A DNA stretch of 64,000 bases from Streptococcus himalayensis. Its GTDB lineage: Bacteria > Bacillota > Bacilli > Lactobacillales > Streptococcaceae. The stretch is from contig NZ_CP016953.1 in the NCBI RefSeq assembly GCF_001708305.1, positions 2,127,501-2,191,500 on the forward strand, in the 5' to 3' direction. A program made the translations under genes and the position numbers. Of the stretch, positions 1 to 64,000 are shown one piece after another (position 1 is the first letter of the stretch; every line of letters starts with the position of its first letter). Under the pieces are notes generated by a model. The model was not told the origin of the DNA. It made no database searches and worked only from the letters and a program-made list of their open reading frames with translations.

Positions 1-99
1 CAGAGCCACAGCCAGGCAACTAGCTAGGGCAAAGGGATAATAGAGTCTACGGTTTTTAAAGAGATTGGACACCGCTAGCTTACTGGTTAGCTTAATCAC
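1..99 (-). CDS. ABC transporter permease, FtsX/BceB-like (N-terminal 33 residues only)
   Basis: Only the first 33 codons are present and the gene runs off the window edge. It starts with GTG at 99-97, overlapping the stop codon of the upstream ATPase gene, which implies translational coupling. The visible N-terminus ([11 protein letters not shown], then KNRRLY and PFAL) is nearly the same as that of the 656-aa permease at 1309-3279, so this is a second paralogous permease in one cluster. Family knowledge: BceB-type permeases have ten membrane segments and a large extracellular loop and act in resistance to cell-wall-active peptides. Function is inferred from that resemblance and from the adjoining ATPase. 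Confidence 0.8.
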   Translation of the reverse strand, partial: MIKLTSKLAVSNLFKNRRLYYPFALASCLAVAL

Positions 100-859
100 G
101 GCCCTTCACCTCACTTGCCATCATGGTGAGGGTATCTGCGATTTCTTGGAACATCTGCCGCTCGCTCTTATCTCCTCGGAAGATTTGATTGTAAAGAATT
201 CCGTCCTTAATAAAGAGAACGCGTTTGGCACGACTGGCTGCTGCTGTCGAGTGCGTAACCATCAGAATGGTTTGCCCCCGACTATTGATATCATCAAAGA
301 CATCTAGAAGTGCAGCAGAGGACTTGGAATCTAGTGCCCCTGTCGGTTCATCAGCCAGCAAAATCTCTGGCTCTGTGATAATGGCACGTGCCACAGCCAC
401 CCGTTGTTTTTGTCCTCCTGAAATTTCATAGGGGAACTTTTCTTGCAAGCTATTAATTCCCAATTCATTGCAGACGAGGACTAATTTTTTCATCATCTCC
501 GTAATGGGACGGCGAGACAAGACAAGTGGCAGGAGGATATTATCCTTGACAGACAAGGTATCCAGGAGGTTAAAATCTTGAAAGACGAACCCTAACTTCT
601 CCCTTCGAAAACTGGAAGCCTCACTATTTTTAATAGTAGACATGTCCACCTGATTGAGATAAACCCGTCCTTCTGTCGGCTTATCAAGCATAGCAAGGAT
701 ATTTAAGAGTGTGGATTTCCCAGACCCTGATTCCCCCATGATAGCGACATATTCGCCTTCTTCGACCGTAAAATGAATATCCTTCAACGCTTCCACTTGG
801 CTACCTTGGAAACGAGTTTTGTAAATTTTCTTCACGTGTTGCACATCGAGTAATGACAT
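92..859 (-). CDS. ABC transporter ATP-binding protein (BceA/MacB-type)
   Basis: A 255-aa cytoplasmic ATPase that would power the adjacent FtsX-type permeases. Visible motifs are Walker [10 protein letters not shown] at residues 42-50, Q-loop Gln94, signature SGGQK at 147-151, Walker B ending in Asp170-Glu171, and switch His203. The spacing and the [11 protein letters not shown]alker B fit the BceA/LolD/MacB class that pairs with FtsX permeases, not with importers. The start is set by a GGAG ribosome site about 8 bases upstream. The stop overlaps the GTG start of the next permease. With the kinase/regulator pair upstream the set looks like a Bce-type antimicrobial-peptide sensing and resistance module; the substrate cannot be read from sequence. 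Confidence 0.92.
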
Positions 860-889
860 TGTTATTCTCCTATTCTATATTTACGAGGA

Positions 890-1003
890 TTAGTGGCTGT
901 ATTGGAGCCAAAAGTAATATTGACTAGTTTCATATCCCAGGCTGACTCTATCAATTTCTTGTTGAGTTAGCTGTTTTTTCTTTTGTTTTCTAAAAAATTT
1001 CAT
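890..1003 (-). CDS. Small basic peptide (37 aa), unknown function
   Basis: A short ORF in the gap between the permease and the ATPase. It starts with ATG at 1003, preceded by a strong AGAAGGAG site 7 bases upstream, and ends with TAA at 890-892. The product begins MKFFRKQKKK (strongly basic), continues with Gln/Thr residues, and ends in an aromatic stretch QYYFWLQYSH. There is no double-glycine leader and no clear signal peptide. Its place and orientation inside a peptide-resistance ABC cluster suggest co-expression with the ATPase. I do not recognise the family. It could be a decayed gene end, but the good ribosome site favours real translation. Confidence 0.5.
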   Translation of the reverse strand: MKFFRKQKKKQLTQQEIDRVSLGYETSQYYFWLQYSH

Positions 1004-1044
1004 AAGCTTTCTCCTTCTGTAGCTAAATCAAATGACATCTCTTA

Positions 1045-1239
1045 TACTCTATAAGCATCAACATCTGACTAGGTTCCACCATTGAGAAATGGGGAAGGTG
1101 ATCGGTAACACTAGCGTCACTTGTGTCCTAAAAACAGCAGGGGTAGGTACGTTAGCTGGTTTGTCCCAACCTTCAACAGCCCGCTGGACTGTTGAAGCAA
1201 GGTGAGTTAAGGACGTCAGATTTTAATTGTTGACGAGTA
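1045..1239. repeat. RUP-like intergenic MITE, long form, copy A
   Basis: About 195 bp bounded by TACTC and GAGTA, with imperfect terminal inverted repeats that share the core ATCTGAC. The inside holds a hairpin CTTCAACAG...CTGTTGAAG at about 1168-1196. It is the same family as copies at 3344-3556, 8154-8255 and 39915-40017. TACTC...GAGTA ends next to TA are the design of pneumococcal RUP elements mobilised by IS630-type transposases; that assignment is by resemblance. Confidence 0.75.
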
Positions 1240-1308
1240 TTACCTCTCTAGTATAGAGCACTCTAGCAGTCGCTTCCATAACCTAATCTTTCATTTTATG
1301 TTGATTTC

Positions 1309-3279
1309 TTACATTTTTGAAAGACGGGAGCGAGAGACGATTGTCTGGTAGCTTCTTGAGGTCAGCCAAAAGACCAGCATATAAACAAGAAGGAAAAGCA
1401 AGCAAACGATAACGGTCGTCTGTACCAAAAGAGGGGTATTGGTCGCTCCTAACATCATGACAATCAGACTAATCATCTTAAAGGCGACAGCTAGGTGTAA
1501 GAAAGAAAAGAGCAGCGGGAGGAAGAAAACCGTCAAAATCTGTTTTCGAATGGTTGCCCGAGTGGCTCCTTCATCAAGACCCACTTGCTGCAAAATCACA
1601 AAGTTTTCCCGGTCTTCATAGCCCTCAGAGATTTGCTTGTAGTAGATGACCAAGACCGTTCCTAATAGAAAGACAAGGGATAGAAAAATACCAATAAAGA
1701 GCAGCGTTCCTACAACACTGAGGCTTTCATGCTCAATGTCAGCTCGCACCGCCGTCATAAGTGACTCTCCTTTTTTCTGCCTATCATGAACCGCTTGCAT
1801 AAAAGCCTGATTCTCCTTGTCCTTGCTATCCACACCGACATAGTAAACGGTCTTTGCATCCGGTGCTAGCATTGCTGCATCCTTGACTACCAACACCAAG
1901 ATTTTATCAAGGTAGAGCTTGCTAGCATTGCTTATCTTGCTTTGTAAAATATCCTTTTTGGAAAAGCTTCTTACCTTCCATTCCTTAGATTCGATAGTCA
2001 GTGGTTTCTGGGGATCAAGCGACACTTTTTGACCAAAAGCTAGAACCTCGTCTTCTTTTAGAGAGACTGTTTCACCAGTCAGAGCTTGGTAGTCTTTTTC
2101 GGAAAACGTCAGAACCAGACCAGCTATATCCGTTTCTTCCTTTAATTCATTGATCAAGGTCAAGTGATTGCCCGAAATCTGCTCCAAACTATGTTGCTGG
2201 TAGAAAATAGAGGTGAATTGAGGATCGGTTAACCCCGCTTTCTTAGCACTGTCTTTGATCAAGTTCAGGTAAGACTCTGTCCCATCTCTGTCCACATAAT
2301 AGCGAGAAATATTGTAATCATGGGGATAGAGAGTATTTAGGTAATCTTTTTGACCGACAAAAATGCTAATCGAGCCAGTCAAAGTGACCAAAAGCATGGT
2401 GGAAACGATAGAAATGGTAGCCAGACCGGCTGCATTTTTTCGCATGCGTGCCATCAGATTGGACACTGCAATCATATTTTTAGGCTGATAGTAATAGGAT
2501 TGATGTCTTTTCAGCCCTTGTAACAAGGTAATAGTCCCTGCATTAAAGAGAAGATAAGAAGCAAGGATGACTAAAAGTACTGCTAAAAAGAAATAGGGAA
2601 TGGCCACCACTGGTCTAGTCACCGTCAGGGCAATACCATAAGCTGTCCCAAGTAAGACCAAACCAAGCAAGGTTTGCAAGCCTAAAAACCGTGCTTTCTT
2701 CTCTCCAGCCTTCTTTTCCTTTAGCAGATTTAGCGAGCTGTACCGCCATAAACGCAGGCTGTTGATAGCGACAATCACAAGGAAAATCACGCCCAAACTG
2801 CCCAAGGTCAGAAAAACACTACTCCACTGAAAGCTTGAAACAATCACAACTGGCAAATTAGTAATCTTGAGCAAGAAGGCAAAAAGCAACTTGTCTAAGA
2901 CAAGACCAAGGCCTAGCCCTGCACCGACTGTCCCTAGGAAAAAAAGGAACAATTCGACAAAGGTCATAAGCAGCAAATGCCGCCTTTCCATACCAAGAAT
3001 ACTATAAAGACCCAGCTCTTTCGAGCGATTTTTTATGACAAAGCTATTTGCATAGACGACCATAAATAAGACCGCCAACTGAATGATAAAAATCCCAAAT
3101 TGTAAGACCGACCGAGCAGGGGAACCCCCATAACTCTCCTCCAAATGCGGACTATGAGCCAAGGCGACAAAGATATATAAAATCGCAGTTGCCACCATCG
3201 TAGACAAGGCAAATGGGGTATATAATCTACGATTTTTGATAAGATTGGACACAGCCAATTTGCTAGTTAACGAAAACAT
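1309..3279 (-). CDS. ABC transporter permease, FtsX/BceB-like
   Basis: A 656-aa integral membrane protein. The first segment follows the conserved N-terminus SKLAVSNLIKNRRLY. Two blocks of hydrophobic helices flank a large polar domain (roughly residues 310-530), the layout of BceB-type permeases with one big extracellular loop between helices 7 and 8. The start is supported by GGGAGG upstream. It lies downstream of the regulator/kinase pair and upstream of the ATPase. It is flanked on both sides by long-form copies of the same intergenic repeat, and a paralogous permease begins at 99. Likely role: sensing or removing membrane- or lipid-II-targeting peptides; the specific ligand is unknown. 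Confidence 0.9.
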   Translation of the reverse strand: MFSLTSKLAVSNLIKNRRLYTPFALSTMVATAILYIFVALAHSPHLEESYGGSPARSVLQFGIFIIQLAVLFMVVYANSFVIKNRSKELGLYSILGMERRHLLLMTFVELFLFFLGTVGAGLGLGLVLDKLLFAFLLKITNLPVVIVSSFQWSSVFLTLGSLGVIFLVIVAINSLRLWRYSSLNLLKEKKAGEKKARFLGLQTLLGLVLLGTAYGIALTVTRPVVAIPYFFLAVLLVILASYLLFNAGTITLLQGLKRHQSYYYQPKNMIAVSNLMARMRKNAAGLATISIVSTMLLVTLTGSISIFVGQKDYLNTLYPHDYNISRYYVDRDGTESYLNLIKDSAKKAGLTDPQFTSIFYQQHSLEQISGNHLTLINELKEETDIAGLVLTFSEKDYQALTGETVSLKEDEVLAFGQKVSLDPQKPLTIESKEWKVRSFSKKDILQSKISNASKLYLDKILVLVVKDAAMLAPDAKTVYYVGVDSKDKENQAFMQAVHDRQKKGESLMTAVRADIEHESLSVVGTLLFIGIFLSLVFLLGTVLVIYYKQISEGYEDRENFVILQQVGLDEGATRATIRKQILTVFFLPLLFSFLHLAVAFKMISLIVMMLGATNTPLLVQTTVIVCLLFLLVYMLVFWLTSRSYQTIVSRSRLSKM

Positions 3280-3343
3280 CCAAGTTCCTCCCTTTCTACA
3301 CTTTCAGAAATAGCTACAATTCCTGAGCGATTGCGATTGTTTA

Positions 3344-3556
3344 TACTCCATAACAATCCAAATCTGACTAGGTTCCACAATTGAAAATGGTGGAAGGTGA
3401 CAGATAACACTAGCGTAACTTGTATCCTAAAAACCGCAAAAGTAACGTAAGTTAGCTGGTTTGTCCCACTCCCTTATTTTCAACCTTCAACAGTCCTGCG
3501 GACTGTTGAAGCAAGGTGAGTTAGCGACGTCAGATTTTGATTGTTGACGAATAGTA
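3344..3556. repeat. RUP-like intergenic MITE, long form, copy B
   Basis: About 213 bp, starting TACTC and closely matching copy A (1045-1239) in the same orientation. It includes the shared stretch around GTTAGCTGGTTTGTCCCA and a perfect hairpin CTTCAACAGTCC...GGACTGTTGAAG near 3487-3513. It sits between the kinase and permease genes. Together with copy A it forms a direct repeat around the permease gene. Confidence 0.75.
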
Positions 3557-3570
3557 CTCTCTTATTGTAT

Positions 3571-3612
3571 AAAAAATGAAAGGAGCTATCCATAACTTAT
3601 CCTTTCATTTTT
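3571..3612 (-). terminator. Intrinsic terminator after the histidine kinase
   Basis: Near-perfect 12-bp stem (AAAATGAAAGGA / TCCTTTCATTTT) with a 15-base loop, followed on the minus strand by a T-rich run. It would end the regulator-kinase transcript before the repeat and the permease gene. Confidence 0.75.
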
Positions 3613-3641
3613 CTATGAAATCTTACAATTTTGTAAGAAAG

Positions 3642-4622
3642 CTATTCAAATACCAGTCGATGGCGGGCAAAGGAAATCATAACGGTCGTTCCCTGTCCGA
3701 TGGTGGACGTCAGAGAGAGGCTATGCCCTAGACTGTCTGCGATTTTTTTGGATAAATAAAGTCCCAAACCAGACGATTGCTGGGTCAAGCGACCATTATA
3801 GCCAGAAAATCCACGTTCAAAGACCCGCAAACTATCGCTATTTTGTATCCCAATTCCTGTATCTTTGAGGTAGAGAACTCCATTTTCTGCATAAATCTCA
3901 ATCCCTCCAGTCTTGGTATATTTGAGGCTGTTGGAGAGGATTTGCTCCAAAATCACCAGAAACCATTTTCGATCAGTCACGACAGCTACCTCTAAATCAT
4001 GCAGATCAAGTGACAGACCTTGGCGGATAAAAAAGAGAGCATACTTTTTCACCACTTCCTTAACCATGGATTCCAAGTTTTCCTGTTGGACAACCAAGTC
4101 ATCGTGAAAACTTTCTAAGCGTAAGTATTGAAGGACGAGATTGGTATAAGAGTCAATCTTAAACAACTCCTGCTCCATCTGCCCTTTCAACTCTCGGTTT
4201 TCAATGGATTGGACCAGCAATTGACCAGCTGCAATGGGAGTTTTAATCTGGTGCACCCAAAGCGTGTAATAATCCAATAAATCGTTTCGCTTTTTCTGCT
4301 CTTCTAATTGGAGGGCCGCTTTTTCCTTCTCCAAGGACGCAATTCTTTCTGACAATAATCTTTCCATAGGCGTACGACTGCTCTCTTCTTGGTAGAGAGC
4401 GTATTTTTTAAAACGCTGATAGGAGAACACAAGGTCTATGAGCCAAAAAACGCCCCCTAAAATCGTTAAGATGAGTAGAAGATAGCCCAAAACAGTGCGA
4501 CTTGTTTCAAATAAATAAAGAAAGAGCCCAAAACTTCCATACATGAGGACCAGATAAAATCCCACTTGCCCACATTTTTTCAAATAGGCTTGGGCAAACA
4601 GCCATTTTTCCTCTCTAGTCAT
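3642..4622 (-). CDS. Sensor histidine kinase, intramembrane-sensing (BceS-like)
   Basis: A 326-aa kinase. Two closely spaced membrane helices (about residues 18-38 and 45-66) leave almost no extracellular loop, which is characteristic of BceS-type kinases that sense through their partner ABC permease. The phospho-acceptor is His124 in LWVHQIKTPI. An HATPase domain follows with an N-box around ILEQILSNSLKYT and G-boxes DTGIGI and GLGLYLSKKI. The gene starts at ATG 4622 inside the end of the regulator gene (8-base overlap), so the two are co-translated. Its signal is inferred to come from the neighbouring permease. Confidence 0.92.
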   Translation of the reverse strand: MTREEKWLFAQAYLKKCGQVGFYLVLMYGSFGLFLYLFETSRTVLGYLLLILTILGGVFWLIDLVFSYQRFKKYALYQEESSRTPMERLLSERIASLEKEKAALQLEEQKKRNDLLDYYTLWVHQIKTPIAAGQLLVQSIENRELKGQMEQELFKIDSYTNLVLQYLRLESFHDDLVVQQENLESMVKEVVKKYALFFIRQGLSLDLHDLEVAVVTDRKWFLVILEQILSNSLKYTKTGGIEIYAENGVLYLKDTGIGIQNSDSLRVFERGFSGYNGRLTQQSSGLGLYLSKKIADSLGHSLSLTSTIGQGTTVMISFARHRLVFE

Positions 4623-5292
4623 GACGTAATCCGTATCCTATCCCTTTTTTTGTCTGGATGAATTGGGCCAAGCCATATTCTTCCAGTTTCTTTCGCAGAC
4701 GAGCCACATTGACAGACAAGGTATTGTCATCAATAAAGAAATCACTATTCCACAATTCCTTCATCAAATCATCTCGTGCCACAATCTCTCCCCTATGTTC
4801 AAACAAAACTCGCAAGATGTGAAATTCATTTTTGGTCAAAGAAATCGTCTCTCCATCATACACCATATCCATGGATTTCAAATTTAAAATCGCCCCTTGA
4901 TACTCTAACAGACTGGTTTCCTGACCAAACTCATAAGAGCGTCGTAAAAGTCCTTGAATTTTTGCCAAGAGGACATTCGTGTCAAAAGGTTTAGTCACAA
5001 AATCATCTGCTCCCATGTTAATGGCCATGACAATATCCATGGCTTGGTCACGGGACGATAAAAACATGATGGGAACCTTAGAAATTTTGCGAATTTCCTG
5101 ACACCAATGGTAGCCATTAAATAAGGGCAAGCCAATATCCATCAGAACCAAATGCGGACTTTCTTTGACAAAAATCGTCAACACCTCCATAAAATCTTCC
5201 ACCGCAATCACGTCAAATCCCCATTGAGTAAGCATTTTCTTGACCTCTTGGCGAATTACTCCATCATCTTCTACCAATAATATCTTGTGCAT
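4615..5292 (-). CDS. OmpR-family response regulator (BceR-like)
   Basis: A 225-aa regulator. The receiver domain has acidic residues VEDD at 7-10, phospho-acceptor Asp52 in LMDIGLP, and Lys in TKPF. A C-terminal winged helix (about 128-225) carries LTKNEFHILRVLFEHRGEIV and NVARLRKKL. The start has an AAAGGGGA ribosome site. It overlaps the kinase gene and is first in the minus-strand cluster. An extended -10 promoter lies just upstream. The likely targets are the permease and ATPase genes downstream, by analogy with other Bce systems. Confidence 0.93.
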   Translation of the reverse strand: MHKILLVEDDGVIRQEVKKMLTQWGFDVIAVEDFMEVLTIFVKESPHLVLMDIGLPLFNGYHWCQEIRKISKVPIMFLSSRDQAMDIVMAINMGADDFVTKPFDTNVLLAKIQGLLRRSYEFGQETSLLEYQGAILNLKSMDMVYDGETISLTKNEFHILRVLFEHRGEIVARDDLMKELWNSDFFIDDNTLSVNVARLRKKLEEYGLAQFIQTKKGIGYGLRHD

Positions 5293-5318
5293 GAATATCC
5301 CCTTTCTTTTCTCCCTCT

Positions 5319-5324
5319 ATTATA
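5319..5324 (-). promoter_or_regulatory. Extended -10 promoter for the response regulator gene
   Basis: TATAAT preceded by TGC on the minus strand (extended -10), with no good -35. It lies 27 bases upstream of the start codon. A divergent TATACT for the plus-strand hydrolase gene is about 25 bases away, so both genes share a short control region. Confidence 0.6.
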
Positions 5325-5380
5325 GCAAAGCTAGGGCGAATTATGCTATACTAAATGAAAGATTAAAAAAAGGAAGTGCC

Positions 5381-6526
5381 ATGAACAATATTTTTTCCTA
5401 CCTTGAGGACATCCAACATCATCATATCTATGACGTTCCATTCAATGCTCTTGATTGCTTGATATTGACCGAATTGACCTATCTAGACTACAAAGAGCTT
5501 GTCCCCCAAGCGATTGACCAAGAAATTCGTCTTTCCGACTTAGCTGACTACGAATACTCTGAATCTCTCATTACCCATACGAAAAATCGAATTCAACTCT
5601 TTCAGGAAGTGACCACTGCCAAACGCTATAAAAATCTTAAACTCTTTGCCTATCAAGAGGATTTAGACATGGAGGTCGAAAAACAATTTGCCGCCCTCAC
5701 CTACAAGCTAAAGCCAGATACCTATGTCATCGCCTTTCGCGGGACTGATGATTCGATTATCGGATGGAAGGAAGATTTCCAGATGACTTACCTGTCTCAA
5801 ATCCCTGCCCAAAAAACAGCAACAGCCTACGTCGAAAAGGTCATGACTGCCTACCCTGAGGGGCAGTTCATTCTCACTGGCCACTCTAAGGGAGGAAATC
5901 TCGCTGCTTATGCTGCTAGCCAAATTTCTCCTGCTCTCCAAGATAGAATTACTGATATTTATAGTTATGATGCTCCCGGTCTTAATCGCTCTGTGACACA
6001 GTCTTTCGGCTACGAACGGATTTCCCATCTGATTCGCCGTTATATTCCTCAGGGTTCTTTGATTGGGATGATGTTAGATGTGCCAGAACAGGCCTCGATT
6101 GTAAAAAGTACAGCCCTTTTTGGACTTGCTCAGCACAATACCTTTTCTTGGGTGGTAGAAGGCCACGAATTTCTACTCCTAGACACCCTCAATCCCGATA
6201 GTATCCAAGTAGACCAGACCCTAAAAAACTGGGTGGCCGGTGTTTCAGATGAAGAGCTAAAAGCCTTTTTTGATGTCTTTTTCGGCTTGATTTTGGACGC
6301 AGAAATCACCTCTATCAATCAGCTCTTTAAGGCATCTGAACTCAAGAAAGTCTCTCAAATCCTTGACAATGCCAAAAATTTGCCTGACTATCAAAAGGAA
6401 ATGTTGGAACGCTTGATCCAACTCTTGATTTCCATGCGTTACCAAGCCTTTCTTGGCTCTTTCAAATCCTTTTCTTTCCCTTCTTTATTTGAAACAAATG
6501 ATACCAACGAGCTCCCAAAAAACTAG
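5381..6526 (+). CDS. DUF2974 (Mbeg1-like) alpha/beta-hydrolase family protein
   Basis: A 381-aa protein read from ATG 5381, which has an AGGAAG site 5 bases upstream. An upstream in-frame extension would run through the divergent promoter and is rejected. Residues 108-185 carry the lipase-like core: YVIAFRGTDD (oxyanion region) and the nucleophile elbow GHSKGGN at 167-173 with Ser169. The family resembles class-3 lipases, but its streptococcal substrate is not established. No signal peptide is visible, so it is probably cytoplasmic. It stands alone, divergent from the two-component system. Confidence 0.85.
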   Translation: MNNIFSYLEDIQHHHIYDVPFNALDCLILTELTYLDYKELVPQAIDQEIRLSDLADYEYSESLITHTKNRIQLFQEVTTAKRYKNLKLFAYQEDLDMEVEKQFAALTYKLKPDTYVIAFRGTDDSIIGWKEDFQMTYLSQIPAQKTATAYVEKVMTAYPEGQFILTGHSKGGNLAAYAASQISPALQDRITDIYSYDAPGLNRSVTQSFGYERISHLIRRYIPQGSLIGMMLDVPEQASIVKSTALFGLAQHNTFSWVVEGHEFLLLDTLNPDSIQVDQTLKNWVAGVSDEELKAFFDVFFGLILDAEITSINQLFKASELKKVSQILDNAKNLPDYQKEMLERLIQLLISMRYQAFLGSFKSFSFPSLFETNDTNELPKN

Positions 6527-6794
6527 GTGAATGGGTAAACTCAACAAATGAAAATCAACGTTGGCATTTTTACTCCTTTCTTAGATGGTTCAGACATAAA
6601 CTACCTATTTTTAATGCCCATTCCATTTACTGAAACAGTATCCTGTTTCACTCATTTAGTTCTCTATATTTTATACCAAAAAATAAATATACACAGATGA
6701 AATAGCTATTTTTGAAATTAAATGAGTATAAGTTGACAGAAGAACTCACATTCTGTTAGAATAAAGAATATTACAACAAAGGAGTTTTTCTATC
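6527..6794. other. Intergenic region with a palindrome and a repeat end
   Basis: No coding sequence seen. It contains a palindrome TGAAACAG...CTGTTTCA at 6631-6650 and, ending at 6728, an AAATTAAATGAGTA motif. That motif matches repeat ends at 36804 and, inverted, at about 39754. The NADPH-oxidase promoter follows directly. Confidence 0.5.
6733..6762 (+). promoter_or_regulatory. Sigma-70 type promoter of the NADPH-oxidase gene
   Basis: TTGACA at 6733-6738 and TAGAAT at 6757-6762 with an 18-base spacer, followed by AAAGGAG and the GTG start at 6795. Confidence 0.75.
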
Positions 6795-7991
6795 GTGATT
6801 AAATCACTCAACGGCATTGCCCTCTTATTCTTTAGTCTTATACTGACCATTCTAGCCTGGTTGAACGCTGGATTCAGTCAGTTTCTCATTCCAGGACTGG
6901 CCCTCACTAGCCTGTCTCTAACTTTTTTACTCTCCACCCGTGCAGCTTTCTTGGAAAAGCTCTTTCACGGTATTGAGAACATGTATTTCTTCCATAAAAT
7001 TATGGCTACCTTCTCCCTTCTCTTACTCGTATTTCACAATGTAGCCATGGGCGGACTCTGGGGGTCTCACTTGGCCGCTCAGTTGGGGAATATCGCCATT
7101 TACCTCTTCTTCAGCATTATTCTCGTCGCTTATTTAGGGAAATTTCTCAAATATGAAAGTTGGCGTATGATTCATCGTTTGGTCTATCTTGCCTATATCT
7201 TTGGACTGCTCCATGCTTACATGATTTTAGGAAGAGTCTTGCTCCAGCCGACTTTCCTCGGTTTTGTAGTCGGTGGTTTTGCCCTCATCGGACTAGTTTC
7301 TGGCTTTTACATTATTTTTCTCTACCAACGTATCGGCTTTAAACACAAGGGGACCATCAAACGCATTGATAAGCTCAATCACGATACGCTGGATATCGAA
7401 ATCGAGCTGGATCGCCCCTTTGATTATGACTACGGTCAATTCGCCTTCGTTAAAATTTTTCAAAAAGGCTTAGAAAAAGCACCTCACCCCTTCTCCATCT
7501 CAGGAGGACATGGAAATACGGTCTATTTCACCGTCAAGACATCTGGTGATCACACCCAGCAAATGTATGATAAGTTGGCTGTGGGAACATCTGTCAAAAT
7601 TGACCGTGCTTATGGACACATGAAATTAGACCAAGGTCGTAGCCAGCATATCTGGATTGCAGGTGGAATCGGTATTACTCCTTTTCTGTCCTACATCCGC
7701 GAAACTCCAACCCTCAAAAAACCTGTAGATTTTTATTATGCCTATACTGGCGCAGAAAATGCTGTTCATCTGGACTTGCTCATGGACTACCAGGCCAACA
7801 ACCCGCTCTTTAAGCTCCATCTCCTAGACAGCAAGGTCGATGGGTATCTTGATTTCAGCAATCATCAAATCCCCTCTAATACCACAATTTTTATGTGTGG
7901 GCCAACTCCTATGATGAACGCTCTAGCCACTACCTTCAAAAAAGTCAATCCCTTGGCTGAACTCATCTATGAAGGCTTCTCCTTCAAATAA
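6795..7991 (+). CDS. NADPH oxidase-like transmembrane flavocytochrome (SpNOX-type)
   Basis: A 398-aa membrane flavoprotein resembling the pneumococcal NADPH oxidase SpNOX. Six hydrophobic segments fill residues 1-178. Four histidines, His67/His81 and His127/His140, have the 13-14 residue spacing of a bis-heme ferric-reductase core. The dehydrogenase half carries the flavin motif HPFSIS at 231-236, nucleotide-binding GGIGITP at 290-296, CGP near 369-371 and a C-terminal Phe-Lys. The gene starts with GTG behind AAAGGAG. Family knowledge: SpNOX moves electrons from NAD(P)H through FAD and two hemes to oxygen; the physiological acceptor is uncertain. It appears monocistronic, with its own promoter and terminator. 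Confidence 0.9.
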   Translation: MIKSLNGIALLFFSLILTILAWLNAGFSQFLIPGLALTSLSLTFLLSTRAAFLEKLFHGIENMYFFHKIMATFSLLLLVFHNVAMGGLWGSHLAAQLGNIAIYLFFSIILVAYLGKFLKYESWRMIHRLVYLAYIFGLLHAYMILGRVLLQPTFLGFVVGGFALIGLVSGFYIIFLYQRIGFKHKGTIKRIDKLNHDTLDIEIELDRPFDYDYGQFAFVKIFQKGLEKAPHPFSISGGHGNTVYFTVKTSGDHTQQMYDKLAVGTSVKIDRAYGHMKLDQGRSQHIWIAGGIGITPFLSYIRETPTLKKPVDFYYAYTGAENAVHLDLLMDYQANNPLFKLHLLDSKVDGYLDFSNHQIPSNTTIFMCGPTPMMNALATTFKKVNPLAELIYEGFSFK

Positions 7992-8038
7992 ATCTCTATA
8001 AAGAAGGCTAGGACAAAATCCAACCCTAAATACAACAA

Positions 8039-8091
8039 ACGAACAAAACGAGTTTTCTGACCTTCAGAATTCTGTCTTGTTCGTTTTTTTA
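8039..8091 (+). terminator. Intrinsic terminator after the NADPH-oxidase gene
   Basis: AACGAACAA...TTGTTCGTT stem with a long, partly paired loop, followed by TTTTTT on the plus strand. Confidence 0.75.
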
Positions 8092-8153
8092 TGTCTAATG
8101 TATCAAATTTTAGATTAGAGGAACATAAATGTCAACAATCTTATTTTTCCTTA

Positions 8154-8255
8154 TACTCATCAAAAATCAACATCTGACATCGTTAACTCACCTTACTGAA
8201 CCCTAGTTCTACCTGCGATTTCGTTGCCTAGTCAGATGTTAATCTTTGTAGAGTA
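8154..8255. repeat. RUP-like intergenic MITE, short form, copy C
   Basis: 102 bp between TACTC and GAGTA. About 25-bp terminal inverted repeats (TACTC, then CAAA, then AACATCTGAC) match with few differences. The interior (TTAACTCACC...CTAGTTCTACCTGCGATTTC) is almost the same as copy D at 39915-40017. It has no coding content and lies in an otherwise empty gap. Confidence 0.8.
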
Positions 8256-8326
8256 TAAAACGTTTCCAATACTAATCTTAGCTGAAATTCCAGCCGCATC
8301 TTGATTTCAAATTTCGTTTTCCACTT

Positions 8327-10156
8327 TTATTGTTTAAAATTCAGCAGACGCAATCCATTTAAAATCACTAAAATTGTGGAAGTTTCATGGAAGAAAACTC
8401 CTTGAGTAAGATCCAAAAGTCCTAGGATATTTAAGACAATCAAGATAAGAATTACAGCGATGGAAAAGATAATATTGCTCCGCGTAATGCTACCGTATTT
8501 TTGACTGAGATGATACAGCAAGCTAATCTTGGCTAGATGATTTTGCGTGATAATCACATCGCTCACATCCATGGCAATATCCGTCCCCCCTCCCATAGCA
8601 ATACTAATATCTGCATTGGCAAGAATCGGGGCGTCATTAATGCCATCTCCAATCATCCCAACCACTGCTTTTCCAGTCTTTTCTTTCTTGAGATAAGAAA
8701 GCTTGTCCTCTGGCATACAAGCAGCATGATAGGAGTCTATCTGCAATTGCTGAGCAGCAAAAGCAGCAGATTTTTCACGGTCGCCTGTCAACATGACCAT
8801 CTTGACCCCTCTTTGTAAAAAATCACGGACCATTTCCTTGGCATCTGGACGAATTGTATCCACCAATTCAATATAACCAACAAGAATCTGAGATTGGGCC
8901 ACAAATAAAAGCGTTCCTTGACTATCTTTTTTCAAATAACCATTCGGATCAAAACAGCCCTTTACCAAGGCGTGATTGCCAACAGATACTTCGCCCATAG
9001 ACAGCCCCTGTCCAGCGATTTCTTGAACAGGCGCCATTATCCCTTGGTAGCGGATGGCTTCCTCTGTAAAACGAACCAAGATAGCCCTTGCTAAAGGATG
9101 AGAAGACTGACTCTCCATATAACAAATCAGCGGGAGCAAATCAGGAATGTCCAAATGATAATCATGCACCTCAAACTCACCTCTGGTCAAAGTCCCCGTC
9201 TTATCGGAACACAAAACAGACAACTTCATCATATTTTCCAAGGCATCTGCATTTTTGATGAGAATGCCATTCTTTGCTCCAAAACTCATACTACTCAGCA
9301 TGGCAGGCGTGATAGAAGCAATCAAGGCACAAGGACTTGCCACTGTCAGTAAAATCATCCCTCGGTAAAAAGCTTGAGTGAAGGACAGCTCTTGAAATGT
9401 AATCAAAGCAAGGATAAAGACAAGGACTGTTGCTAAAACACCAATCACATAGGTCTTTTGCATTTGGTGAATAGCCTGGTCTCGTTTGCTTTTGGTTTCT
9501 GTGGCCTGTTGAACCAACTCCAAGATATGGGAAAAGACGCTTTCTTCATTTCTCTTTGTCACCTCATAACTACTGGCCTCGCCAATATTCACAGTCCCTG
9601 CAAACACGGAATCTCCTACCTCCTTATTCACAGGAATACTTTCACCCGTCAAGAGGCTTTCATTGACCAGCATAGCCTGCCTTGCTCGACCATCTAGACT
9701 AATCTGTTCACCTTTTTTTACGAGAATCATCTCTCCTTGCTGAATTTCATGTAAAGCCAGAATCTCTGTCGAACCATCTTCCCTTACCACCGTAGCTTGC
9801 TTGGGAAGTTGATTCATCAAGCTCTCCATCGTTTTGATGGACTTTCTAAAAACATACTCTTCTAACACTTCTGATCCAGCAAATATAAAGAGCAGAATCG
9901 CCGCCTCATGAAAAGAGCCAATCAACATAGCACCAACTGCAGAAACAATCATCAAAAAATCCACCTGCATATCTCTGGTTTTCACCATTTCCAAACATAC
10001 ATCCTTAGCAATCGGATATCCTAATAGGAAAATTGCAATCCCTAAAGCATAAAGGCTCAAGGGAAAAGCTAGGTGATCCAGCACCAATCCTATCCCTAAA
10101 AAAGCACTTCCTCCAGCAAAATAGGCACCTTTTTTTGTGTTCAACATCTCTATCAT
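8327..10156 (-). CDS. Heavy-metal P1B-type ATPase (SPC motif)
   Basis: A 609-aa metal-transporting ATPase, started at ATG 10156 behind AAAGGAG; longer upstream readings cross a hairpin. It has no N-terminal CXXC metal-binding domain and begins directly with membrane helices. Landmarks are TGES at 170-173, the metal-site motif SPC at 274-276, phosphorylated Asp318 in DKTGT, and GDGINDAP in the hinge. The last helix carries HETST from His590, where P1B-4 enzymes have HEGG. SPC and the lack of a metal-binding domain point to the P1B-4 (Co/Zn/Fe export) class; the metal is inferred. It lies behind a 170-base structured leader with its own promoter and terminator hairpin. Confidence 0.9.
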   Translation of the reverse strand: MIEMLNTKKGAYFAGGSAFLGIGLVLDHLAFPLSLYALGIAIFLLGYPIAKDVCLEMVKTRDMQVDFLMIVSAVGAMLIGSFHEAAILLFIFAGSEVLEEYVFRKSIKTMESLMNQLPKQATVVREDGSTEILALHEIQQGEMILVKKGEQISLDGRARQAMLVNESLLTGESIPVNKEVGDSVFAGTVNIGEASSYEVTKRNEESVFSHILELVQQATETKSKRDQAIHQMQKTYVIGVLATVLVFILALITFQELSFTQAFYRGMILLTVASPCALIASITPAMLSSMSFGAKNGILIKNADALENMMKLSVLCSDKTGTLTRGEFEVHDYHLDIPDLLPLICYMESQSSHPLARAILVRFTEEAIRYQGIMAPVQEIAGQGLSMGEVSVGNHALVKGCFDPNGYLKKDSQGTLLFVAQSQILVGYIELVDTIRPDAKEMVRDFLQRGVKMVMLTGDREKSAAFAAQQLQIDSYHAACMPEDKLSYLKKEKTGKAVVGMIGDGINDAPILANADISIAMGGGTDIAMDVSDVIITQNHLAKISLLYHLSQKYGSITRSNIIFSIAVILILIVLNILGLLDLTQGVFFHETSTILVILNGLRLLNFKQ

Positions 10157-10325
10157 CTTTTTTCTCCTTTCTGATGTTTCCCGAACAAAAAAGAGCATAC
10201 CTATGGACAGTTTGTACTGTCTCACAGATATGCTCAGTCAATCCTAAAGCTTGTCTGCTGTCTAAACACTTATAGACCCGGCTACGCAAATCACTTTGCT
10301 GCTTGTTCATATTTCAAATTTACAC
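10157..10325 (-). promoter_or_regulatory. Structured 5' leader of the metal-ATPase gene (candidate attenuator or riboswitch)
   Basis: About 165 bases of transcribed leader. In order it can form a hairpin GCAAA-GTGA-TTTGC, a hairpin GTCTA...TAGAC, and the terminator hairpin at 10185-10229. An ORF from ATG 10310 (MNKQQSDLRSR...) has no ribosome site and overlaps the ATPase start, so it is probably not a protein gene. It does not match the yybP-ykoY pattern present at 14012-14101, and I do not recognise the class. Confidence 0.5.
10185..10229 (-). terminator. Terminator-like hairpin in the metal-ATPase leader
   Basis: Arms GAGCATA/TATGCTC, with an inner GACAGT/ACTGTC stem, are followed by TTTTTTG on the minus strand. 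It lies between the promoter and the ribosome site of the ATPase gene, so it could act as a conditional terminator. Confidence 0.65.
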
Positions 10326-10329
10326 TATT

Positions 10330-10358
10330 ATTATAAATAATTTTAATTTCTTTGTCAA
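10330..10358 (-). promoter_or_regulatory. Promoter of the metal-ATPase transcript
   Basis: TTGACA (10353-10358) and TATAAT (10330-10335) with a 17-base spacer: both hexamers are consensus. Such a strong promoter upstream of a terminator hairpin suggests control after initiation. Confidence 0.85.
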
Positions 10359-10383
10359 GATATTTAAGAAAAAAATGTAATTA

Positions 10384-11187
10384 TTATTCCTCAATTCTTG
10401 TCATTTTATAAAGAGTTTGTTTCAATTCCTCAGACAACAGATTTTCCCTGTCCAATTGGAGGTAAATTTCTAGCAAGCAGGAACGTACAGCTGAAAACCG
10501 ATAAAAATCAAGATTGGTTTCCAAAGGAAAATGCAAGGTTTTAATCCAGTCTATCAAAATGCCCTCCTGAAGATGACCGTGTTTTATTGCCTCATAGATG
10601 ACACGCGCCAATCGCCATTCCTCGTCATCAACAAATCGCTGAGGCAGACGTTTAAAAATTCCTGTTAGCATTGGAAATAGTCTACTCCAGTCTTCTTGTT
10701 GAAAAAAAGGGTGTTTTACAAGAGCAACTGCCAAATCCGCTCCATGGGCAAAGGCATGCACCCAGCCATAGCTTTCTGAATAACCAGTAAAATCCTGCTC
10801 TTTTTCTAAATACTCATAGGCTTTCTGGCAAATGCTCTGATACTCCTGCTCAGAAATCAATTGGAAATAGGGGCTATCTAATAGACAACTAACTTCTACG
10901 AGATGCCCTAACAGCAAGGCAGTAAAGGAGCGTGTCAAGGTCGCAAGTCCTCTTTCATCTATGCGATAAAGTAAATAGTCTTTCGCCAGACTTTTCTCTA
11001 CCAATAAGCGAAATTGAGCTCTCGTAAATAGACCTTCAAACAGACCCCGTCCTAGGCTGATATAGACTAATTCATCACGAATAGCCGCATCAGAATGACC
11101 GATGTGCTCCAACAACCACATCACTTCATCATCTGAGTAGCTTGGCTTTTCTGATTGTAATTTTTCCTCTAAACGATTTTTCATCAT
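10384..11187 (-). CDS. DUF2785 domain-containing protein
   Basis: About 267 aa, soluble and helical, without signal peptide or membrane segment. The family stretch is recognisable as GWVHAFAHGADLAVALVKHP around residues 140-160. Two tandem ATG codons follow AGGAGG; the second (11184) has the better spacing (6 bases), so the protein may be one residue shorter. DUF2785 proteins have no assigned biochemical role. It lies between two metal P-type ATPases, but nothing ties it functionally to either. Confidence 0.8.
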   Translation of the reverse strand: MMKNRLEEKLQSEKPSYSDDEVMWLLEHIGHSDAAIRDELVYISLGRGLFEGLFTRAQFRLLVEKSLAKDYLLYRIDERGLATLTRSFTALLLGHLVEVSCLLDSPYFQLISEQEYQSICQKAYEYLEKEQDFTGYSESYGWVHAFAHGADLAVALVKHPFFQQEDWSRLFPMLTGIFKRLPQRFVDDEEWRLARVIYEAIKHGHLQEGILIDWIKTLHFPLETNLDFYRFSAVRSCLLEIYLQLDRENLLSEELKQTLYKMTRIEE

Positions 11188-11221
11188 GCACCTCCTTTCT
11201 ATCAGTATAGCATGAAGAATG

Positions 11222-11249
11222 AAGAAAAAGCCACCTGACAGGTAGCTTT
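11222..11249 (-). terminator. Intrinsic terminator after the P-type Ca/Mn ATPase
   Basis: Stem AAAGC.ACCT / AGGT.GCTTT with a TTTTTC run on the minus strand, just downstream of the ATPase stop. Confidence 0.75.
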
Positions 11250-11261
11250 CCTCTCTATCTT

Positions 11262-13958
11262 CTAAATAGCGTTCTTATCCAACCCTAATTTCCGTTGAAC
11301 GAACTTAACAATTTCTACAATGATAATCATAGAGAAACTTCCGATAAGGACGACACCCCATTGTGTCAAGTCAAGATGAGTCACGTGGAAAATGGCTTCT
11401 AATGGCTCAATAACAATGGTTGCTGCCAAGAGAATAAAGGAAACAAGGATGGACCAGTTAAAGGTCTTCGACTTGAATGGTCCAACTGTCAAGATGGATT
11501 GGTAAACAGACTTCACATTGTAGGCATGGAAGAGCTGGATCAAGCCAAGGGTTGCAAAGGCCATTGTGAGTGCATCGGCATGGATGGCTTTTACATCACC
11601 AATATGGACTGGATTTGCAATCGCATAACCATATACCGCAAGAACCAAGGCACCTTGTAAAATTCCTTGATAAATAATGGAGCTCATGACACCACCTGAG
11701 AAGAAGCTTGACTTGCGTCCACGAGGTTTGTGGCTCATGACACCTGGTTCAGCTGGCTCGACCCCAAGCGCAATCGCTGGGAAGGTATCCGTTACCAAGT
11801 TAATCCACAAAAGATGAACTGGCTGAAGCACATCCCAACCAAAGAGGGTTGCAAGGAAAATGGTCAGAACTTCTGCCGTATTGGCTGAAAGAAGGTATTG
11901 AATGGTTTTTTGGATATTGGAGAAGACTTTCCGTCCTTCTTCAACGGCTACGATAATGGTTGCAAAGTTATCATCTGCAAGGACCATATCAGAGGCACCT
12001 TTAGATACTTCCGTACCTGTAATTCCCATACCGATACCGATATCAGCTGTTTTAAGGGCTGGAGCGTCGTTGACACCGTCTCCTGTCATGGCAACAACTT
12101 TTCCTTGGTTCTGCCATGCTTTCACGATACGTACTTTATGCTCCGGAGATACCCGTGCATAAACAGAGTATTGACCAACCACTTTTTCAAACTCTTCATC
12201 TGATAAGTTGTTCAATTCAGCCCCCGTCAAGACATGATCTTCTGTATCATTGGCATCAATAATGCCAAGACGTTTGGCAATTGCTTCTGCTGTATCTTGG
12301 TGGTCACCTGTAATCATGATTGGACGAATTCCAGCTTCTTTTGCCACACGCACAGCTTCTGCAGCTTCTGCACGTTCTGGGTCAATCATCCCAATCAAAC
12401 CTGTAAAGATCAAGTCCGTTTCAAGTGTCTCACTTGTCAATTCTTCTGGGATACTGTCGATAATCTTATAGGCACCTGCAAGAACACGAAGTGCTTGATG
12501 CGCCATTTCAGAGTTATTCGCCTTAATAGCTGCGGCTACTTCATCTGTTAATGGACTAACTTCTCCTGCTATATCCACTTTACTTGAACGATGTAAGAGC
12601 TGATCTGGCGCCCCTTTAACGGCAACGAAAAATTTTCCATCTGGTAACGGATGAATTGTCGACATGAGTTTGCGATCTGAGTCAAATGGTAACTCAGCAA
12701 CACGTGGATATTGCGTTAAGAATGCTTTTACATCATAGGCCTTGTCCAGTGCATATTGGATAAAGGCAGTTTCTGTTGGATCCCCAATCAGTTTTCCGTC
12801 TGCATCAATCTTCGTATCATTTGCCAGAACAACCGCACCCAGTAATGGTAAATCTAGTCCTGCTTCAATGGTTTCTTTGGCATCCACTAATTGACCATTG
12901 TAATAAACTTTTTCAACAGTCATCTTGTTCATGGTAAGAGTCCCCGTCTTATCAGACGCAATAATTTCTGTTGAGCCAAGTGTTTCGACCGCTGGTAATT
13001 TCCGAACAATCGAATGACGCTTTGCAAGGACTTGTGTGCCAAGTGAGAGGACAATGGTTACAATAGCTGGCAAACCTTCTGGAATGGCTGCAACTGCAAG
13101 AGCAACAGAGGTTAAGAGACCCGTTAATGGATGTTCACCACGAATAAAGACGGCTACAGCAAAGGTAATTGCTGCAATGACCAAAATCACATAGGTCAAA
13201 ACCTTAGACAGATTGTTCAAGTTTTGTTTGAGTGGTGTATCTGTCTCATCAGCTTCTTGAAGCATACCTGCGATATGACCAACTTCGGTAAACATCCCTG
13301 TATTTACAACCACACCAAGTCCACGACCATAGGTGACATTGGAATTTTGGAAGGCCATATTGACACGGTCACCAATTCCGGCATCTTCTGCGACTGTCAT
13401 ACGGACATCTTTTTCAACCGGTACTGATTCTCCAGTCAAAGCAGCTTCTTCGATTTTTAAGGAATTTGCTTCCAATAAGCGCATATCAGCTGGTACGACA
13501 TCTCCCGCTTCAAGGCTCACAATATCTCCTGGAACCAATTCTTTTGAGTCAATTTCTGTCACATGACCATCTCGTAAGACATGGGCAGAAGGACTAGACA
13601 TGGATTTCAGAGCGTCGATTGCTTCTTCAGCTTTCCCTTCTTGATAGACACCAAAGAGCGCATTGATAATGACCACAGCAAGAATGATAATCGCATCTGC
13701 AATATCTTCACCACCTGATGTTACAACCGATAGAATCGCTGCAAGTAGCAAGATAATAATCATCAGATCCTTGAATTGATCTAGGAATTTCGCTAAAAGG
13801 GAGCGTTTCTCACCTTCTGCTAGTTCATTTCGTCCATATTGCTCCAAACGCTTGCTTGCTTCACTCGTTGTTAAGCCTCGCTCACTTGTCTCTAGCTCAC
13901 GCAAAACAGCATCTGAATCTTGGGCGTAAAAAGCTTGGCGCTTTTGTTCTGTTGACAT
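11262..13958 (-). CDS. mgtA: P-type cation ATPase, PacL/PMCA-like (pneumococcal MgtA/CaxP type)
   Basis: An 898-aa P2-type ATPase, started at ATG 13958 behind AAAGGAG. It has the N-terminal cation-ATPase domain, TGES, the cation-site motif PEGLP at 293-297, phosphorylated Asp336 in DKTGT, and GDGVNDAP. Ten membrane segments are evident. It is the size and type of the streptococcal calcium/manganese exporter called CaxP or MgtA. The leader holds a yybP-ykoY riboswitch, which answers to manganese in characterised cases, so export of excess Mn2+ (and possibly Ca2+) is the likely role. Monocistronic, with promoter, riboswitch and terminator all visible. The symbol follows pneumococcal usage. Confidence 0.9.
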   Translation of the reverse strand: MSTEQKRQAFYAQDSDAVLRELETSERGLTTSEASKRLEQYGRNELAEGEKRSLLAKFLDQFKDLMIIILLLAAILSVVTSGGEDIADAIIILAVVIINALFGVYQEGKAEEAIDALKSMSSPSAHVLRDGHVTEIDSKELVPGDIVSLEAGDVVPADMRLLEANSLKIEEAALTGESVPVEKDVRMTVAEDAGIGDRVNMAFQNSNVTYGRGLGVVVNTGMFTEVGHIAGMLQEADETDTPLKQNLNNLSKVLTYVILVIAAITFAVAVFIRGEHPLTGLLTSVALAVAAIPEGLPAIVTIVLSLGTQVLAKRHSIVRKLPAVETLGSTEIIASDKTGTLTMNKMTVEKVYYNGQLVDAKETIEAGLDLPLLGAVVLANDTKIDADGKLIGDPTETAFIQYALDKAYDVKAFLTQYPRVAELPFDSDRKLMSTIHPLPDGKFFVAVKGAPDQLLHRSSKVDIAGEVSPLTDEVAAAIKANNSEMAHQALRVLAGAYKIIDSIPEELTSETLETDLIFTGLIGMIDPERAEAAEAVRVAKEAGIRPIMITGDHQDTAEAIAKRLGIIDANDTEDHVLTGAELNNLSDEEFEKVVGQYSVYARVSPEHKVRIVKAWQNQGKVVAMTGDGVNDAPALKTADIGIGMGITGTEVSKGASDMVLADDNFATIIVAVEEGRKVFSNIQKTIQYLLSANTAEVLTIFLATLFGWDVLQPVHLLWINLVTDTFPAIALGVEPAEPGVMSHKPRGRKSSFFSGGVMSSIIYQGILQGALVLAVYGYAIANPVHIGDVKAIHADALTMAFATLGLIQLFHAYNVKSVYQSILTVGPFKSKTFNWSILVSFILLAATIVIEPLEAIFHVTHLDLTQWGVVLIGSFSMIIIVEIVKFVQRKLGLDKNAI

Positions 13959-13989
13959 GTTTTTCTCCTTTTCGTCCCTTTTTGAAAAC

Positions 13990-14023
13990 ACAAAAAGAGA
14001 CTTGTTTTATTCAAACAAGTCTC
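13990..14023 (-). terminator. Expression-platform terminator of the Mn riboswitch
   Basis: Stem GAGACTTGTTT / AAAACAAGTCTC followed by TTTTTG on the minus strand. The 5' arm is the 3' part of the aptamer (GCGAGACTTG), the classic mutually exclusive arrangement. Confidence 0.85.
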
Positions 14024-14101
14024 GCTATTTCATACAAGGCCGGAAATTTCTTTCGGATTGACGACCTTGTAACGGATACTTCCGTCAGCTACTCCCTTGA
14101 T
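14012..14101 (-). promoter_or_regulatory. yybP-ykoY family (Mn2+) riboswitch
   Basis: On the minus strand the conserved blocks appear in order: AAGGGAGTAGC, ACAAGGTCGTCAAT, CCGGCCTTGT and GCGAGACTTG. These are the signature elements of the yybP-ykoY aptamer. Family knowledge: Mn2+ binding stabilises the docked aptamer and prevents the terminator, turning on the exporter gene. Position directly upstream of the P-type ATPase fits this. Confidence 0.9.
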
Positions 14102-14110
14102 ATGCTGACT

Positions 14111-14139
14111 ATTATAGCAAAAATGAAATTTTTTTGCAA
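14111..14139 (-). promoter_or_regulatory. Promoter of the Mn-riboswitch/ATPase transcript
   Basis: TTGCAA (14134-14139) and TATAAT (14111-14116), 17-base spacer, about 10 bases before the conserved riboswitch core. Confidence 0.8.
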
Positions 14140-14247
14140 GAATGTTTTCCTTTTTTACATGACAATCGCAGAAAGCCCTTTTTTCCGAAAAATGCAGAAA
14201 AGCTTATTTTCTTGCTAAATATTTTTCCTGTGTCTGTCGTTCCTTTT

Positions 14248-14634
14248 TTATGATGCAGCCCACTGTATCCGAAGTTTATAGCGAGCCAAGTCTTGCCCTG
14301 TCTGCGGAATGCGTAAGGCATAGCGAATGGTTACTTGATTGCCTTCTTTCTGGTAGAAGTCTGTCACCACATGGAGGATTTGCACACCGACTGGAGTGGC
14401 AATCTGCGTCACACTTGTCTCATTACTGAGAAACTGCATGACAGATTTAGGAGTTGAAAAGCGGGTCATGGTGCATTCTTGCTGATTTATTTTTAGGACC
14501 ACGCGTTCTTTTTCCTCATTTTGGTAAGTCAGGTAGAGAAAGTCTCCCTTTTCAACCGCTTCTGCCTCATACACCTGCTCAATGACTTCTAGTTGACCAT
14601 CCAGATCAATTTCATTGTAAATATCTATCTTCAT
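14248..14634 (-). CDS. DUF1934 (YwiB-like) protein
   Basis: A 128-aa beta-rich soluble protein matching the DUF1934/YwiB family in length and in the pattern ending IRYALRI...YKLRI. Its ATG overlaps the stop of the TauE/SafE gene by the ATGA arrangement, so it is the second gene of a two-gene operon. Family members are lipocalin-like small beta-barrels of unknown role. Confidence 0.8.
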   Translation of the reverse strand: MKIDIYNEIDLDGQLEVIEQVYEAEAVEKGDFLYLTYQNEEKERVVLKINQQECTMTRFSTPKSVMQFLSNETSVTQIATPVGVQILHVVTDFYQKEGNQVTIRYALRIPQTGQDLARYKLRIQWAAS

Positions 14635-15524
14635 TTCTTCTCCTTCATTCGAGATACAAATGATGAACGCAACAAGGATAATCCCGTATAAGAAGCAATA
14701 AAGACCACAAGAATTTTCAAATTATTGACATCCAAGCTACTCAAGAATTTCGCTGCTGTCAGCACCCCACAAACTCCACCAAGGATAATGCCCGGTACGC
14801 CCGGCCAATTGACCCGACCAGATTCAATAAATTGCTTGGCTCCAGCTGTCATGATCATAGCTGCATTTAACATCATAACGGGCAGCGCAATCGCTGGGCT
14901 GATGCCCATCAGAGAAAAGAAAATCAATTCTGGTGCATAATTTCCCAAGCCCATGCTCATCAGCATCCCAACGATAAAGTCAAAAACAATCCCAAGGACT
15001 AATTTCCAGCCTGACAAACCACGGACATCTGTGGTCAAATCAGCTCCAGGATTGGTCAGCATGCGATAGACCATAAAGAAGGCTGCAATGACCAGCAAAA
15101 TCCCTAAAATCCGCTGCACCTTCTGCGTATTCCAATGCTGCGTCACGCGCGCCCCCACAAAAGCACCTGTAAAAGCTGCCGTCGCCATGGCAACCAAGGT
15201 CAGCAAATCGACCTCAACGATGGTAATAAACAGGAGTGCTTCAACCAAGACTGGTATGATATGAGCCGTGGTCATGGTGGCAGGAATCTTTCGATCATCC
15301 TGTACTAGCTTAGTCGCTTTAAAGAGTGTCGTAGTCGTTGCAAACGTCCCAATTCCTAACGTATCGAGCAAATCAGTGATAAAACCAATTCCAAAACCTG
15401 TCCAAAACCGCTCACCAAGGTTAACCCTGTGTTTTTTAGTATAGGACAAAATCGTCCAAGCTATCCATACAATCAACCCTACCAAAAGGGCTTGTATCAA
15501 ATGTAAAATCATCTCTTCTGTCAT
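14631..15524 (-). CDS. Sulfite exporter TauE/SafE family membrane protein
   Basis: A 297-aa protein with about eight to nine membrane segments and the duplicated TauE/SafE layout: LLDTLGIGTFAT in the first half and GMLMSMGLGNYAPEL in the second. The start at ATG 15524 is chosen because a TATAAT -10 box (15531-15536) sits only 6 bases upstream; readings further upstream run through the promoter. No ribosome site precedes it, so translation is probably leaderless. The family exports sulfite or organosulfonates or other small anions; the substrate here is unknown. Confidence 0.8.
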   Translation of the reverse strand: MTEEMILHLIQALLVGLIVWIAWTILSYTKKHRVNLGERFWTGFGIGFITDLLDTLGIGTFATTTTLFKATKLVQDDRKIPATMTTAHIIPVLVEALLFITIVEVDLLTLVAMATAAFTGAFVGARVTQHWNTQKVQRILGILLVIAAFFMVYRMLTNPGADLTTDVRGLSGWKLVLGIVFDFIVGMLMSMGLGNYAPELIFFSLMGISPAIALPVMMLNAAMIMTAGAKQFIESGRVNWPGVPGIILGGVCGVLTAAKFLSSLDVNNLKILVVFIASYTGLSLLRSSFVSRMKEKK

Positions 15525-15530
15525 AGTCTT

Positions 15531-15536
15531 ATTATA
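15531..15536 (-). promoter_or_regulatory. -10 box placed for leaderless TauE/SafE transcript
   Basis: TATAAT on the minus strand, 6 bases before ATG 15524, so a start 7 bases after the box would coincide with the A of ATG. The -35 is weak. Confidence 0.55.
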
Positions 15537-15615
15537 ATATGAAAAGCCACTTTCGTAAATAGCTTTTACGCAATATTCTACTACTACCACCCAAGCATCT
15601 TTAACATTTTTTTGA

Positions 15616-15621
15616 TATAAT
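15616..15621 (+). promoter_or_regulatory. Extended -10 box placed for leaderless HD-hydrolase transcript
   Basis: TGATATAAT (extended -10) ends 6 bases before ATG 15628. No Shine-Dalgarno sequence can fit in the AGAAAA between them. Confidence 0.6.
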
Positions 15622-15627
15622 AGAAAA

Positions 15628-16929
15628 ATGAATGAAAAAGTGTTTCGCGATCCAGTCCACAATTACGTCCATGTGGAACATCCTATTATTTATGAACTCA
15701 TCAATTCCAAGGAATTTCAGCGACTTCGTCGGATTAAACAGCTAGGAACGTCAGGTTATACCTTTCACGGCGGAGAACATAGTCGCTTTTCCCATTGCTT
15801 AGGGGCTTACGAAATTGCACGACGTATTGTGTCCATTTTTGAAGAAAAATATCCAGAAGCTTGGAATTCAAAAGAAAGTCTTTTGACCATGACTGCAGCT
15901 CTCCTTCACGATGTGGGGCACGGTGCCTATTCCCATACTTTTGAGCGGCTCTTTGATACAGATCACGAGGAAATGACTCGGCAAATCATGACCCAAGAAG
16001 AAACCGAAATCAATCGCATTCTTGCCCAAGTTTCCCCTGACTTTCCAGACAAGGTCGCCAGTGTCATCAACCACACTTATCCCAATAAACAGGTCGTACA
16101 GCTGATTTCAAGCCAAATTGATGTCGATCGGATGGACTATCTGCTACGCGATTCCTATTTTACAGGAGCCAATTACGGTCAGTTTGACTTGACGCGAATT
16201 CTTAGGGTCATTCGACCCGTTCCAAACGGGATTGCCTTTCAGAAAAATGGGATGCATGCGGTGGAAGACTATGTCCTCAGTCGTTATCAGATGTATATGC
16301 AGGTCTACTTTCATCCAGCCAGTCGTGCCATGGAAGTGCTCCTTCAAAAACTCTTGCAGCGAGCGAAAGCACTATACACTATAAACAAGGACTTTTTTGT
16401 GCGATCCTCTCCTCATTTGATTCCTTTTTTTGAAAAAAGCATGAGTCTATCAGATTACCTAGCTCTAGATGATGGCGTAATGAATACTTATTTCCAAAAC
16501 TGGATGACTAGCTCGGATAAAATCCTCTCGGATCTCGCCCAACGCTTTATCAATCGTAAGGTGTTAAAGTCTATCGTTTTCTCAGAAAAGAATGAACCTC
16601 ATCTCCATATCCTACGCAAGCTTGTCAATCAAGTCGGATTTGAGGCAGACTACTATACCGCTATTCATCGAAATTTTGATTTGCCCTATGATGTCTATCA
16701 TCCAAATAGCGACAAACCTCGTACTCAGATTGAGATTTTGCAAACAGATGGAGAATTAGCTGAACTCTCTAGTCTATCTCCGCTTGTCAAATCCCTAGCT
16801 GGCACAAAGCATGGAGACAATCGGTTTTATTTCCCCAAAGAAATGCTGAGCCAAACAGGACTTTTTCGCGACATTCACACGCAATTCCTATCTTACATTT
16901 ACAACGAAACTTTTATCTATGGAGAATAA
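15628..16929 (+). CDS. HD-domain phosphohydrolase (SAMHD1/YwfO-like dNTPase family)
   Basis: A 433-aa soluble enzyme. The metal-site motif is spread as EHSRFSH (residues 50-56), ALLHDVGHGAYSH with His94-Asp95, and DVDRMDYLLRDS. This is the HD superfamily layout of SAMHD1-like nucleotide triphosphohydrolases such as EF1143. Expected reaction: hydrolysis of dNTPs to nucleoside and triphosphate; not proven for this clade. The first ATG has no ribosome site and lies 6 bases after an extended -10, pointing to leaderless translation. The HAD gene follows after one base. Confidence 0.87.
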   Translation: MNEKVFRDPVHNYVHVEHPIIYELINSKEFQRLRRIKQLGTSGYTFHGGEHSRFSHCLGAYEIARRIVSIFEEKYPEAWNSKESLLTMTAALLHDVGHGAYSHTFERLFDTDHEEMTRQIMTQEETEINRILAQVSPDFPDKVASVINHTYPNKQVVQLISSQIDVDRMDYLLRDSYFTGANYGQFDLTRILRVIRPVPNGIAFQKNGMHAVEDYVLSRYQMYMQVYFHPASRAMEVLLQKLLQRAKALYTINKDFFVRSSPHLIPFFEKSMSLSDYLALDDGVMNTYFQNWMTSSDKILSDLAQRFINRKVLKSIVFSEKNEPHLHILRKLVNQVGFEADYYTAIHRNFDLPYDVYHPNSDKPRTQIEILQTDGELAELSSLSPLVKSLAGTKHGDNRFYFPKEMLSQTGLFRDIHTQFLSYIYNETFIYGE

Positions 16930-16930
16930 C

Positions 16931-17740
16931 ATGAGCATACAATTAGTCGCCGTTGATATTGACGGCACACTCTTAACCAGTAATCGTGAAATCACCCCAG
17001 AAGTATTTGCGGCTGTTCAGGATGCCAAAGCAGCTGGTGTCAAAATCGTCATTGCTACTGGTCGCCCAATTGCAGGAGTGAGACAACTACTATCCGACCT
17101 TCAGCTAAACGAAGCTGGCAATTTTGTGGTCACCTTCAACGGAGGACTTGTCCAAGACACCGTGACAGGTCAGGAATTTATCAAAGAAACCATGTCGTAT
17201 GAAGATTATCTGGACATTGAAGTGCAAAGTCGCAAACTAGGCGTCCACATGCATGCCATCACCAAGGAGGGGATTTTTACAGCCAACCGAAATATTGGCA
17301 AATACACCGTTCATGAATCCAACCTCGTTCAGATGCCTATTTTCTATCGTACTCCCGAAGAGATGCACAACAAGGAAATTGTCAAAATGATGTATATCGA
17401 CGAGCCAGACATCTTAGACGCTGCCATTGCTCATTTACCAGCTGAATTCTATGAACGCTACAACATCGTCAAATCAGCTCCTTTTTACTTGGAAATTCTC
17501 CCAAAAACAACCAGCAAAGGAGCTGCCATCCTGCATTTGGCTGAAAAATTGGGACTGACCAAAGATCAAGTCATGGCCATCGGAGATGAAGAAAATGACC
17601 GCTCCATGCTAGAAGCCGTCGGCAATCCTGTTGTCATGGAAAACGGCAATCCAGAAATCAAAAAAATCGCCAAATACATCACCAAGTCAAATGATGAATC
17701 TGGCGTGGCTTATGCCATTAGAAAGTGGGTACTCAAGTAA
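16931..17740 (+). CDS. Cof-type HAD-IIB family phosphatase
   Basis: A 269-aa sugar-phosphatase-type HAD enzyme. Motif I is VDIDGT with nucleophile Asp9, motif II is ATGRP, and the C-terminal motif is GDEENDRSML. ATG 16931 follows GGAG of the preceding gene's end. The stop overlaps the first base of the murM start codon (TAATG), so it is translationally linked to murM. The substrate is unknown; the YidA/Cof group acts on small phosphorylated metabolites. It belongs to an operon HD-HAD-murM-murN. Confidence 0.88.
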   Translation: MSIQLVAVDIDGTLLTSNREITPEVFAAVQDAKAAGVKIVIATGRPIAGVRQLLSDLQLNEAGNFVVTFNGGLVQDTVTGQEFIKETMSYEDYLDIEVQSRKLGVHMHAITKEGIFTANRNIGKYTVHESNLVQMPIFYRTPEEMHNKEIVKMMYIDEPDILDAAIAHLPAEFYERYNIVKSAPFYLEILPKTTSKGAAILHLAEKLGLTKDQVMAIGDEENDRSMLEAVGNPVVMENGNPEIKKIAKYITKSNDESGVAYAIRKWVLK

Positions 17741-18963
17741 TGTACAGCTATAAATTAAATATCCCAGCTGAAGTACATGACGAATTTGCACAATCTCATC
17801 CTCAAGCGAATCTTTTGCAAAGTAGCTCTTGGACCAAGATTAAGGACAATTGGAAATCGCAACGTGTAGCCTTCTACAAAGATGATGAGATTGTTGGGGT
17901 AGCTAGCATACTAATTCAATCACTTCCTCTAGGATTTACGATTTTTTATATTCCGCGCGGACCTATTTTTGATTATGAAAACACAGATTTACTTCATTAT
18001 ATCGTCCAAACATTAAAAAAACTGGGTAAACAATCAAGAGCGTTATTTGTTAAGTTTGACCCTACTATCATCTATCGTATTCATTCTGACCAAGCAGCTA
18101 AAACACCAAACCAGCATGCTCTAGACATTATCAAGAATCTTCAAGATGCAGGGGCGGACTGGACTGGACTAACCACCGATTTGGCCGCAAATATTCAACC
18201 ACGTTACCAGGCAAATATCTATGCTCATCAGTTCCACTTTGATGACCTTTCAAAAACAATGAAACGCAAAATCAAGACAGCCCGTCAAAAGGGTGTTGAA
18301 ATTGTGATAGGCGGTAGCGAATTAGTAGAAGAATTTGCTCGGGTGATGAAAAAGACTGAAGACCGGAAACAGATTAACCTAAGGAGTGCTGACTATTACC
18401 AAAAACTGATAGACACTTATCCTGAACATTCTTTTATCGCTGTTGCTCGTTTTCACATTGCCAATCGCTTAACTGCCATTCAAGAAGAACTGGCAAAACT
18501 GAAAGATGCTGAAACAAAATTTACGGAGAAAACCAAGGAAGCCAAACGTTTAGAAAATAGCAAGGCACAGGAACGGTTAACGGAGGAATTTATCTGGCTA
18601 CAAGACAAGTATGAAAAGGAAAATCGCCCAGACTATATTCCAATCGCAGGCACACTAAATTTGCAATTCGGGCAAGTCTCAGATAATTTGTACGCTGGAA
18701 CAGATACGGAATATGGCCAATACCAAGGATCTGTCTTAGTTTGGTATGAAACGGTTGACTATCTTTTCAAGAGCGGTTATCGTTCTCAAAATATGGGTGG
18801 GCTTGAAAATACACTGGATGGTGGATTGTATAAATTTAAAATTCAATTCTTACCAACTGTCGAAGAATTAATCGGAGAATTCAATCTACCTACTTCACCA
18901 TTCTATAATCTCTTTAACCTTGCCTACAAACTCCGCAAAAAAATGCGAACCAAACATTCTTAG
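17740..18963 (+). CDS. murM: MurM-like peptidoglycan branching aminoacyltransferase
   Basis: A 407-aa Fem/Mur-family transferase, the usual MurM length. Two GNAT-like halves are interrupted by a helical arm (about residues 240-300, rich in Lys/Glu), which resembles the tRNA-binding coiled coil of this family. Family knowledge: MurM uses seryl- or alanyl-tRNA to put the first residue on the lysine of lipid II. ATG 17740 overlaps the HAD stop. murN follows 10 bases after its stop. The order murM-murN matches pneumococcus. First-residue specificity cannot be read here. Confidence 0.88.
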   Translation: MYSYKLNIPAEVHDEFAQSHPQANLLQSSSWTKIKDNWKSQRVAFYKDDEIVGVASILIQSLPLGFTIFYIPRGPIFDYENTDLLHYIVQTLKKLGKQSRALFVKFDPTIIYRIHSDQAAKTPNQHALDIIKNLQDAGADWTGLTTDLAANIQPRYQANIYAHQFHFDDLSKTMKRKIKTARQKGVEIVIGGSELVEEFARVMKKTEDRKQINLRSADYYQKLIDTYPEHSFIAVARFHIANRLTAIQEELAKLKDAETKFTEKTKEAKRLENSKAQERLTEEFIWLQDKYEKENRPDYIPIAGTLNLQFGQVSDNLYAGTDTEYGQYQGSVLVWYETVDYLFKSGYRSQNMGGLENTLDGGLYKFKIQFLPTVEELIGEFNLPTSPFYNLFNLAYKLRKKMRTKHS

Positions 18964-18973
18964 AAAGGATCCC

Positions 18974-20206
18974 ATGACGTTTACTCGTATTACAGAAGAT
19001 GAATTTATTGCACATGCCAATCGTGCAACACAGCGATCGTTTATGCAAACTCCTGAAATGGCTCATCTGTTACAAAAAAGAGGGGCTGAGGTAGAGTATA
19101 TCGGCTATACAGATGAAAAAGGAAATATCCAAGTATCTGCTGTCCTTTATAGCCTTCCTATGACAGGAGGACTCCACATGGAGATTAACTCAGGTCCAGT
19201 GAGTACCGATTCAAGCTATCTCCAACCTTTTTACAAGGCTTTACAGGGCTATGCCAAGGAAAAAGGAGCTTTAGAGCTCCTTGTCAAACCGTATGAAATT
19301 TACCAAAGTTTTGATAATAACGGACAACCAACAACTCCCGAACACAAGGACATGATTGCGACGCTGACAGATATCGGTTATCAGTTTGATGGACTACAAA
19401 CTGGCTATCCTGAAGGAGAACCTAATTGGCACTATGTAAAAAGCTTAGAAGGATTGACAGAAGAATCACTACTCAACTCCTTTAGTAAAAAAGGGAAACC
19501 CTTAGTCAAAAAAGCCAACACCTTTGGTATCAAGATTCGTAAATTAACACGAGATGAATTATCTATCTTTAAAGAAATTACCACAGCAACCTCCGAACGG
19601 CGCGAGTACAGGGACAAATCCTTGGAGTATTACCAAAAATTATATGATAGTTTTGGTGAAAATGCTGAATTCATGGTGGCTACTCTAAACTTTCAAGACT
19701 ATCTCACTTCTATCGAGAAAGAGCATCAACAATTGCTCAAAAAAATCGAAAAACTAGAACAACGCCCCACCACAACAAAACAACAAAATCAACTGCGGGA
19801 ATTATCTAGCCAGTCCGACACCTTCCACGTTCGAAAACAGGAAACCCAGCTATTTCTTGAAAAATATGGCAATACAGATCAACTATTAGCTGCTAGTCTC
19901 TTTCTCTATACGCCACAAGAGACAACCTACCTCTTTAGTGGCTCCTACCCAGAATTTAATAAATTTTATGCTCCTGCTCTGTTACAGGAGTATGTCCTAA
20001 AAGAAAGTATCAAGCGAGGTATTCCTTCTTATAATTTCCTGGGTATCGATGGTCTATTTGACGGCTCCGACGGTGTCTTACGCTTCAAACAAAATTTCAA
20101 TGGTTTTGTCGTTCGTCGTATGGGAACTTTCCGCTACTATCCTTCACCTCTCAAATACAAATTATTACAAGGAATAAAACAAGTTCTAGCACGATTTAGA
20201 AAATAG
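18974..20206 (+). CDS. murN: MurN-like peptidoglycan branching aminoacyltransferase
   Basis: A 410-aa Fem-family transferase, started at ATG 18974 with GAAAGGAT upstream. It has two acyltransferase halves split by a helical arm (about residues 230-300, with KIEKLEQR). The C-terminal half has the family pattern ending YNFLGIDGLFDGSDGVLRFKQNF. In pneumococcus MurN adds the second residue (L-Ala) to the branch made by MurM. It is followed after a few dozen bases by the C-terminal fragment of another Fem gene. Confidence 0.88.
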   Translation: MTFTRITEDEFIAHANRATQRSFMQTPEMAHLLQKRGAEVEYIGYTDEKGNIQVSAVLYSLPMTGGLHMEINSGPVSTDSSYLQPFYKALQGYAKEKGALELLVKPYEIYQSFDNNGQPTTPEHKDMIATLTDIGYQFDGLQTGYPEGEPNWHYVKSLEGLTEESLLNSFSKKGKPLVKKANTFGIKIRKLTRDELSIFKEITTATSERREYRDKSLEYYQKLYDSFGENAEFMVATLNFQDYLTSIEKEHQQLLKKIEKLEQRPTTTKQQNQLRELSSQSDTFHVRKQETQLFLEKYGNTDQLLAASLFLYTPQETTYLFSGSYPEFNKFYAPALLQEYVLKESIKRGIPSYNFLGIDGLFDGSDGVLRFKQNFNGFVVRRMGTFRYYPSPLKYKLLQGIKQVLARFRK

Positions 20207-20225
20207 AGCATTAAAACGATTGTAA

Positions 20226-20486
20226 CATTTTGAAATGCAGGATATGAACTTCGGGGGAGCAACCTTACTTCATTGGACTATGCTGCAATATGCTCTAAAA
20301 CATGAATATCAAACCTTTAACTTTTATGGAACTAGTGAAACCAACCTCGTTGGCTCAGGAAAAGGAAATTTTAACTTCAGACGACAGTTCAAAGGACAAT
20401 TACACCTACTCCTTGGTACCTTCACCAAATCTCTCACTGTCATTGGCAAATCGTTAGAGATTCTGGCACCAATCAAATCAGGCTCT
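20226..20486 (+). pseudogene. C-terminal remnant of a third Fem/MurM-family gene, abutted by ISL3
   Basis: About 80 codons resembling only the C-terminal end of Fem-family transferases: FGGATLLHW, then TFNFYGTSE, then GNFNFRRQFKG. A stop lies just upstream, and nothing of the N-terminal 300 residues is present. The ISL3 element inserted almost at its end: without the element the reading frame would close as ...PIKSG-stop within the 8-bp target site and next bases; with it the frame runs a few codons into the element. Probably left by deletion or recombination between murMN-like repeats. Confidence 0.75.
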
Positions 20487-21895
20487 TTGTCAACTGTAGT
20501 GGGTAGATGAAAAGCTAACATCTAGAGAGGACCAGCTTGGTCTTCTCTTTTTTGATGTTGATGGCAATCAAAATCCGCTTTTTGAAGTTTTCAAAGTTCC
20601 GAAATCCAAAGGCATTACGCTTGATGACTTTGATGAGATTATTCGTCGCCTCAAGTTTGGCATTTGAGTAAGGCAATTCCATGGCGTTGAGAATCTTATC
20701 CTTGTCCTTCAAAAAGGTATTAAATACGGTCTGGAAAATCGGGTCGACAGTCTGCCGAGTGTCTTGGATAAGTCCAAAAAACTGGTCAGCTTGCTTCTCC
20801 TGGAAGTGAAAAAGCAGTAGTTGATAGAGCTCGTAGTGTTCTCTCAGTTCTTGAGAATAGCCTATCAGTTTAGCGACAATCTCCTTATTGGTCAAATGCA
20901 TCCGAAAGGTCGGGCGGTAAAACCGTTTATCACTGAGTTTACGGCTATCTTGTTGTACCAGTTTCCAGTAGCGTTTGAGCGTCTTGTATTCATGCGATTT
21001 GCGGTCAAAAGCATTCATGATTTGGGTACGGACACGGTTCATAGCACGGCTGAGATGTTGCACAACGTGGAAGCGATCCAGCACGATTTTGGCATGAGGA
21101 AAAAGTTGTTTGGCTAGTTGATAGTAAGGGCTAAACATATCCATAGTGATGAATTTAACGCGGTTTCTGACCTGTCTAGGGTATCTCAGAAAGTGATTTC
21201 GGATGGTTGCTTGCGTTCTTCCATCAAGGATAGCGATGATGTTATTTGTGTCAAAATCTTGAGCGATAAAGCTCATTTTCCCTTTCTTGAAGGCATACTC
21301 ATCCCAGGACATGACTTCTGGAAGCTTATCCCAATCCGTTTCAAACTTAAACTCATTGAGTTTTCGAATAACTGTAGATGTAGAAATGGAGAGTCTGTGT
21401 GCGATATGTGTCATTGCTTGCTTTTCGATGAGTAATTGTGCGATTTTCTGGTTGACAGCGACAGAGATTTGATGGTTCTTCTTAACAATAGGAGTTTCAG
21501 CGACCGCCATTTTCCCACAGTCTTTGCATTTGAAACGACGCTTTCGAAGGCGGATAAGTAGCGGGTAGCCAGCAGTTTCTAAGTAGGGGATTTTAGAGGC
21601 TTTCTGGAAGTCGTACTTAGCCATTTGTCCCTTGCAGGAAGGGCATTTAGGGGCTGTGTAATCCAAGTGACCGTGGAGTTCTAAGTGTGTTCCCATGTCG
21701 CATTCATTAGTGATCGTGATATTTTTGTCTTTCATTTTAAGAAAATTTGTGATAAGATTTAGTTGTTCCATATGATTCTTTCTAAATGATAGTTTCTTCG
21801 CTTTTCATTATAGGTCATATGGGACTTTTTTTCTACACTGAAAAAAGCTCCATAATCTCTACGGCGGGCGTACCCACTACAGATATTATAGAGCC
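20481..21895 (-). mobile_element. ISL3-family insertion sequence (IS1167-like), intact copy 1
   Basis: 1415 bp. The ends are imperfect inverted repeats: GGCTCTTTGTCAACTGTAGT at the right end and GGCTCTATAATATCTGTAGT at the left end. It is flanked by a perfect 8-bp duplication TCAAATCA (20473-20480 and 21896-21903), the size expected for ISL3. It holds one intact transposase gene. A second, broken copy in opposite orientation is at 28978-30443. Confidence 0.95.
20515..21771 (-). CDS. ISL3-family transposase
   Basis: 418 aa with the ISL3 N-terminal zinc-finger pattern (CPSCKGQM and CKDCGK), a helix-turn-helix (LSISTSTVIRKL), and the DDE region: SWDEYAFKKGK, FITMDMFSPYY, and LEATNNLIKVIKRNAFGFRN. 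Uninterrupted, so probably active. Close to the interrupted copy at 29102-30410. Confidence 0.95.
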   Translation of the reverse strand: MEQLNLITNFLKMKDKNITITNECDMGTHLELHGHLDYTAPKCPSCKGQMAKYDFQKASKIPYLETAGYPLLIRLRKRRFKCKDCGKMAVAETPIVKKNHQISVAVNQKIAQLLIEKQAMTHIAHRLSISTSTVIRKLNEFKFETDWDKLPEVMSWDEYAFKKGKMSFIAQDFDTNNIIAILDGRTQATIRNHFLRYPRQVRNRVKFITMDMFSPYYQLAKQLFPHAKIVLDRFHVVQHLSRAMNRVRTQIMNAFDRKSHEYKTLKRYWKLVQQDSRKLSDKRFYRPTFRMHLTNKEIVAKLIGYSQELREHYELYQLLLFHFQEKQADQFFGLIQDTRQTVDPIFQTVFNTFLKDKDKILNAMELPYSNAKLEATNNLIKVIKRNAFGFRNFENFKKRILIAINIKKEKTKLVLSRC

Positions 21896-21930
21896 TCAAA
21901 TCAGGATGAGTAAAGACTCTGCAACTAGCG

Positions 21931-21977
21931 AAAACGCATAAAATCAGGATTTTTGACAATCTGATTTTATGCGTTTT
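21931..21977 (+). terminator. Strong hairpin terminator, displaced from the mur operon by ISL3
   Basis: A perfect 17-bp stem (AAAACGCATAAAATCAG and its complement) with a 13-base loop, ending in TTTT/TCTT. Before the insertion it lay about 40 bases after the Fem remnant, so it was probably the terminator of the HD-HAD-murMN transcript. Confidence 0.8.
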
Positions 21978-22218
21978 CTTAATCCTTATTTTGGCTTAAA
22001 ATTTAGTTTTTATCCAGAATCATTTTTATTTTTTAACGATAGGCTAGCTCCCTTATAGAGAAACATAATTTTTTTCAGATTTGGTTCAAGACTATTTAGA
22101 GTCTATCTTACTTGATTCTTTATAAACATACGTTTATTAGAATTTCTAAGATAAGGATAAGACGAATAGATTTTCTATTTAAAGAACACACACTGAGTAA
22201 AATCAACCACTCTCAGTC
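21978..22218. other. Intergenic region, no gene seen
   Basis: AT-rich. A short inverted repeat ACTGAG...CTCAGT near 22192-22217 just after the stop of the surface-protein gene may be a weak terminator. Nothing else recognised. Confidence 0.4.
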
Positions 22219-24585
22219 TTATCGCTCTTCTTTTTTTAGGCCTGCAGCAGCTAAAGTAGCGGCTCCAAGCAATAAGCCCATAGCTGCGATAGAGCTTGCA
22301 CTTCCTCCAGTTGATGGCAGGAAGGTATTAGCATACTTAGCTTGACCCATGGAAGGAGCAGATTTTGCCCCTGAAGTTTGAGAGGATGCTGTTGCTAAAC
22401 CGCTAGCAGCAAGCGCACGGCCTTGGTTGCCTAGATTTTGAACCCCTGATCTACCTGGGTTATTTTGTAAACCGGCTGGTTTCAATACTCTTGTGCCCTG
22501 ACTTTGCGGAATAATCTGTGGATGAAGTCTACGATATTCGCTCTCCAGCTGTTTATAAGTCGTTTGAAGACGAATAAGTTTTTCACTTTCTTGTTCCAGT
22601 AAGGCTTGCTTAGCATCATAGTCAGTCTGAGCCTCTGCCAATGCCTTCACTGCTTTCGCATGGAGTAAAGGAGCCTGTTCTAATCTCGCAAGATAGTTCC
22701 TAGCTTCTTCTAGTTTCTGTTTAGCAGTTGCCAAATTCCCTTTGGCTTGCTCCAAATTTTTCTGCTTAGCAGCAAGAGTTGATTTCAAACTTGCTAATTG
22801 ATTTTTAGATTGCTCCAGATTTTTAAGCGCTGTTTCTAATTCTTTCTCTTTTGGAGCCAAATTCCGTTGAATAGATTGGCGGGCTACGTCCAACTTACCT
22901 TGTTTTTCAGTGGCTACTTGCTTCGCTTTTGCAAAAATAGCTTGAGCAGTCATCAATGCTGCTGTAGCTTTTTGGGTAGTCGCCACTTGATTATTCAAGC
23001 TCGATTGCAAATCTCTTAAAGTAGCTTTCTTCATATTGAGTGTAGATTCTTGATTGGTTTTTTGAACCTTCAACATTGCCAAATTATTTTTCAAAGCCGT
23101 GACTTGTGGGGATGGCGCTGTCGAAGAACCAGCATAATTTCGAAGCGCTTTTTCAAAGTCCTCAACCGTCATAAGCGTTCCATTAGCCAATCGTCGATTT
23201 ACATCAGAAACACTGTAAAAGGCTGCTTCTGCCGTACCATAAACATTACTGTAACGATTTGGTTGCGTATCATAGGCCGCAGACATCGTATTGACAGTGT
23301 TATTGACAATTTGCAAGTAGTGACCTACTTGAGCAAAAATTCCCATGCCAACTTTGTTCAAAATAGCATACGCATCAATTTGTCGTTCATCTGTCGGTAA
23401 GCCGTATTGGGCTGCATATTTTTGGTAGAGTGCCTTTTCATTGTACCAAAATTTAACCGCATCCTGTGGAGAGAATGAAATAGCAACATTTTCTCCATTC
23501 GCATACTTAAACATATGAGTTCCTGCTTTTTCAAAATAGCGCGTTTGAATTTGACTTCCAACATTTGCGTACGGATCCACCAATAATTCTGGAAGTCCTG
23601 CTCGCTTACGGTAGGCATTGATAGCCTTCATAACCTCAACAGCCTTTAAATTATTGGCCAAGGTTGCCGGGCTGTTCACGTCTGTACCGACTACAATCCC
23701 ATCTTCCTTTTGCCCACGTTGATAAATTCCTAGAGCCTTAGTTGCTTCAGCTTTCACATCAGCGTTTGCTCCATTTTTTTGTAAATGGGTCAAAAATTCT
23801 TGGTAAGTTGCTGTTTTTAAATCTACATGCCGAGTCGGAGTAGCCTGACTTTCTGCTTGTTTCAAAGCTGTTTCTGTCTGCTGGATGTTTTTCTCAAGAC
23901 TAGCCAGATTCTTCTCTCCTTCTCGGATTTCTTGAGTGGTTTGATTGATTTTTTCAGGAATGGTATGGCTATCTGTTTGAGCAGCTTTTAAAACAGCTGT
24001 TTTTTCAGCCACTTCTTTTTCAGCCTGAGCGACAGCAGCTTGAGCTTGTTTTAAGGCCTCCTCTTCTTCGTGAATTGGCTTCTTCGCTTCATTGACTGCT
24101 GTTTGAGCCATATCCACGAGGGACTCTTGACCGCTTACTACATTCTCTTCTTTGCTGACTTCCGTTTGAGCTGTTTCTACTTCAGTTTGAGCGATTTCGA
24201 CATTTGCTTCTTCCGTTGAAATCTGTGCTTCTAAAGCTGGAAGGCTATCTTTGGCTTCTTGAATCGTTGTTTCAGTTGCCTTGTCCAACAATTCTTTCGT
24301 ATCAGTTTCTTCTTTTGTTGCCTCATCAAGCATTTCTTTGGCTTGTTGACTCGCTTCTTGTGCTTTTTGAACAAGCTCTTCTTGATTTTCTGATTCTGTT
24401 TTTGCAGCTAAGACTGCTTCTTTCGTAACAGGTGTTTCTGCTGGTTTACTAGCCTTAGTTTCGGCTTGTTCTGCCATTCGTTTAGTAGCTTCTTCTGCCT
24501 TGACTTGCTGAGTCGTTGCAGCTGATAGAACCGTTGTCGCAGCTAAGCCGGTCACCACCATTGATTTTGTCAGTTTTTTATCCAT
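22219..24585 (-). CDS. LPXTG-anchored SEC10/PgrA-type surface protein with CAP domain
   Basis: A 788-aa cell-wall protein. The signal peptide ends near QVKAEE at about residue 30. Residues about 35-245 are Glu/Lys/Ala-rich coiled coil. A CAP/SCP-like domain follows (about 290-475) with AINAYRKRAGLPEL, GENVA and GHYLQIV. A second coiled coil runs to about 700. The C-terminus has sorting signal LPSTG at 756-760, a hydrophobic stretch and KKEER. The arrangement matches proteins labelled SEC10/PgrA surface exclusion, named from conjugative plasmids; chromosomal streptococcal members are probably adhesins. AGGAG precedes the start. It lies inside the segment bracketed by ISL3 copies. Confidence 0.88.
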   Translation of the reverse strand: MDKKLTKSMVVTGLAATTVLSAATTQQVKAEEATKRMAEQAETKASKPAETPVTKEAVLAAKTESENQEELVQKAQEASQQAKEMLDEATKEETDTKELLDKATETTIQEAKDSLPALEAQISTEEANVEIAQTEVETAQTEVSKEENVVSGQESLVDMAQTAVNEAKKPIHEEEEALKQAQAAVAQAEKEVAEKTAVLKAAQTDSHTIPEKINQTTQEIREGEKNLASLEKNIQQTETALKQAESQATPTRHVDLKTATYQEFLTHLQKNGANADVKAEATKALGIYQRGQKEDGIVVGTDVNSPATLANNLKAVEVMKAINAYRKRAGLPELLVDPYANVGSQIQTRYFEKAGTHMFKYANGENVAISFSPQDAVKFWYNEKALYQKYAAQYGLPTDERQIDAYAILNKVGMGIFAQVGHYLQIVNNTVNTMSAAYDTQPNRYSNVYGTAEAAFYSVSDVNRRLANGTLMTVEDFEKALRNYAGSSTAPSPQVTALKNNLAMLKVQKTNQESTLNMKKATLRDLQSSLNNQVATTQKATAALMTAQAIFAKAKQVATEKQGKLDVARQSIQRNLAPKEKELETALKNLEQSKNQLASLKSTLAAKQKNLEQAKGNLATAKQKLEEARNYLARLEQAPLLHAKAVKALAEAQTDYDAKQALLEQESEKLIRLQTTYKQLESEYRRLHPQIIPQSQGTRVLKPAGLQNNPGRSGVQNLGNQGRALAASGLATASSQTSGAKSAPSMGQAKYANTFLPSTGGSASSIAAMGLLLGAATLAAAGLKKEER

Positions 24586-24703
24586 GTTTTCTCCTGGTTT
24601 TTATATGTTATTTATCATTATTGACTAGTTGTTTATACTGATTTACTCATTCTAACAAGGTAAAGCTCTATTTTATCCCGAAAGAATTTACCTTGCCAAT
24701 AAT

Positions 24704-24709
24704 AGTATA
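24704..24709 (-). promoter_or_regulatory. Extended -10 promoter for the surface-protein gene
   Basis: TGG-TATACT on the minus strand, about 119 bases upstream of the start, giving a long untranslated leader. No good -35 at the right spacing. Confidence 0.45.
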
Positions 24710-24800
24710 CCAATTTTTCTTCAAAAATGCTGGAGAAAACAGTTTACTTTTTAAAGAGAAATATTGCCAACAAATGACAAACGTATGTGGCAAATTGTGA

Positions 24801-24806
24801 TATAAT
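24801..24806 (+). promoter_or_regulatory. Extended -10 promoter for the HAD-pepT pair
   Basis: TGA-TATAAT, 29 bases before the HAD start codon; the -35 is weak. Confidence 0.6.
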
Positions 24807-24835
24807 GTCAGTAGTGATGTAGAAAAGAGGTTGCT

Positions 24836-25657
24836 ATGATTCAATTGATTGCCCTTGATATGGATGGAACTCTCCTCGATGAGGCAAAGGAAATTCCTCA
24901 AGCGAATATCGACGCTATCCATCAAGCCTTAGAAAAAGGCGTAAAACTGGTGCTCTGCACAGGTCGCCCTTTAATTGGTGTCAAGCCCTACTTTGAAAAG
25001 CTAGGTCTTGATTCAGAAAACGAGTATGTGATTGTCAATAACGGCTGTTCCACACACCAGACCAGTGACTGGAGTCTGGTTGATTTTGAAGCACTGACTG
25101 CTGACGACATCCGCTATTTAGCCAGCCTTACAAAAGATAGAGCTGTTCAATTTACCCTATTTGATGAAGAGCATTATTTTGTTGTAGATGAGAAACCCAG
25201 CGAGATTGTCAGGCAAGATGCTAGTCTTGTTTTCACACAACCAACAGAAATTTCTCTCGCTGAAGCTACTTCTGGTAAACACACCCTATTTGAAGGCATG
25301 TTTTTGGCTGAAAAAGAAATACTTGACCAGTTTGAAAAGGACTATGCCACCATACTTGCTGGACGATTTAATGGTGTACGTTCGCAACCCACTATCTACG
25401 AAACCTTGCCTAAAGCCACCAGCAAAGCCTCTGCTCTCGCCCGTCTGGCTGCCAATTTACAGATCGAACCTGCAACTATCATGGCCTTGGGCGATGCCAA
25501 TAACGACATCGAAATGCTCGAATTCGCAGGACTGGGCATTGCCATGGGAAATGCCAGTGACACTGTCAAATCCATCGCTGACGCAGTCACAGGCAGCAAC
25601 GAAGAAAACGGAGTAGCAACTGCTATTCAACGCTACATTTTAAAGGAGAACCTATGA
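24836..25657 (+). CDS. Cof-type HAD-IIB family phosphatase
   Basis: A 273-aa HAD phosphatase. Motif I is LDMDGT with Asp8 and Asp10, motif II is CTGRP, and the C-terminal metal motif is [15 protein letters not shown] precedes the ATG. It overlaps pepT by four bases (ATGA), so the two are translated together. It is a paralogue of the HAD enzyme at 16931-17740. Substrate unknown; the YidA/Cof group dephosphorylates sugar phosphates and cofactors. Confidence 0.9.
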
Positions 25658-26877
25658 AATATGAAAATCTACTCGAGCGTTTTTTGACCTATGTTCAGGT
25701 CAATACCCGTTCTGATGAAACATCAAGCACAACGCCAAGCACGCAAAGTCAGGTAGAGTTTGCCCAAAATATCTTAATTCCTGAGATGAAACAGGTAGGA
25801 TTAGAAAATATCTACTACCTACCAAACGGTTTTGCCATTGGAACTTTGCCAGCCAACGATCCCCGTTTAACTCGGAAAATCGGTTTTATCTCTCACATGG
25901 ACACAGCCGATTTTAATGCGGAAGGCGTCAACCCGCAAATCATCCAAAACTATGATGGAGCAGACATTCGTCTAGGAGAATCTGGATATACCTTGAGCCC
26001 ATCTGACTTCCCTAACCTATCCAACTACAAAGGCCAAACCCTTGTCACTACTGATGGAACGACTCTCCTCGGTGCTGATGATAAATCAGGGATTGCAGAG
26101 ATTATGACCGCTATCGAATACCTCCACCAACATCCTGAGATCAAACACTGTGAAATTCGTGTCGGCTTTGGGCCAGATGAGGAAATCGGCGTTGGAGCAG
26201 ATAAATTTGATGCTGAGGATTTTGATGTTGATTTTGCGTATACCGTTGACGGCGGGCCACTTGGTGAGCTCCAATATGAAACTTTTAGTGCTGCCAGTGC
26301 TGAATTGACCTTCAAGGGGCGCAATGTTCACCCAGGCACTGCTAAGGATCAAATGATTAATGCCCTGCAATTAGCCATCGATTTCCACGCTCAATTACCA
26401 GCAGATGATCGTCCTGAAAAAACAGAGGGCTACCAAGGTTTCTATCACCTCATGAAAATAGAGGGAACGGTCGAAGAAGCTAAGGCAAGCTACATCATCC
26501 GTGATTTTGAAACACCAGCTTTTGAAGAGAGAAAAGCCCTGATGGAAGCCATCGCCCACCAAATGAACCAAGAGTTCGGAAGCGAGCGCGTTCTTCTCAC
26601 CCTTGCAGATCAATATTACAATATGAAACAAGTCATTGAAAAAGATATGACTCCTGTCACAATTGCCAAAGAAGTGATGGAATCCCTTGAAATCCAACCT
26701 ATTATCGAGCCGATTCGTGGGGGAACTGATGGATCCAAGATTTCCTTTATGGGCATTCCAACGCCAAATATCTTTGCTGGTGGCGAAAACATGCACGGTC
26801 GTTTTGAATATGTCAGTTTAGAAACCATGGAAAAAGCTGTCGATGTCATTGTCGGAATTGCTTCATTCCAAAGATAG
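25654..26877 (+). CDS. pepT: Peptidase T (tripeptide aminopeptidase)
   Basis: 407 aa, the normal PepT length. An M20-family zinc metallopeptidase: SHMDTADFN carries the first metal ligand His and the adjacent Asp, [11 protein letters not shown] the bridging Asp, and [12 protein letters not shown] the catalytic Glu pair. [12 protein letters not shown] and the C-terminal [10 protein letters not shown] complete the metal site. It frees the N-terminal residue of tripeptides in the cytoplasm, part of peptide nutrition. Translated in overlap with the HAD gene. Confidence 0.95.
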
Positions 26878-27324
26878 TCTCCCGTGACTAGAAAGCCATA
26901 ACCGCCCGTGAAAACAGGGTCTTGCACACCTGCTGTAAGCCCATTCATCTTCAATAGCTCCTAAAGACGCTTTCCGAACCTTGTTCAGGTTATGCTTTTT
27001 TTCCTTGACTACTACAACGAGCCTATATCGTATTCTAAATCCTCCATTCGAAACATGTTTATCAACTAGTTTACTTTTTAAATCTCCCACAAACTCGGAA
27101 ATCACTAGTTTTGGTGGTCTCAGCACTGGCATGTGAACATGATACCGGATTATATGCCCTTCTATGATTACTACTCCTTTATACAAGCATAGATGACGAA
27201 AAATTTCTATTAAATCTTGTCTAATTTTGGTAGTACATGAATTTTCTGCCATATTTCGGAGTAAAGATAATAGGATAGAACACATCCATTTAGTGTATGA
27301 TAAACTATAACTGCTTTTAGCCAT
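26878..27324 (-). pseudogene. Decayed IS200/IS605-family transposase (TnpA) remnant
   Basis: An open frame of about 150 codons. Its first two thirds match IS200-type Y1 transposases: SLSYTKW near the start, LYKGVVIIEGH, and the HUH-type motif His62-Val-His64. The region that should hold the catalytic tyrosine helix is absent and replaced by unrelated sequence, so it should be inactive. The frame reaches into the end of pepT on the other strand; the homologous part lies within about 27000-27324. No partner tnpB is present. Confidence 0.75.
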
Positions 27325-27393
27325 GTATTTTTCCTTTCTGTGTCTAATCTGAACAATTAGCGAAAAATAAATGAAAGCTAAAAGCCTTGTCAG

Positions 27394-27412
27394 CCACCAG
27401 CATAGCTGGTGG
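27394..27412. repeat. 19-bp palindrome, left flank of the IS1182-family element
   Basis: CCACCAGCATAGCTGGTGG, identical to the copy at 28952-28970. The two copies exactly abut the element's terminal inverted repeats. Confidence 0.85.
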
Positions 27413-28951
27413 TTCAGATTGAAGACAAAGTCCTAGAAATACTTGTTTCTGAGGGCTTTTTTTGATGTCAAGGAGTATAATAGAGGTAAGAAGAATGTGA
27501 GGTGTTGGCTATGTTTCACAAAGAAAATCCCGATTATAACCGTCGTCAAGTAGGCTTCTATACGCTTGAAGAGTTAGTTCCAAAGGACCACTTTCTGCGT
27601 CAGTTGGAGGAAACTGTCGACTTTTCTGTCATCTATGACTTGGTGGAGGATAGTTATTCCTCAGACAAGGGTCGTCCTAGCCTTGACCCTGTTATGCTGG
27701 TCAAAATCCCTCTGATTCAGTGCTTCTATGGCATTCGCTCCATGCGTCAGACCATCAAGGACATTGAGGTCAATGTTGCCTATCGTTGGTTTCTGGGCTT
27801 GAGTCTGGACGATAAGGTGCCTCATTTTACCACATACGGTAAAAACTACAGCCGTCGTTTCGCTGAAACAGAAGTGATCACGCGTATCTTCGAACATGTC
27901 CTCAATCTCTGTTTGACTGCTGGATTAGTGGATACAGATGAGATTTTCATCGACGGAACGCACATCAAAGCAGCTGCCAACAACCATAAATACAGACGAC
28001 AAGAGGTCGAGGCTCAAGCTAAATGGATGAGTGAACAACTCGAAAAAGAAATCGCACAAGATCGGGTAACACATGAAAAAAAGCCCTTAAAGCCCGCCGC
28101 AAAAGGCGAGGCTAACACTAAAAAGATGTCCACGACTGACCCTGATAGTGGTTGGTTTCATAAGGGGGAGCATAAGGAGGTTTTCGCTTATGCAGCACAG
28201 GTGGCTTGCGACAAACACGGTTGGGCATTAGCCTATACTGTTGAAGCAGGCAATGTCCATGATAGTCAAGCTTTCCCTGCTTTCGCAAAGCTAGAACCGT
28301 TTCACCCCAACTATATCATCGCTGACTCTGGTTATAAAACTCCCAGTATTGCCAAATGTCTACTGGATCAGCATATCACACCTGTCTTTCCCTACACCAG
28401 ACCTCGTGGCAAGAAGGGCATGTTACGACCGAATGATTTCATTTATGACGAGCATTATGACGTCTACCTCTGCCCTGAAAACCAAGTCTTGTCTTACAGC
28501 ACTACCAACCGTTCTGGCTATCGAGAATACAAGAGTGACCCTAAGACTTGTGCAACCTGTCCACTCCTAAAGAGTTGTACTGAAAGTAAGACCAAGCAGA
28601 AGCTAGTCACCAGACATATCTGGAAAGGTTACATGGAGATTTGTGAAGAGATTCGCCACCAAAGAGGGATGAAAGAGCGATATCAGCACCGAAAGGAGAC
28701 GATAGAGCGACTCTTTGGGACGGCTAAAGAATACCATAATCTCCGCTATACAAGAGAAATTGGTAAGCCCAAAATGCGAGATAAAGTTGGGCTGACTTTG
28801 GCGTGCCTTAATCTCAAAAAACTGGTGAAAATGAGGGCAGGAAGGCCTTTTTATGTTGCCCTAATCTACTCTTTTAGACTACTTTTTTCAAAAATAACAC
28901 AGCAAACAAAAAGACAAACTAGTTTAAGGGCTAGTTTGTCTTCAGTCTGAG
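27413..28951 (+). mobile_element. IS1182-family insertion sequence flanked by palindromes
   Basis: 1539 bp. The ends are inverted repeats TTCAGATTGAAGACAAAG at the left and CTCAGACTGAAGACAAAC at the right (15 of 18 matching). One intact transposase fills it. Identical 19-bp palindromes sit immediately outside both ends. Either they are a duplicated palindromic target, as reported for this family, or they are subterminal parts of the element. Confidence 0.8.
27511..28950 (+). CDS. IS1182-family transposase
   Basis: 479 aa from ATG 27511 (GAGG 8 bases upstream). N-terminal DUF772-type region with SLDPVMLVKIPLIQCFYGIRS, catalytic-type IFIDGTHIKAAANNHKY, IIADSGYKTPSI, a Cys cluster CATCPLLKSC, and C-terminal ETIERLFGTAKEYHNLRYT. 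No interruption is seen, so the element may be active. Confidence 0.93.
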   Translation: MFHKENPDYNRRQVGFYTLEELVPKDHFLRQLEETVDFSVIYDLVEDSYSSDKGRPSLDPVMLVKIPLIQCFYGIRSMRQTIKDIEVNVAYRWFLGLSLDDKVPHFTTYGKNYSRRFAETEVITRIFEHVLNLCLTAGLVDTDEIFIDGTHIKAAANNHKYRRQEVEAQAKWMSEQLEKEIAQDRVTHEKKPLKPAAKGEANTKKMSTTDPDSGWFHKGEHKEVFAYAAQVACDKHGWALAYTVEAGNVHDSQAFPAFAKLEPFHPNYIIADSGYKTPSIAKCLLDQHITPVFPYTRPRGKKGMLRPNDFIYDEHYDVYLCPENQVLSYSTTNRSGYREYKSDPKTCATCPLLKSCTESKTKQKLVTRHIWKGYMEICEEIRHQRGMKERYQHRKETIERLFGTAKEYHNLRYTREIGKPKMRDKVGLTLACLNLKKLVKMRAGRPFYVALIYSFRLLFSKITQQTKRQTSLRASLSSV

Positions 28952-28970
28952 CCACCAGCATAGCTGGTGG
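28952..28970. repeat. 19-bp palindrome, right flank of the IS1182-family element
   Basis: CCACCAGCATAGCTGGTGG. Ignoring the ISL3 inserted 7 bases later, it was followed by a long pyrimidine/T run, so the original target looks like a terminator hairpin. Confidence 0.85.
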
Positions 28971-29101
28971 TTTTCTTGGCTCTATAATATCTGTAGTGGG
29001 TAAATCCACTGTGGAAATTATGGAGCCTTTTTCAGTGTAGAAAAAAAGTCCCATATGACCTATAATGAAAAGCGATAAAACCATCATTTAGAAAGACTCA
29101 T

Positions 29102-30410
29102 ATGGAACAACTAAATCTTATCACAAATTTTCTCAAAATGAAAGACAAAAATATCACGATTACTAATGAATGCGACATGGGAACTCACTTAGAACTCCAC
29201 GGTCACTTGGATTACACAGCCCCTAAATGCCCTTCCTGCAAGGGACAAATGGCTAAGTATGACTTCCAGAAAGCCTCTAAAATCCCCTACTTAGAAACTG
29301 CTGGCTACCCGCTACTTATCCGCCTTCGAAAGCGTCGTTTCAAGTGCAAAGACTGTGGGAAAATAGCGGTCGCTGAAACTCCTATTGTTAAGAAGAACCA
29401 TCAAATCTCTGTCGCTGTCAACCAGAAAATCGCACAATTACTCATCGAAAAGCAAGCAATGACACATATCGCACATAGACTTTCCATTTCAACATCTACA
29501 GTTATTCGAAAACTCAATGAGTTTAAGTTTGAAACGGATTGGGCTAAGCTTCCAGAAGTCATGTCCTGGGATGAGTATGCCTTCAAGAAAGGGAAAATGA
29601 GCTTTATCGCTCAAGATTTTGACACAAATAACATCATCGCTATCCTTGATGGAAGAACGCAAGCAACCATCCGAAACCACTTTCTACGATACCCTAGACA
29701 GGTCAGAAACCGCGTTAAATTCATCACTATGGACATGTTTAGCCCCTACTATAAATTGGCTAAACCCTTCGCCCTCCAATTTCTAAGCTCAGGCTGAAAC
29801 AGTCTATTCCCAGACTGTTTCACTCCCACATGCCAAAATCGTGCTGGATCGCTTCCACATTGTGCAACATCTCAGCCGTGCTATGAACCGTGTCCGCATA
29901 CAAATCATGAATCAATTCGATAGAAAATCTCTTGAGTATCGAGCCTTGAAACGCTACTGGAAATTGATACAACAGGATAGCCGTAAACTCAGTGACAAGC
30001 GGTTCTATCGCCCTACTTTTCGCATGCACTTAACCAACCAGGAGATTGTCGCTAAACTGCTCGGCTATTCTCAAGAACTGAGAGAACACTACGAGCTCTA
30101 TCAACTACTGCTTTTTCACTTCCAGGAGAAGCAAGCTGACCAATTTTTTGGACTTATCCAAGACGCTCGGCAGACTGTCAACCCGATTTTCCAGACCGTA
30201 TTTAATACCTTTTTGAAGGACAAGGATAAGATTCTCAACGCCATGGAATTGCCTTACTCAAATGCCAAACTTGAGGAGACGAATAATCTCATCAAAGTCA
30301 TCAAGCGTAATGCCTTTGGATTTCGGAACTTTGAAAACTTCAAAAAGCGGATTTTGATTGCCTTAAACATCAAAAAAGAGAAGACCAAGTTGGTCCTCTC
30401 TAGATGTTAG
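29102..30410 (+). pseudogene. ISL3-family transposase broken by a 51-bp insertion
   Basis: The first 231 codons (29102-29797) match copy 1 nearly residue for residue up to FSPYYKLAK, then run into foreign sequence and a stop. The rest of the transposase is open from 29841 to 30410, starting MLDRFHIVQHL. The net insertion is 51 bp, which keeps the phase but brings in stop codons. The split falls inside the DDE catalytic domain, so this copy should be inactive, though movable in trans by copy 1. Confidence 0.9.
29766..29829. repeat. Small hairpin-bearing insertion inside ISL3 copy 2
   Basis: About 64 bases replace 12 bases of copy 1. The core is the inverted repeat TGAAACAGTCT / AGACTGTTTCA around a six-base loop. 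The same arm (TGAAACAG/CTGTTTCA) occurs at 6631-6650. Confidence 0.75.
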
Positions 30411-30551
30411 CTGACATCTACCCACTACAGTTGACAAAGAGCCGTTTTCTTTTTTTCTTTCTGAGAAAAACTGACGGAAAGCCAGAACAAAAAGAATACC
30501 AAACTGATCCTCTCTCATTGCCCACTATAACTCTCCCCAGTTGACAAAGAT

Positions 30552-30585
30552 GAAAAAACTGTCCTCATCCAAGAACAGTTTTTCA
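30552..30585 (-). terminator. Terminator after the YrdC-domain gene
   Basis: AAAAACTGT / ACAGTTTTT stem with a 12-base loop and T runs on both strands, just downstream of the stop at 30593. Confidence 0.75.
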
Positions 30586-30592
30586 CCTAAGA

Positions 30593-31372
30593 TTAATAGT
30601 ATTCCCCTTGACGATAATCCCAAGATTGGAACGTATCAGACAAATGCATCATAATCTTGTCAATATCAAGACCCTTACGAATCACGACTGGACATGGAGA
30701 AACAGAACGTTTACCGCCTTGTTCTGGAACCAAATTGCCATCTTTATCGACCATAGATACCATCACGCCTTGCTCATATCGAGTTTCAATTGTCTTATCT
30801 GGCTGGATTGAGGCTACATAATCATCCGCTTCAATGACTAAGTCAACACTTGATTCAATGCGTTCACCAATGCCTTCTACCTTACCACGATTGCCCTTTC
30901 CAGATGGATTAGCAGATGAGGCATAGACCATTTTACCTTCTTCCCAAAGGCGGGCTGCCAACTGCTCCCCTGCTTTACCAAACTTAATGACAAAGCAACT
31001 GGTTCCACGGCTATCTGTCATCAATTCCTCACGGCCATCTCCATAGGCTTTGAGTTTTGCCATAGCCTCATCCTTCCACGGTAAGATACAACCAAGAAGA
31101 ATGTCCTCATCCCAATGATTTTGGTAAAAGGCCTCAATTTCTGGATTAAGCTGTGCTAATTCCCGGAGTTCATCCATACTACCGCACAGCACAACCCCTG
31201 GTTTGTTCCGATTGCGCTCCTTAGCTTCAAATTTTCGCTCTAGGCCAGCTCTATCGCTTGTCATAATAATGTAGCCTACCTTTGTAGGACAGACAATACA
31301 GCCACCTTGCCCCTGTAAAATGTCAAATCCTTCTTGTGAAAGTTCACCTGTCCATTGAATATGTTTTGTCAT
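30593..31372 (-). CDS. Sua5/YciO/YrdC-domain protein
   Basis: A 259-aa protein with the YrdC fold signature: CIVCPTKVGYIIM at the nucleotide site, KERNRNKPGVVLC, and SSANPSGKGNRGKVEGI near residues 155-170. The family includes TsaC/Sua5, which makes the threonylcarbamoyl-AMP intermediate of tRNA t6A modification, but shorter YciO-type members may do otherwise. It has a C-terminal extension of about 50 residues beyond the core, so I do not call it tsaC. It follows leuD by about 70 bases on the same strand and could be read through from the leu operon. Confidence 0.75.
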   Translation of the reverse strand: MTKHIQWTGELSQEGFDILQGQGGCIVCPTKVGYIIMTSDRAGLERKFEAKERNRNKPGVVLCGSMDELRELAQLNPEIEAFYQNHWDEDILLGCILPWKDEAMAKLKAYGDGREELMTDSRGTSCFVIKFGKAGEQLAARLWEEGKMVYASSANPSGKGNRGKVEGIGERIESSVDLVIEADDYVASIQPDKTIETRYEQGVMVSMVDKDGNLVPEQGGKRSVSPCPVVIRKGLDIDKIMMHLSDTFQSWDYRQGEYY

Positions 31373-31443
31373 GATTATTTCCTCTTTTCTTTTAGTGTTA
31401 TTTATATTTTATAAAAACGAATGCTCATTCAGCCTTTATTCTA

Positions 31444-32046
31444 CTATTTTTCATCCTCTCTCCAATACGCTGGTCGATTGCGTTCATAAGCTGCAATCAA
31501 GCCCTCGTATTGAAGGGTAATGCTAATATCATCCAAACCATTTAGGAGCTTGTACTTCCATTCGCTGTCAATATCAAAATGAAAATCGCCAATTGGTGAG
31601 ATAATCACCTGTTTTTCTAGGTCAACGGTCACCTCATCATCAGGGCTAAGCTTTGCCAATTTCTCCCGCACCTCTCGTGGCTGGACAATCGGCAACATGC
31701 CATTATTTAACTCATTGTTGTAATGAATATCCCCAAAAGAACCTGCAATAACAACCTTAAAACCATAGTCAGCTAAGGCCCAAGCTGCGTGTTCACGCGA
31801 CGAACCAGCTCCAAAATTGTCACCTGTCACCAAAATGGTCGCTTTGCGGTACTCCTCTTGATTAAAAATAAAATCCGGATTTTCCGTATAGGCATGATCT
31901 AGGTAGCGCCAAGCATACATCAAATACTTGCCAAAACCTTTTTTATCAATCAACTTCAAAAATTGCTTGGGTAGAATCTGATCCGTGTCAATATTGTCAT
32001 TCATCAGCGGAACAGTTGTTCCTGTATAAGTGGTGAATTTTTCCAT
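31444..32046 (-). CDS. leuD: 3-isopropylmalate dehydratase small subunit
   Basis: 200 aa, normal LeuD length. Begins [14 protein letters not shown] with [13 protein letters not shown], and has the swivel-domain motif [13 protein letters not shown]. It forms a heterodimer with LeuC to isomerise 2- to 3-isopropylmalate in leucine synthesis. ATG lies 2 bases after the leuC stop. Last gene of the leu cluster. Confidence 0.95.
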
Positions 32047-32048
32047 TC

Positions 32049-33431
32049 TTACTCTACCTCCGCAAGCTGTCTCACATCCACAAAGTGCCCTGCAATCGCT
32101 GCCGCTGCTGCCATAGCAGGACTACACAAGTGCGTTTTCGCGCCAAATCCTTGCCGATCCTCAAAATTTCGATTGCTGGTCGAGGCACAATGAACCCCCT
32201 CAGGCACCTTGTCTGGATTCATCCCCAGACACATGGAACAGCCCGGATCTCGCCATTCAAAACCTGCCGCTAGGAAAATCTTATCCAAACCCAACTTTTC
32301 AGCTGCCCGCTTAACAGGTCGACTCCCTGGCACAACAATGGCTGTTAGGTTAGGCGCAATTTTTTTGCCCTTGACAAATTTGGCAGCTAGTATCAAATCG
32401 CTCAAGCGCGCATTGGTACAAGACCCAATGAAAATATACCCCAACTCAATCTCTTCAATCTTCTGACCAGGACGTATCCCCATATAATGATAGGCTCGTT
32501 CATCATTTATATCCTTAATCGCCGGAAATGGCTCATCAAAGGAAACCCCCATAGAAGGATTGGTCCCCCAAGTCACCATAGGAGCAAGAGCCGAAACATC
32601 CATGCAAATGACCTTATCATAAACAGCATCCTCATCTGAGACCAAGGTTCTCCAGTCTGCAATGGCAGCCTCAATGTCTGTTGGTGCATTAGCTGTTTTT
32701 CTAACATAGTCAAAGGTCGTTTGGTCAGGGTTCATCATGCCGATTTTGGAGCCAAATTCAATTGACATATTACAAATGGTCATGCGTTCTTCCATACTGA
32801 GTCGCTCGACTGCTTCTCCACGGTACTCCACCGCATAGCCGACACCGAGTCCAACACCATATTTGGCAATGAGAGCTAAAATAAAGTCCTTGGCATAGAC
32901 CCCTTTTTGCGGACGACCGATAAATTCAACCAAGAGTTTTTTGGGTTTAACCTGCCAAATGGTCTGAGTGGCAAAGACATGCTCAACTTCACTGGTTCCG
33001 ATACCGAATGCCAAAGCTCCAAAAGCACCATGGGTCGCTGTATGACTATCGCCACAAACAATGAATTTTCCTGGTTGGGTACGACCTGTTTCTGGTCCAA
33101 TCATGTGGACAATCCCCTGAAGTTCTGAACCGTGATCGGCACAATCAATGCCAAACTCACGAACATTATCAGCCAAAGTATCCATTTGCGCCTTTGAAAT
33201 CACATCACGAATGTCAAAAATATTAACAGTTGGCACATTATGATCAAAAGTGCCATAGGTCAAATCAGGTCTTCGCAAGTGTCTTCCTGCCTCACGTAAT
33301 CCTTGAAAAGCCTGAGGACTCGTCACTTCGTGGATATAATGTTGGTCTACATACATGAGCTGGGGCTGTCCTTCTTTGCCCGTAACGACATGGCGTTCCC
33401 AGACCTTATCTAAAATCGATTTCCCAGCCAT
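32049..33431 (-). CDS. leuC: 3-isopropylmalate dehydratase large subunit
   Basis: 460 aa from ATG 33431 (GGGAGG four bases upstream). Aconitase-family signature with iron-sulfur ligands: [14 protein letters not shown], then [13 protein letters not shown] and [11 protein letters not shown]. Works with LeuD. The start codon is one base after the stop of the DUF1294 gene, whose last codons supply the ribosome site. Confidence 0.95.
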
Positions 33432-33432
33432 G

Positions 33433-33702
33433 CTACCTCCCAATCCAATAAATCAACACTCCGTCTATGATAAGACCCAGTAGCCAAGCTAATCGGAAAT
33501 ACCATTTTTTCGTCTTGTGGCGAAAACGAGTTCCACCTGCCCAAGCTCCTAGTCCACCACCCAAGATACTCATCCCCAATAAGGTCTTTTCGGAAATTCG
33601 ATAAGCTTGGTGTTCTGCCTTTTTCTTATCTATTCCATACGTCACAAAGACGACTAAATTCCAGACCATGAGGGTCATACTAATAATTTGTTTTCCTGTC
33701 AT
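33433..33702 (-). CDS. DUF1294 small membrane protein embedded in the leu operon
   Basis: 89 aa. Two hydrophobic segments at each end ([15 protein letters not shown] and [18 protein letters not shown]) flank the DUF1294 motif [19 protein letters not shown]. The ATG overlaps the leuB stop (ATGA) with no ribosome site of its own, so it depends on leuB translation. Its stop is one base before leuC. The tight fit argues for a real part of the operon. Function unknown; a role linked to branched-chain amino acids is only inference from position. Confidence 0.85.
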
Positions 33703-34733
33703 AAATGTTTAATGATTGCTTCTACCGCTTCAAAAGTAGAAGCATTTCCTCCTAAATCTTTGGTCACAATACCTGCTGCAAAGCTGGCTCCAACTGCTCC
33801 TTCTATTTTTCTGGCGACAAGTTCTTCTCCAAAACTCTCACGTAACATCATAGCCACCGATAAAATCATGCTGACGGGATTGGCAATGCCCATTCCTGCA
33901 ATGTCAGGAGCAGAGCCATGAATTGGCTCATAAAGACTAGCCCCTGTCCCATGACTGGCTGACGGCATCACCCCAAGAGTGCCGGATAAGACACTTGCTT
34001 CATCTGATAAAATATCTCCAAAGAGATTTTCCGTCACGAGCACATCAAAGCGAGCGGGATTGGTAATCATAAGCATGGCTGCACTATCAACCAATTGGTG
34101 TTCCAAGATGACCTCAGGGTAGTCTTTGGCAACCCTATCTGCTATTTTTCGCCATAATTTTGAGGTTGCAAGGACATTTTGTTTGTCAATGCTGGTTACT
34201 TTTTTCTTTCTCGTTTGGGCTAATTCAAAGGCCTGACGCATGATTCGCTCAATTTCCACAACATGGTACTCATTGACATCACGTGCCATTTCCTCTTCAA
34301 GCCTGTGTTCTCCAAAATAAATTCCTCCAGTCAACTCACGAACCACAACGAAATCCACATCTGCAATCCGTTCTTCCTTTAAGGGCGATAAGTGCTTCAG
34401 TGCAGGCCAAATCGTCACTGGACGAATGTTGGCATATAAACCGAGTTCCTTCCGTAGCAAGAGCAAGCCCTGTTCTGGTCGAATAGGAGCCTGATCATAC
34501 TGGGGACTTCCAATTGCAGCAAGGAGGACTGCATCTGCCTTCTGGCAAGCCTCTAAAGTAGCTGAGGGAAGCGGATGTCCTTCTGCATCGATTCCTGCAC
34601 CACCGAAGTTTTTCTCAATAATGTCATAGTCAAAAGAAAGGTGAGCTTTCACCGCATCAAGCACCTGCAATCCTGCCTGCATAATTTCAGGCCCAATACC
34701 GTCTCCAGCTAGGGCAACGATTGTTTTTTTCAT
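33699..34733 (-). CDS. leuB: 3-isopropylmalate dehydrogenase
   Basis: 344 aa. Isocitrate/isopropylmalate dehydrogenase family: ALAGDGIGPEI at the N-terminus, RELTGGIYFG for substrate/Mg2+, DKQNVLATSKLWR, and NLFGDILSDEAS near the metal site. Catalyses NAD-dependent oxidation and decarboxylation of 3-isopropylmalate. Fifteen bases after leuA, overlapping the DUF1294 gene downstream. Confidence 0.95.
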   Translation of the reverse strand: MKKTIVALAGDGIGPEIMQAGLQVLDAVKAHLSFDYDIIEKNFGGAGIDAEGHPLPSATLEACQKADAVLLAAIGSPQYDQAPIRPEQGLLLLRKELGLYANIRPVTIWPALKHLSPLKEERIADVDFVVVRELTGGIYFGEHRLEEEMARDVNEYHVVEIERIMRQAFELAQTRKKKVTSIDKQNVLATSKLWRKIADRVAKDYPEVILEHQLVDSAAMLMITNPARFDVLVTENLFGDILSDEASVLSGTLGVMPSASHGTGASLYEPIHGSAPDIAGMGIANPVSMILSVAMMLRESFGEELVARKIEGAVGASFAAGIVTKDLGGNASTFEAVEAIIKHL

Positions 34734-34747
34734 AGCACCCTCCTTGA

Positions 34748-36304
34748 CTACTCTAGCATATCGCGATAAGAAACACTTTGTCCAATACTGCCTTCATTTT
34801 CTTTTTGGACAAAGATGTTGGCATGGATATAAGCAATGGCACTCGCTTTCAAGACATCAAAATCCAGTCCTGAAGCATTGAAAATCGTTTCTGTTGCTTG
34901 ATTTTCTACCGTCACTAAAACACGCGCCTGCGAGTCAATACCGTCTGTCACGGCCTCAATATTATAAGACAAGAGCTTGACCTCTTGGTGGAAGAAGTCA
35001 TCAATCGCATTGAAAATGGCTTCGACACTTCCCTTACCAGTTGCTTGGCATTCTACCTCTTCTTTGTCTTCGTTGACAAGGCGAACAGTTGCCACCATAC
35101 TATCACCCTCTACAGCAAGTGTCAAGTCATCAAAATGGAACCCTTCTGGATTTTCTACCGTAACGCCTGCAATCAAGGCACGAATATCAGCATCAGTAAT
35201 TTCTTGTTTCTTATCAGCCAAAGCCTTAAATTTCGCAAACAATTCATTGATTTCTGCCTCATCAAAATCAAGGGCCAATTCTTTTAGTTTCTCGACAAAG
35301 GCATGGCGACCTGAGAGCTTTCCAAGTGGCAAACTATTACTCTTAACCCCGACCAATTCTGGTGTAATAATCTCATAGGTCAATGGATTTTTTAGTACAC
35401 CGTCTTGGTGAATACCAGACTCATGTGAGAAGGCATTGCCGCCAACCACAGCCTTATTTTTAGGAATGGCAATTCCAGAAAAACGAGATACCATTTCTGA
35501 TGTGTTAATCGTTTCATTCAGAACAATATCCGTTTCCACCTGATAATAGTCCGCACGAATATTGAGCGCAACGGCTACTTCCTCCAAGGCTGCATTTCCT
35601 GCCCGCTCACCAATACCATTAATCGTACCCTCCACACGACCAGCACCATGTTTAATAGCAGATAGGCTATTTGCCACCGCCATTCCCAAATCATCATGGC
35701 AATGAGGGCTGAAAATAATCTCACGATCTGATTTCACCTGTTCAATAAGATACTGGAAAATCTGACCATATTCTTCTGGTGTTGTGAAACCAACGGTATC
35801 TGGAATGTTAATGTAGGTCGCCCCTGCATCCACCGCTGTCTGAACCACTTCCAGCAGAAAATCCAATTCCGTCCGTGTTCCGTCCTCTGGTGAGAACTCG
35901 ACAATCTCGAATTTGGAACGTGCATAGCTGACATACTCTGTAATGGTCGCAAGAATTTCTTCCTTGGTCTTTTTCAGCTTGAATTCTCGGTGAATAGGAC
36001 TGGTTGCAATAAAGACATGAATCTGCGGATACTTGGCATCTTTTAGAGCCTCATAGCAGGCATCGATGTCTGATTTAACCAAACGGGCAAGACCGGTAAC
36101 AGCAGTTGTTTTCATCGCTTTTGCGATCTCTTTCACCGCTGTAAACGAATCTGGACTAGCTGCCGGAAAACCTGCTTCAATTGCTGAAACTCCCCATTTT
36201 TCCAATTGCTTGGCAATAGCAATCTTTTCTTTAATTGAAAAATTTACTCCTGGTGTTTGCTCTCCGTCACGAAGACTGGTATCAAGAAATTCAACCTTAC
36301 GCAT
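34748..36304 (-). CDS. leuA: 2-isopropylmalate synthase
   Basis: 518 aa, started at ATG 36304 behind GAGGAG; an 11-residue longer reading begins inside the attenuator and is rejected. N-terminal TIM barrel ([27 protein letters not shown]) and a C-terminal leucine-responsive regulatory domain. Joins acetyl-CoA and 2-ketoisovalerate, the first committed step of leucine synthesis. First gene of leuA-leuB-DUF1294-leuC-leuD and controlled by the leader peptide and attenuator upstream. Confidence 0.95.
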
Positions 36305-36319
36305 CTCTACTCCTCTTTC

Positions 36320-36359
36320 CTTATAAAATAAAAACATCTCACTTGCTCAAGCGAGATGT
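36320..36359 (-). terminator. leu operon attenuator (intrinsic terminator)
   Basis: 12-bp stem ACATCTCGCTTG / CAAGTGAGATGT followed on the minus strand by TTTTTATTTTAT, 16 bases before leuA. With the leader peptide upstream this is a classic transcription attenuator. Confidence 0.85.
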
Positions 36360-36405
36360 GGTAACTCCCGCTTGGTAAGCCAAACAGGACTAATGCTTTT
36401 TTGCA

Positions 36406-36459
36406 CTAGCCCGAATACCACAACAACAATTCTGCTACAAAAATCTGTGCTGGCTTCAT
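36406..36459 (-). CDS. leuL: leu operon leader peptide (17 aa, three consecutive Leu)
   Basis: ATG 36459 follows AGGAGGG. The product is MKPAQIFVAELLLWYSG, with three adjacent TTG leucine codons next to the end. It is transcribed from the consensus promoter at 36490-36518 and lies upstream of the attenuator hairpin. Inferred role: ribosome stalling at the Leu codons when charged tRNA-Leu is scarce favours an antiterminator and lets transcription enter leuA. Confidence 0.88.
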   Translation of the reverse strand: MKPAQIFVAELLLWYSG

Positions 36460-36489
36460 GTTTGACCCTCCTGTGATGTAAGTAATAGT

Positions 36490-36518
36490 ATTTTACCATA
36501 GCAAAAAACCACTGTCAA
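36490..36518 (-). promoter_or_regulatory. leu operon promoter
   Basis: TTGACA (36513-36518) and TAAAAT (36490-36495) with a 17-base spacer, about 30 bases before the leader peptide. Confidence 0.85.
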
Positions 36519-36593
36519 CAGAAAATTCAATATTTTTAGAAAATTTTGTAAACTGAAACTTTCTTGATTATTTTCATATCAAAATTCTCTTTG

Positions 36594-36804
36594 TACTCAA
36601 ATAAAAGGTGTGAAATGCGTCAAAGATGCTACTGCCACAATGAGTAGAACGTCTAGCAGCACAACATAACTTTCTTGCGTCCGTAGGACCGTAAGTATCC
36701 AAGGACAGCCAAATCAGAGAGAATAACCTACTTCACCTGCTCTATTTTCTATCAAAAAATAGATAATTGAAGGCAAAATGTCTGTATTTGAAATTTAATG
36801 AGTA
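36594..36804. repeat. MITE-like repeat with TACTC/GAGTA ends, second family
   Basis: 211 bp bounded by TACTC and GAGTA but with an interior unlike the four RUP-like copies. It has a small hairpin GCGTCCGTAGGACCGTAAG around 36678. Its right end (ATTTGAAATTTAATGAGTA) resembles sequences ending at 6728 and starting near 39754. No gene. Confidence 0.5.
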
Positions 36805-36849
36805 TGACCTCGTTGAACACTCAATCGCTCTGCCCTTCTTCCTTTCCTA

Positions 36850-36907
36850 GAAAAAGAGCAGAAGCCGCCTCCACACTCTTTAGAATGTAAGGGGAACTTC
36901 TGCTCTT
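36850..36907 (-). terminator. Terminator after udk
   Basis: Long stem AAAGAGCAGAAG / CTTCTGCTCTTT starting right after the udk stop codon, followed by TTTTTC on the minus strand. Confidence 0.8.
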
Positions 36908-37546
36908 TTAGTTTTGGTCTCTTGCTTCTTCTAAAATCTTTGCGATTTTTGTCGTAATCAAATCAATAGCAACCGTATTGGACACCCCTTCTGGAATCAC
37001 AATATCCGCATAACGCTTGGTTGGTTCGATAAATTGATGATACATGGGTTTTACCACCCCTAGATACTGGGTAATGATACTATCAAGACTGCGACCACGC
37101 TCTTCCATATCTCGCTTAATCCGACGAATAATCCGCACATCATCATCCGTATCCACAAAAATCTTAATATCCATCAAATCACGTAGGCGTTTGTCTTCTA
37201 AGACAAGAATTCCCTCCACAATAAAGACATCTTGAGGCTCTTGACGATACGTTTTATCACTTCTAGTGTGCTCAGTATAATCATAGGTCGGAATGTCCAC
37301 CGGACGACCTTCTAACAACTCCTTTAATTGTCCAATCATTAAATCCGTATCAAAGGCCAAAGGATGGTCATAGTTGGTCTGGATTCGCTCTTCAAAAGTC
37401 AAATGGGATTGGTCTTTATAGTAGGAATCATGCTCAATCATGGCAATTTTTTCATTGGGAAAATTTGCCAAAATGGCACGAGAAACGCTGGTCTTTCCAC
37501 CACCAGAACCACCTGTCACTCCGATAATAATAGGTCTATTTTGCAT
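36908..37546 (-). CDS. udk: Uridine kinase
   Basis: 212 aa from ATG 37546 (GGAG six bases upstream), the usual Udk length. P-loop GGSGGGKT at residues 12-19, [12 protein letters not shown] and [11 protein letters not shown] for the nucleoside site, and [13 protein letters not shown] as the lid. Phosphorylates uridine and cytidine with ATP or GTP in pyrimidine salvage. Monocistronic; divergent from the oxidoreductase gene. Confidence 0.95.
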
Positions 37547-37650
37547 CTGTCTCTCCAATATTTGTTATCCTATCTATTTTACCGCAAATCATGGTATAAT
37601 GGAAGAGTTAAATGGTAAATTCGCCATCATTACCCGAAAAGGAGCGATAT

Positions 37651-38652
37651 ATGTTACAACTTGGTATCATCGGAACAGGAGCTATTGCCCATCATTTCAT
37701 CGCAGCAGCTCATCAGACAAAACACTATCAATTAGCAGCCATCTATTCACGGACTATGGAAAGTGCTAAAGCCTTCGCTGAGCGGTATCAGCAATCGCTT
37801 CAGCTCTACACAGATATGGAGGAATTTCTAACGAGTACAATCGATATTCTCTATATTGCTAGTCCTAACTCTCTCCACCACGGGCAAGCCAAAGCGGCAC
37901 TTCTTGCTGGCAAACACGTCATCATTGAAAAACCTGCTGTCACTCGACCAGAAGAATGGGCTGATTTGGTGACAATCGCTAAAGAAAAGCAGGTCTTTGT
38001 TTTTGAAGCCGCTCGCAATTACCACGAACAGGCTTTTACCACCATCTCTGACTTTTTAGTGGATAAGGAGATCTGGGGAGCTCATTTTAGCTATGCCAAG
38101 TACTCGTCCAAAATGCCTGACCTCTTAGACGGAAAAACGCCAAATGTCTTTTCTAGTCAATTTGCGGGTGGTGCTCTCATGGACTTAGGGATCTATCCTG
38201 TATATGCCAGCGTTCGCCTTTTTGGTGCACCCATTTCTGCTCGCTATACCGCGCAACAATTGCCAAATACAGTTGACTTAAATGGTTCTGGACAGCTCAT
38301 GTATCCAAACTTCCAAGTAACCATTCAGACAGGAAAAAATATCCATAGTTCACTTCCTGCTGAAATTTATACCAATCAAGGGACGCTCGTCCTAGATACG
38401 ATTGAACATATCAGCTCAGCTATTTTCCACCCACTAAAAGGAGAAGCCGAAGTACTTGCCATCACGCAAGCTCCCCACACTATGCTAGAAGAAGCAAGGC
38501 AATTCGCGACCATGATTGAGCAGCCTCAGCCAGAACTCTATGAGAATTGGTTAGCCGCAGCACAAGCCGTCCACACTACTTTGTACCGTATGCGGCAAGA
38601 TGCCCAGATTTATTTTGAAGGAGAACCACATGAAAACGACACTTCCTGCTAG
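37651..38652 (+). CDS. Gfo/Idh/MocA family oxidoreductase
   Basis: 333 aa from ATG 37651 (AAGGAG upstream). N-terminal Rossmann fold GIIGTGAIAHHF, the family motif EKP in HVIIEKPAVT, and a C-terminal alpha/beta domain with GGALMDLGIYPVY. A TATAAT box sits about 55 bases upstream. NAD(P)-dependent reduction or oxidation of a sugar-like or inositol-like substrate is expected but unidentified. Its last 23 bases overlap the helicase gene, so the pair is cotranscribed. Confidence 0.87.
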   Translation: MLQLGIIGTGAIAHHFIAAAHQTKHYQLAAIYSRTMESAKAFAERYQQSLQLYTDMEEFLTSTIDILYIASPNSLHHGQAKAALLAGKHVIIEKPAVTRPEEWADLVTIAKEKQVFVFEAARNYHEQAFTTISDFLVDKEIWGAHFSYAKYSSKMPDLLDGKTPNVFSSQFAGGALMDLGIYPVYASVRLFGAPISARYTAQQLPNTVDLNGSGQLMYPNFQVTIQTGKNIHSSLPAEIYTNQGTLVLDTIEHISSAIFHPLKGEAEVLAITQAPHTMLEEARQFATMIEQPQPELYENWLAAAQAVHTTLYRMRQDAQIYFEGEPHENDTSC

Positions 38653-39712
38653 TTGGCAACATCAACTGGAACACCTTGGCTTTACGAGCTTTACTGCAAT
38701 TCAAGAACAGCTCTTTGAACCCATTAGAAGCGGAGAAACCGTTCTTGGCATTAGCCCAACTGGAACCGGTAAAACCTTGGCCTATTTGCTCCCTAGCCTT
38801 TTGAATCTTCAGCCGAAAAAAGCCCAGCAATTACTCATTTTAGCGCCCAATACAGAGCTAGCCGGTCAAATTTTTGATGTTTGTAAGACCTGGGCGGAAC
38901 TCATAGGGCTTCAGACGCAACTATTCCTCTCTGGCTCTAGCCAAAAGCGACAAATCGAACGCTTGAAAAAAGGGCCTGAAATCTTGATTGGTACGCCGGG
39001 GCGGATTTTTGAGCTGATTAAACTCAAGAAAATCAAGATGATGAATGTCACTACCATTGTCCTCGATGAATTTGACCAATTACTCAGCGATTCTCAATAT
39101 CCTTTTGTAGATAAAATTTGTCGCTATGCACCACGCGACCACCAGTTGATTTACATGAGTGCAACGAATAAGGTCGATGTGGACAAATTAGCTCCCAATA
39201 CCCGCACCATTGCGATTGACAATCTGGAATTAACCAATATCCAGCATTTCTATCTCCAAGTAGAAAAGCGAGAAAAAGTCGAATTACTACGCAAACTTGC
39301 CCATGTAGAAGATTTCCGTGGTCTTGTCTTTTTCAATTCCTTATCTGATCTTGGAAGCGCTGAGGAAAAATTGCAATACCGTGATATCGAAGCCGTTTCT
39401 CTTGCTAGCGATGTCAATGTCAAGTTTCGCAAGGTTATTTTGGAAAAATTCAAAGACCATGCCCTTACGCTACTTCTTGCAACCGATTTGGTAGCACGAG
39501 GAATCGATATTGATACCCTTGAATGCGTTGTGAATTACGAAGTTCCGCGCGACCAAGAAACCTATACCCACCGTGCGGGACGAACTGGCCGTATGGGGCA
39601 AGATGGCTTTGTCATCACCCTCATCAGTCATCCAGAAGAACTCAAATCGCTCAAAAAATATGCCTCGGTACAAGAAATCTTTCTCAAAAATCAACGCTTA
39701 TATGTGAGCTAG
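38630..39712 (+). CDS. DEAD-box-family RNA helicase with DEFD motif II
   Basis: 360 aa from ATG 38630 (GAAGGAG upstream, within the end of the previous gene). A minimal two-domain helicase without extra tails: motif I SPTGTGKT at 42-49, GTPGR, motif II DEFD at 146-149 in place of DEAD, SAT at 177-179, and C-terminal ARGIDIDTL and HRAGRTGRMGQ. DEFD still supplies the Asp-Glu pair. The streptococcal group of this size lacks a settled role; ribosome assembly or mRNA turnover are usual for the family. Confidence 0.88.
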   Translation: MKTTLPASWQHQLEHLGFTSFTAIQEQLFEPIRSGETVLGISPTGTGKTLAYLLPSLLNLQPKKAQQLLILAPNTELAGQIFDVCKTWAELIGLQTQLFLSGSSQKRQIERLKKGPEILIGTPGRIFELIKLKKIKMMNVTTIVLDEFDQLLSDSQYPFVDKICRYAPRDHQLIYMSATNKVDVDKLAPNTRTIAIDNLELTNIQHFYLQVEKREKVELLRKLAHVEDFRGLVFFNSLSDLGSAEEKLQYRDIEAVSLASDVNVKFRKVILEKFKDHALTLLLATDLVARGIDIDTLECVVNYEVPRDQETYTHRAGRTGRMGQDGFVITLISHPEELKSLKKYASVQEIFLKNQRLYVS

Positions 39713-39914
39713 AAAAGTTTGAAGTCGTAGATTATCCGATACTTACGACTATGAAGCATCATTTATACTCATTTAATTTCAAACATAATCATTTGATCTA
39801 TCAATATCTATTTTTGATCTAAAATGACGTAGGTTTAATGCCTCAAAGACGAGTTTTTTCAGTCGATGAAAAGGATAGTCATAAAAAGAGAGCATTTATG
39901 TCCGAACGATCTGA
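39713..39914. other. Intergenic region with a partial repeat end
   Basis: No gene seen. TACTCATTTAATTTCAAA from 39754 matches the inverted repeat ends at 6728 and 36804, but no matching right end is found. Confidence 0.4.
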
Positions 39915-40017
39915 TACTCGTCAAAAATCACAATCTGACGTCCTTAACTCACCTTTCTGAACTCTAGTTCTACCTGCGATTTCACTGCCTAGTCAGATTT
40001 TGATTTTTTATAAAGTA
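39915..40017. repeat. RUP-like intergenic MITE, short form, copy D
   Basis: 103 bp. The left end is TACTCGTCAAAAATCACAAT and the right end mirrors it (GATTTTTTATAAAGTA). The interior is shared with copy C: TTAACTCACCTT, then CTAGTTCTACCTGCGATTTC. Inverted relative to copies A and B. Confidence 0.8.
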
Positions 40018-40028
40018 TAAGAAAGCAG

Positions 40029-40065
40029 CAAAAATGCCTCGCCAAATCTCTGGCGGGGCGTTTTT
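40029..40065. terminator. Bidirectional terminator between the helicase and gloA
   Basis: AAAATGCCTCGCCA / TGGCGGGGCGTTTT stem with a short loop and T tracts on both strands, suited to end transcripts arriving from either side. Confidence 0.75.
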
Positions 40066-40081
40066 GTGACTTTTGAAATCT

Positions 40082-40109
40082 AAAAAGAGAGAACCAATTT
40101 CGTCCTCTC
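40082..40109 (-). terminator. Terminator after gloA
   Basis: GAGAGGAC / GTTCTCTC stem followed by TTTTTA on the minus strand. Confidence 0.6.
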
Positions 40110-40161
40110 CAGAATCGAACACTTCTTCAAGCTACTACGCTTGACCAGCAATCAAAATAGA

Positions 40162-40542
40162 TTACTTTTCACGGATGACTTCAACCTTGTAGCCATCTGG
40201 ATCTTTGACAAAATAATAATTTGGCGGATTTCCTGGCAATCCTTTTGGTTCTGTCACTTCGTAACCTTTTTCGCTATGCTCTCTGTGCAAGCCTTCCAAA
40301 TCAGGTGTGCTAAGTGCCACATGGGCAAAGCCATCTCCAATCACATACGGACCGTGATCGTAATTATAGGTCAATTCTAGCTCATAGTCATCCCCATCCA
40401 GTCCCAAATAAACAATGGTAAATTGATAATCTGGAAAATCCTTACGGCGCAATTCCTTGAATCCAAAAGCATCCTCATAAAATGCGATTGATTTTTCTAA
40501 ATTTTCCACCCGCAAACAGGTGTGCAACATTTTACTAGCCAT
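40162..40542 (-). CDS. gloA: Lactoylglutathione lyase (glyoxalase I)
   Basis: 126 aa, the bacterial GloA length. VOC-fold repeats with metal ligands in MLHTCLRV (His), ELELTYN (Glu), FAHVALS (His) and YKVEVI (Glu). It detoxifies methylglyoxal, the hemithioacetal being isomerised to lactoylglutathione. GGAGG precedes the ATG. Appears monocistronic. Confidence 0.92.
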   Translation of the reverse strand: MASKMLHTCLRVENLEKSIAFYEDAFGFKELRRKDFPDYQFTIVYLGLDGDDYELELTYNYDHGPYVIGDGFAHVALSTPDLEGLHREHSEKGYEVTEPKGLPGNPPNYYFVKDPDGYKVEVIREK

Positions 40543-40690
40543 CTTATCCTCCGTTTATGCATAGTTCTAGTTCCATTATACCTTAAAACTGGAAAATTGG
40601 CTGAGTTGACGATTGTAGCCCTCATTTTGATTAGAAATAGCATTTAACAAATAGAAACTTTTATATTTTGGCCGGCCCAGCAATTTCATC

Positions 40691-41101
40691 TCACCCTTTT
40701 GGCAGCAATGCAGCTAAATATGGTACATAGAGCTCATCTTTTAGTTCCTTCAATGACTCAATCCAGCGATAGTCACTGTGCTCCTCTGGATCTAAGATAA
40801 TAGGACGCTCCGAGACGAGTGTCGCTTCGTAAACTAAGCGGGTAAAAACGAGTTTCTTTTCCTCATCTACATTACTATCTTCATGCACAATAGCCCCTAG
40901 TTGTACATCTTGATTGACCTCTTCCATACTCTCTCGTCGAGCAGCTTTTCTGGGTAATTCTAAGTATTCTACTCTGCCGCCTGGAATATCGTAATAACCA
41001 GGATAGGTATTGACCTCACCTCGTTTTATCATGGAACGTTTGATCACTAAATAGCGTCCCTGATGTTTCAGCAACGCATGGGCAATTAATTGGACACTCA
41101 T
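40691..41101 (-). CDS. Nudix hydrolase
   Basis: 136 aa with a recognisable Nudix box GGRVEYLE...AARRESMEEVNQD around residues 41-65 (G-x5-E-x7-REx2EE, with Asn-Gln in place of the last Gly). Pyrophosphohydrolase of an unknown nucleotide-type substrate. It starts 8 bases after the threonine-aldolase stop with AGGTGA upstream, so the two share a transcript. Confidence 0.87.
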   Translation of the reverse strand: MSVQLIAHALLKHQGRYLVIKRSMIKRGEVNTYPGYYDIPGGRVEYLELPRKAARRESMEEVNQDVQLGAIVHEDSNVDEEKKLVFTRLVYEATLVSERPIILDPEEHSDYRWIESLKELKDELYVPYLAALLPKG

Positions 41102-41109
41102 ACTATCAC

Positions 41110-42135
41110 CTATAATAATCTTTGTAACTCTTCTAAATCTTGCTCTGTCGTAGACCAGCTGGTTGCCAAGCGAACAACTACATGATTTTCATCATAAGTC
41201 TCCCAAAATCCCATAGCAACCTCTTTTGACAATTCTTTGTAGTGAGCATTCTCTAAAATAACAAACTGTTGATTGGTTGGAGATTCTAAAAAGAAAGTAT
41301 ATCCTTTTTCTGTGAGTATCTCTTTCAAACGCTCCGTCTTCTCCATCACCGTTTGCCCGATTTTCAGATATAAATCATCGGTAAAGAAACGATCAAATTG
41401 CACCCCTAATAAGCGCCCTTTCGCTAGCAAGGCTCCATGCTGTTTGACAATCGTAGGAAATCGTTTTGGGGAACTGTCTTTAGAAAAGACAACAGCTTCG
41501 CCGCACAAAGCTCCCATTTTTGTGCCACCGATGTAAAATACATCTGCTACATGTGCTAAATCTGCCAAGGTCACATCATTCATCGGACTTGCCAAACCAT
41601 ACCCCAAACGAGCCCCATCAATGAACAGTGGAATCTCATACCTTCGACAAACTCCTGCTATTTCTGTAAGCTCGTGCTTTGTATAAAGAGTTCCGTATTC
41701 TGTAGGGAAAGAAAGATAAACCATCCCAGGATACACCATGTGGGCATGATTGGCATCCTTATAAAAATTTTCCAAATAGGTTTCCACTTGCCGTGCAGAA
41801 ATTTTCCCATATTCGTGAGGGAGGGTGAGCACCTTGTGTCCGGCAAACTCAATGGCTCCTGCCTCATGCACACTAATATGCCCTGTATCTGCTGCAATCA
41901 CTCCTTCATAGGACTGCAAAAGGCTATCAATGACAATTTGATTGGTCTGTGTTCCTCCAGTCAAAAAGAACACTTCCGCATCTGGAGCCTGACAGGCGAC
42001 TCGAATCTTATCCTTAGCCCGTTCGCTATACTGATCAAAACCATACCCTGCCAATCCCTCGTCATTGGTGTCCACTAAGGCTTGCAATAAATCCTTATGA
42101 ACACCCCTGTTATAATCATTTTCAAAATGAATCAT
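41110..42135 (-). CDS. Low-specificity threonine aldolase / beta-eliminating lyase family
   Basis: 341 aa from ATG 42135 behind AAAAGGAG; longer readings run into the tRNA gene. PLP fold type I: FLTGGTQTNQ for phosphate binding, FIDGARLGYG with the cofactor Asp, and Lys in YIGGTKMGALCG as the Schiff-base residue. Cleaves L-threonine or allo-threonine to glycine and acetaldehyde. Located just after the tRNA-Arg gene and its terminator. Confidence 0.88.
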   Translation of the reverse strand: MIHFENDYNRGVHKDLLQALVDTNDEGLAGYGFDQYSERAKDKIRVACQAPDAEVFFLTGGTQTNQIVIDSLLQSYEGVIAADTGHISVHEAGAIEFAGHKVLTLPHEYGKISARQVETYLENFYKDANHAHMVYPGMVYLSFPTEYGTLYTKHELTEIAGVCRRYEIPLFIDGARLGYGLASPMNDVTLADLAHVADVFYIGGTKMGALCGEAVVFSKDSSPKRFPTIVKQHGALLAKGRLLGVQFDRFFTDDLYLKIGQTVMEKTERLKEILTEKGYTFFLESPTNQQFVILENAHYKELSKEVAMGFWETYDENHVVVRLATSWSTTEQDLEELQRLL

Positions 42136-42168
42136 CTCAACTCCTTTTTCTACATCCGTTCGTAGCTT

Positions 42169-42207
42169 AAAAAAAAAATAGAAAAGCCTTGCAAGACAAG
42201 ACTTTTC
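42169..42207 (-). terminator. Terminator after tRNA-Arg
   Basis: 11-bp stem GAAAAGTCTTG / CAAGGCTTTTC followed on the minus strand by a TATTTTTTTTTT run, 8 bases downstream of the tRNA 3' end. Confidence 0.85.
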
Positions 42208-42214
42208 CAAAGTA

Positions 42215-42286
42215 TCCACCCTGAGAGAATCGAACTCCCATCTCAAGAACCGGAATCTTACGTGATATCCATTACACTAAGGGTGG
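42215..42286 (-). tRNA. tRNA-Arg (anticodon CCG)
   Basis: 72 nt. Acceptor stem CCACCCT / AGGGTGG with discriminator A, anticodon stem TAAGA / TCTTG around loop TTCCGGT (anticodon CCG), and T-arm GGGAG-TTCGATT-CTCTC. CCA is not encoded. Followed by its own terminator. Confidence 0.95.
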
Positions 42287-42453
42287 CAACTCCATTATTA
42301 TACCGAATTTTTTAAAAAATAACAAGTCTAATCCCCAATGAAAATCAAAAATAATTAAAATTTTACAAGAAGATTATTGCCAATCATGATAGTAAGGCAA
42401 GTCTAGTTTCCTTTATCAACGATATCATGACATGAAATCAAAGCAGTACATTT

Positions 42454-42573
42454 ATGGTATATTCACTAGATTTTCGTAAAAAAATTCTCCATCATTACGA
42501 GACAACCGGTAATATTTCTGAAGCAGTTAAGAATTTGTATTCACACCGTCCCAAGGTCTTTAAAATACGATGA
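42454..42573 (+). pseudogene. N-terminal remnant of an IS630-family transposase
   Basis: 39 codons: MVYSLDFRKKILHHYE, then TTGNISEAVK. This is the typical start of IS630-type transposases (helix-turn-helix), after which the frame leaves homology and stops. No DDE domain follows. IS630 elements are the usual movers of RUP-type MITEs, four of which are in this window. Confidence 0.75.
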
Positions 42574-42604
42574 ATATGTGATAATTTCACAAAAGAGAGC
42601 TCTG

Positions 42605-42633
42605 TTGACACTAATTTTCATAAAAGTTATAGT
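42605..42633 (+). promoter_or_regulatory. Promoter of the 19-aa ORF unit
   Basis: TTGACA (42605-42610) and TATAGT (42628-42633) with a 17-base spacer. Confidence 0.7.
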
Positions 42634-42667
42634 ATCATGAAATTTCATTGTAATGTAGAGGAAAACC

Positions 42668-42727
42668 ATGATAAACCAGCACTTATATGGAAATATTTCA
42701 AAAAAAATGCATGTAGCTAGAACCTAA
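42668..42727 (+). CDS. 19-aa ORF ending inside a hairpin (leader-peptide-like)
   Basis: ATG 42668 follows TAGAGGAAAACC. The product is MINQHLYGNISKKMHVART. Its last six codons form the left arm and loop of the hairpin at 42704-42740. Promoter, ribosome site, ORF and hairpin in this order look like a translation-dependent attenuator, as for cat or erm leaders. However, no gene follows on the plus strand; either the target has been lost or the unit is a free-standing small RNA/peptide. Confidence 0.45.
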   Translation: MINQHLYGNISKKMHVART

Positions 42728-42740
42728 TTACATGCATTTT
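42704..42740 (+). terminator. Perfect 12-bp hairpin overlapping the 19-aa ORF
   Basis: AAAATGCATGTA / TACATGCATTTT with a 13-base loop, then CTTC. It could work as an intrinsic terminator or attenuator. Confidence 0.6.
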
Positions 42741-42776
42741 CTTCGTGCATACAGCGTGATGTGGAAGCACCCGCCA

Positions 42777-42818
42777 TTGACAGCCTCTTTTCGTGATGTA
42801 TAATATCGCAATTCACGA
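42777..42818 (+). promoter_or_regulatory. Second promoter with operator-like inverted repeat
   Basis: TTGACA (42777-42782), 16-base spacer, TATAAT (42799-42804). An inverted repeat TCGTGA (42791-42796) / TCACGA (42813-42818) straddles the -10. No ORF follows; a weak hairpin with T6 at 43000-43028 could end a transcript of about 210 bases. Confidence 0.45.
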
Positions 42819-43028
42819 GTTCTCATTTAGACCATTTATAGGCACGGTGGTTTGAGAAATAGAAAGCCAGTTTGCCTCATTCTTGAGCCGTTAAATCAGT
42901 ATCATATAGAGGGTGCCATTTTCAAGATACTAATATGCAACTAGAAATATCTAGCAAGGGACTGTTATTCATGCCCTACATAGACTAGCTAGGCCATCAG
43001 ACAAAGACTATAAACGTTTGTCAGTTTT

Positions 43029-44390
43029 TTACGGTTGATAATGACTATAATAGCACTGATGCGGGAGCAAGTTCTCTTGGAATAATTCACTAACGGTTAC
43101 AAAGGTATAGCCATTTTCTTTCAGGTATTCTAACACAGATGGCAAAGCATCAATCGTTGTCTGATGAATGTCATGCATTAGAATGACCGAGCCTGGCTGC
43201 GTCTTACGAACTTCGCGCATAATAGCTGCTGTATTATGCGTTTTCCAATCCAGAGTATCGACATCCCAAAGCATGAAAGATACATTGACCGCATTTTGAA
43301 CGGCTTGATTAATGGAACCGTACGGCGGACGCATGGTGCGGGGAGCTTCTCCTATCACAGCCTGTAAAGCAGCCTGCGTATCAGAAATTTCCTGCACAGC
43401 CTGATTTAAAGGAATAGCCGTCAATTGAGGATGATTCCAACTATGATTTCCAATTTCATGGCCGGCAGCCTTTACTTGCTTAATGAGCTTTTCATTTCCA
43501 GCTACCTTCTTACCCAGCATATAAAATGTTGCTTTTGCATGATACTTGGCAAGAATTTCCAAGGCTTGTGGAGTCGTTTCAGGGCTCGGACCATCATCAA
43601 AAGTCAAGGCGACTAGTTTTCGATCTTTCTTTTCTTGGTAGGCTTGATAAGCTGTTAATTCATCTCCCATGAGAGCATCCGTATCAATCACATCATAGAA
43701 ATTCGCAAAGGGAACGTTGACAGTTCCTTCTTTTGCTAGATCAATCTCAAATTGACCTTGCTGGTAACGATAGATCCAATTTTCTAAAGGCGTCTCATCT
43801 AAGGTAGCCATGATTTCTTCAAGCAGAGTTGAATCTAGCTGTTTCTTAGTCAATTCTTCTCGAATTTTCTCTAAAAAAATGAGTTTTGCGGTATAAGGTT
43901 CTGTAAATAGGTGATTAAGATGCAAAATTCCTTCGTCGGCCCCAGTATTCAAAAGAAGGCTTCCAAATTCCTCTTCCTTCTCTTTTTCGACATTTTTATC
44001 AACAGGGTAAACTTTCGCTTTTAAGGTGACTTGCTGGCTCTTTTTAAATGGACCATCTCCCACTTCAGCATAATAAAACCGTAAAGCTGTTGGAGCCACG
44101 TGCCCTTTTGCCTGAGGGAGTTCTTGAATTATCTGGAGCATTTGCTCCTTGATGAGATTTTTGGTTTTACCAGCTGTTTTCGGGTAATAGGCTGTTACAT
44201 ACTGGGTCCCAACGAGGCCACTATGCTTTTCTGTTCCCTTTTTGTCCTCTTTCTGATCCATTTGCTGAATGGTTTTGGTGATAGACTCTTGACGCTGATA
44301 ATCCTGCCATTTGCGATGTAAGAGGTAGCCACCCCCTATCATCACAGCAATCAAGAACACATTCAACAAAAGTAATAATCCTTTTTTCAC
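43029..44390 (-). CDS. pgdA: Peptidoglycan N-acetylglucosamine deacetylase
   Basis: 453 aa, with GTG start behind GAGGTGA. One N-terminal membrane anchor (residues 4-24), an extracellular region of about 230 residues, then a NodB domain. Its motifs are in order: TFDDGPSPETT (catalytic Asp and metal Asp), HSWNHP (metal His pair), RPPYGS, WDVDTLDW and ILMHDIH. Matches streptococcal PgdA, which removes acetyl groups from glycan GlcNAc and gives lysozyme resistance. Confidence 0.92.
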   Translation of the reverse strand: MKKGLLLLLNVFLIAVMIGGGYLLHRKWQDYQRQESITKTIQQMDQKEDKKGTEKHSGLVGTQYVTAYYPKTAGKTKNLIKEQMLQIIQELPQAKGHVAPTALRFYYAEVGDGPFKKSQQVTLKAKVYPVDKNVEKEKEEEFGSLLLNTGADEGILHLNHLFTEPYTAKLIFLEKIREELTKKQLDSTLLEEIMATLDETPLENWIYRYQQGQFEIDLAKEGTVNVPFANFYDVIDTDALMGDELTAYQAYQEKKDRKLVALTFDDGPSPETTPQALEILAKYHAKATFYMLGKKVAGNEKLIKQVKAAGHEIGNHSWNHPQLTAIPLNQAVQEISDTQAALQAVIGEAPRTMRPPYGSINQAVQNAVNVSFMLWDVDTLDWKTHNTAAIMREVRKTQPGSVILMHDIHQTTIDALPSVLEYLKENGYTFVTVSELFQENLLPHQCYYSHYQP

Positions 44391-44488
44391 ACGCTCACCT
44401 CTTTCCCTTTTATTATATCAGATTTTTTTGCTACTTTCAAAAAGGAAGAAAAAAATTCCCATTTTCTTCTCTAGAAAATAGAAATGCT

Positions 44489-45676
44489 CTAATTTTTGGT
44501 TAGTTTTCGTTGAATACCGGCCAAGAAAAAGACTAAAAGGAAAGCTGAGAGCACCAAGATACTTCCGAGTGCTAGAAAAGTAGGGGTAAATCCTAATCGC
44601 TCAATACACCACCCTGTCAACGGAAAAAGAACAATCATGCTCAGACTGAAAAACATAGCATTGATACTCAACATCGTCGCTCGAATTGAATTCGGTAGAT
44701 ACTGCTGGATATCATTGGATATAATAGGCATATAAAGAGCATAGAGAGCATTGCTCAGCAAATAAATGAACATAAAGACAAGCACCTGATTGGCAACGAC
44801 AGCGGTATAAAGCAAGCCTGTCAATCCAACAATCCACGGAAATAGTTGAAAGGAAGACCATTTCTTGCCCACTTGACTAGCGACATAGGCAGCTCCAATG
44901 TTGAGCCCGCTTCCGACAAGCATGAGGAAAGCAATCTGCCAACTGCTTAAATCTGGCAAGTGATTTTGATAGTAGAAATAAAACATACACATCGTAGCAC
45001 AAACAATCTGTCCAATCAAAAACCACCATAGCAGGGCAGAATTGGTCTTAAATTCTTTCAATACAGTGTTTACAATGCTAGAAAAGCTAACCCGCTCCTC
45101 TGTATAAGTTTTTCTATCTGGCTCTTTTAGAAGTGCAATCAAACAAATGGCACACAAGGAACAGGCAATCATCATCAGATAGGTCACTTCCAAATACCCG
45201 TGCACAAAAAATCCTGCCAGCACCGCTCCTAAAGACATCGTTGCCTCTGTCACGCCTGAAATGATACTCGAGAAAGTCAAATATCTTTCTTTCAAGCCCG
45301 CATCGACAGCTGAATCATAGAGCATGGCACTACTTGTTCCTGAATCAAAATTATAAGCCCAAGCATTAACCACCATAGCAAGAGCATACAGCCAAAAGTT
45401 CCCCTGAGCTAGCAACATAAGCATAGAAGAAACGATGGCGGCAAGACGCCCCAATATAAGATTGGCTTTATAAGAAAAACGATCAGCCAGCATCCCTGAC
45501 GGAATCTCCGACAAAAGACTAGTCCCATGAAAGATACTTTCCAAAAGACCTATTTCCAGCAAGCTCATCCCCTTTTGACTTAAAAATAAGACCCAAAAAG
45601 TCGTAATTCCAAAAAATGAGAACCATTCGACAGCATAAAGCAAAGGGATATTTTTTCGATAAGAAGATACACGCAT
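44489..45676 (-). CDS. Major facilitator superfamily transporter
   Basis: 395 aa, about twelve hydrophobic segments, with the MFS loop motif appearing as GMLADRFSYKANLILGR between helices 2 and 3 and a central cytoplasmic loop near 190-210. The start is ATG 45676, 7 bases after AGGAGG. Substrate unknown; the family includes drug exporters. Its -10 box TATAAT directly touches an 18-G/16-A homopolymer tract, so tract-length change should alter transcription. Confidence 0.87.
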   Translation of the reverse strand: MRVSSYRKNIPLLYAVEWFSFFGITTFWVLFLSQKGMSLLEIGLLESIFHGTSLLSEIPSGMLADRFSYKANLILGRLAAIVSSMLMLLAQGNFWLYALAMVVNAWAYNFDSGTSSAMLYDSAVDAGLKERYLTFSSIISGVTEATMSLGAVLAGFFVHGYLEVTYLMMIACSLCAICLIALLKEPDRKTYTEERVSFSSIVNTVLKEFKTNSALLWWFLIGQIVCATMCMFYFYYQNHLPDLSSWQIAFLMLVGSGLNIGAAYVASQVGKKWSSFQLFPWIVGLTGLLYTAVVANQVLVFMFIYLLSNALYALYMPIISNDIQQYLPNSIRATMLSINAMFFSLSMIVLFPLTGWCIERLGFTPTFLALGSILVLSAFLLVFFLAGIQRKLTKN

Positions 45677-45698
45677 ACATTTTCCTCCTATACATGTT

Positions 45699-45738
45699 AT
45701 TATACCCCCCCCCCCCCCCCCCTTTTTTTTTTTTTTTT
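45699..45738 (-). promoter_or_regulatory. Promoter with poly-A16/poly-G18 tract abutting the -10 box
   Basis: On the minus strand: 16 A (45723-45738), 18 G (45705-45722), then TATAAT (45699-45704). The tract fills the -35/-10 spacer region. AGGAGG and the start codon follow within 30 bases. Confidence 0.8.
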
Positions 45739-45916
45739 GCTTTTTGCAAGAAAAAATGTAAGGAGAAAGGGAGAAAGTTCAAAAAAATCTATTCTCTAAT
45801 TTTTATAGAGTACCATAGGCTATCTTTGGAACTTCTCCTGTTCGTCGCTTTTCCTCTTCATTCTATCAACAGAAGTCAGACTTGAATTCGACCTCTGACA
45901 TCATTTTTGCTGCTAG

Positions 45917-46477
45917 CTATTTTAGACTATCCAACTGCTGTTGCACAGCTTTTCCTGTCATAGCTCCTTCAAATTTTTGTGCAATGGTTCCGTCACGATT
46001 GATAAAAATATGAGTGGGGAAAGCTCTGACTTGATAGGATTTAAAAACCTGATCCTTGGTGTCAAACAAGACTGGATAAGTAATGCCTAGCTCAGCAGCT
46101 GCTTCTAATATTGGTTCCTTGGCCTGCTCCGCTGGTCGTTCATTTTCAAACTCTTTTTCAGCCGTGGACACGACAGATAAGAACACAAGATCGTCCTTTT
46201 CCTTCAGCCCTTGATAGACTTTTTCTAGCTCTGGGATCTCCTGCTTACAAGGCCCACACCAGCTGGCCCAAAGATTGAGGTAAACTTTTTTCCCTTTAAA
46301 ATCCGCTAAAGAGACATCCTTACCATCCTTATCCTTAATCGTAAAGGCTGGGGCTTCCTTGCCAACCATCTGCTGAACCGCAGGACTGTCAGAATGATTG
46401 GTTCCCCTCATTTCCCCACATGCTGCAAGAGTTAATAAAGATAAGCTCAATCCAATGTAGATCATTCCTTTTTTCAT
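45917..46477 (-). CDS. Thioredoxin-fold (TlpA/ResA-like) lipoprotein
   Basis: 186 aa. Signal peptide with lipobox LAAC (Cys20), then a TlpA-type fold with active site WCGPC (Cys74, Cys77) and cis-Pro region RAFPTHIF. Surface thiol-disulfide reductase, expected to receive electrons from CcdA and pass them to methionine sulfoxide reductase or other exported proteins. No ccdA lies beside this gene; the nearest is at 54753-55460. Paralogue of the lipoprotein at 53754-54398. Confidence 0.9.
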   Translation of the reverse strand: MKKGMIYIGLSLSLLTLAACGEMRGTNHSDSPAVQQMVGKEAPAFTIKDKDGKDVSLADFKGKKVYLNLWASWCGPCKQEIPELEKVYQGLKEKDDLVFLSVVSTAEKEFENERPAEQAKEPILEAAAELGITYPVLFDTKDQVFKSYQVRAFPTHIFINRDGTIAQKFEGAMTGKAVQQQLDSLK

Positions 46478-46548
46478 CGATCCTACCTCCTGAAATCTTT
46501 TCTATTATTATACCATATTATTTTATATCAATATACATTTTTATCGTT

Positions 46549-46584
46549 TAAAAAATCCTCGTCTGTTTGCACAGACAAGGAGAT
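46549..46584 (-). terminator. Terminator after asnS
   Basis: ATC.CCT.GTCTG / CAGAC.AGGAT stem with a short loop and TTTTTT on the minus strand, right after the asnS stop. Confidence 0.8.
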
Positions 46585-46589
46585 CATGA

Positions 46590-47936
46590 TTATGGTTTTA
46601 AGCGATGGAGCATCCGTGGGAATGGAATGGCTTCACGGATATGTTTGGTACCAGCGACAAAGGTTACCATCCGCTCGATTCCAATTCCAAACCCTGCATG
46701 GGGAACAGAGCCATACTTACGAAGATCAAGGTAGAATTCGTACTCTGAACGATCCATGCCAAGGCTCTCCATTTTAGCCACAAGGGCATCGTAATCATCT
46801 TCACGGACAGAACCACCGATGATTTCTCCATAACCTTCTGGTGCTAGTAAGTCTGCACAAAGCACGCGCTCTGGATTGCCCGGAACTGGTTTCATATAGA
46901 AAGCCTTGAAACTTGCTGGATAGTTGACCACAAAGGTTGGCACACCAAAGTAGTTTGAAATCCATGTTTCATGAGGAGAACCAAAATCATCTCCATGCTC
47001 CAAATGTTCGTAGTCTGTATCTTCATCTGCTTCATGCTCTTGAAGAAGACTAATCGCATCATCATAGGATACACGCTTGAAAGGCTCAGCGATGTATTTC
47101 TTCAAGAGTTCTGTATCACGTTCCAAGGCTTCAAGAGCTTGCGGCGCACGATCCAAAACGCCTTGAATCAATGCTTTTACATAGGCTTCTTGCAGGTCCA
47201 ATGATTCATCATGAGAGAGGAAGGAATACTCCGCATCCATCATCCAAAACTCCGTCAAGTGACGACGTGTTTTTGATTTTTCTGCACGAAATACTGGACC
47301 AAAGTCAAATACACGCCCTAGTGCCATCGCTCCTGCTTCCAAGTACAATTGCCCTGATTGGCTCAAGTAAGCAGGGGTTCCAAAGTAATCTGTTTCAAAC
47401 AGTTCTGTCGAATCTTCTGCCGCATTTCCAGACAGGATTGGACTGTCAAACTTGATAAAGCCATTCTTATCAAAGAACTCATAAGTCGCATAAATAATAG
47501 CGTTACGAATTTGCATAATGGCCATTTGCTTACGAGAACGGAGCCACAAGTGACGATTGTCCATCAAGAAATCCGTTCCATGTTCTTTCGGCGTAATTGG
47601 ATAGTCTTTTGAATCACCAACTACCTCAAGATCCGTAATATCCAACTCATAGCCGAATTTTGAGCGTTCATCTTCTTTGACGATACCTGTTACCAACACA
47701 GATGTTTCCTGGCTGAGTTTTTTAACAGTATCAAACTTAGCTGTTCCTTCTTCTTCACCAAATGTTTCAATAAAGTTTGGCTTAAAAGCAACCGCTTGGA
47801 AAAAGGCAGTTCCGTCACGAAGCTGTAGAAAGGCTAATTTCCCTTTCCCTGATTTGTTGGCAACCCAAGCACCAATGGTTATTTTTTCACCAACATGGTC
47901 TTTGACATCAATAATCGATACTAACTCTTTAGACAT
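46590..47936 (-). CDS. asnS: Asparaginyl-tRNA synthetase
   Basis: 448 aa from ATG 47936 (AGGAG upstream). N-terminal OB-fold anticodon-binding domain and a class IIb core: motif 2 [21 protein letters not shown] and motif 3 [13 protein letters not shown]. Charges tRNA-Asn. Follows the aminotransferase gene by about 80 bases, the conserved ypmB-aspB-asnS order of Firmicutes. Confidence 0.96.
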
Positions 47937-48020
47937 AATTTCTCCTGTTCTTTTGTATAATGCTCTGTTAACTTTCTTAGGCAGTAGTCCACCGCAACAA
48001 GGACGAAGCTCCGTTTTCAC

Positions 48021-49199
48021 TTACCCTTCCATAAATGTTTTTAGGCGTTTAACAGCTTCTTTTAAGGTATCAAGGTCTGTCGCATAGCTGAGACGGACAT
48101 TTTCAGGTGCACCAAATCCTGCTCCCGTCACCAAGGCAACTCCTACTTCTTCCAAAATCGCTGTTGTAAAGGCTGTCACATCCGTGAAACCTTTCATGTC
48201 CATGGCTTTTTTTACATTTGGAAAGAGATAGAAGGCACCTTGCGGTTTCACCACTTCAAATCCTGGAACTTCAGCCAGTAAGGGATAGATGGTATTGAGT
48301 CGCTCTTCAAAGGCTTGACGCATTTGCTCTACTGTATCCTGCTCGCCAATTAGGGCTTCAATCGCTCCATACTGGGCTACAGCTGTTGGATTAGACGTTG
48401 TTTGTCCCGCAACCTTGGTCATGGCAGCGATAATCTCTGGCTCTCCCACTGCATAACCAATCCGCCAACCAGTCATGGCATAGGTCTTAGAGACACCATT
48501 GATGACAACCGTCTGCTTCCGAATGGCTTCTGACAAGCTGGAAATCGGGGTGAAGGTATTCCCATTATAGACAAGTCGTCCGTAAATATCATCTGCCAAA
48601 ATCAGAATGTCATGCTCGACAGCCCAATTCCCAATCGCAAGAAGTTCCTCCCTGCTATAAATCATACCAGTTGGATTAGACGGTGAATTGAGAACCAAGA
48701 CCTTGGTTTTAGCCGTGCGTGCTGCTTCTAATTGCGCAACGGTCACCTTAAAATCATTGGCTTCTCTTGCCTGCACAAAAACAGGCACACCTTCCGCCAT
48801 TTTAATCTGATCCGCATAGCTGACCCAATAAGGGGTTGGAATAATCACCTCATCAAGCGGATTGATAACGCTCATGAAAAAGGTATAGAGAGAGAATTTT
48901 GCTCCTGTTGCCACCGTCACCTGGTTTGGGGCTACTGAATAGCCATAGAATTTCTCAAAGTAGCCGCTAATAGCCGTCTTTAATTCTGGCAACCCACTGG
49001 TTACCGTATAAAAGCTCGCACGACCATCTCTAATAGCAGCTATGGCTGCCTCTTGAATATTTTCTGGAGTGGTGAAGTCAGGTTCTCCCAAAGTCAAGGA
49101 TAAAATATCCCTTCCTTCTGCCTTTAACTGCTTAGCACGCGCACCCGCAGCCAAGGTTACACTTTCTTCCATTTCAAGCACTCGTTTTGATACCTTCAT
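48021..49199 (-). CDS. aspB: Pyridoxal-phosphate aspartate aminotransferase
   Basis: 392 aa, class I aminotransferase of the Ib subgroup: LGEPDFTTP, NSPSNPTG, and Schiff-base Lys in GVSKTYAMTGWRIGY. Interconverts aspartate/2-oxoglutarate and oxaloacetate/glutamate. Its ATG overlaps the ypmB stop (ATGA). The link to asnS ties aspartate/asparagine supply to tRNA charging. Confidence 0.93.
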   Translation of the reverse strand: MKVSKRVLEMEESVTLAAGARAKQLKAEGRDILSLTLGEPDFTTPENIQEAAIAAIRDGRASFYTVTSGLPELKTAISGYFEKFYGYSVAPNQVTVATGAKFSLYTFFMSVINPLDEVIIPTPYWVSYADQIKMAEGVPVFVQAREANDFKVTVAQLEAARTAKTKVLVLNSPSNPTGMIYSREELLAIGNWAVEHDILILADDIYGRLVYNGNTFTPISSLSEAIRKQTVVINGVSKTYAMTGWRIGYAVGEPEIIAAMTKVAGQTTSNPTAVAQYGAIEALIGEQDTVEQMRQAFEERLNTIYPLLAEVPGFEVVKPQGAFYLFPNVKKAMDMKGFTDVTAFTTAILEEVGVALVTGAGFGAPENVRLSYATDLDTLKEAVKRLKTFMEG

Positions 49200-49684
49200 A
49201 TTCCCTCCTTGCTCAGAAATGTTCCATTTTCAAAAGAAATCACGTAGTAGTTCTGGCCCGACTTGACTTCCCAAATCGGTTGATTGTCGAAGTAACCCAA
49301 GACCACTCGCTCAATCTTACCAGCCCCATTTTCTTTGGCAATTTTCTTCGCCCTCGCTTGAGAAATCCCATTTGCCAAGTCGTAGAGATAAATCTTATCA
49401 CTGTCTTTTTGAATTAATACGCCAATGGCCTTGCCACTCGTGTCCTTTCCTAAAAGGCTGGCATAAGACTCCTTGCCATGGTACATAGTAAAGGTCTCTA
49501 ACTCCTTCAATGCTGCATATTTTTCCGCCAAAAGCTGGCTTGAATGTTTTTCAGACTGGTAAGGGGCTTTCGCTGTTTCTAACACATATAAAAATGAAAA
49601 GGCTAGGACAGATAAGAGCAAGATAATTCCAATGATGTATTGCCAGATGAGCAATTTCCGTTGACTATTTCCTCTATTTTTCAC
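49196..49684 (-). CDS. ypmB: DUF5590 / YpmB-like membrane-anchored protein
   Basis: 162 aa with one N-terminal membrane helix (about residues 13-32) and an extracellular domain of two PepSY-like repeats. Position before aspB and asnS matches YpmB. The GTG start at 49684 has no ribosome site and lies 6 bases after the promoter's -10 box, so the mRNA is probably leaderless. No internal ATG gives a better start. Function unknown. Confidence 0.82.
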   Translation of the reverse strand: MKNRGNSQRKLLIWQYIIGIILLLSVLAFSFLYVLETAKAPYQSEKHSSQLLAEKYAALKELETFTMYHGKESYASLLGKDTSGKAIGVLIQKDSDKIYLYDLANGISQARAKKIAKENGAGKIERVVLGYFDNQPIWEVKSGQNYYVISFENGTFLSKEGI

Positions 49685-49690
49685 TCGTTT

Positions 49691-49719
49691 ATTGTACCAC
49701 CAATCAAGGATAATTACAA
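49691..49719 (-). promoter_or_regulatory. Promoter of the ypmB-aspB-asnS operon
   Basis: TTGTAA (49714-49719) and TACAAT (49691-49696) with a 17-base spacer. Initiation 7 bases after the -10 would fall on the GTG start codon. Confidence 0.7.
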
Positions 49720-49780
49720 GTCTATTCAGTCATCTGAGCTTAGCAAGCCCCTGTATCTTCTTTCTACCGAAAATAATAAT

Positions 49781-49808
49781 CTAAAAACACCCCTTTCGAG
49801 ATGTTTTT
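49781..49808 (-). terminator. Terminator after the CsbD-like gene
   Basis: AAAAACA / TGTTTTT stem around a C-rich loop, T tract on the minus strand, directly after the stop codon region. Confidence 0.6.
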
Positions 49809-49814
49809 AAATGA

Positions 49815-50036
49815 TTATTTGCCAAAAACGTTTTTAAGACCTTCAACAGCACCCTCTACGGCACCTTTAGCATCCTCTACCAATTCTTTGGCCTTATCCG
49901 TTGCATCTCCTGCTAGTTCTTTAGCTTCTGCTGCAACTTTTTCAACAGCACCTTCGACTTCTGTTTTCTTATCGCCAACTAATTTTCCAGCTTGTTCTTT
50001 CAAACCGCCTGCTAATTCATCTAAATTTAAAGACAT
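49815..50036 (-). CDS. CsbD-like stress protein
   Basis: 73 aa, highly charged and Ala/Glu/Lys-rich, beginning MSLNLDELAGGLKEQAGKLVGDKKTEVEG, in short the CsbD pattern, then LEA-like repeats. AAGGAGG precedes the start. CsbD proteins are general-stress induced; function unknown. The long opposite-strand frame here is only its low-complexity mirror. Confidence 0.82.
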   Translation of the reverse strand: MSLNLDELAGGLKEQAGKLVGDKKTEVEGAVEKVAAEAKELAGDATDKAKELVEDAKGAVEGAVEGLKNVFGK

Positions 50037-50107
50037 ATCTTTGTCCTCCTTCTTTATTCTATTCTCATGATAACATAAATACTTGCAAATCTCAAATTAT
50101 CTGTTTT

Positions 50108-51802
50108 TTAAGCCATTGGAAAGGAAAGGGAAATCCTCGTATGACTACCTTGTTTCGAATCAATTTCCATGTGGTAGTCTTGTCCAAACTGTAGACGCAA
50201 GCGTTGGTCCACATTTTTTAAGCCAACACCACCGAGTTTTACAAGAAGATTTTCGGTCGTATCATGCGCAATAAAGCCACGACCATTGTCATAGATAGAC
50301 ACGACAAGAAAGCCGGCTCTTTCTTCAACGGACACACGCACCAAGCCCTGTTCCTTGATTTCTTTAATCCCATGGTAAATGGCATTTTCCACCAAGGGCT
50401 GCAAGACCAACTTGGGTAATTGGAAATCATCAAAACGCGTATCTTCTTCGATTTCATAGGTCAACTTGTACCCGTAGCGCTGTTTTTGGATAAAAAGATA
50501 CTGGCGAACATGGTCAATTTCATCTTTTAAGGCAATCTGTTCATTGCCTTGATTTAGTGCCAAGCGGAAATACTTGGCGAGCGATTTGGTCACCTCAACC
50601 ACTTTCTCACTATTATTAAACTCCGCCATCCAGACAATCGTGTCTAAGGTATTATACAGAAAATGAGGATTGATTTGACTAGAAAGGGCTTGTAGCTCGT
50701 ATTTGCGGACATTTTGCTCTTCTTCTTTAACGGCCAGCATCAATTTGTCAATCTGATCTAACATACGGTTAAATTGATGAGCCAAATCAACCAATTCTGG
50801 TGCCCCTTGCTCATTGGCTCGTAAACTGGCATTTCCATTTCCAATGGCCAAAATCGTTTCTTGTAAATTCCGCAAAGGCTTAATCCAATGCCGTAAAATG
50901 AACCAAATTCCTAAAAGACAAATTCCCAAGGCAACCAGCCCCGTTCCTACAAAAGATGTCAACACTTGACCTTGCAGTTGGTGAAGATTTTCCATAGAAG
51001 AAACCCCAATCATGACCCAATCACTCTGGGGGATCTGGTACTGATAAACATAGGAACTATCCTGGTCAACATAGCCATTCTTTTCTTGGATATAGGGTTC
51101 TAGGGCTTTCATCTCCTCACTAGATGAATAGACACTCTTCTTTGGATGATAGACAAATTCATGATTGCTATTGACAATAAAGGTAAAGCCCTTTTCTCCG
51201 AGCTGTAAGCTATCGAGATAAGCCGTCAAAGTATCATAAGCAATATCAAGACGGACAACCGCTAGATTGTCTCCTTTGCTATCCACCACTTCTTGGGTAA
51301 CAGACACCACCCATTTCTCATTGGCTTCAGAAAGATTTTGGCGTGCAGGAGTGACAACCGGCATGGCATGTTCATGAATAGCGGCTTGGTACCAAGCTTC
51401 TTTCATCATGTCACTGGAGGTTTTCATACTAACTGCTTCATCTGTTGATACTAGGTGGCCTGATTTAGTGACGAGAACGGCAGATACCAAATCACGATCC
51501 GTTGATAAAATCGTACCCAATAGTTTTCTTAACGCTCTCTCATTTTCTACCGTTGCATCTTCTGCGTAAGTCTTGACTAGTTCATGATTTGCCAAACTAC
51601 TGGTCGTTTCTTTTAATTTTTCCAAATAAGACTGGACAAATTGACCGCTTTGGGAAATGGTATGTTGTGTACTCTGCTCAGTCGTTTCTCGAATGACATC
51701 TGCACTCTTATAATAGTAACCAGCACCAACAATCCCAAGCAGTAATAACATGGTAACAGCCACATAAACCACTAACTGCACAAAAAGAGAAAACCGCTTC
51801 AT
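50108..51802 (-). CDS. YesM-type sensor histidine kinase
   Basis: 564 aa. N-terminal helix (residues 8-28), an extracellular dCache-like sensor (about 30-280), a second helix (about 283-303), a HAMP linker, and a His_kinase domain with INPHFLYNTLD as the phospho-acceptor region followed by an HATPase domain (VENAIYHGI, DNGRGF, GVGLKNVDQRL). Overlaps the regulator gene by ATGA. Downstream of MsrAB, so redox stress or exported-protein damage may be its signal, by inference from position. Confidence 0.92.
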   Translation of the reverse strand: MKRFSLFVQLVVYVAVTMLLLLGIVGAGYYYKSADVIRETTEQSTQHTISQSGQFVQSYLEKLKETTSSLANHELVKTYAEDATVENERALRKLLGTILSTDRDLVSAVLVTKSGHLVSTDEAVSMKTSSDMMKEAWYQAAIHEHAMPVVTPARQNLSEANEKWVVSVTQEVVDSKGDNLAVVRLDIAYDTLTAYLDSLQLGEKGFTFIVNSNHEFVYHPKKSVYSSSEEMKALEPYIQEKNGYVDQDSSYVYQYQIPQSDWVMIGVSSMENLHQLQGQVLTSFVGTGLVALGICLLGIWFILRHWIKPLRNLQETILAIGNGNASLRANEQGAPELVDLAHQFNRMLDQIDKLMLAVKEEEQNVRKYELQALSSQINPHFLYNTLDTIVWMAEFNNSEKVVEVTKSLAKYFRLALNQGNEQIALKDEIDHVRQYLFIQKQRYGYKLTYEIEEDTRFDDFQLPKLVLQPLVENAIYHGIKEIKEQGLVRVSVEERAGFLVVSIYDNGRGFIAHDTTENLLVKLGGVGLKNVDQRLRLQFGQDYHMEIDSKQGSHTRISLSFPMA

Positions 51803-52533
51803 CCCTGCTCTCCTTTTTTAAATTGACGAGGGGTCACACCCACGACCTGCTTGAAACGCTGCGAAAAATAATTCATATCTTCAAAGCCGACTTGCTCTGC
51901 TATTTCATAAATCTTTAAATCTGTTGTCAAAAGCAGTAACTTGGCTCTTTTCATCCGCTCCTGAATGAGATAGTCCTGAAAGGGCAGGCCCAGTTCTTTT
52001 TTCAAGACCACACTGAGATGCGAGGAGCTAAATCCCAAGTCCTGGGCTAGAGACTTGAGCGATAAATCCTGATCAGCTAGTCGTTCTTGGATGAGCTGGG
52101 CGAGACTGGAGGTTTCACTCTGTTCGACCAAATCGCTGATTTGTTGCCGCTTTTCTTCCTTATCTAGCTTCATCTTTACTTTGACGAGCATCTCCTCCAC
52201 GTCTGCCTTAGAAAAAGGTTTGAGAAGATAGTCATCTGCCCCCAATTTAACAGCTGAGAGGGCATAGTCAAAATCATCATAGCCAGTCAAAAACACAATA
52301 TGCGTCTCTGGATACTGCTCTCTAACGAGCTGTGCCAAGCGAATCCCGTTCATCTGAGGCATATTGATGTCGGTTAGTAGAATATCCGCCTGTTCTTTTT
52401 GGAAAAGTTCCCAAGCCTCCACACCGTTTTCTGCTTCTGCTAAAACTTCCATCCCCAATTTTTCAAAATCAAGCAAGGAGGCAATCCCTTGACGGACAAG
52501 GTATTCGTCTTCTACAATCATGAGTTTATACAT
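51799..52533 (-). CDS. YesN-type AraC-family response regulator
   Basis: 244 aa. Receiver domain with phospho-acceptor Asp55 (LLTDINMPQ) and Lys in LKPF; C-terminal AraC-type double helix-turn-helix (about 140-242) with LGFSSSHLSVVLKKELG and VGFEDMNYFSQRFKQVVGVTPRQF. Has its own extended -10 at 52563-52568 but is also in line with the msrAB transcript. Probable targets are the repair cluster upstream. Confidence 0.92.
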   Translation of the reverse strand: MYKLMIVEDEYLVRQGIASLLDFEKLGMEVLAEAENGVEAWELFQKEQADILLTDINMPQMNGIRLAQLVREQYPETHIVFLTGYDDFDYALSAVKLGADDYLLKPFSKADVEEMLVKVKMKLDKEEKRQQISDLVEQSETSSLAQLIQERLADQDLSLKSLAQDLGFSSSHLSVVLKKELGLPFQDYLIQERMKRAKLLLLTTDLKIYEIAEQVGFEDMNYFSQRFKQVVGVTPRQFKKGEQG

Positions 52534-52562
52534 ACTATTCTCCTGTCTGAAATCCTACCTCT

Positions 52563-52606
52563 AGTATAGCAAATCCACCCAAATAAGGCGAGGTGAACCC
52601 CGCCTT
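52563..52606 (-). promoter_or_regulatory. Hairpin and promoter between msrAB and the two-component genes
   Basis: A stem AAGGCGGGGT / ACCTCGCCTT (52585-52606) is followed on the minus strand by an extended -10 TGC-TATACT (52563-52568). The hairpin may reduce read-through from msrAB while the promoter drives the regulator-kinase pair. Confidence 0.5.
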
Positions 52607-52633
52607 TTTCATCTCTTTACAACCTGAAAGAGT

Positions 52634-53743
52634 TTATACATAGTCCAACAGATAGCCGTAGCCTTTACTTTCCATTTCTGCTTTTGGAATGAATTTGATT
52701 GAAAGACTGTTAATGCAGTAACGCAAACCACCCTTGTCTTTTGGACCATCGGTAAAGACATGCCCTAAGTGGGAATCCCCAACCCGGCTACGAACTTCCG
52801 TTCTCACCATGTTAAAGCTAGTATCATCCTTATAAGTCGCTACATCTGGGCTGATTGGGCGCGTGAAGCTTGGCCAACCGCAACCAGACTCATACTTGTC
52901 TTTGGAAGAAAATAGCGGCTCACCTGTCACGATATCCACATAAATCCCTTCCTCAAATTGATCCCAGTAGCGGTTTGAAAAGGCACGTTCTGTGTCATTT
53001 TTTTGAGTCACAGCGTACTCTTCTGCCGTCAACATTTTCTTAATTTCTTCATCGCTTGGTTTGTGGTACAAACTTTCGTCAATGACTGGATAGCTCGCTT
53101 GATTGACATTGATGTGGCAGTAGCCATTCGGATTTTTCTTGAGGTAGTCTTGGTGATATTCTTCTGCTTCTACGAAGTTTTCCAAAGCACCTTTTTCAAC
53201 AGCAAGGGGCTTATCTAATTTCTTTGCTTGCTCATCAAAGACTTCTTCAATGACCTTTGAATCCTCTTTATCCGTATAATAGACACCCGTCCGATACTGT
53301 GTTCCACGGTCATTTCCTTGTTTATTGACACTAGTCGGGTCGATAATGCGGAAATAATGAAGCAAAACTTCACGTAAGGAAATTTGGTTCTTGTCATAGG
53401 TTACTTTTACTGTCTCAGCATGGCCTGTTTGACTAATCAATTCATACTTGGTGGTGCTGCCTTTTCCATTGGCATAACCTGATACGGCATCTGTCACTCC
53501 TCCTACACGTGAGAAATATTCTTCAACGCCCCAGAAGCAACCGCCTGCTAGATAAATGTCGCGGAGCTCTTCTTTCATTGCTTTTTTCTCCTTTGGCTTG
53601 ACTTGGTTGACCTGACTGACAGCTGCCTCCTTAATATGGGCAGTTGCAGAAGACGATTGATTTCGATAGGCTCCAAAGACAATTAAGCCCAGCACTAGGA
53701 AAATCGCTCCGATGGTTAAGAGTACTTTCATTTTCCCTTCCAT
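52634..53743 (-). CDS. msrAB: Membrane-anchored peptide methionine sulfoxide reductase MsrA-MsrB fusion
   Basis: 369 aa with AGGAGG before ATG. An N-terminal membrane anchor (about residues 6-26) places it on the outer face. The MsrA domain (about 60-215) has catalytic Cys69 in [11 protein letters not shown]; the MsrB domain (about 225-365) has ESGCGWPSF and catalytic Cys343 in GLRYCINS. Repairs both S- and R-methionine sulfoxide in surface proteins. Reducing power should come from the thioredoxin-like lipoprotein and CcdA encoded just upstream. Confidence 0.95.
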
Positions 53744-53753
53744 GGGTCACCTC

Positions 53754-54398
53754 CTATTTAATCTCTTTTAATTTGCTTTCAATACCAGCCTTATCCATAA
53801 ATCCTGGATGAACATCCACTAAAACACCATCACTGCCAATAAAAGCAGAGGTTGGATAGGCACGAACACCGTATTCTTCTAAGAGTTTGCCACTTGGATC
53901 AAGGAGGACTGGCATGTGCTTGTAATCTAAGCCCTTGTACCAGTCTTTGAAATCTTCTGCAGATTTTTCACCCATGTGGTCTGGAGAAACGACGGTTAAA
54001 ATGACATAATCCTTGTCCGCTACCTGACTTGAAAGGTCATCTGTGTCACGTAAAGTTGATAGACAAATGGAACACCATGACGCCCAGAATTTCAGATAGA
54101 CTTTTTTTCCTTTAAAATCAGAAAGTTTATAGGTCTTGCCATCTACACCTTCTAAACTAAAGTCTGGTGCTGGTTTTCCGTCATTCATCATCTCTCCTTT
54201 CATACTTTCTTTGCCTGCCATCTTATCGTCAGACATCTTCTTATCATCCGACATCTTGTCCGTTTTCTGCTCCTCTTTTTTCATCATAGAGCTATCATCC
54301 ATTTTTTTATCTTCGTGTGCTGCCTGAGTGGAGCATGCAGTTAACATTCCTAAGCAAGCAAGACTTGCAATCAACAAACGACGTTTTTTCATCTTCAT
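53754..54398 (-). CDS. Thioredoxin-like lipoprotein with Met-rich linker (Etrx2-like)
   Basis: 214 aa. Lipobox LTAC (Cys22), then an unusual linker of about 48 residues rich in Met, Lys and Asp (nine Met), then a TlpA-like domain with active site WCSIC (Cys109, Cys112) and cis-Pro region RAYPTSAF. Expected to shuttle electrons from CcdA to MsrAB. The linker begins almost like the mature part of the small lipoprotein encoded immediately upstream (both contain DDSSMMKKE). The gene is 4 bases after that one and 10 before msrAB. Confidence 0.92.
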   Translation of the reverse strand: MKMKKRRLLIASLACLGMLTACSTQAAHEDKKMDDSSMMKKEEQKTDKMSDDKKMSDDKMAGKESMKGEMMNDGKPAPDFSLEGVDGKTYKLSDFKGKKVYLKFWASWCSICLSTLRDTDDLSSQVADKDYVILTVVSPDHMGEKSAEDFKDWYKGLDYKHMPVLLDPSGKLLEEYGVRAYPTSAFIGSDGVLVDVHPGFMDKAGIESKLKEIK

Positions 54399-54402
54399 CC
54401 TC

Positions 54403-54729
54403 CTAGTTTTTATCCTTCATTTCATCAGACATCTCTTCATCATCGGACATCTTGTCATCCGACATGTCATCGGCCATATCCTTTTTCTCCTCATCAGACA
54501 TCTTATCGTCTTTCATAGCGTCTTTATCAGACATTTTCTCGTCTTTCATAGCATCCTTATCGGACATTTTTTCGTCTTTCATCTCTTTCTTTTCATCAGA
54601 CATCTTATCCTCTTTTTTCATCATGGAACTATCGTCTGTTTTTTTCATATCTTCCGTCTTTTGGCTAGAGCATGCCGTTAAAAGACCAATAGAAAGTAAG
54701 CTCGCAAGCAGTAAAGTTTTTGTTTTCAT
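54403..54729 (-). CDS. Methionine-rich repeat lipoprotein, unknown function
   Basis: 108 aa. Signal peptide with lipobox LTAC (Cys20). The mature 89 residues are almost only Met, Lys, Asp, Glu and Ser, with 15 methionines and tandem copies of a unit like MSDKDAMKDEK. There is no folded domain. It lies between ccdA and the thioredoxin-like lipoprotein of a methionine sulfoxide repair operon. Inferred role: exported methionine reservoir or oxidant sink reduced by MsrAB, or a metal-binding tether. The sequence resembles the linker of the following gene. Confidence 0.85.
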   Translation of the reverse strand: MKTKTLLLASLLSIGLLTACSSQKTEDMKKTDDSSMMKKEDKMSDEKKEMKDEKMSDKDAMKDEKMSDKDAMKDDKMSDEEKKDMADDMSDDKMSDDEEMSDEMKDKN

Positions 54730-54752
54730 GAAATTTCTCCTTTTATATATAA

Positions 54753-55460
54753 TTATCCAAAAATTTGTGCAAAAATGTTAAGATTTCCCAACATGAGTAA
54801 AATTCCCATCAAGATAATGATGATTCCACCAATTTTCTTTAAGGTGCCCATATAAGGCTTTATTTTGCTGAAGTAGCGTAACACAAAGGAGGACGCTAAG
54901 GCAACGAGCAAAAATGGAATGGCTAAGCCAAGAGTGTAAAGAAGCATAAGAACAGCTCCCTGCCAAGCTCCGTTTCCACCAGAAGCGGCAATGGCTAAAA
55001 CCGAACTCAAGACTGGTCCGATACACGGGGTCCATCCGAAGCTAAAGGTCAAACCGAGCAAGAAAGCATTGTAGAAATCATTGCGTTTTTTATCCTGCTT
55101 GAATTGGACACTCTTTTGCTTTTGTAATTGGGAAATATTGATAATTCCTATCTGGTGAATTCCCAAGATAATGACGATAGCCCCCAGAAGGTAACGGAAC
55201 CAAGCAGCATAGAGAAGATTTCCTAGAAAGCCTGCCCCATAGCCCAAGGTAATAAAGACCATGGATAGGCCAGCGATGAAAAAGAGGGTTTTCACAATGC
55301 CGTACCAGGCAATCTCAAAGCCTAAAAATCGCACCGTTCTTGGTTCATCTGAATCGAGTAAAATTCCTACATACACAGGTAACAGTGGTAAAATACACGG
55401 TGAGAAGAAAGATAAAATACCTGCTAGAAACACCGATACTAAAAATACAACTGAGGTCAT
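54753..55460 (-). CDS. ccdA: Cytochrome c biogenesis protein CcdA-like thiol transporter
   Basis: 235 aa from ATG 55460, 8 bases after AAGGAG; GTG and ATG codons a few bases earlier are too close to the ribosome site. Six membrane helices; paired redox cysteines in FFSPCILP (first half) and GWTPCIGPV (second half). Passes electrons from cytoplasmic thioredoxin to surface thioredoxin-like lipoproteins. First gene of ccdA, Met-rich lipoprotein, thioredoxin-like lipoprotein, msrAB. Confidence 0.93.
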   Translation of the reverse strand: MTSVVFLVSVFLAGILSFFSPCILPLLPVYVGILLDSDEPRTVRFLGFEIAWYGIVKTLFFIAGLSMVFITLGYGAGFLGNLLYAAWFRYLLGAIVIILGIHQIGIINISQLQKQKSVQFKQDKKRNDFYNAFLLGLTFSFGWTPCIGPVLSSVLAIAASGGNGAWQGAVLMLLYTLGLAIPFLLVALASSFVLRYFSKIKPYMGTLKKIGGIIIILMGILLMLGNLNIFAQIFG

Positions 55461-55560
55461 CGCCATCACTCCTTATCCTTTTGTAACTCTAGTATAATCC
55501 TCTTTGACTTTAAAAACTAGAGAATTTCATGCGGAAAAACTTGAATTTGATAAGGTAAAC

Positions 55561-55586
55561 AAAAAATCTACCACTTTCGTGATAGA
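55561..55586 (-). terminator. Terminator after brnQ
   Basis: TCTATCAC / GTGGTAGA stem with GAAA loop and TTTTTT on the minus strand, just past the brnQ stop. Confidence 0.8.
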
Positions 55587-55594
55587 TAAGAGAG

Positions 55595-56920
55595 TTATTC
55601 CATTTCAAAACTCTCTGCTGTTTGCCCATCAGGCATACAAATAGAAAATAAAATTCCCACAATTGCTGGTACAAGCCACGGAAGCGACGCATCTGCAAAT
55701 GGCAGAGCATTGATGAGTTTATTTAATCCTTCCAAGTTAAATTGTTTACCGATAATGGTTGCAAAGGCTACACTCGTTACCAAGGCAATGGTCAGCTGCA
55801 TGCCGATTTTAGATAAAGGTACCAAGCGATTGACCATCACCAAGAGCACAATTGCAATGGTAATGGGATAAAGGATTTCTAAGACCGGAATAGAATAGGC
55901 AATAATAGCTGATAAGCCAATGTTTGCAATTCCAAAACCAATCAAAGTGAACAAGGTCGCATAAACTTTATAGCCTAATTGCGGGAAGGTCTTGACAAAA
56001 AATTCTGATGTCGATACAATCAAGCCCACCGTTGTCGTAAAGCAGGTCATGGTCACCATAATGGCTAGGAAAATCTGAGCACTAGGACCAAAAATGGCCT
56101 GAGTTGCTTGCGAAAGGACATAGACACCTTTATTGACATCTGAGGTCATAACTTCTGCCGGAATTGGGAAATGATTGCCCAAGAAGCCAAGTCCTACGTA
56201 AAGGGCACTAAAGCCAAGAGCAACAACAACTCCTACCACCCAAATGGTTGAAACGTATTCTCTCTTAGACGCAAAACCAAGCTGGTTCATCGTTTCAACT
56301 GCAATCACACTAAAGGCAACAGATGCAAGGGCATCTAATGTATTATAGCCCTCTAAAAATCCTGTCCCAAAAGCCGCATTCACATAGGTTCCTGAAGCAG
56401 CCATCGGACTTGCACTCCCATATTTCGCAGCTCCTAGAACCACTAATACAACGATTAAGAAGGCAAAGAGGGGGGTTAAAATCCGTCCTACTAAGTCTAA
56501 AATCTTAGATGGATTAAGGGAAATCAGATAGGCCGCCGCAAAATAACACAGGGTAAAGAGCAACAAACTCCACTGGCTATTTCCTGCTAAAAGCGGCGCA
56601 ATCCCGACCTCATAAGCCGTTGTCGCTGTCCGCGGAATGGCAAAGAACGGACCGATAGAAAGGTACAAAGCCACAAGATAGGTCGTTGCAAACCAAGGAG
56701 CGATTTTCCGAGAAATCTCAGATACATATCCCTTAGGATTGAGCGTACCAATAATCAGCGTCAATACAGCAATTCCAACTCCAGACAAGACAAATCCACT
56801 AATGGCCGGCCAGAAATTCTCTCCCGATAAAGCTCCCAAACTCGGAGGAAAAATTAAGTTTCCCGCCCCAAAAAATATACCAAACAGGAGGAGTCCTGTT
56901 AGTGAACCTTTTTTAAACAT
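55595..56920 (-). CDS. brnQ: Branched-chain amino acid transporter, BrnQ family
   Basis: 441 aa from ATG 56920 (AAGGAG, six bases); an ATG six bases earlier lies directly on the ribosome site. About twelve membrane helices with the family start LTGLLLFGIFFGAGNLIFPPSLG. Sodium- or proton-coupled uptake of Leu, Ile and Val. An extended -10 (TGATATAAT) lies upstream, where the nuclease terminator's T run overlaps the -35 zone. It complements the leucine synthesis operon elsewhere in the window. Confidence 0.93.
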   Translation of the reverse strand: MFKKGSLTGLLLFGIFFGAGNLIFPPSLGALSGENFWPAISGFVLSGVGIAVLTLIIGTLNPKGYVSEISRKIAPWFATTYLVALYLSIGPFFAIPRTATTAYEVGIAPLLAGNSQWSLLLFTLCYFAAAYLISLNPSKILDLVGRILTPLFAFLIVVLVVLGAAKYGSASPMAASGTYVNAAFGTGFLEGYNTLDALASVAFSVIAVETMNQLGFASKREYVSTIWVVGVVVALGFSALYVGLGFLGNHFPIPAEVMTSDVNKGVYVLSQATQAIFGPSAQIFLAIMVTMTCFTTTVGLIVSTSEFFVKTFPQLGYKVYATLFTLIGFGIANIGLSAIIAYSIPVLEILYPITIAIVLLVMVNRLVPLSKIGMQLTIALVTSVAFATIIGKQFNLEGLNKLINALPFADASLPWLVPAIVGILFSICMPDGQTAESFEME

Positions 56921-56956
56921 AGTCATCTCCTTTTCATTCGATAGTATCCATTATAT

Positions 56957-56985
56957 CAAAAAGCCCTTCCATTCTAAAAGGGCTT
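56957..56985 (-). terminator. Terminator after the nuclease gene, overlapping the brnQ promoter
   Basis: AAGCCCTTTT / AAGGGCTT stem with a 7-base loop and TTTTTGAT on the minus strand; TATAAT for brnQ starts 3 bases on. Confidence 0.75.
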
Positions 56986-57076
56986 CTGACATTTTTAAAA
57001 GTTTTGTAAATTCAGAATTTTACAACAAAGTGGCTAAGAGAATGAATTAGAGAGCTGCTTCTATTACACATCACTG

Positions 57077-59869
57077 TTAGACAGAATGTTTTTTCTTGTA
57101 GGCAAGAATAGTTCCAAGTACAACGAACAGTACCCCTCCTGAGGCAAAGAGAACCGATTTTTCTCCTGTTTTTGGTAAAATCTTCTGTCTCGCCACTTTC
57201 TTGCTCTCTGATTCTCCCTGATCTTTTACAGATGATGTATATAAGTCAGACTCTTTATGAGTTTTCCTTGCTTTACCTGATGAAAGAGAGGAGTCACCTA
57301 GACGAACAGCCTTCCATTCTTCCGATGAAGCAAAATTAAAGGATGCAGAAGTGCTAGATGAATTCGTTTGTTGAGAAGAGGCTCCCTCTTGAGATGAAGG
57401 CTCAGGCGAAATCAAAGTATCCTCCATTTGCCCTTCACCTTTTCCAAAAGTAATTTGCACAACCAAAGGATCGTGGTCTGACGCACGCCCGTCCTCTGCC
57501 ATAAAAGAAGAATTCACATGTACGGCGTCAAAAGCTACTTTGTCAGCAATATTTTTAGACACTAAAATATTATCCAGACTCTGCTGATTGCCTCTAAAGA
57601 AGTAGGAATAGCGATCTCTAAAATCATGACCAGACAAAAGATTGACCAAGGTATCTCCTTCAAGCGCTTGAATAGTCTGCGAAAATTCAAAATCATTAAA
57701 ATCACCTGTCAAAACAAATTTTAGATTTGGATTTTGTGCTAATCCTTCTTGGACAAATTGATTTAAGATTCTTGCTTGTTCAATTCGAGCAGCCTGCGAA
57801 TGTTCTAGTGCTGGCTGACTAGCTCCGTATAAGGAATCATCTCCTCGTTTTGATTTCAAGTGATTCGCGATAACAACCACGCGCTCTCCCTTAAATTCAA
57901 ATTCAGCTGCCAATGATTTGCGGACATTTGTAAAAGCTGGATTGGTCGGATCAATACGAGACGGATTTTTCTCTAAACTTCCATTTACAAAACGTGCTGC
58001 TTCCTGACTACCACCGATTGCCTTATCTACCAAAGTCACTCGAGCTGGATTGTAGAGAAAGGCAACGCGGATATTTGCCCCTGGTTTACCGCCATCAGCG
58101 TTATTTTCTGGCGTCACTTCGACATACTTATAGGACGGCCCGCCCAATTGACGAATCTTTTCACTCAAGCGCGCTCCACTTTTGACACCGCTGACTGTTC
58201 CATCATCAATTCCTCCGTTATCATCTTGAACTTCAATCAAAGACACAATATCTGGGCTATGAATTTCATGAATAAGAGAACGAGCAATTTTTTCCACCTT
58301 GTCCTCAGGCGTTTCTTTAGCATCGCCATTGGCAGAAAAGTTTTCAATATTGTAAGACGCCACCAAAAGTTTGTGCTCCTCTGGAAGCAAAGTCGAAACT
58401 TCCCGTTCTAAGCCACCATCCATCTTTTCAGGAAGGTTGCCAGCTGCATCCACCTTATAGGCACCGTAGCTATAGGTCACTGTTCCTTTAATATTTTCTG
58501 TAAAATAGTCCTTAGCTTTGGCACGATAACGTCGATTGCCAACCAAGATACCTACAACTTCTGTATTTGGATAATCAGCATGAAGACTCACACCATCTGC
58601 ACTATTGAGTTCTTGCTCATGATAGCTTTGTGGCAAAACATAAATCTCACCGTGAAGTTGTGGCCCTAACACACGTGGCTTTTCTACTTCGACCAGCATC
58701 CCTTCCAAACTTTCCCAGAAATCAATCGCATCTTCTTCTGGTTGAAATTCTGTCAAGCTATCATTATCAATATTTTTTCTTGGAATTTTTCGATCACGGT
58801 CAAGCATAAGAGCTTTGGGAAGGTCAGCTACACCAATTTTTTGAATATGTTCTGATTTCAACTGCGTAATCGTCAAATCAGTCTCATCTTTATCCGCATA
58901 GCCGTCTCCTGTCTGCTCAAGAACTTCTCCGATTACTTCTAGCTGATCACCGACAGTTACCGCCTCTTTACTAACTACATACAGTCCGTCTGATGTCTTA
59001 TCATTTCCATCTGGATGAAGATCTTGAATATAGAATCCTTTTTTGCCATCTACTTTCGTAACGACAACATCTTTGATCTGCACTTTCTGACCCACTAACG
59101 GCGAAGTATGGGATTCTCCTTGAATCTCACCGATATTTGCAACTGTGCGAACCATAGGAAGATTAGAGTCGTTATCTCCAAGAGCGGCAATATCTTCTAA
59201 TCGATAAGGTTTTAGTTCTAAATGCCCTTTATTAGCATAAAGAATCCCCTTCACAGAAATCTGATCACCATCTTTGATTTTGGCTGAAACATCTGAAAAA
59301 GTTGCCCCAGAGCGATTATCAACAAAGACAGGTAGCGTTAAACCAGCTTGATCTGTAATTGTAAAGCTACTATTTTGGTATTTCCCAACGGATTTTAAAT
59401 TTGAAACTGTAACATTTTCGAGTGCAATATAGCTTCCTTGCAGCTCATCTTTCACATCTGCCAAAGTTTTTAGACTGGCTTCCACAGGATGTCCATTAGA
59501 CAGGATCTGGGCATCTGTAACCGTAGTCAACTGCAGAGCCCCACTGTATTCCTCAACCCTACCCGTTAAGCGTACACGTTCCCCTTTTTCAACCCCTAAT
59601 GAATCTTTTGGATAGATAAATAGGCCTTGTTGATTGTCTGCTTGAACGAAGAAACTATTGCCACCCCAAGCGTTAACATCGCTGACCACAAGTCCTTCAA
59701 TCGTTGTTTGATCACCAACGACGAGCTGACTTCGGTCAAAAGTTGTATCACTTGTCACCATCTCCTCTGCCTGCACCTGCACAGGTTCTGACACAGCATA
59801 AACCGAAGCAGACAGAGCCAAGCCTAAGCTGACACCGTATAGCGCCCGCATCCAATACTTCTTTTCCAT
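57077..59869 (-). CDS. Cell-wall-anchored extracellular DNase (SsnA/SWAN-type, LPKTG)
   Basis: 930 aa. Signal peptide cleaved near VQAEE (about 35). Two OB-fold-like nucleic-acid-binding regions (about 40-340), then an endonuclease/exonuclease/phosphatase domain (about 500-810) with VASYNIENF, SLIEVQD, NHLKSKRGDD, LTGDFNDFE and the catalytic end ASDHDPL. The C-terminus has a Ser-rich linker, LPKTG at 898-902, a hydrophobic helix and KKKHSV. Matches S. suis SsnA and S. sanguinis SWAN, nucleases that cut extracellular DNA and neutrophil traps. Monocistronic. Confidence 0.9.
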   Translation of the reverse strand: MEKKYWMRALYGVSLGLALSASVYAVSEPVQVQAEEMVTSDTTFDRSQLVVGDQTTIEGLVVSDVNAWGGNSFFVQADNQQGLFIYPKDSLGVEKGERVRLTGRVEEYSGALQLTTVTDAQILSNGHPVEASLKTLADVKDELQGSYIALENVTVSNLKSVGKYQNSSFTITDQAGLTLPVFVDNRSGATFSDVSAKIKDGDQISVKGILYANKGHLELKPYRLEDIAALGDNDSNLPMVRTVANIGEIQGESHTSPLVGQKVQIKDVVVTKVDGKKGFYIQDLHPDGNDKTSDGLYVVSKEAVTVGDQLEVIGEVLEQTGDGYADKDETDLTITQLKSEHIQKIGVADLPKALMLDRDRKIPRKNIDNDSLTEFQPEEDAIDFWESLEGMLVEVEKPRVLGPQLHGEIYVLPQSYHEQELNSADGVSLHADYPNTEVVGILVGNRRYRAKAKDYFTENIKGTVTYSYGAYKVDAAGNLPEKMDGGLEREVSTLLPEEHKLLVASYNIENFSANGDAKETPEDKVEKIARSLIHEIHSPDIVSLIEVQDDNGGIDDGTVSGVKSGARLSEKIRQLGGPSYKYVEVTPENNADGGKPGANIRVAFLYNPARVTLVDKAIGGSQEAARFVNGSLEKNPSRIDPTNPAFTNVRKSLAAEFEFKGERVVVIANHLKSKRGDDSLYGASQPALEHSQAARIEQARILNQFVQEGLAQNPNLKFVLTGDFNDFEFSQTIQALEGDTLVNLLSGHDFRDRYSYFFRGNQQSLDNILVSKNIADKVAFDAVHVNSSFMAEDGRASDHDPLVVQITFGKGEGQMEDTLISPEPSSQEGASSQQTNSSSTSASFNFASSEEWKAVRLGDSSLSSGKARKTHKESDLYTSSVKDQGESESKKVARQKILPKTGEKSVLFASGGVLFVVLGTILAYKKKHSV

Positions 59870-60032
59870 TATTCCCTCCTTATTTGAAATAGGATTTCTA
59901 ATCTAGAAATCTAAAAAACGAAGTTAAAAACGTTTCCTACTCACTTAGTGTACTATTTTTTCTACAAAAGTTCAATATTATTTTCATTTTTCTAACAAAA
60001 TATATCTTAAATACGAATAATTGAATTTACAC

Positions 60033-60063
60033 AAAAAACTCCCAAAGCTAGAGCTTTGAGAGT
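60033..60063 (-). terminator. Terminator after fruA
   Basis: ACTCTCAAAGC / GCTTTGGGAGT stem with a TCTA loop and TTTTTT on the minus strand. Confidence 0.85.
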
Positions 60064-60069
60064 AACTGA

Positions 60070-62013
60070 TTATTTATCTAACGGTTTGCGAAGGGCTCCA
60101 AAGAGAATACCGCTGACAATCGCACCAATCAAGATAAAGGCAAGATACAAGATTGGATTGCTTGTAAGAGCAATCACAAAGATTCCTCCGTGTGGAGCGA
60201 TGAGCTTGATACCCGCCAAGCCAACAAGGGCTCCAGCCAAGGCTGATCCTGCAATAAAGCTTGGAATTGCACGTGCTGGGTCTGCTGCACCAAACGGAAT
60301 TGCACCCTCAGTGATGAAAGACAGCCCCATAACGATATTTGTCAAGCCAGAATTACGCTCTTCTTCTGTAAATTTATCTTTAAACAAGAGTGTTGCAACA
60401 AAGACAGCAAGAGGAGGCACCATACCACCCGCCATAACAGCTGCCATGACGATTGAACCACCTGTGGAAACACTTGCTGCAAGTGTCCCTGTACCAAAGA
60501 CATAGGCTGCTTTGTTAAAAGGACCGCCCATATCGATAGCCATCATTCCTCCGACAACCAAGCCAAGAAGAACGGCAGAGCTACCTGATAGGCCTTCAAG
60601 GAAATTGTTCAGACCTGTATTGATAGCAGCCATTGGAATATTCACAAGCAACATCAAAAGACCTGTAACCATTGTTCCAAGAAGTGGATACAACAGAATG
60701 GACTTGATACCTTCCAAGGATTTTGGTAGACCAGCAAGAGCTTTTTTCAAAAAATTAACGGTATATCCTGCAAGGAAACCACCTACAAGCGCTCCGAGGA
60801 ATCCAGATGAAACCCCTGCAAGTGCTAGACTTGCTTCGCCGCCTGCTGCATAAGGAACTTTACCAAATGCAAGTCCAGCAGAAGCCATGCTACCTGCTAC
60901 AAAACCGGGAGCCAACCCTGGTTTTTCAGCGATAGAATAAGCGATATAACCCGCTAGCACTGGCAACATAAAGCCAAAGGCTGCACCACCAATACTCTTG
61001 AAAATCGCTGCAATTTCATGGTAGGAACCAAGACTTCCAAGCGAATCTTGAGGCACACCCATGAATTGGTCAAAGAGGAAGGCAAGTGCAATAAGGATAC
61101 CACCCCCAATAACAAATGGCAACATTTGGCTTACGCCACTCATCAAATGCTTGTAGAAACCGCCTGCTGTATTTGTACTCGCAGCAGACTCCGCTTTTTG
61201 GCTGGCATGATGGACATCGCCACCATCGTTGAGAGCTAAGCGAATCAGCTCTTCTGTCTTACGAATCCCATCTGCTACTGGACGGCTAATCACTTGTTTT
61301 CCATCAAAACGATCCATCTCCACAGCCTTATCTGCTGCAATGATAACCGCTTTAGCACGCTTGATGTCGTCTGCGGTCAATTGATTGCCGACACCGCTCG
61401 CACCGTTGGTTTCCACCTTGATGCCAACACCCATTTCCGCCGCAACTTTCTGAAGGGCTTCTTGTGCCATATAAGTGTGGGCAATCCCTGTTGTGCAGGC
61501 TGTAACAGCAACGATAAACTCATTTGTTGAAGGCACTGTTGCGGCTGCTGGCTCTGCCTTTTCTTCCGTAGCATCAAACAAGGCTAAGACCTCATCTGCT
61601 GAATTTGCCTGTCTCAATTGATCCGCAAAGCCATCTTTCATTAAATATTGGGACAATTCTGCAAGAGCTGCCAAGTGAGTGTCGTTTGCCCCTTCTGGTG
61701 CTGCAATCATAAAGAACAAGTCCGTTGGTTGACCGTCTAGACTCTCGTAATCAACTCCTTTATTTGATTTTGCAAAAAGAACCGTCGCTTCATTCACAGC
61801 TGCATTTTTGCTATGTGGCATAGCAATCCCGTCTCCAAGACCTGTGGATGTTTGTGCTTCACGTTTTAAAATTCCTTCTTTAAAGGTCGCAAAGTCTGAT
61901 ACATAGCCTTGCTTCACCAAACTTGCAACCATTTCTTCAATGACTGCTTCTTTTTCTGTTGCTGCTAAATCCAACAACATCACATCTTTTCTCAGTAAAT
62001 CCTGAATTTTCAT
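60070..62013 (-). CDS. fruA: PTS fructose-specific IIABC component
   Basis: 647 aa. IIA domain with phospho-His67 (GIAMPHSKN), IIB domain with Cys173 (VTACTTGIAHT), and a IIC membrane domain from about 290 with about eight to nine helices. Imports fructose and delivers fructose 1-phosphate. Its ATG overlaps the fruK stop. Third gene of fruR-fruK-fruA. Confidence 0.95.
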   Translation of the reverse strand: MKIQDLLRKDVMLLDLAATEKEAVIEEMVASLVKQGYVSDFATFKEGILKREAQTSTGLGDGIAMPHSKNAAVNEATVLFAKSNKGVDYESLDGQPTDLFFMIAAPEGANDTHLAALAELSQYLMKDGFADQLRQANSADEVLALFDATEEKAEPAAATVPSTNEFIVAVTACTTGIAHTYMAQEALQKVAAEMGVGIKVETNGASGVGNQLTADDIKRAKAVIIAADKAVEMDRFDGKQVISRPVADGIRKTEELIRLALNDGGDVHHASQKAESAASTNTAGGFYKHLMSGVSQMLPFVIGGGILIALAFLFDQFMGVPQDSLGSLGSYHEIAAIFKSIGGAAFGFMLPVLAGYIAYSIAEKPGLAPGFVAGSMASAGLAFGKVPYAAGGEASLALAGVSSGFLGALVGGFLAGYTVNFLKKALAGLPKSLEGIKSILLYPLLGTMVTGLLMLLVNIPMAAINTGLNNFLEGLSGSSAVLLGLVVGGMMAIDMGGPFNKAAYVFGTGTLAASVSTGGSIVMAAVMAGGMVPPLAVFVATLLFKDKFTEEERNSGLTNIVMGLSFITEGAIPFGAADPARAIPSFIAGSALAGALVGLAGIKLIAPHGGIFVIALTSNPILYLAFILIGAIVSGILFGALRKPLDK

Positions 62014-62921
62014 CGTTTTTCTACCTCAACTTTTTGATAAATTTCCTGAATATAATCGGCCGTTGCTAAATCATCTGAAAAGGTTGTCGCTGTTCCGCAA
62101 GCCACTCCCCATTTAAAGGCTTCAAGCACATCTTTGCTACGCACAAATTCACCAGTAAAACCAGCCACCATCGAATCTCCTGCACCGACTGAATTTTTTA
62201 CAATTCCTTTGATGGGTTTGGCAAAATAGGTACCTTCTTGAGTCACTAGAAGAGCTCCATCACCCGCCATTGAAATAATCACATGCTGTGCTCCTTTTGC
62301 GAGTAATTCTCGTGCATAACGCTCAATATCGTCTAAATCTGCCAACTCTACACCAAAAATAGCTCCCAACTCATGGTTATTCGGCTTCACAAGTAAAGGC
62401 TCATAAGTGAGGGCATCAATCAAAGTCTGACCTTCAAAGTCACACACAACCTGAGCACCTGTCTTTCTCGCCAAAGGAATCAACTCTTTGTAGACTTCAT
62501 TGCCTAAATTTTTAGCACTAGAGCCTGCAAAAACAACCGTGTCATCCGCAGATAAGTTAGCTAAAAGCGCTTTTAAATCTGCCAACTTTTCCTCCGAAAC
62601 AAATGGACCTGTGCCGTTGATTTCAGTTTCTGCATCGGCTTTTATTTTCACATTAATCCGTGTATCCTCTGAAACCTCCACAAAACGAGTCGCAATCGCC
62701 TCTTCCGCTAGGGTATCTGTGATAAATTTTCCTGTAAAACCTCCGATAAAACCAGTTGCTGTACTGTCTATTCCCAGACGCTTCAAGACACGGCTGACAT
62801 TGATCCCCTTACCCCCAGCAAAGGTATCGTCGCTCGACATGCGATTCACACTCCCGACTTCGACCTTATCCAAACGAACAATGTAATCGATAGACGGATT
62901 GAGTGTTACGGTATAAATCAT
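62010..62921 (-). CDS. fruK: 1-phosphofructokinase
   Basis: 303 aa, PfkB-family sugar kinase: N-terminal TLNPSIDYIVRLD, GGKGINVSRVLKRLG, and the C-terminal ATP motif VGAGDSMVAGFTGEF with catalytic Asp. Converts fructose 1-phosphate to fructose 1,6-bisphosphate. Overlaps fruR and fruA by four bases each. Confidence 0.95.
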   Translation of the reverse strand: MIYTVTLNPSIDYIVRLDKVEVGSVNRMSSDDTFAGGKGINVSRVLKRLGIDSTATGFIGGFTGKFITDTLAEEAIATRFVEVSEDTRINVKIKADAETEINGTGPFVSEEKLADLKALLANLSADDTVVFAGSSAKNLGNEVYKELIPLARKTGAQVVCDFEGQTLIDALTYEPLLVKPNNHELGAIFGVELADLDDIERYARELLAKGAQHVIISMAGDGALLVTQEGTYFAKPIKGIVKNSVGAGDSMVAGFTGEFVRSKDVLEAFKWGVACGTATTFSDDLATADYIQEIYQKVEVEKR

Positions 62922-63661
62922 ACTTCTATAACCTCCGTTTTTTCTTTTAATAGTTGCAAAAGGGGTGACGCATTCTTCGTTGTAATCAAACTAGCTCGCT
63001 TAATAGGGGCAACCTTAGCGAAGGAAGAGTAGCCAATTTTTGAGCTATCTGCCAAAACATACGTCTTTTTAGCATTCTCTAAAATCGCTCGCTTAATTGC
63101 TCCTTCTTCCATATCTGGTGTCGAATAGCATTCTTCGCTAATCCCATTCATCCCTAAAAAAGCCTTGTCAAAATTTAATTGACCGATCTGATTTAAAGCC
63201 ATGCCACCAATGCTCGCATCCGTAGAACGTTTGACCATACCGCCGATAATCACCGTTGAGATTTGTTGCTCCACCAACTGCGTAGCATGATGAATAGAGT
63301 TCGTGACAACCGTCACTTGCTTAGCAGTCAATTCCCGGATGAGCAATTCATTGGTCGTCCCGGCATCAATAAAAACCACTTCTTGCTCACGAATCAGACT
63401 GGCTGCCTTTTGAGCAATCTTCTGCTTTTCGTGAACGTTTTTGATAGATTTTTCTTGATTGCTCTCCTCTTCTTGGAGAGAATGAAGGCTCTCTGCACCA
63501 CCATGAATGCGCCGAAGCTTACCCTCTCCCTCCAATTCATCTAAATCCCTACGAACAGTGGATTCAGAAGTCTGTAAAACCTGGGTTAGCTGCTCTAAGG
63601 AGACCACACGATGACGGCTGATTTCTGATAAAATCACTTGTTTACGTTCTGATTTTAACAT
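62918..63661 (-). CDS. fruR: DeoR-family transcriptional repressor of the fructose operon
   Basis: 247 aa. N-terminal helix-turn-helix with the DeoR signature VSLEQLTQVLQTSESTVRRDLDELE, and a C-terminal sugar-phosphate sensor domain with IDAGTTNELL and VLADSSKIG. Expected inducer is fructose 1-phosphate. GGAGG precedes the start. First gene of the operon, so autoregulated. Confidence 0.93.
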   Translation of the reverse strand: MLKSERKQVILSEISRHRVVSLEQLTQVLQTSESTVRRDLDELEGEGKLRRIHGGAESLHSLQEEESNQEKSIKNVHEKQKIAQKAASLIREQEVVFIDAGTTNELLIRELTAKQVTVVTNSIHHATQLVEQQISTVIIGGMVKRSTDASIGGMALNQIGQLNFDKAFLGMNGISEECYSTPDMEEGAIKRAILENAKKTYVLADSSKIGYSSFAKVAPIKRASLITTKNASPLLQLLKEKTEVIEV

Positions 63662-63673
63662 AAGCCCTCCTTC

Positions 63674-63687
63674 TGCAATCGTTTACA
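63674..63687 (-). promoter_or_regulatory. cre (CcpA-binding) site in the fru leader
   Basis: TGTAAACGATTGCA on the minus strand fits the TGNAANCGNWNNCA core. It lies between the -10 box and fruR, a position expected to repress transcription when glucose is present. Confidence 0.75.
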
Positions 63688-63693
63688 GTATCT

Positions 63694-63721
63694 ATTATAT
63701 CTAAATTTCAAGCAAAGTCAA
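63694..63721 (-). promoter_or_regulatory. fru operon promoter
   Basis: TTGACT (63716-63721) and TATAAT (63694-63699), 16-base spacer. Confidence 0.75.
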
Positions 63722-64000
63722 GCATTATCTATCAAATTCTTTCAAAATATCTCATTTTTTAATGCATCCTAAATCTTGTTAACTAGAATTAAAACAAGCT
63801 ATTCACTTTTCACGGCTGATTTCAGGTCGTTGAATACTTCAAGCTCACATTAAACCACGACAGATGCATGAAGAAAATCATTTATTGAAAAAGTTGTGAA
63901 AATAGTAAAACGCCTACTTTGATAACCTTATTTTAAAAAAAATTCGAAAGATTTTTGAGAAATTCTCTAGTTTTTCATCCTTTAATACTACATGAAAGTT
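63722..64000. other. AT-rich intergenic end of window
   Basis: No gene, RNA or clear repeat seen in these 279 bases. Confidence 0.5.

Follow-up and report, generated by a model that had tools for sequence, protein, structure and literature searches.

The Met-rich lipoprotein gene and its neighbours

The window analysed here is a stretch of 64,000 nucleotides from the Streptococcus himalayensis contig NZ_CP016953.1, and all coordinates given are positions within it. It harbors, on the minus strand, a small gene for a methionine-rich lipoprotein directly downstream of ccdA and directly upstream of the genes for a thioredoxin-like lipoprotein and a methionine sulfoxide reductase, followed by a putative two-component system:

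54753..55469, minus strand: ccdA, membrane electron carrier (DsbD_TM match, 5.7e-18)
54403..54729, minus strand: Met-rich lipoprotein gene, 108 amino acids, ATG start; other streptococci carry orthologues at the corresponding position
54673..54729, minus strand: lipoprotein signal peptide, residues 1-19, ending at the lipobox LTA-C (from the sequence)
54406..54672, minus strand: mature part, 89 residues with 15 evenly spaced Met, D/K/M/S/E making up 81 of the 89 (from the sequence and a spacing test)
54493..54615, minus strand: 33-bp tandem repeat, 3.6 copies, within the mature part (repeat search)
53754..54398, minus strand: tlpA, TlpA/Etrx1-type thioredoxin-like lipoprotein with the active site WASWCSIC (Redoxin match, 1.2e-21)
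54180..54335, minus strand: Met-rich linker of TlpA, 9 Met in 52 amino acids, related to the Met-rich lipoprotein (alignment score against shuffles)
52634..53743, minus strand: msrAB, fused methionine sulfoxide reductase (MsrA 3.2e-56, MsrB 1.2e-47) with an N-terminal hydrophobic segment recognized by eye
51799..52533, minus strand: AraC-type response regulator adjoining msrAB (domain match)
50108..51802, minus strand: dCache/HAMP histidine kinase, the regulator's partner (domain match)

An earlier note on this DNA had described a lipoprotein whose mature part of 89 residues contains 15 Met, built from tandem repeats and located between ccdA and a thioredoxin-like lipoprotein with msrAB following. 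The open reading frame with its LTAC lipobox, whose lipid-anchor Cys is residue 20, the DNA repeat (period 33, 81% matches) and the domain matches of the neighbours all bear this description out. The mature protein is composed of D23 K21 M15 S11 E11 A3 T2 C1 Q1 N1 and thus contains neither aromatic residues nor L, I or V. Its Met content of 16.9% (15 of 89), compared to 2.6% in the 35 open reading frames of the window longer than 250 amino acids (binomial P about 1e-8), is the highest among the ATG-started open reading frames of at least 60 amino acids; the runner-up, at 23358-23618, was rejected as it lies out of frame within the open reading frame of a 788-amino acid surface protein. The start codon is preceded by AAGGAG, 23 bp separate the gene from ccdA, and its stop codon overlaps the ribosome-binding sequence AGGAGG of tlpA.

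In Streptococcus gordonii and Streptococcus pneumoniae, CcdA proteins, thioredoxin-like lipoproteins and MsrAB have been described, in the parts of the papers available to us, as a surface reducing pathway (PMC7034828, PMC3914529). The cluster in the window combines ccdA, a CxxC thioredoxin-like lipoprotein and msrAB, the same genes with the same domains as CcdA1-Etrx1-MsrAB2 of S. pneumoniae and CcdA1-Sgo_1177-MsrAB of S. gordonii, and thus has the gene content of an Etrx1/MsrAB2 pathway. A profile built from 13 TlpA/Etrx1-type proteins found 4hqs ("thioredoxin family protein") as the best solved chain (E 1.2e-86). The S. himalayensis genome encodes two MsrA-domain proteins, one being the MsrAB of the locus, and the MsrP-family domain PF00174 was not found in this genome with a model that matches 9 of 14 control genomes. 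Elsewhere in the window, at 45917-46477, lies a second TlpA-like lipoprotein with the active site WASWCGPC, a linker with 2 Met in 21 residues and no adjoining msrAB, an SdbB/Etrx2-like paralogue.

The available text on the S. pneumoniae and S. gordonii pathway describes no Met-rich component (PMC3914529, PMC7034828), and among the listed titles and beginnings of abstracts in the open-licence literature no mention was found of a streptococcal msrAB locus encoding a Met-rich lipoprotein. The S. gordonii numbering may leave room for such a gene: according to the part of the paper accessible to us, SGO_1180 and 1181 form the first two-component system, followed by CcdA1 and then by 1177, leaving one of the tags 1178 and 1179 over after CcdA1 (PMC7034828). 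Our guess is that the left-over tag belongs to the Met-rich lipoprotein gene.

The regulator, together with its kinase, adjoins msrAB in 17 of 20 streptococcal loci as it does in the window, which would fit a role of the Met-rich chain as an oxidation sensor whose sulfoxide is read by the two-component system to regulate the locus. However, kinase and regulator are also present at loci lacking any Met-rich module (e.g., L039-L045), and we regard this role as highly improbable.

Constraint, methionine spacing and metal-binding motifs

The Met-rich lipoprotein gene is a conserved gene under purifying selection. Among 15 ungapped orthologues of the S. sanguinis/S. cristatus type, one further row of 106 amino acids (L082) being left aside as it could not be aligned by position, pN/pS of the mature part was 0.060 (codon bootstrap 0.029-0.101), and of the 17 Met-holding columns 14 were invariant. 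Conservation of the Met columns did not significantly exceed that of the remaining residues, the pN ratio being 0.52 with an interval of 0-1.77. The test thus indicates a constrained protein and not specifically constrained methionines.

The Met residues are spaced with marked regularity. In the window protein the coefficient of variation of the spacing was 0.32 as opposed to 0.82 in shuffled sequences, with none of 500 shuffles as low, and 10 of the 14 spacings measure 4-6 residues; a spacing of 5 is the commonest in most orthologues. Likewise, for 31 of 33 distinct standalone sequences at most 6 of 500 shuffles were as regular. The motifs MXM and MXXM were depleted in these 33 sequences (13 observed versus 132 expected) and do not occur in the window protein at all. 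Being distinct yet related, the 33 sequences do not provide independent spacing and motif numbers.

Extracellular Met-rich segments often bind Cu(I). The chain might accordingly belong to a copper-binding lipoprotein acting through methionine thioethers, and an off-locus MXKDX match in one genome (G004) indeed corresponds to a His/Met-rich stretch in front of a putative heavy-metal ATPase. However, Cu(I) Mets motifs consist of clustered MXM/MXXM, often with His or Cys, and the 33 sequences do not show this pattern, as MXM/MXXM is depleted in them as described above, a single His occurs in 2935 residues and Cys is confined to the lipobox. In addition, the neighbouring genes belong to the Msr pathway. 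The motif depletion test thus does not support the copper-motif reading, and copper binding appears very unlikely.

The lack of a significantly higher conservation of Met, together with the repeat structure, the low complexity and a length that varies between species, would be consistent with a hydrophilic surface spacer in which Met is a mere by-product of codon-repeat expansion. The pN/pS of 0.06, the regular Met spacing with its avoidance of MXM/MXXM and the recurrence of Met-rich linkers within different surrounding residues, acidic and DEM-type in Clostridia and lysine-rich in Streptococcus, argue against such a spacer, which we consider quite improbable.

The Met-rich module as a separate lipoprotein or as a TlpA linker

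The linker between lipid anchor and thioredoxin domain of TlpA, overlooked in the earlier note, aligned to the Met-rich lipoprotein with a score of 140, which was reached by none of 500 shuffles (mean 65, maximum 94). Linkers that are likewise rich in Met, but differ strongly in sequence, are present in msrAB-adjacent TlpA proteins of S. gallinaceus, Peptostreptococcus canis, Dethiosulfatibacter and Clostridia genomes, and in a record labelled Streptococcus sp. 263_SSPC, a label that is doubtful because, in the tree described below, the TlpA of this record falls beside a genome from a different family. The Met-rich module is therefore sometimes separate and sometimes fused to TlpA, the predicted electron donor of MsrAB.

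To compare linkers, 189 TlpA domains were clustered at 85% into 49 clusters, 41 msrAB-adjacent and 8 not. The comparison covered proteins with the active-site pattern and linkers of at least 8 residues, and excluded L001-L030, L130, L189-L271 and non-adjacent rows with less than 600 bp of downstream sequence; its output lacks L085 (13 Met) and shows L087 with a shortened linker (5 Met in 41 when complete). Linkers with at least 13.7% Met occurred in 12 of the 41 adjacent clusters, spanning Streptococcus, another family of the order and Clostridia, as opposed to none of the 8 non-adjacent ones (highest value 10.8%); with so small a control set the difference was not significant (Fisher p 0.086, Mann-Whitney p 0.18). 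In a tree built from 73 representatives of the msrAB-adjacent domains, where few columns leave many forks open, the presence of any Met-rich module required 11 changes, at least 5 of them forced by well-supported branches. Thus, the module seems to come and go. In addition, a locus from another family of the same order (L278, genome G621) encodes an msrAB-adjacent TlpA that shares 79% domain identity with that of the window and has a Met-rich linker of its own, and it also contains a separate Met-rich open reading frame, which suggests horizontal transfer of the locus.

Within the genus, a TlpA-domain match was obtained in 92 of 118 Streptococcus genomes, and the following counts refer to the 79 strongest of these 92 loci (E 7e-45 or better), the other 13 being left out. 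A linker was counted as rich at 6 Met or more, so that the 5-Met linker of G080 ranks as poor although the profile matches it. The standalone lipoprotein was present at 25 of the 79 loci, all 25 of which also possess both ccdA and msrAB. Three of the 25 additionally carry a Met-rich linker, leaving 22 of the 79 loci with a separate chain and a linker of fewer than 6 Met. A further 6 loci have the rich linker only, and 48 have neither module, 14 of these also lacking ccdA within 1.5 kb. As 48 of the 79 loci do without any Met-rich module, MsrAB does not need one.

These counts bear on another role of the chain, that of a shield or docking arm that mainly holds MsrAB and TlpA close together or guards the pair against oxidation, instead of reducing the overall oxidant load. 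Such an arm would agree with the occurrence of the module as TlpA's own linker in several lineages and with the relatedness of the two Met-rich stretches in the window. However, the 22 loci combining a separate chain with a Met-poor linker indicate that covalent attachment is not needed, and we rate the docking or shielding role as unlikely.

A profile built from nine members, supplied by nine of the genomes that were then searched, yielded 46 matches at E 1e-6 or better in 29 of the 118 Streptococcus genomes. By comparing the places by eye, 45 of the 46 were assigned to the msrAB locus, where they are either a gene of their own or the first part of tlpA; in this sample of the genus, the module is therefore tied almost exclusively to the locus. 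The off-locus match, in G117, turned out to be a different lipoprotein with a charged head and was rejected. Among the best 80 (79 distinct) of 458 named loci, the standalone gene was identified in 16, belonging to S. cuniculi, S. sanguinis (5 loci), S. cristatus (2), S. parasanguinis, S. australis, S. rubneri, S. ovuberis, S. massiliensis, a genome labelled S. gallolyticus BSJ31 and two Streptococcus sp. The S. mitis, S. oralis, S. infantis and S. pseudopneumoniae loci among these best 80 lacked it and have linkers with 0-4 Met. As the named loci were ranked with a query that itself has a Met-rich linker, they were not used for frequencies.

Protein database searches gave one weak match with the single sequence and 32 proteins with the alignment, many of which are truncated or short and come from short contigs. 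One database protein of 153 amino acids (P0017), on a 1.4-kb contig, consists of the beginning of the Met-rich lipoprotein followed by C-terminal sequence of CcdA; this is probably an assembly chimera, although it could be a real fusion. A plasmid search for the Met-rich lipoprotein gave no match, and among 106 pattern matches in viral contigs there was no relative. In 53 phylum-wide MsrAB stretches no TlpA-type thioredoxin domain was detected in the open reading frames at E 1e-5, and these stretches were therefore unusable as a control. Searches with the thioredoxin domain gave 6 matches at E 1e-22 or better, the window's own included, in 398 genomes of the phylum, and matched 22 of 148 genomes of the order, 7 of them outside the genus. 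The TlpA type of the locus thus seems uncommon outside Streptococcus.

Relation to MrpX and a possible rechargeable oxidant sink

The author of the earlier note was not aware of any function described for a protein of this kind. As written, this is not supported, since MrpX of Azospira suillum and BcrX of Brucella, Met-rich peptides whose genes accompany a methionine sulfoxide reductase system, have, according to the accessible parts of the papers, already been proposed as sacrificial hypochlorite scavengers (PMC8315932, PMC4623255). The principle of a methionine sink has thus been put forward for Gram-negative bacteria, and what is new here is the streptococcal form with MsrAB. That MrpX falls into the family TIGR02953 we infer from the Brucella paper, in which, in the part available to us, BcrX is called an MXKDX protein homologous to MrpX.

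Applied to the 118 Streptococcus genomes, the NCBIfam model TIGR02953 (penta_MxKDx) gave 18 matches in 18 genomes, 17 of them to the Met-rich lipoprotein gene, and in none of the genomes was the cut-off of 41 bits passed; the model also matched none of the 14 control genomes, which therefore provide no positive control. As single proteins, the orthologues of S. ovuberis (L055) and of the S. cristatus type (L006) scored 32.8 and 19.8 bits, respectively, while that of S. cuniculi (L051) was not matched. The window protein gave no match at E up to 10, and the S. himalayensis genome none at E up to 0.001. The only off-locus match in the 118 genomes, in G004 (L311:2139-4294), falls in an extremely His/Met-rich N-terminal stretch of what by eye is a putative P-type ATPase for heavy metals, whose sequence is spread over two overlapping frames.

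The window protein has the layout typical of TIGR02953, an export signal and, behind it, short repeats of about five residues made up of Met and charged amino acids. As with MrpX and BcrX, it is small, predicted to be exported, rich in Met within charged repeats and encoded with a methionine sulfoxide reductase system. Unlike them, it is lipid-anchored and occurs in a Gram-positive species, the reductase encoded with it is MsrAB with TlpA and CcdA instead of MsrPQ (YedYZ), and its regulatory neighbour is a two-component system and not an ECF sigma factor. As the orthologues match TIGR02953 only below the cut-off, they are best read as working like MrpX with a different reductase, and not as members of the family. 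A related concept is that of Bacillus cereus, where, in the text accessible to us, recycling of exoprotein methionines by MsrAB has been proposed as an antioxidant system (PMC5526929). Both systems would join methionines of exported proteins to MsrAB; however, in B. cereus these are general exoproteins and MsrAB is cytoplasmic, whereas the streptococcal locus encodes a dedicated Met-rich lipoprotein next to an exported MsrAB.

The earlier note had proposed that a surface reservoir of Met soaks up hypochlorite or peroxide and is recycled by MsrAB through CcdA. The comparisons made here, namely the constraint on the gene, the linkage of 45 of 46 matches to the locus, the related stretch in TlpA and the resemblance of orthologues to the MrpX/BcrX model, strengthen this proposal, and on balance we consider it probable, with some reserve, that the anchored Met chain is an oxidant sink recharged by MsrAB, TlpA and CcdA. 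Counting against it are the 48 streptococcal loci without a module, the Met columns whose conservation does not stand out, the non-significant association of rich linkers with msrAB and the missing TIGR02953 match of the window protein. The reading of the chain as a sink and substrate fits best because a chain of evenly spaced Met is predicted at the same membrane and is encoded in the same cluster as the reductase or fused to its donor. The lipid-anchored and probably disordered chain would expose its evenly spaced methionines to the solvent, where they, instead of essential surface proteins, would become oxidised. MsrAB, exported and encoded in the same cluster, could then reduce the sulfoxides back to methionine, with electrons presumably passing from CcdA via the TlpA/Etrx1-type lipoprotein to MsrAB, and such a cycle of oxidation and reduction would render the chain a rechargeable sink of potential benefit to the cell.

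Met reacts fast with hypochlorite and slowly with H2O2. Hypochlorite-type oxidants would therefore be the likelier targets, and the peroxide part of the earlier proposal appears less likely, although S. gordonii mutants of the CcdA1-Sgo_1177-MsrAB pathway are, in the available part of that study, H2O2-sensitive (PMC7034828).

If this interpretation is right, some Gram-positive commensals and opportunists facing oxidants from neutrophils or peroxidases would possess a catalytic Met sink at the membrane surface, with sink, enzyme and electron supply encoded together. This would explain a role of surface MsrAB besides repair and would add a component that is absent from the accessible descriptions of the streptococcal MsrAB pathway. 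The loci would also offer a natural series, present or absent and fused or separate, for studying methionine as an antioxidant in vivo. More tentatively, and somewhat short of what we would call likely, the scattered occurrence in Bacillota may reflect a recurrent strategy in which extracytoplasmic MsrAB is equipped with a dedicated methionine battery, as its own lipoprotein or as a TlpA linker, that has been gained and lost repeatedly and, using an altogether different reductase, converges on the principle of MrpX in Gram-negative bacteria. A TlpA with the battery built in would then itself supply MsrAB with a substrate and trap oxidants.

Two further features of the window were observed outside the locus. 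At 45704-45738, about 18 C are followed by about 18 T, which on the minus strand reads as poly-A and then poly-G directly before TATAAT, shortly upstream of an MFS-like gene at 44489-45676; the tract has the appearance of a promoter spacer of variable length, as used in phase variation, or of a weak spot of the assembly. In addition, positions 57077-59869 encode, by their translation, a surface protein of 930 amino acids with an LPKTG-type sorting signal, which we take to resemble a secreted nuclease.
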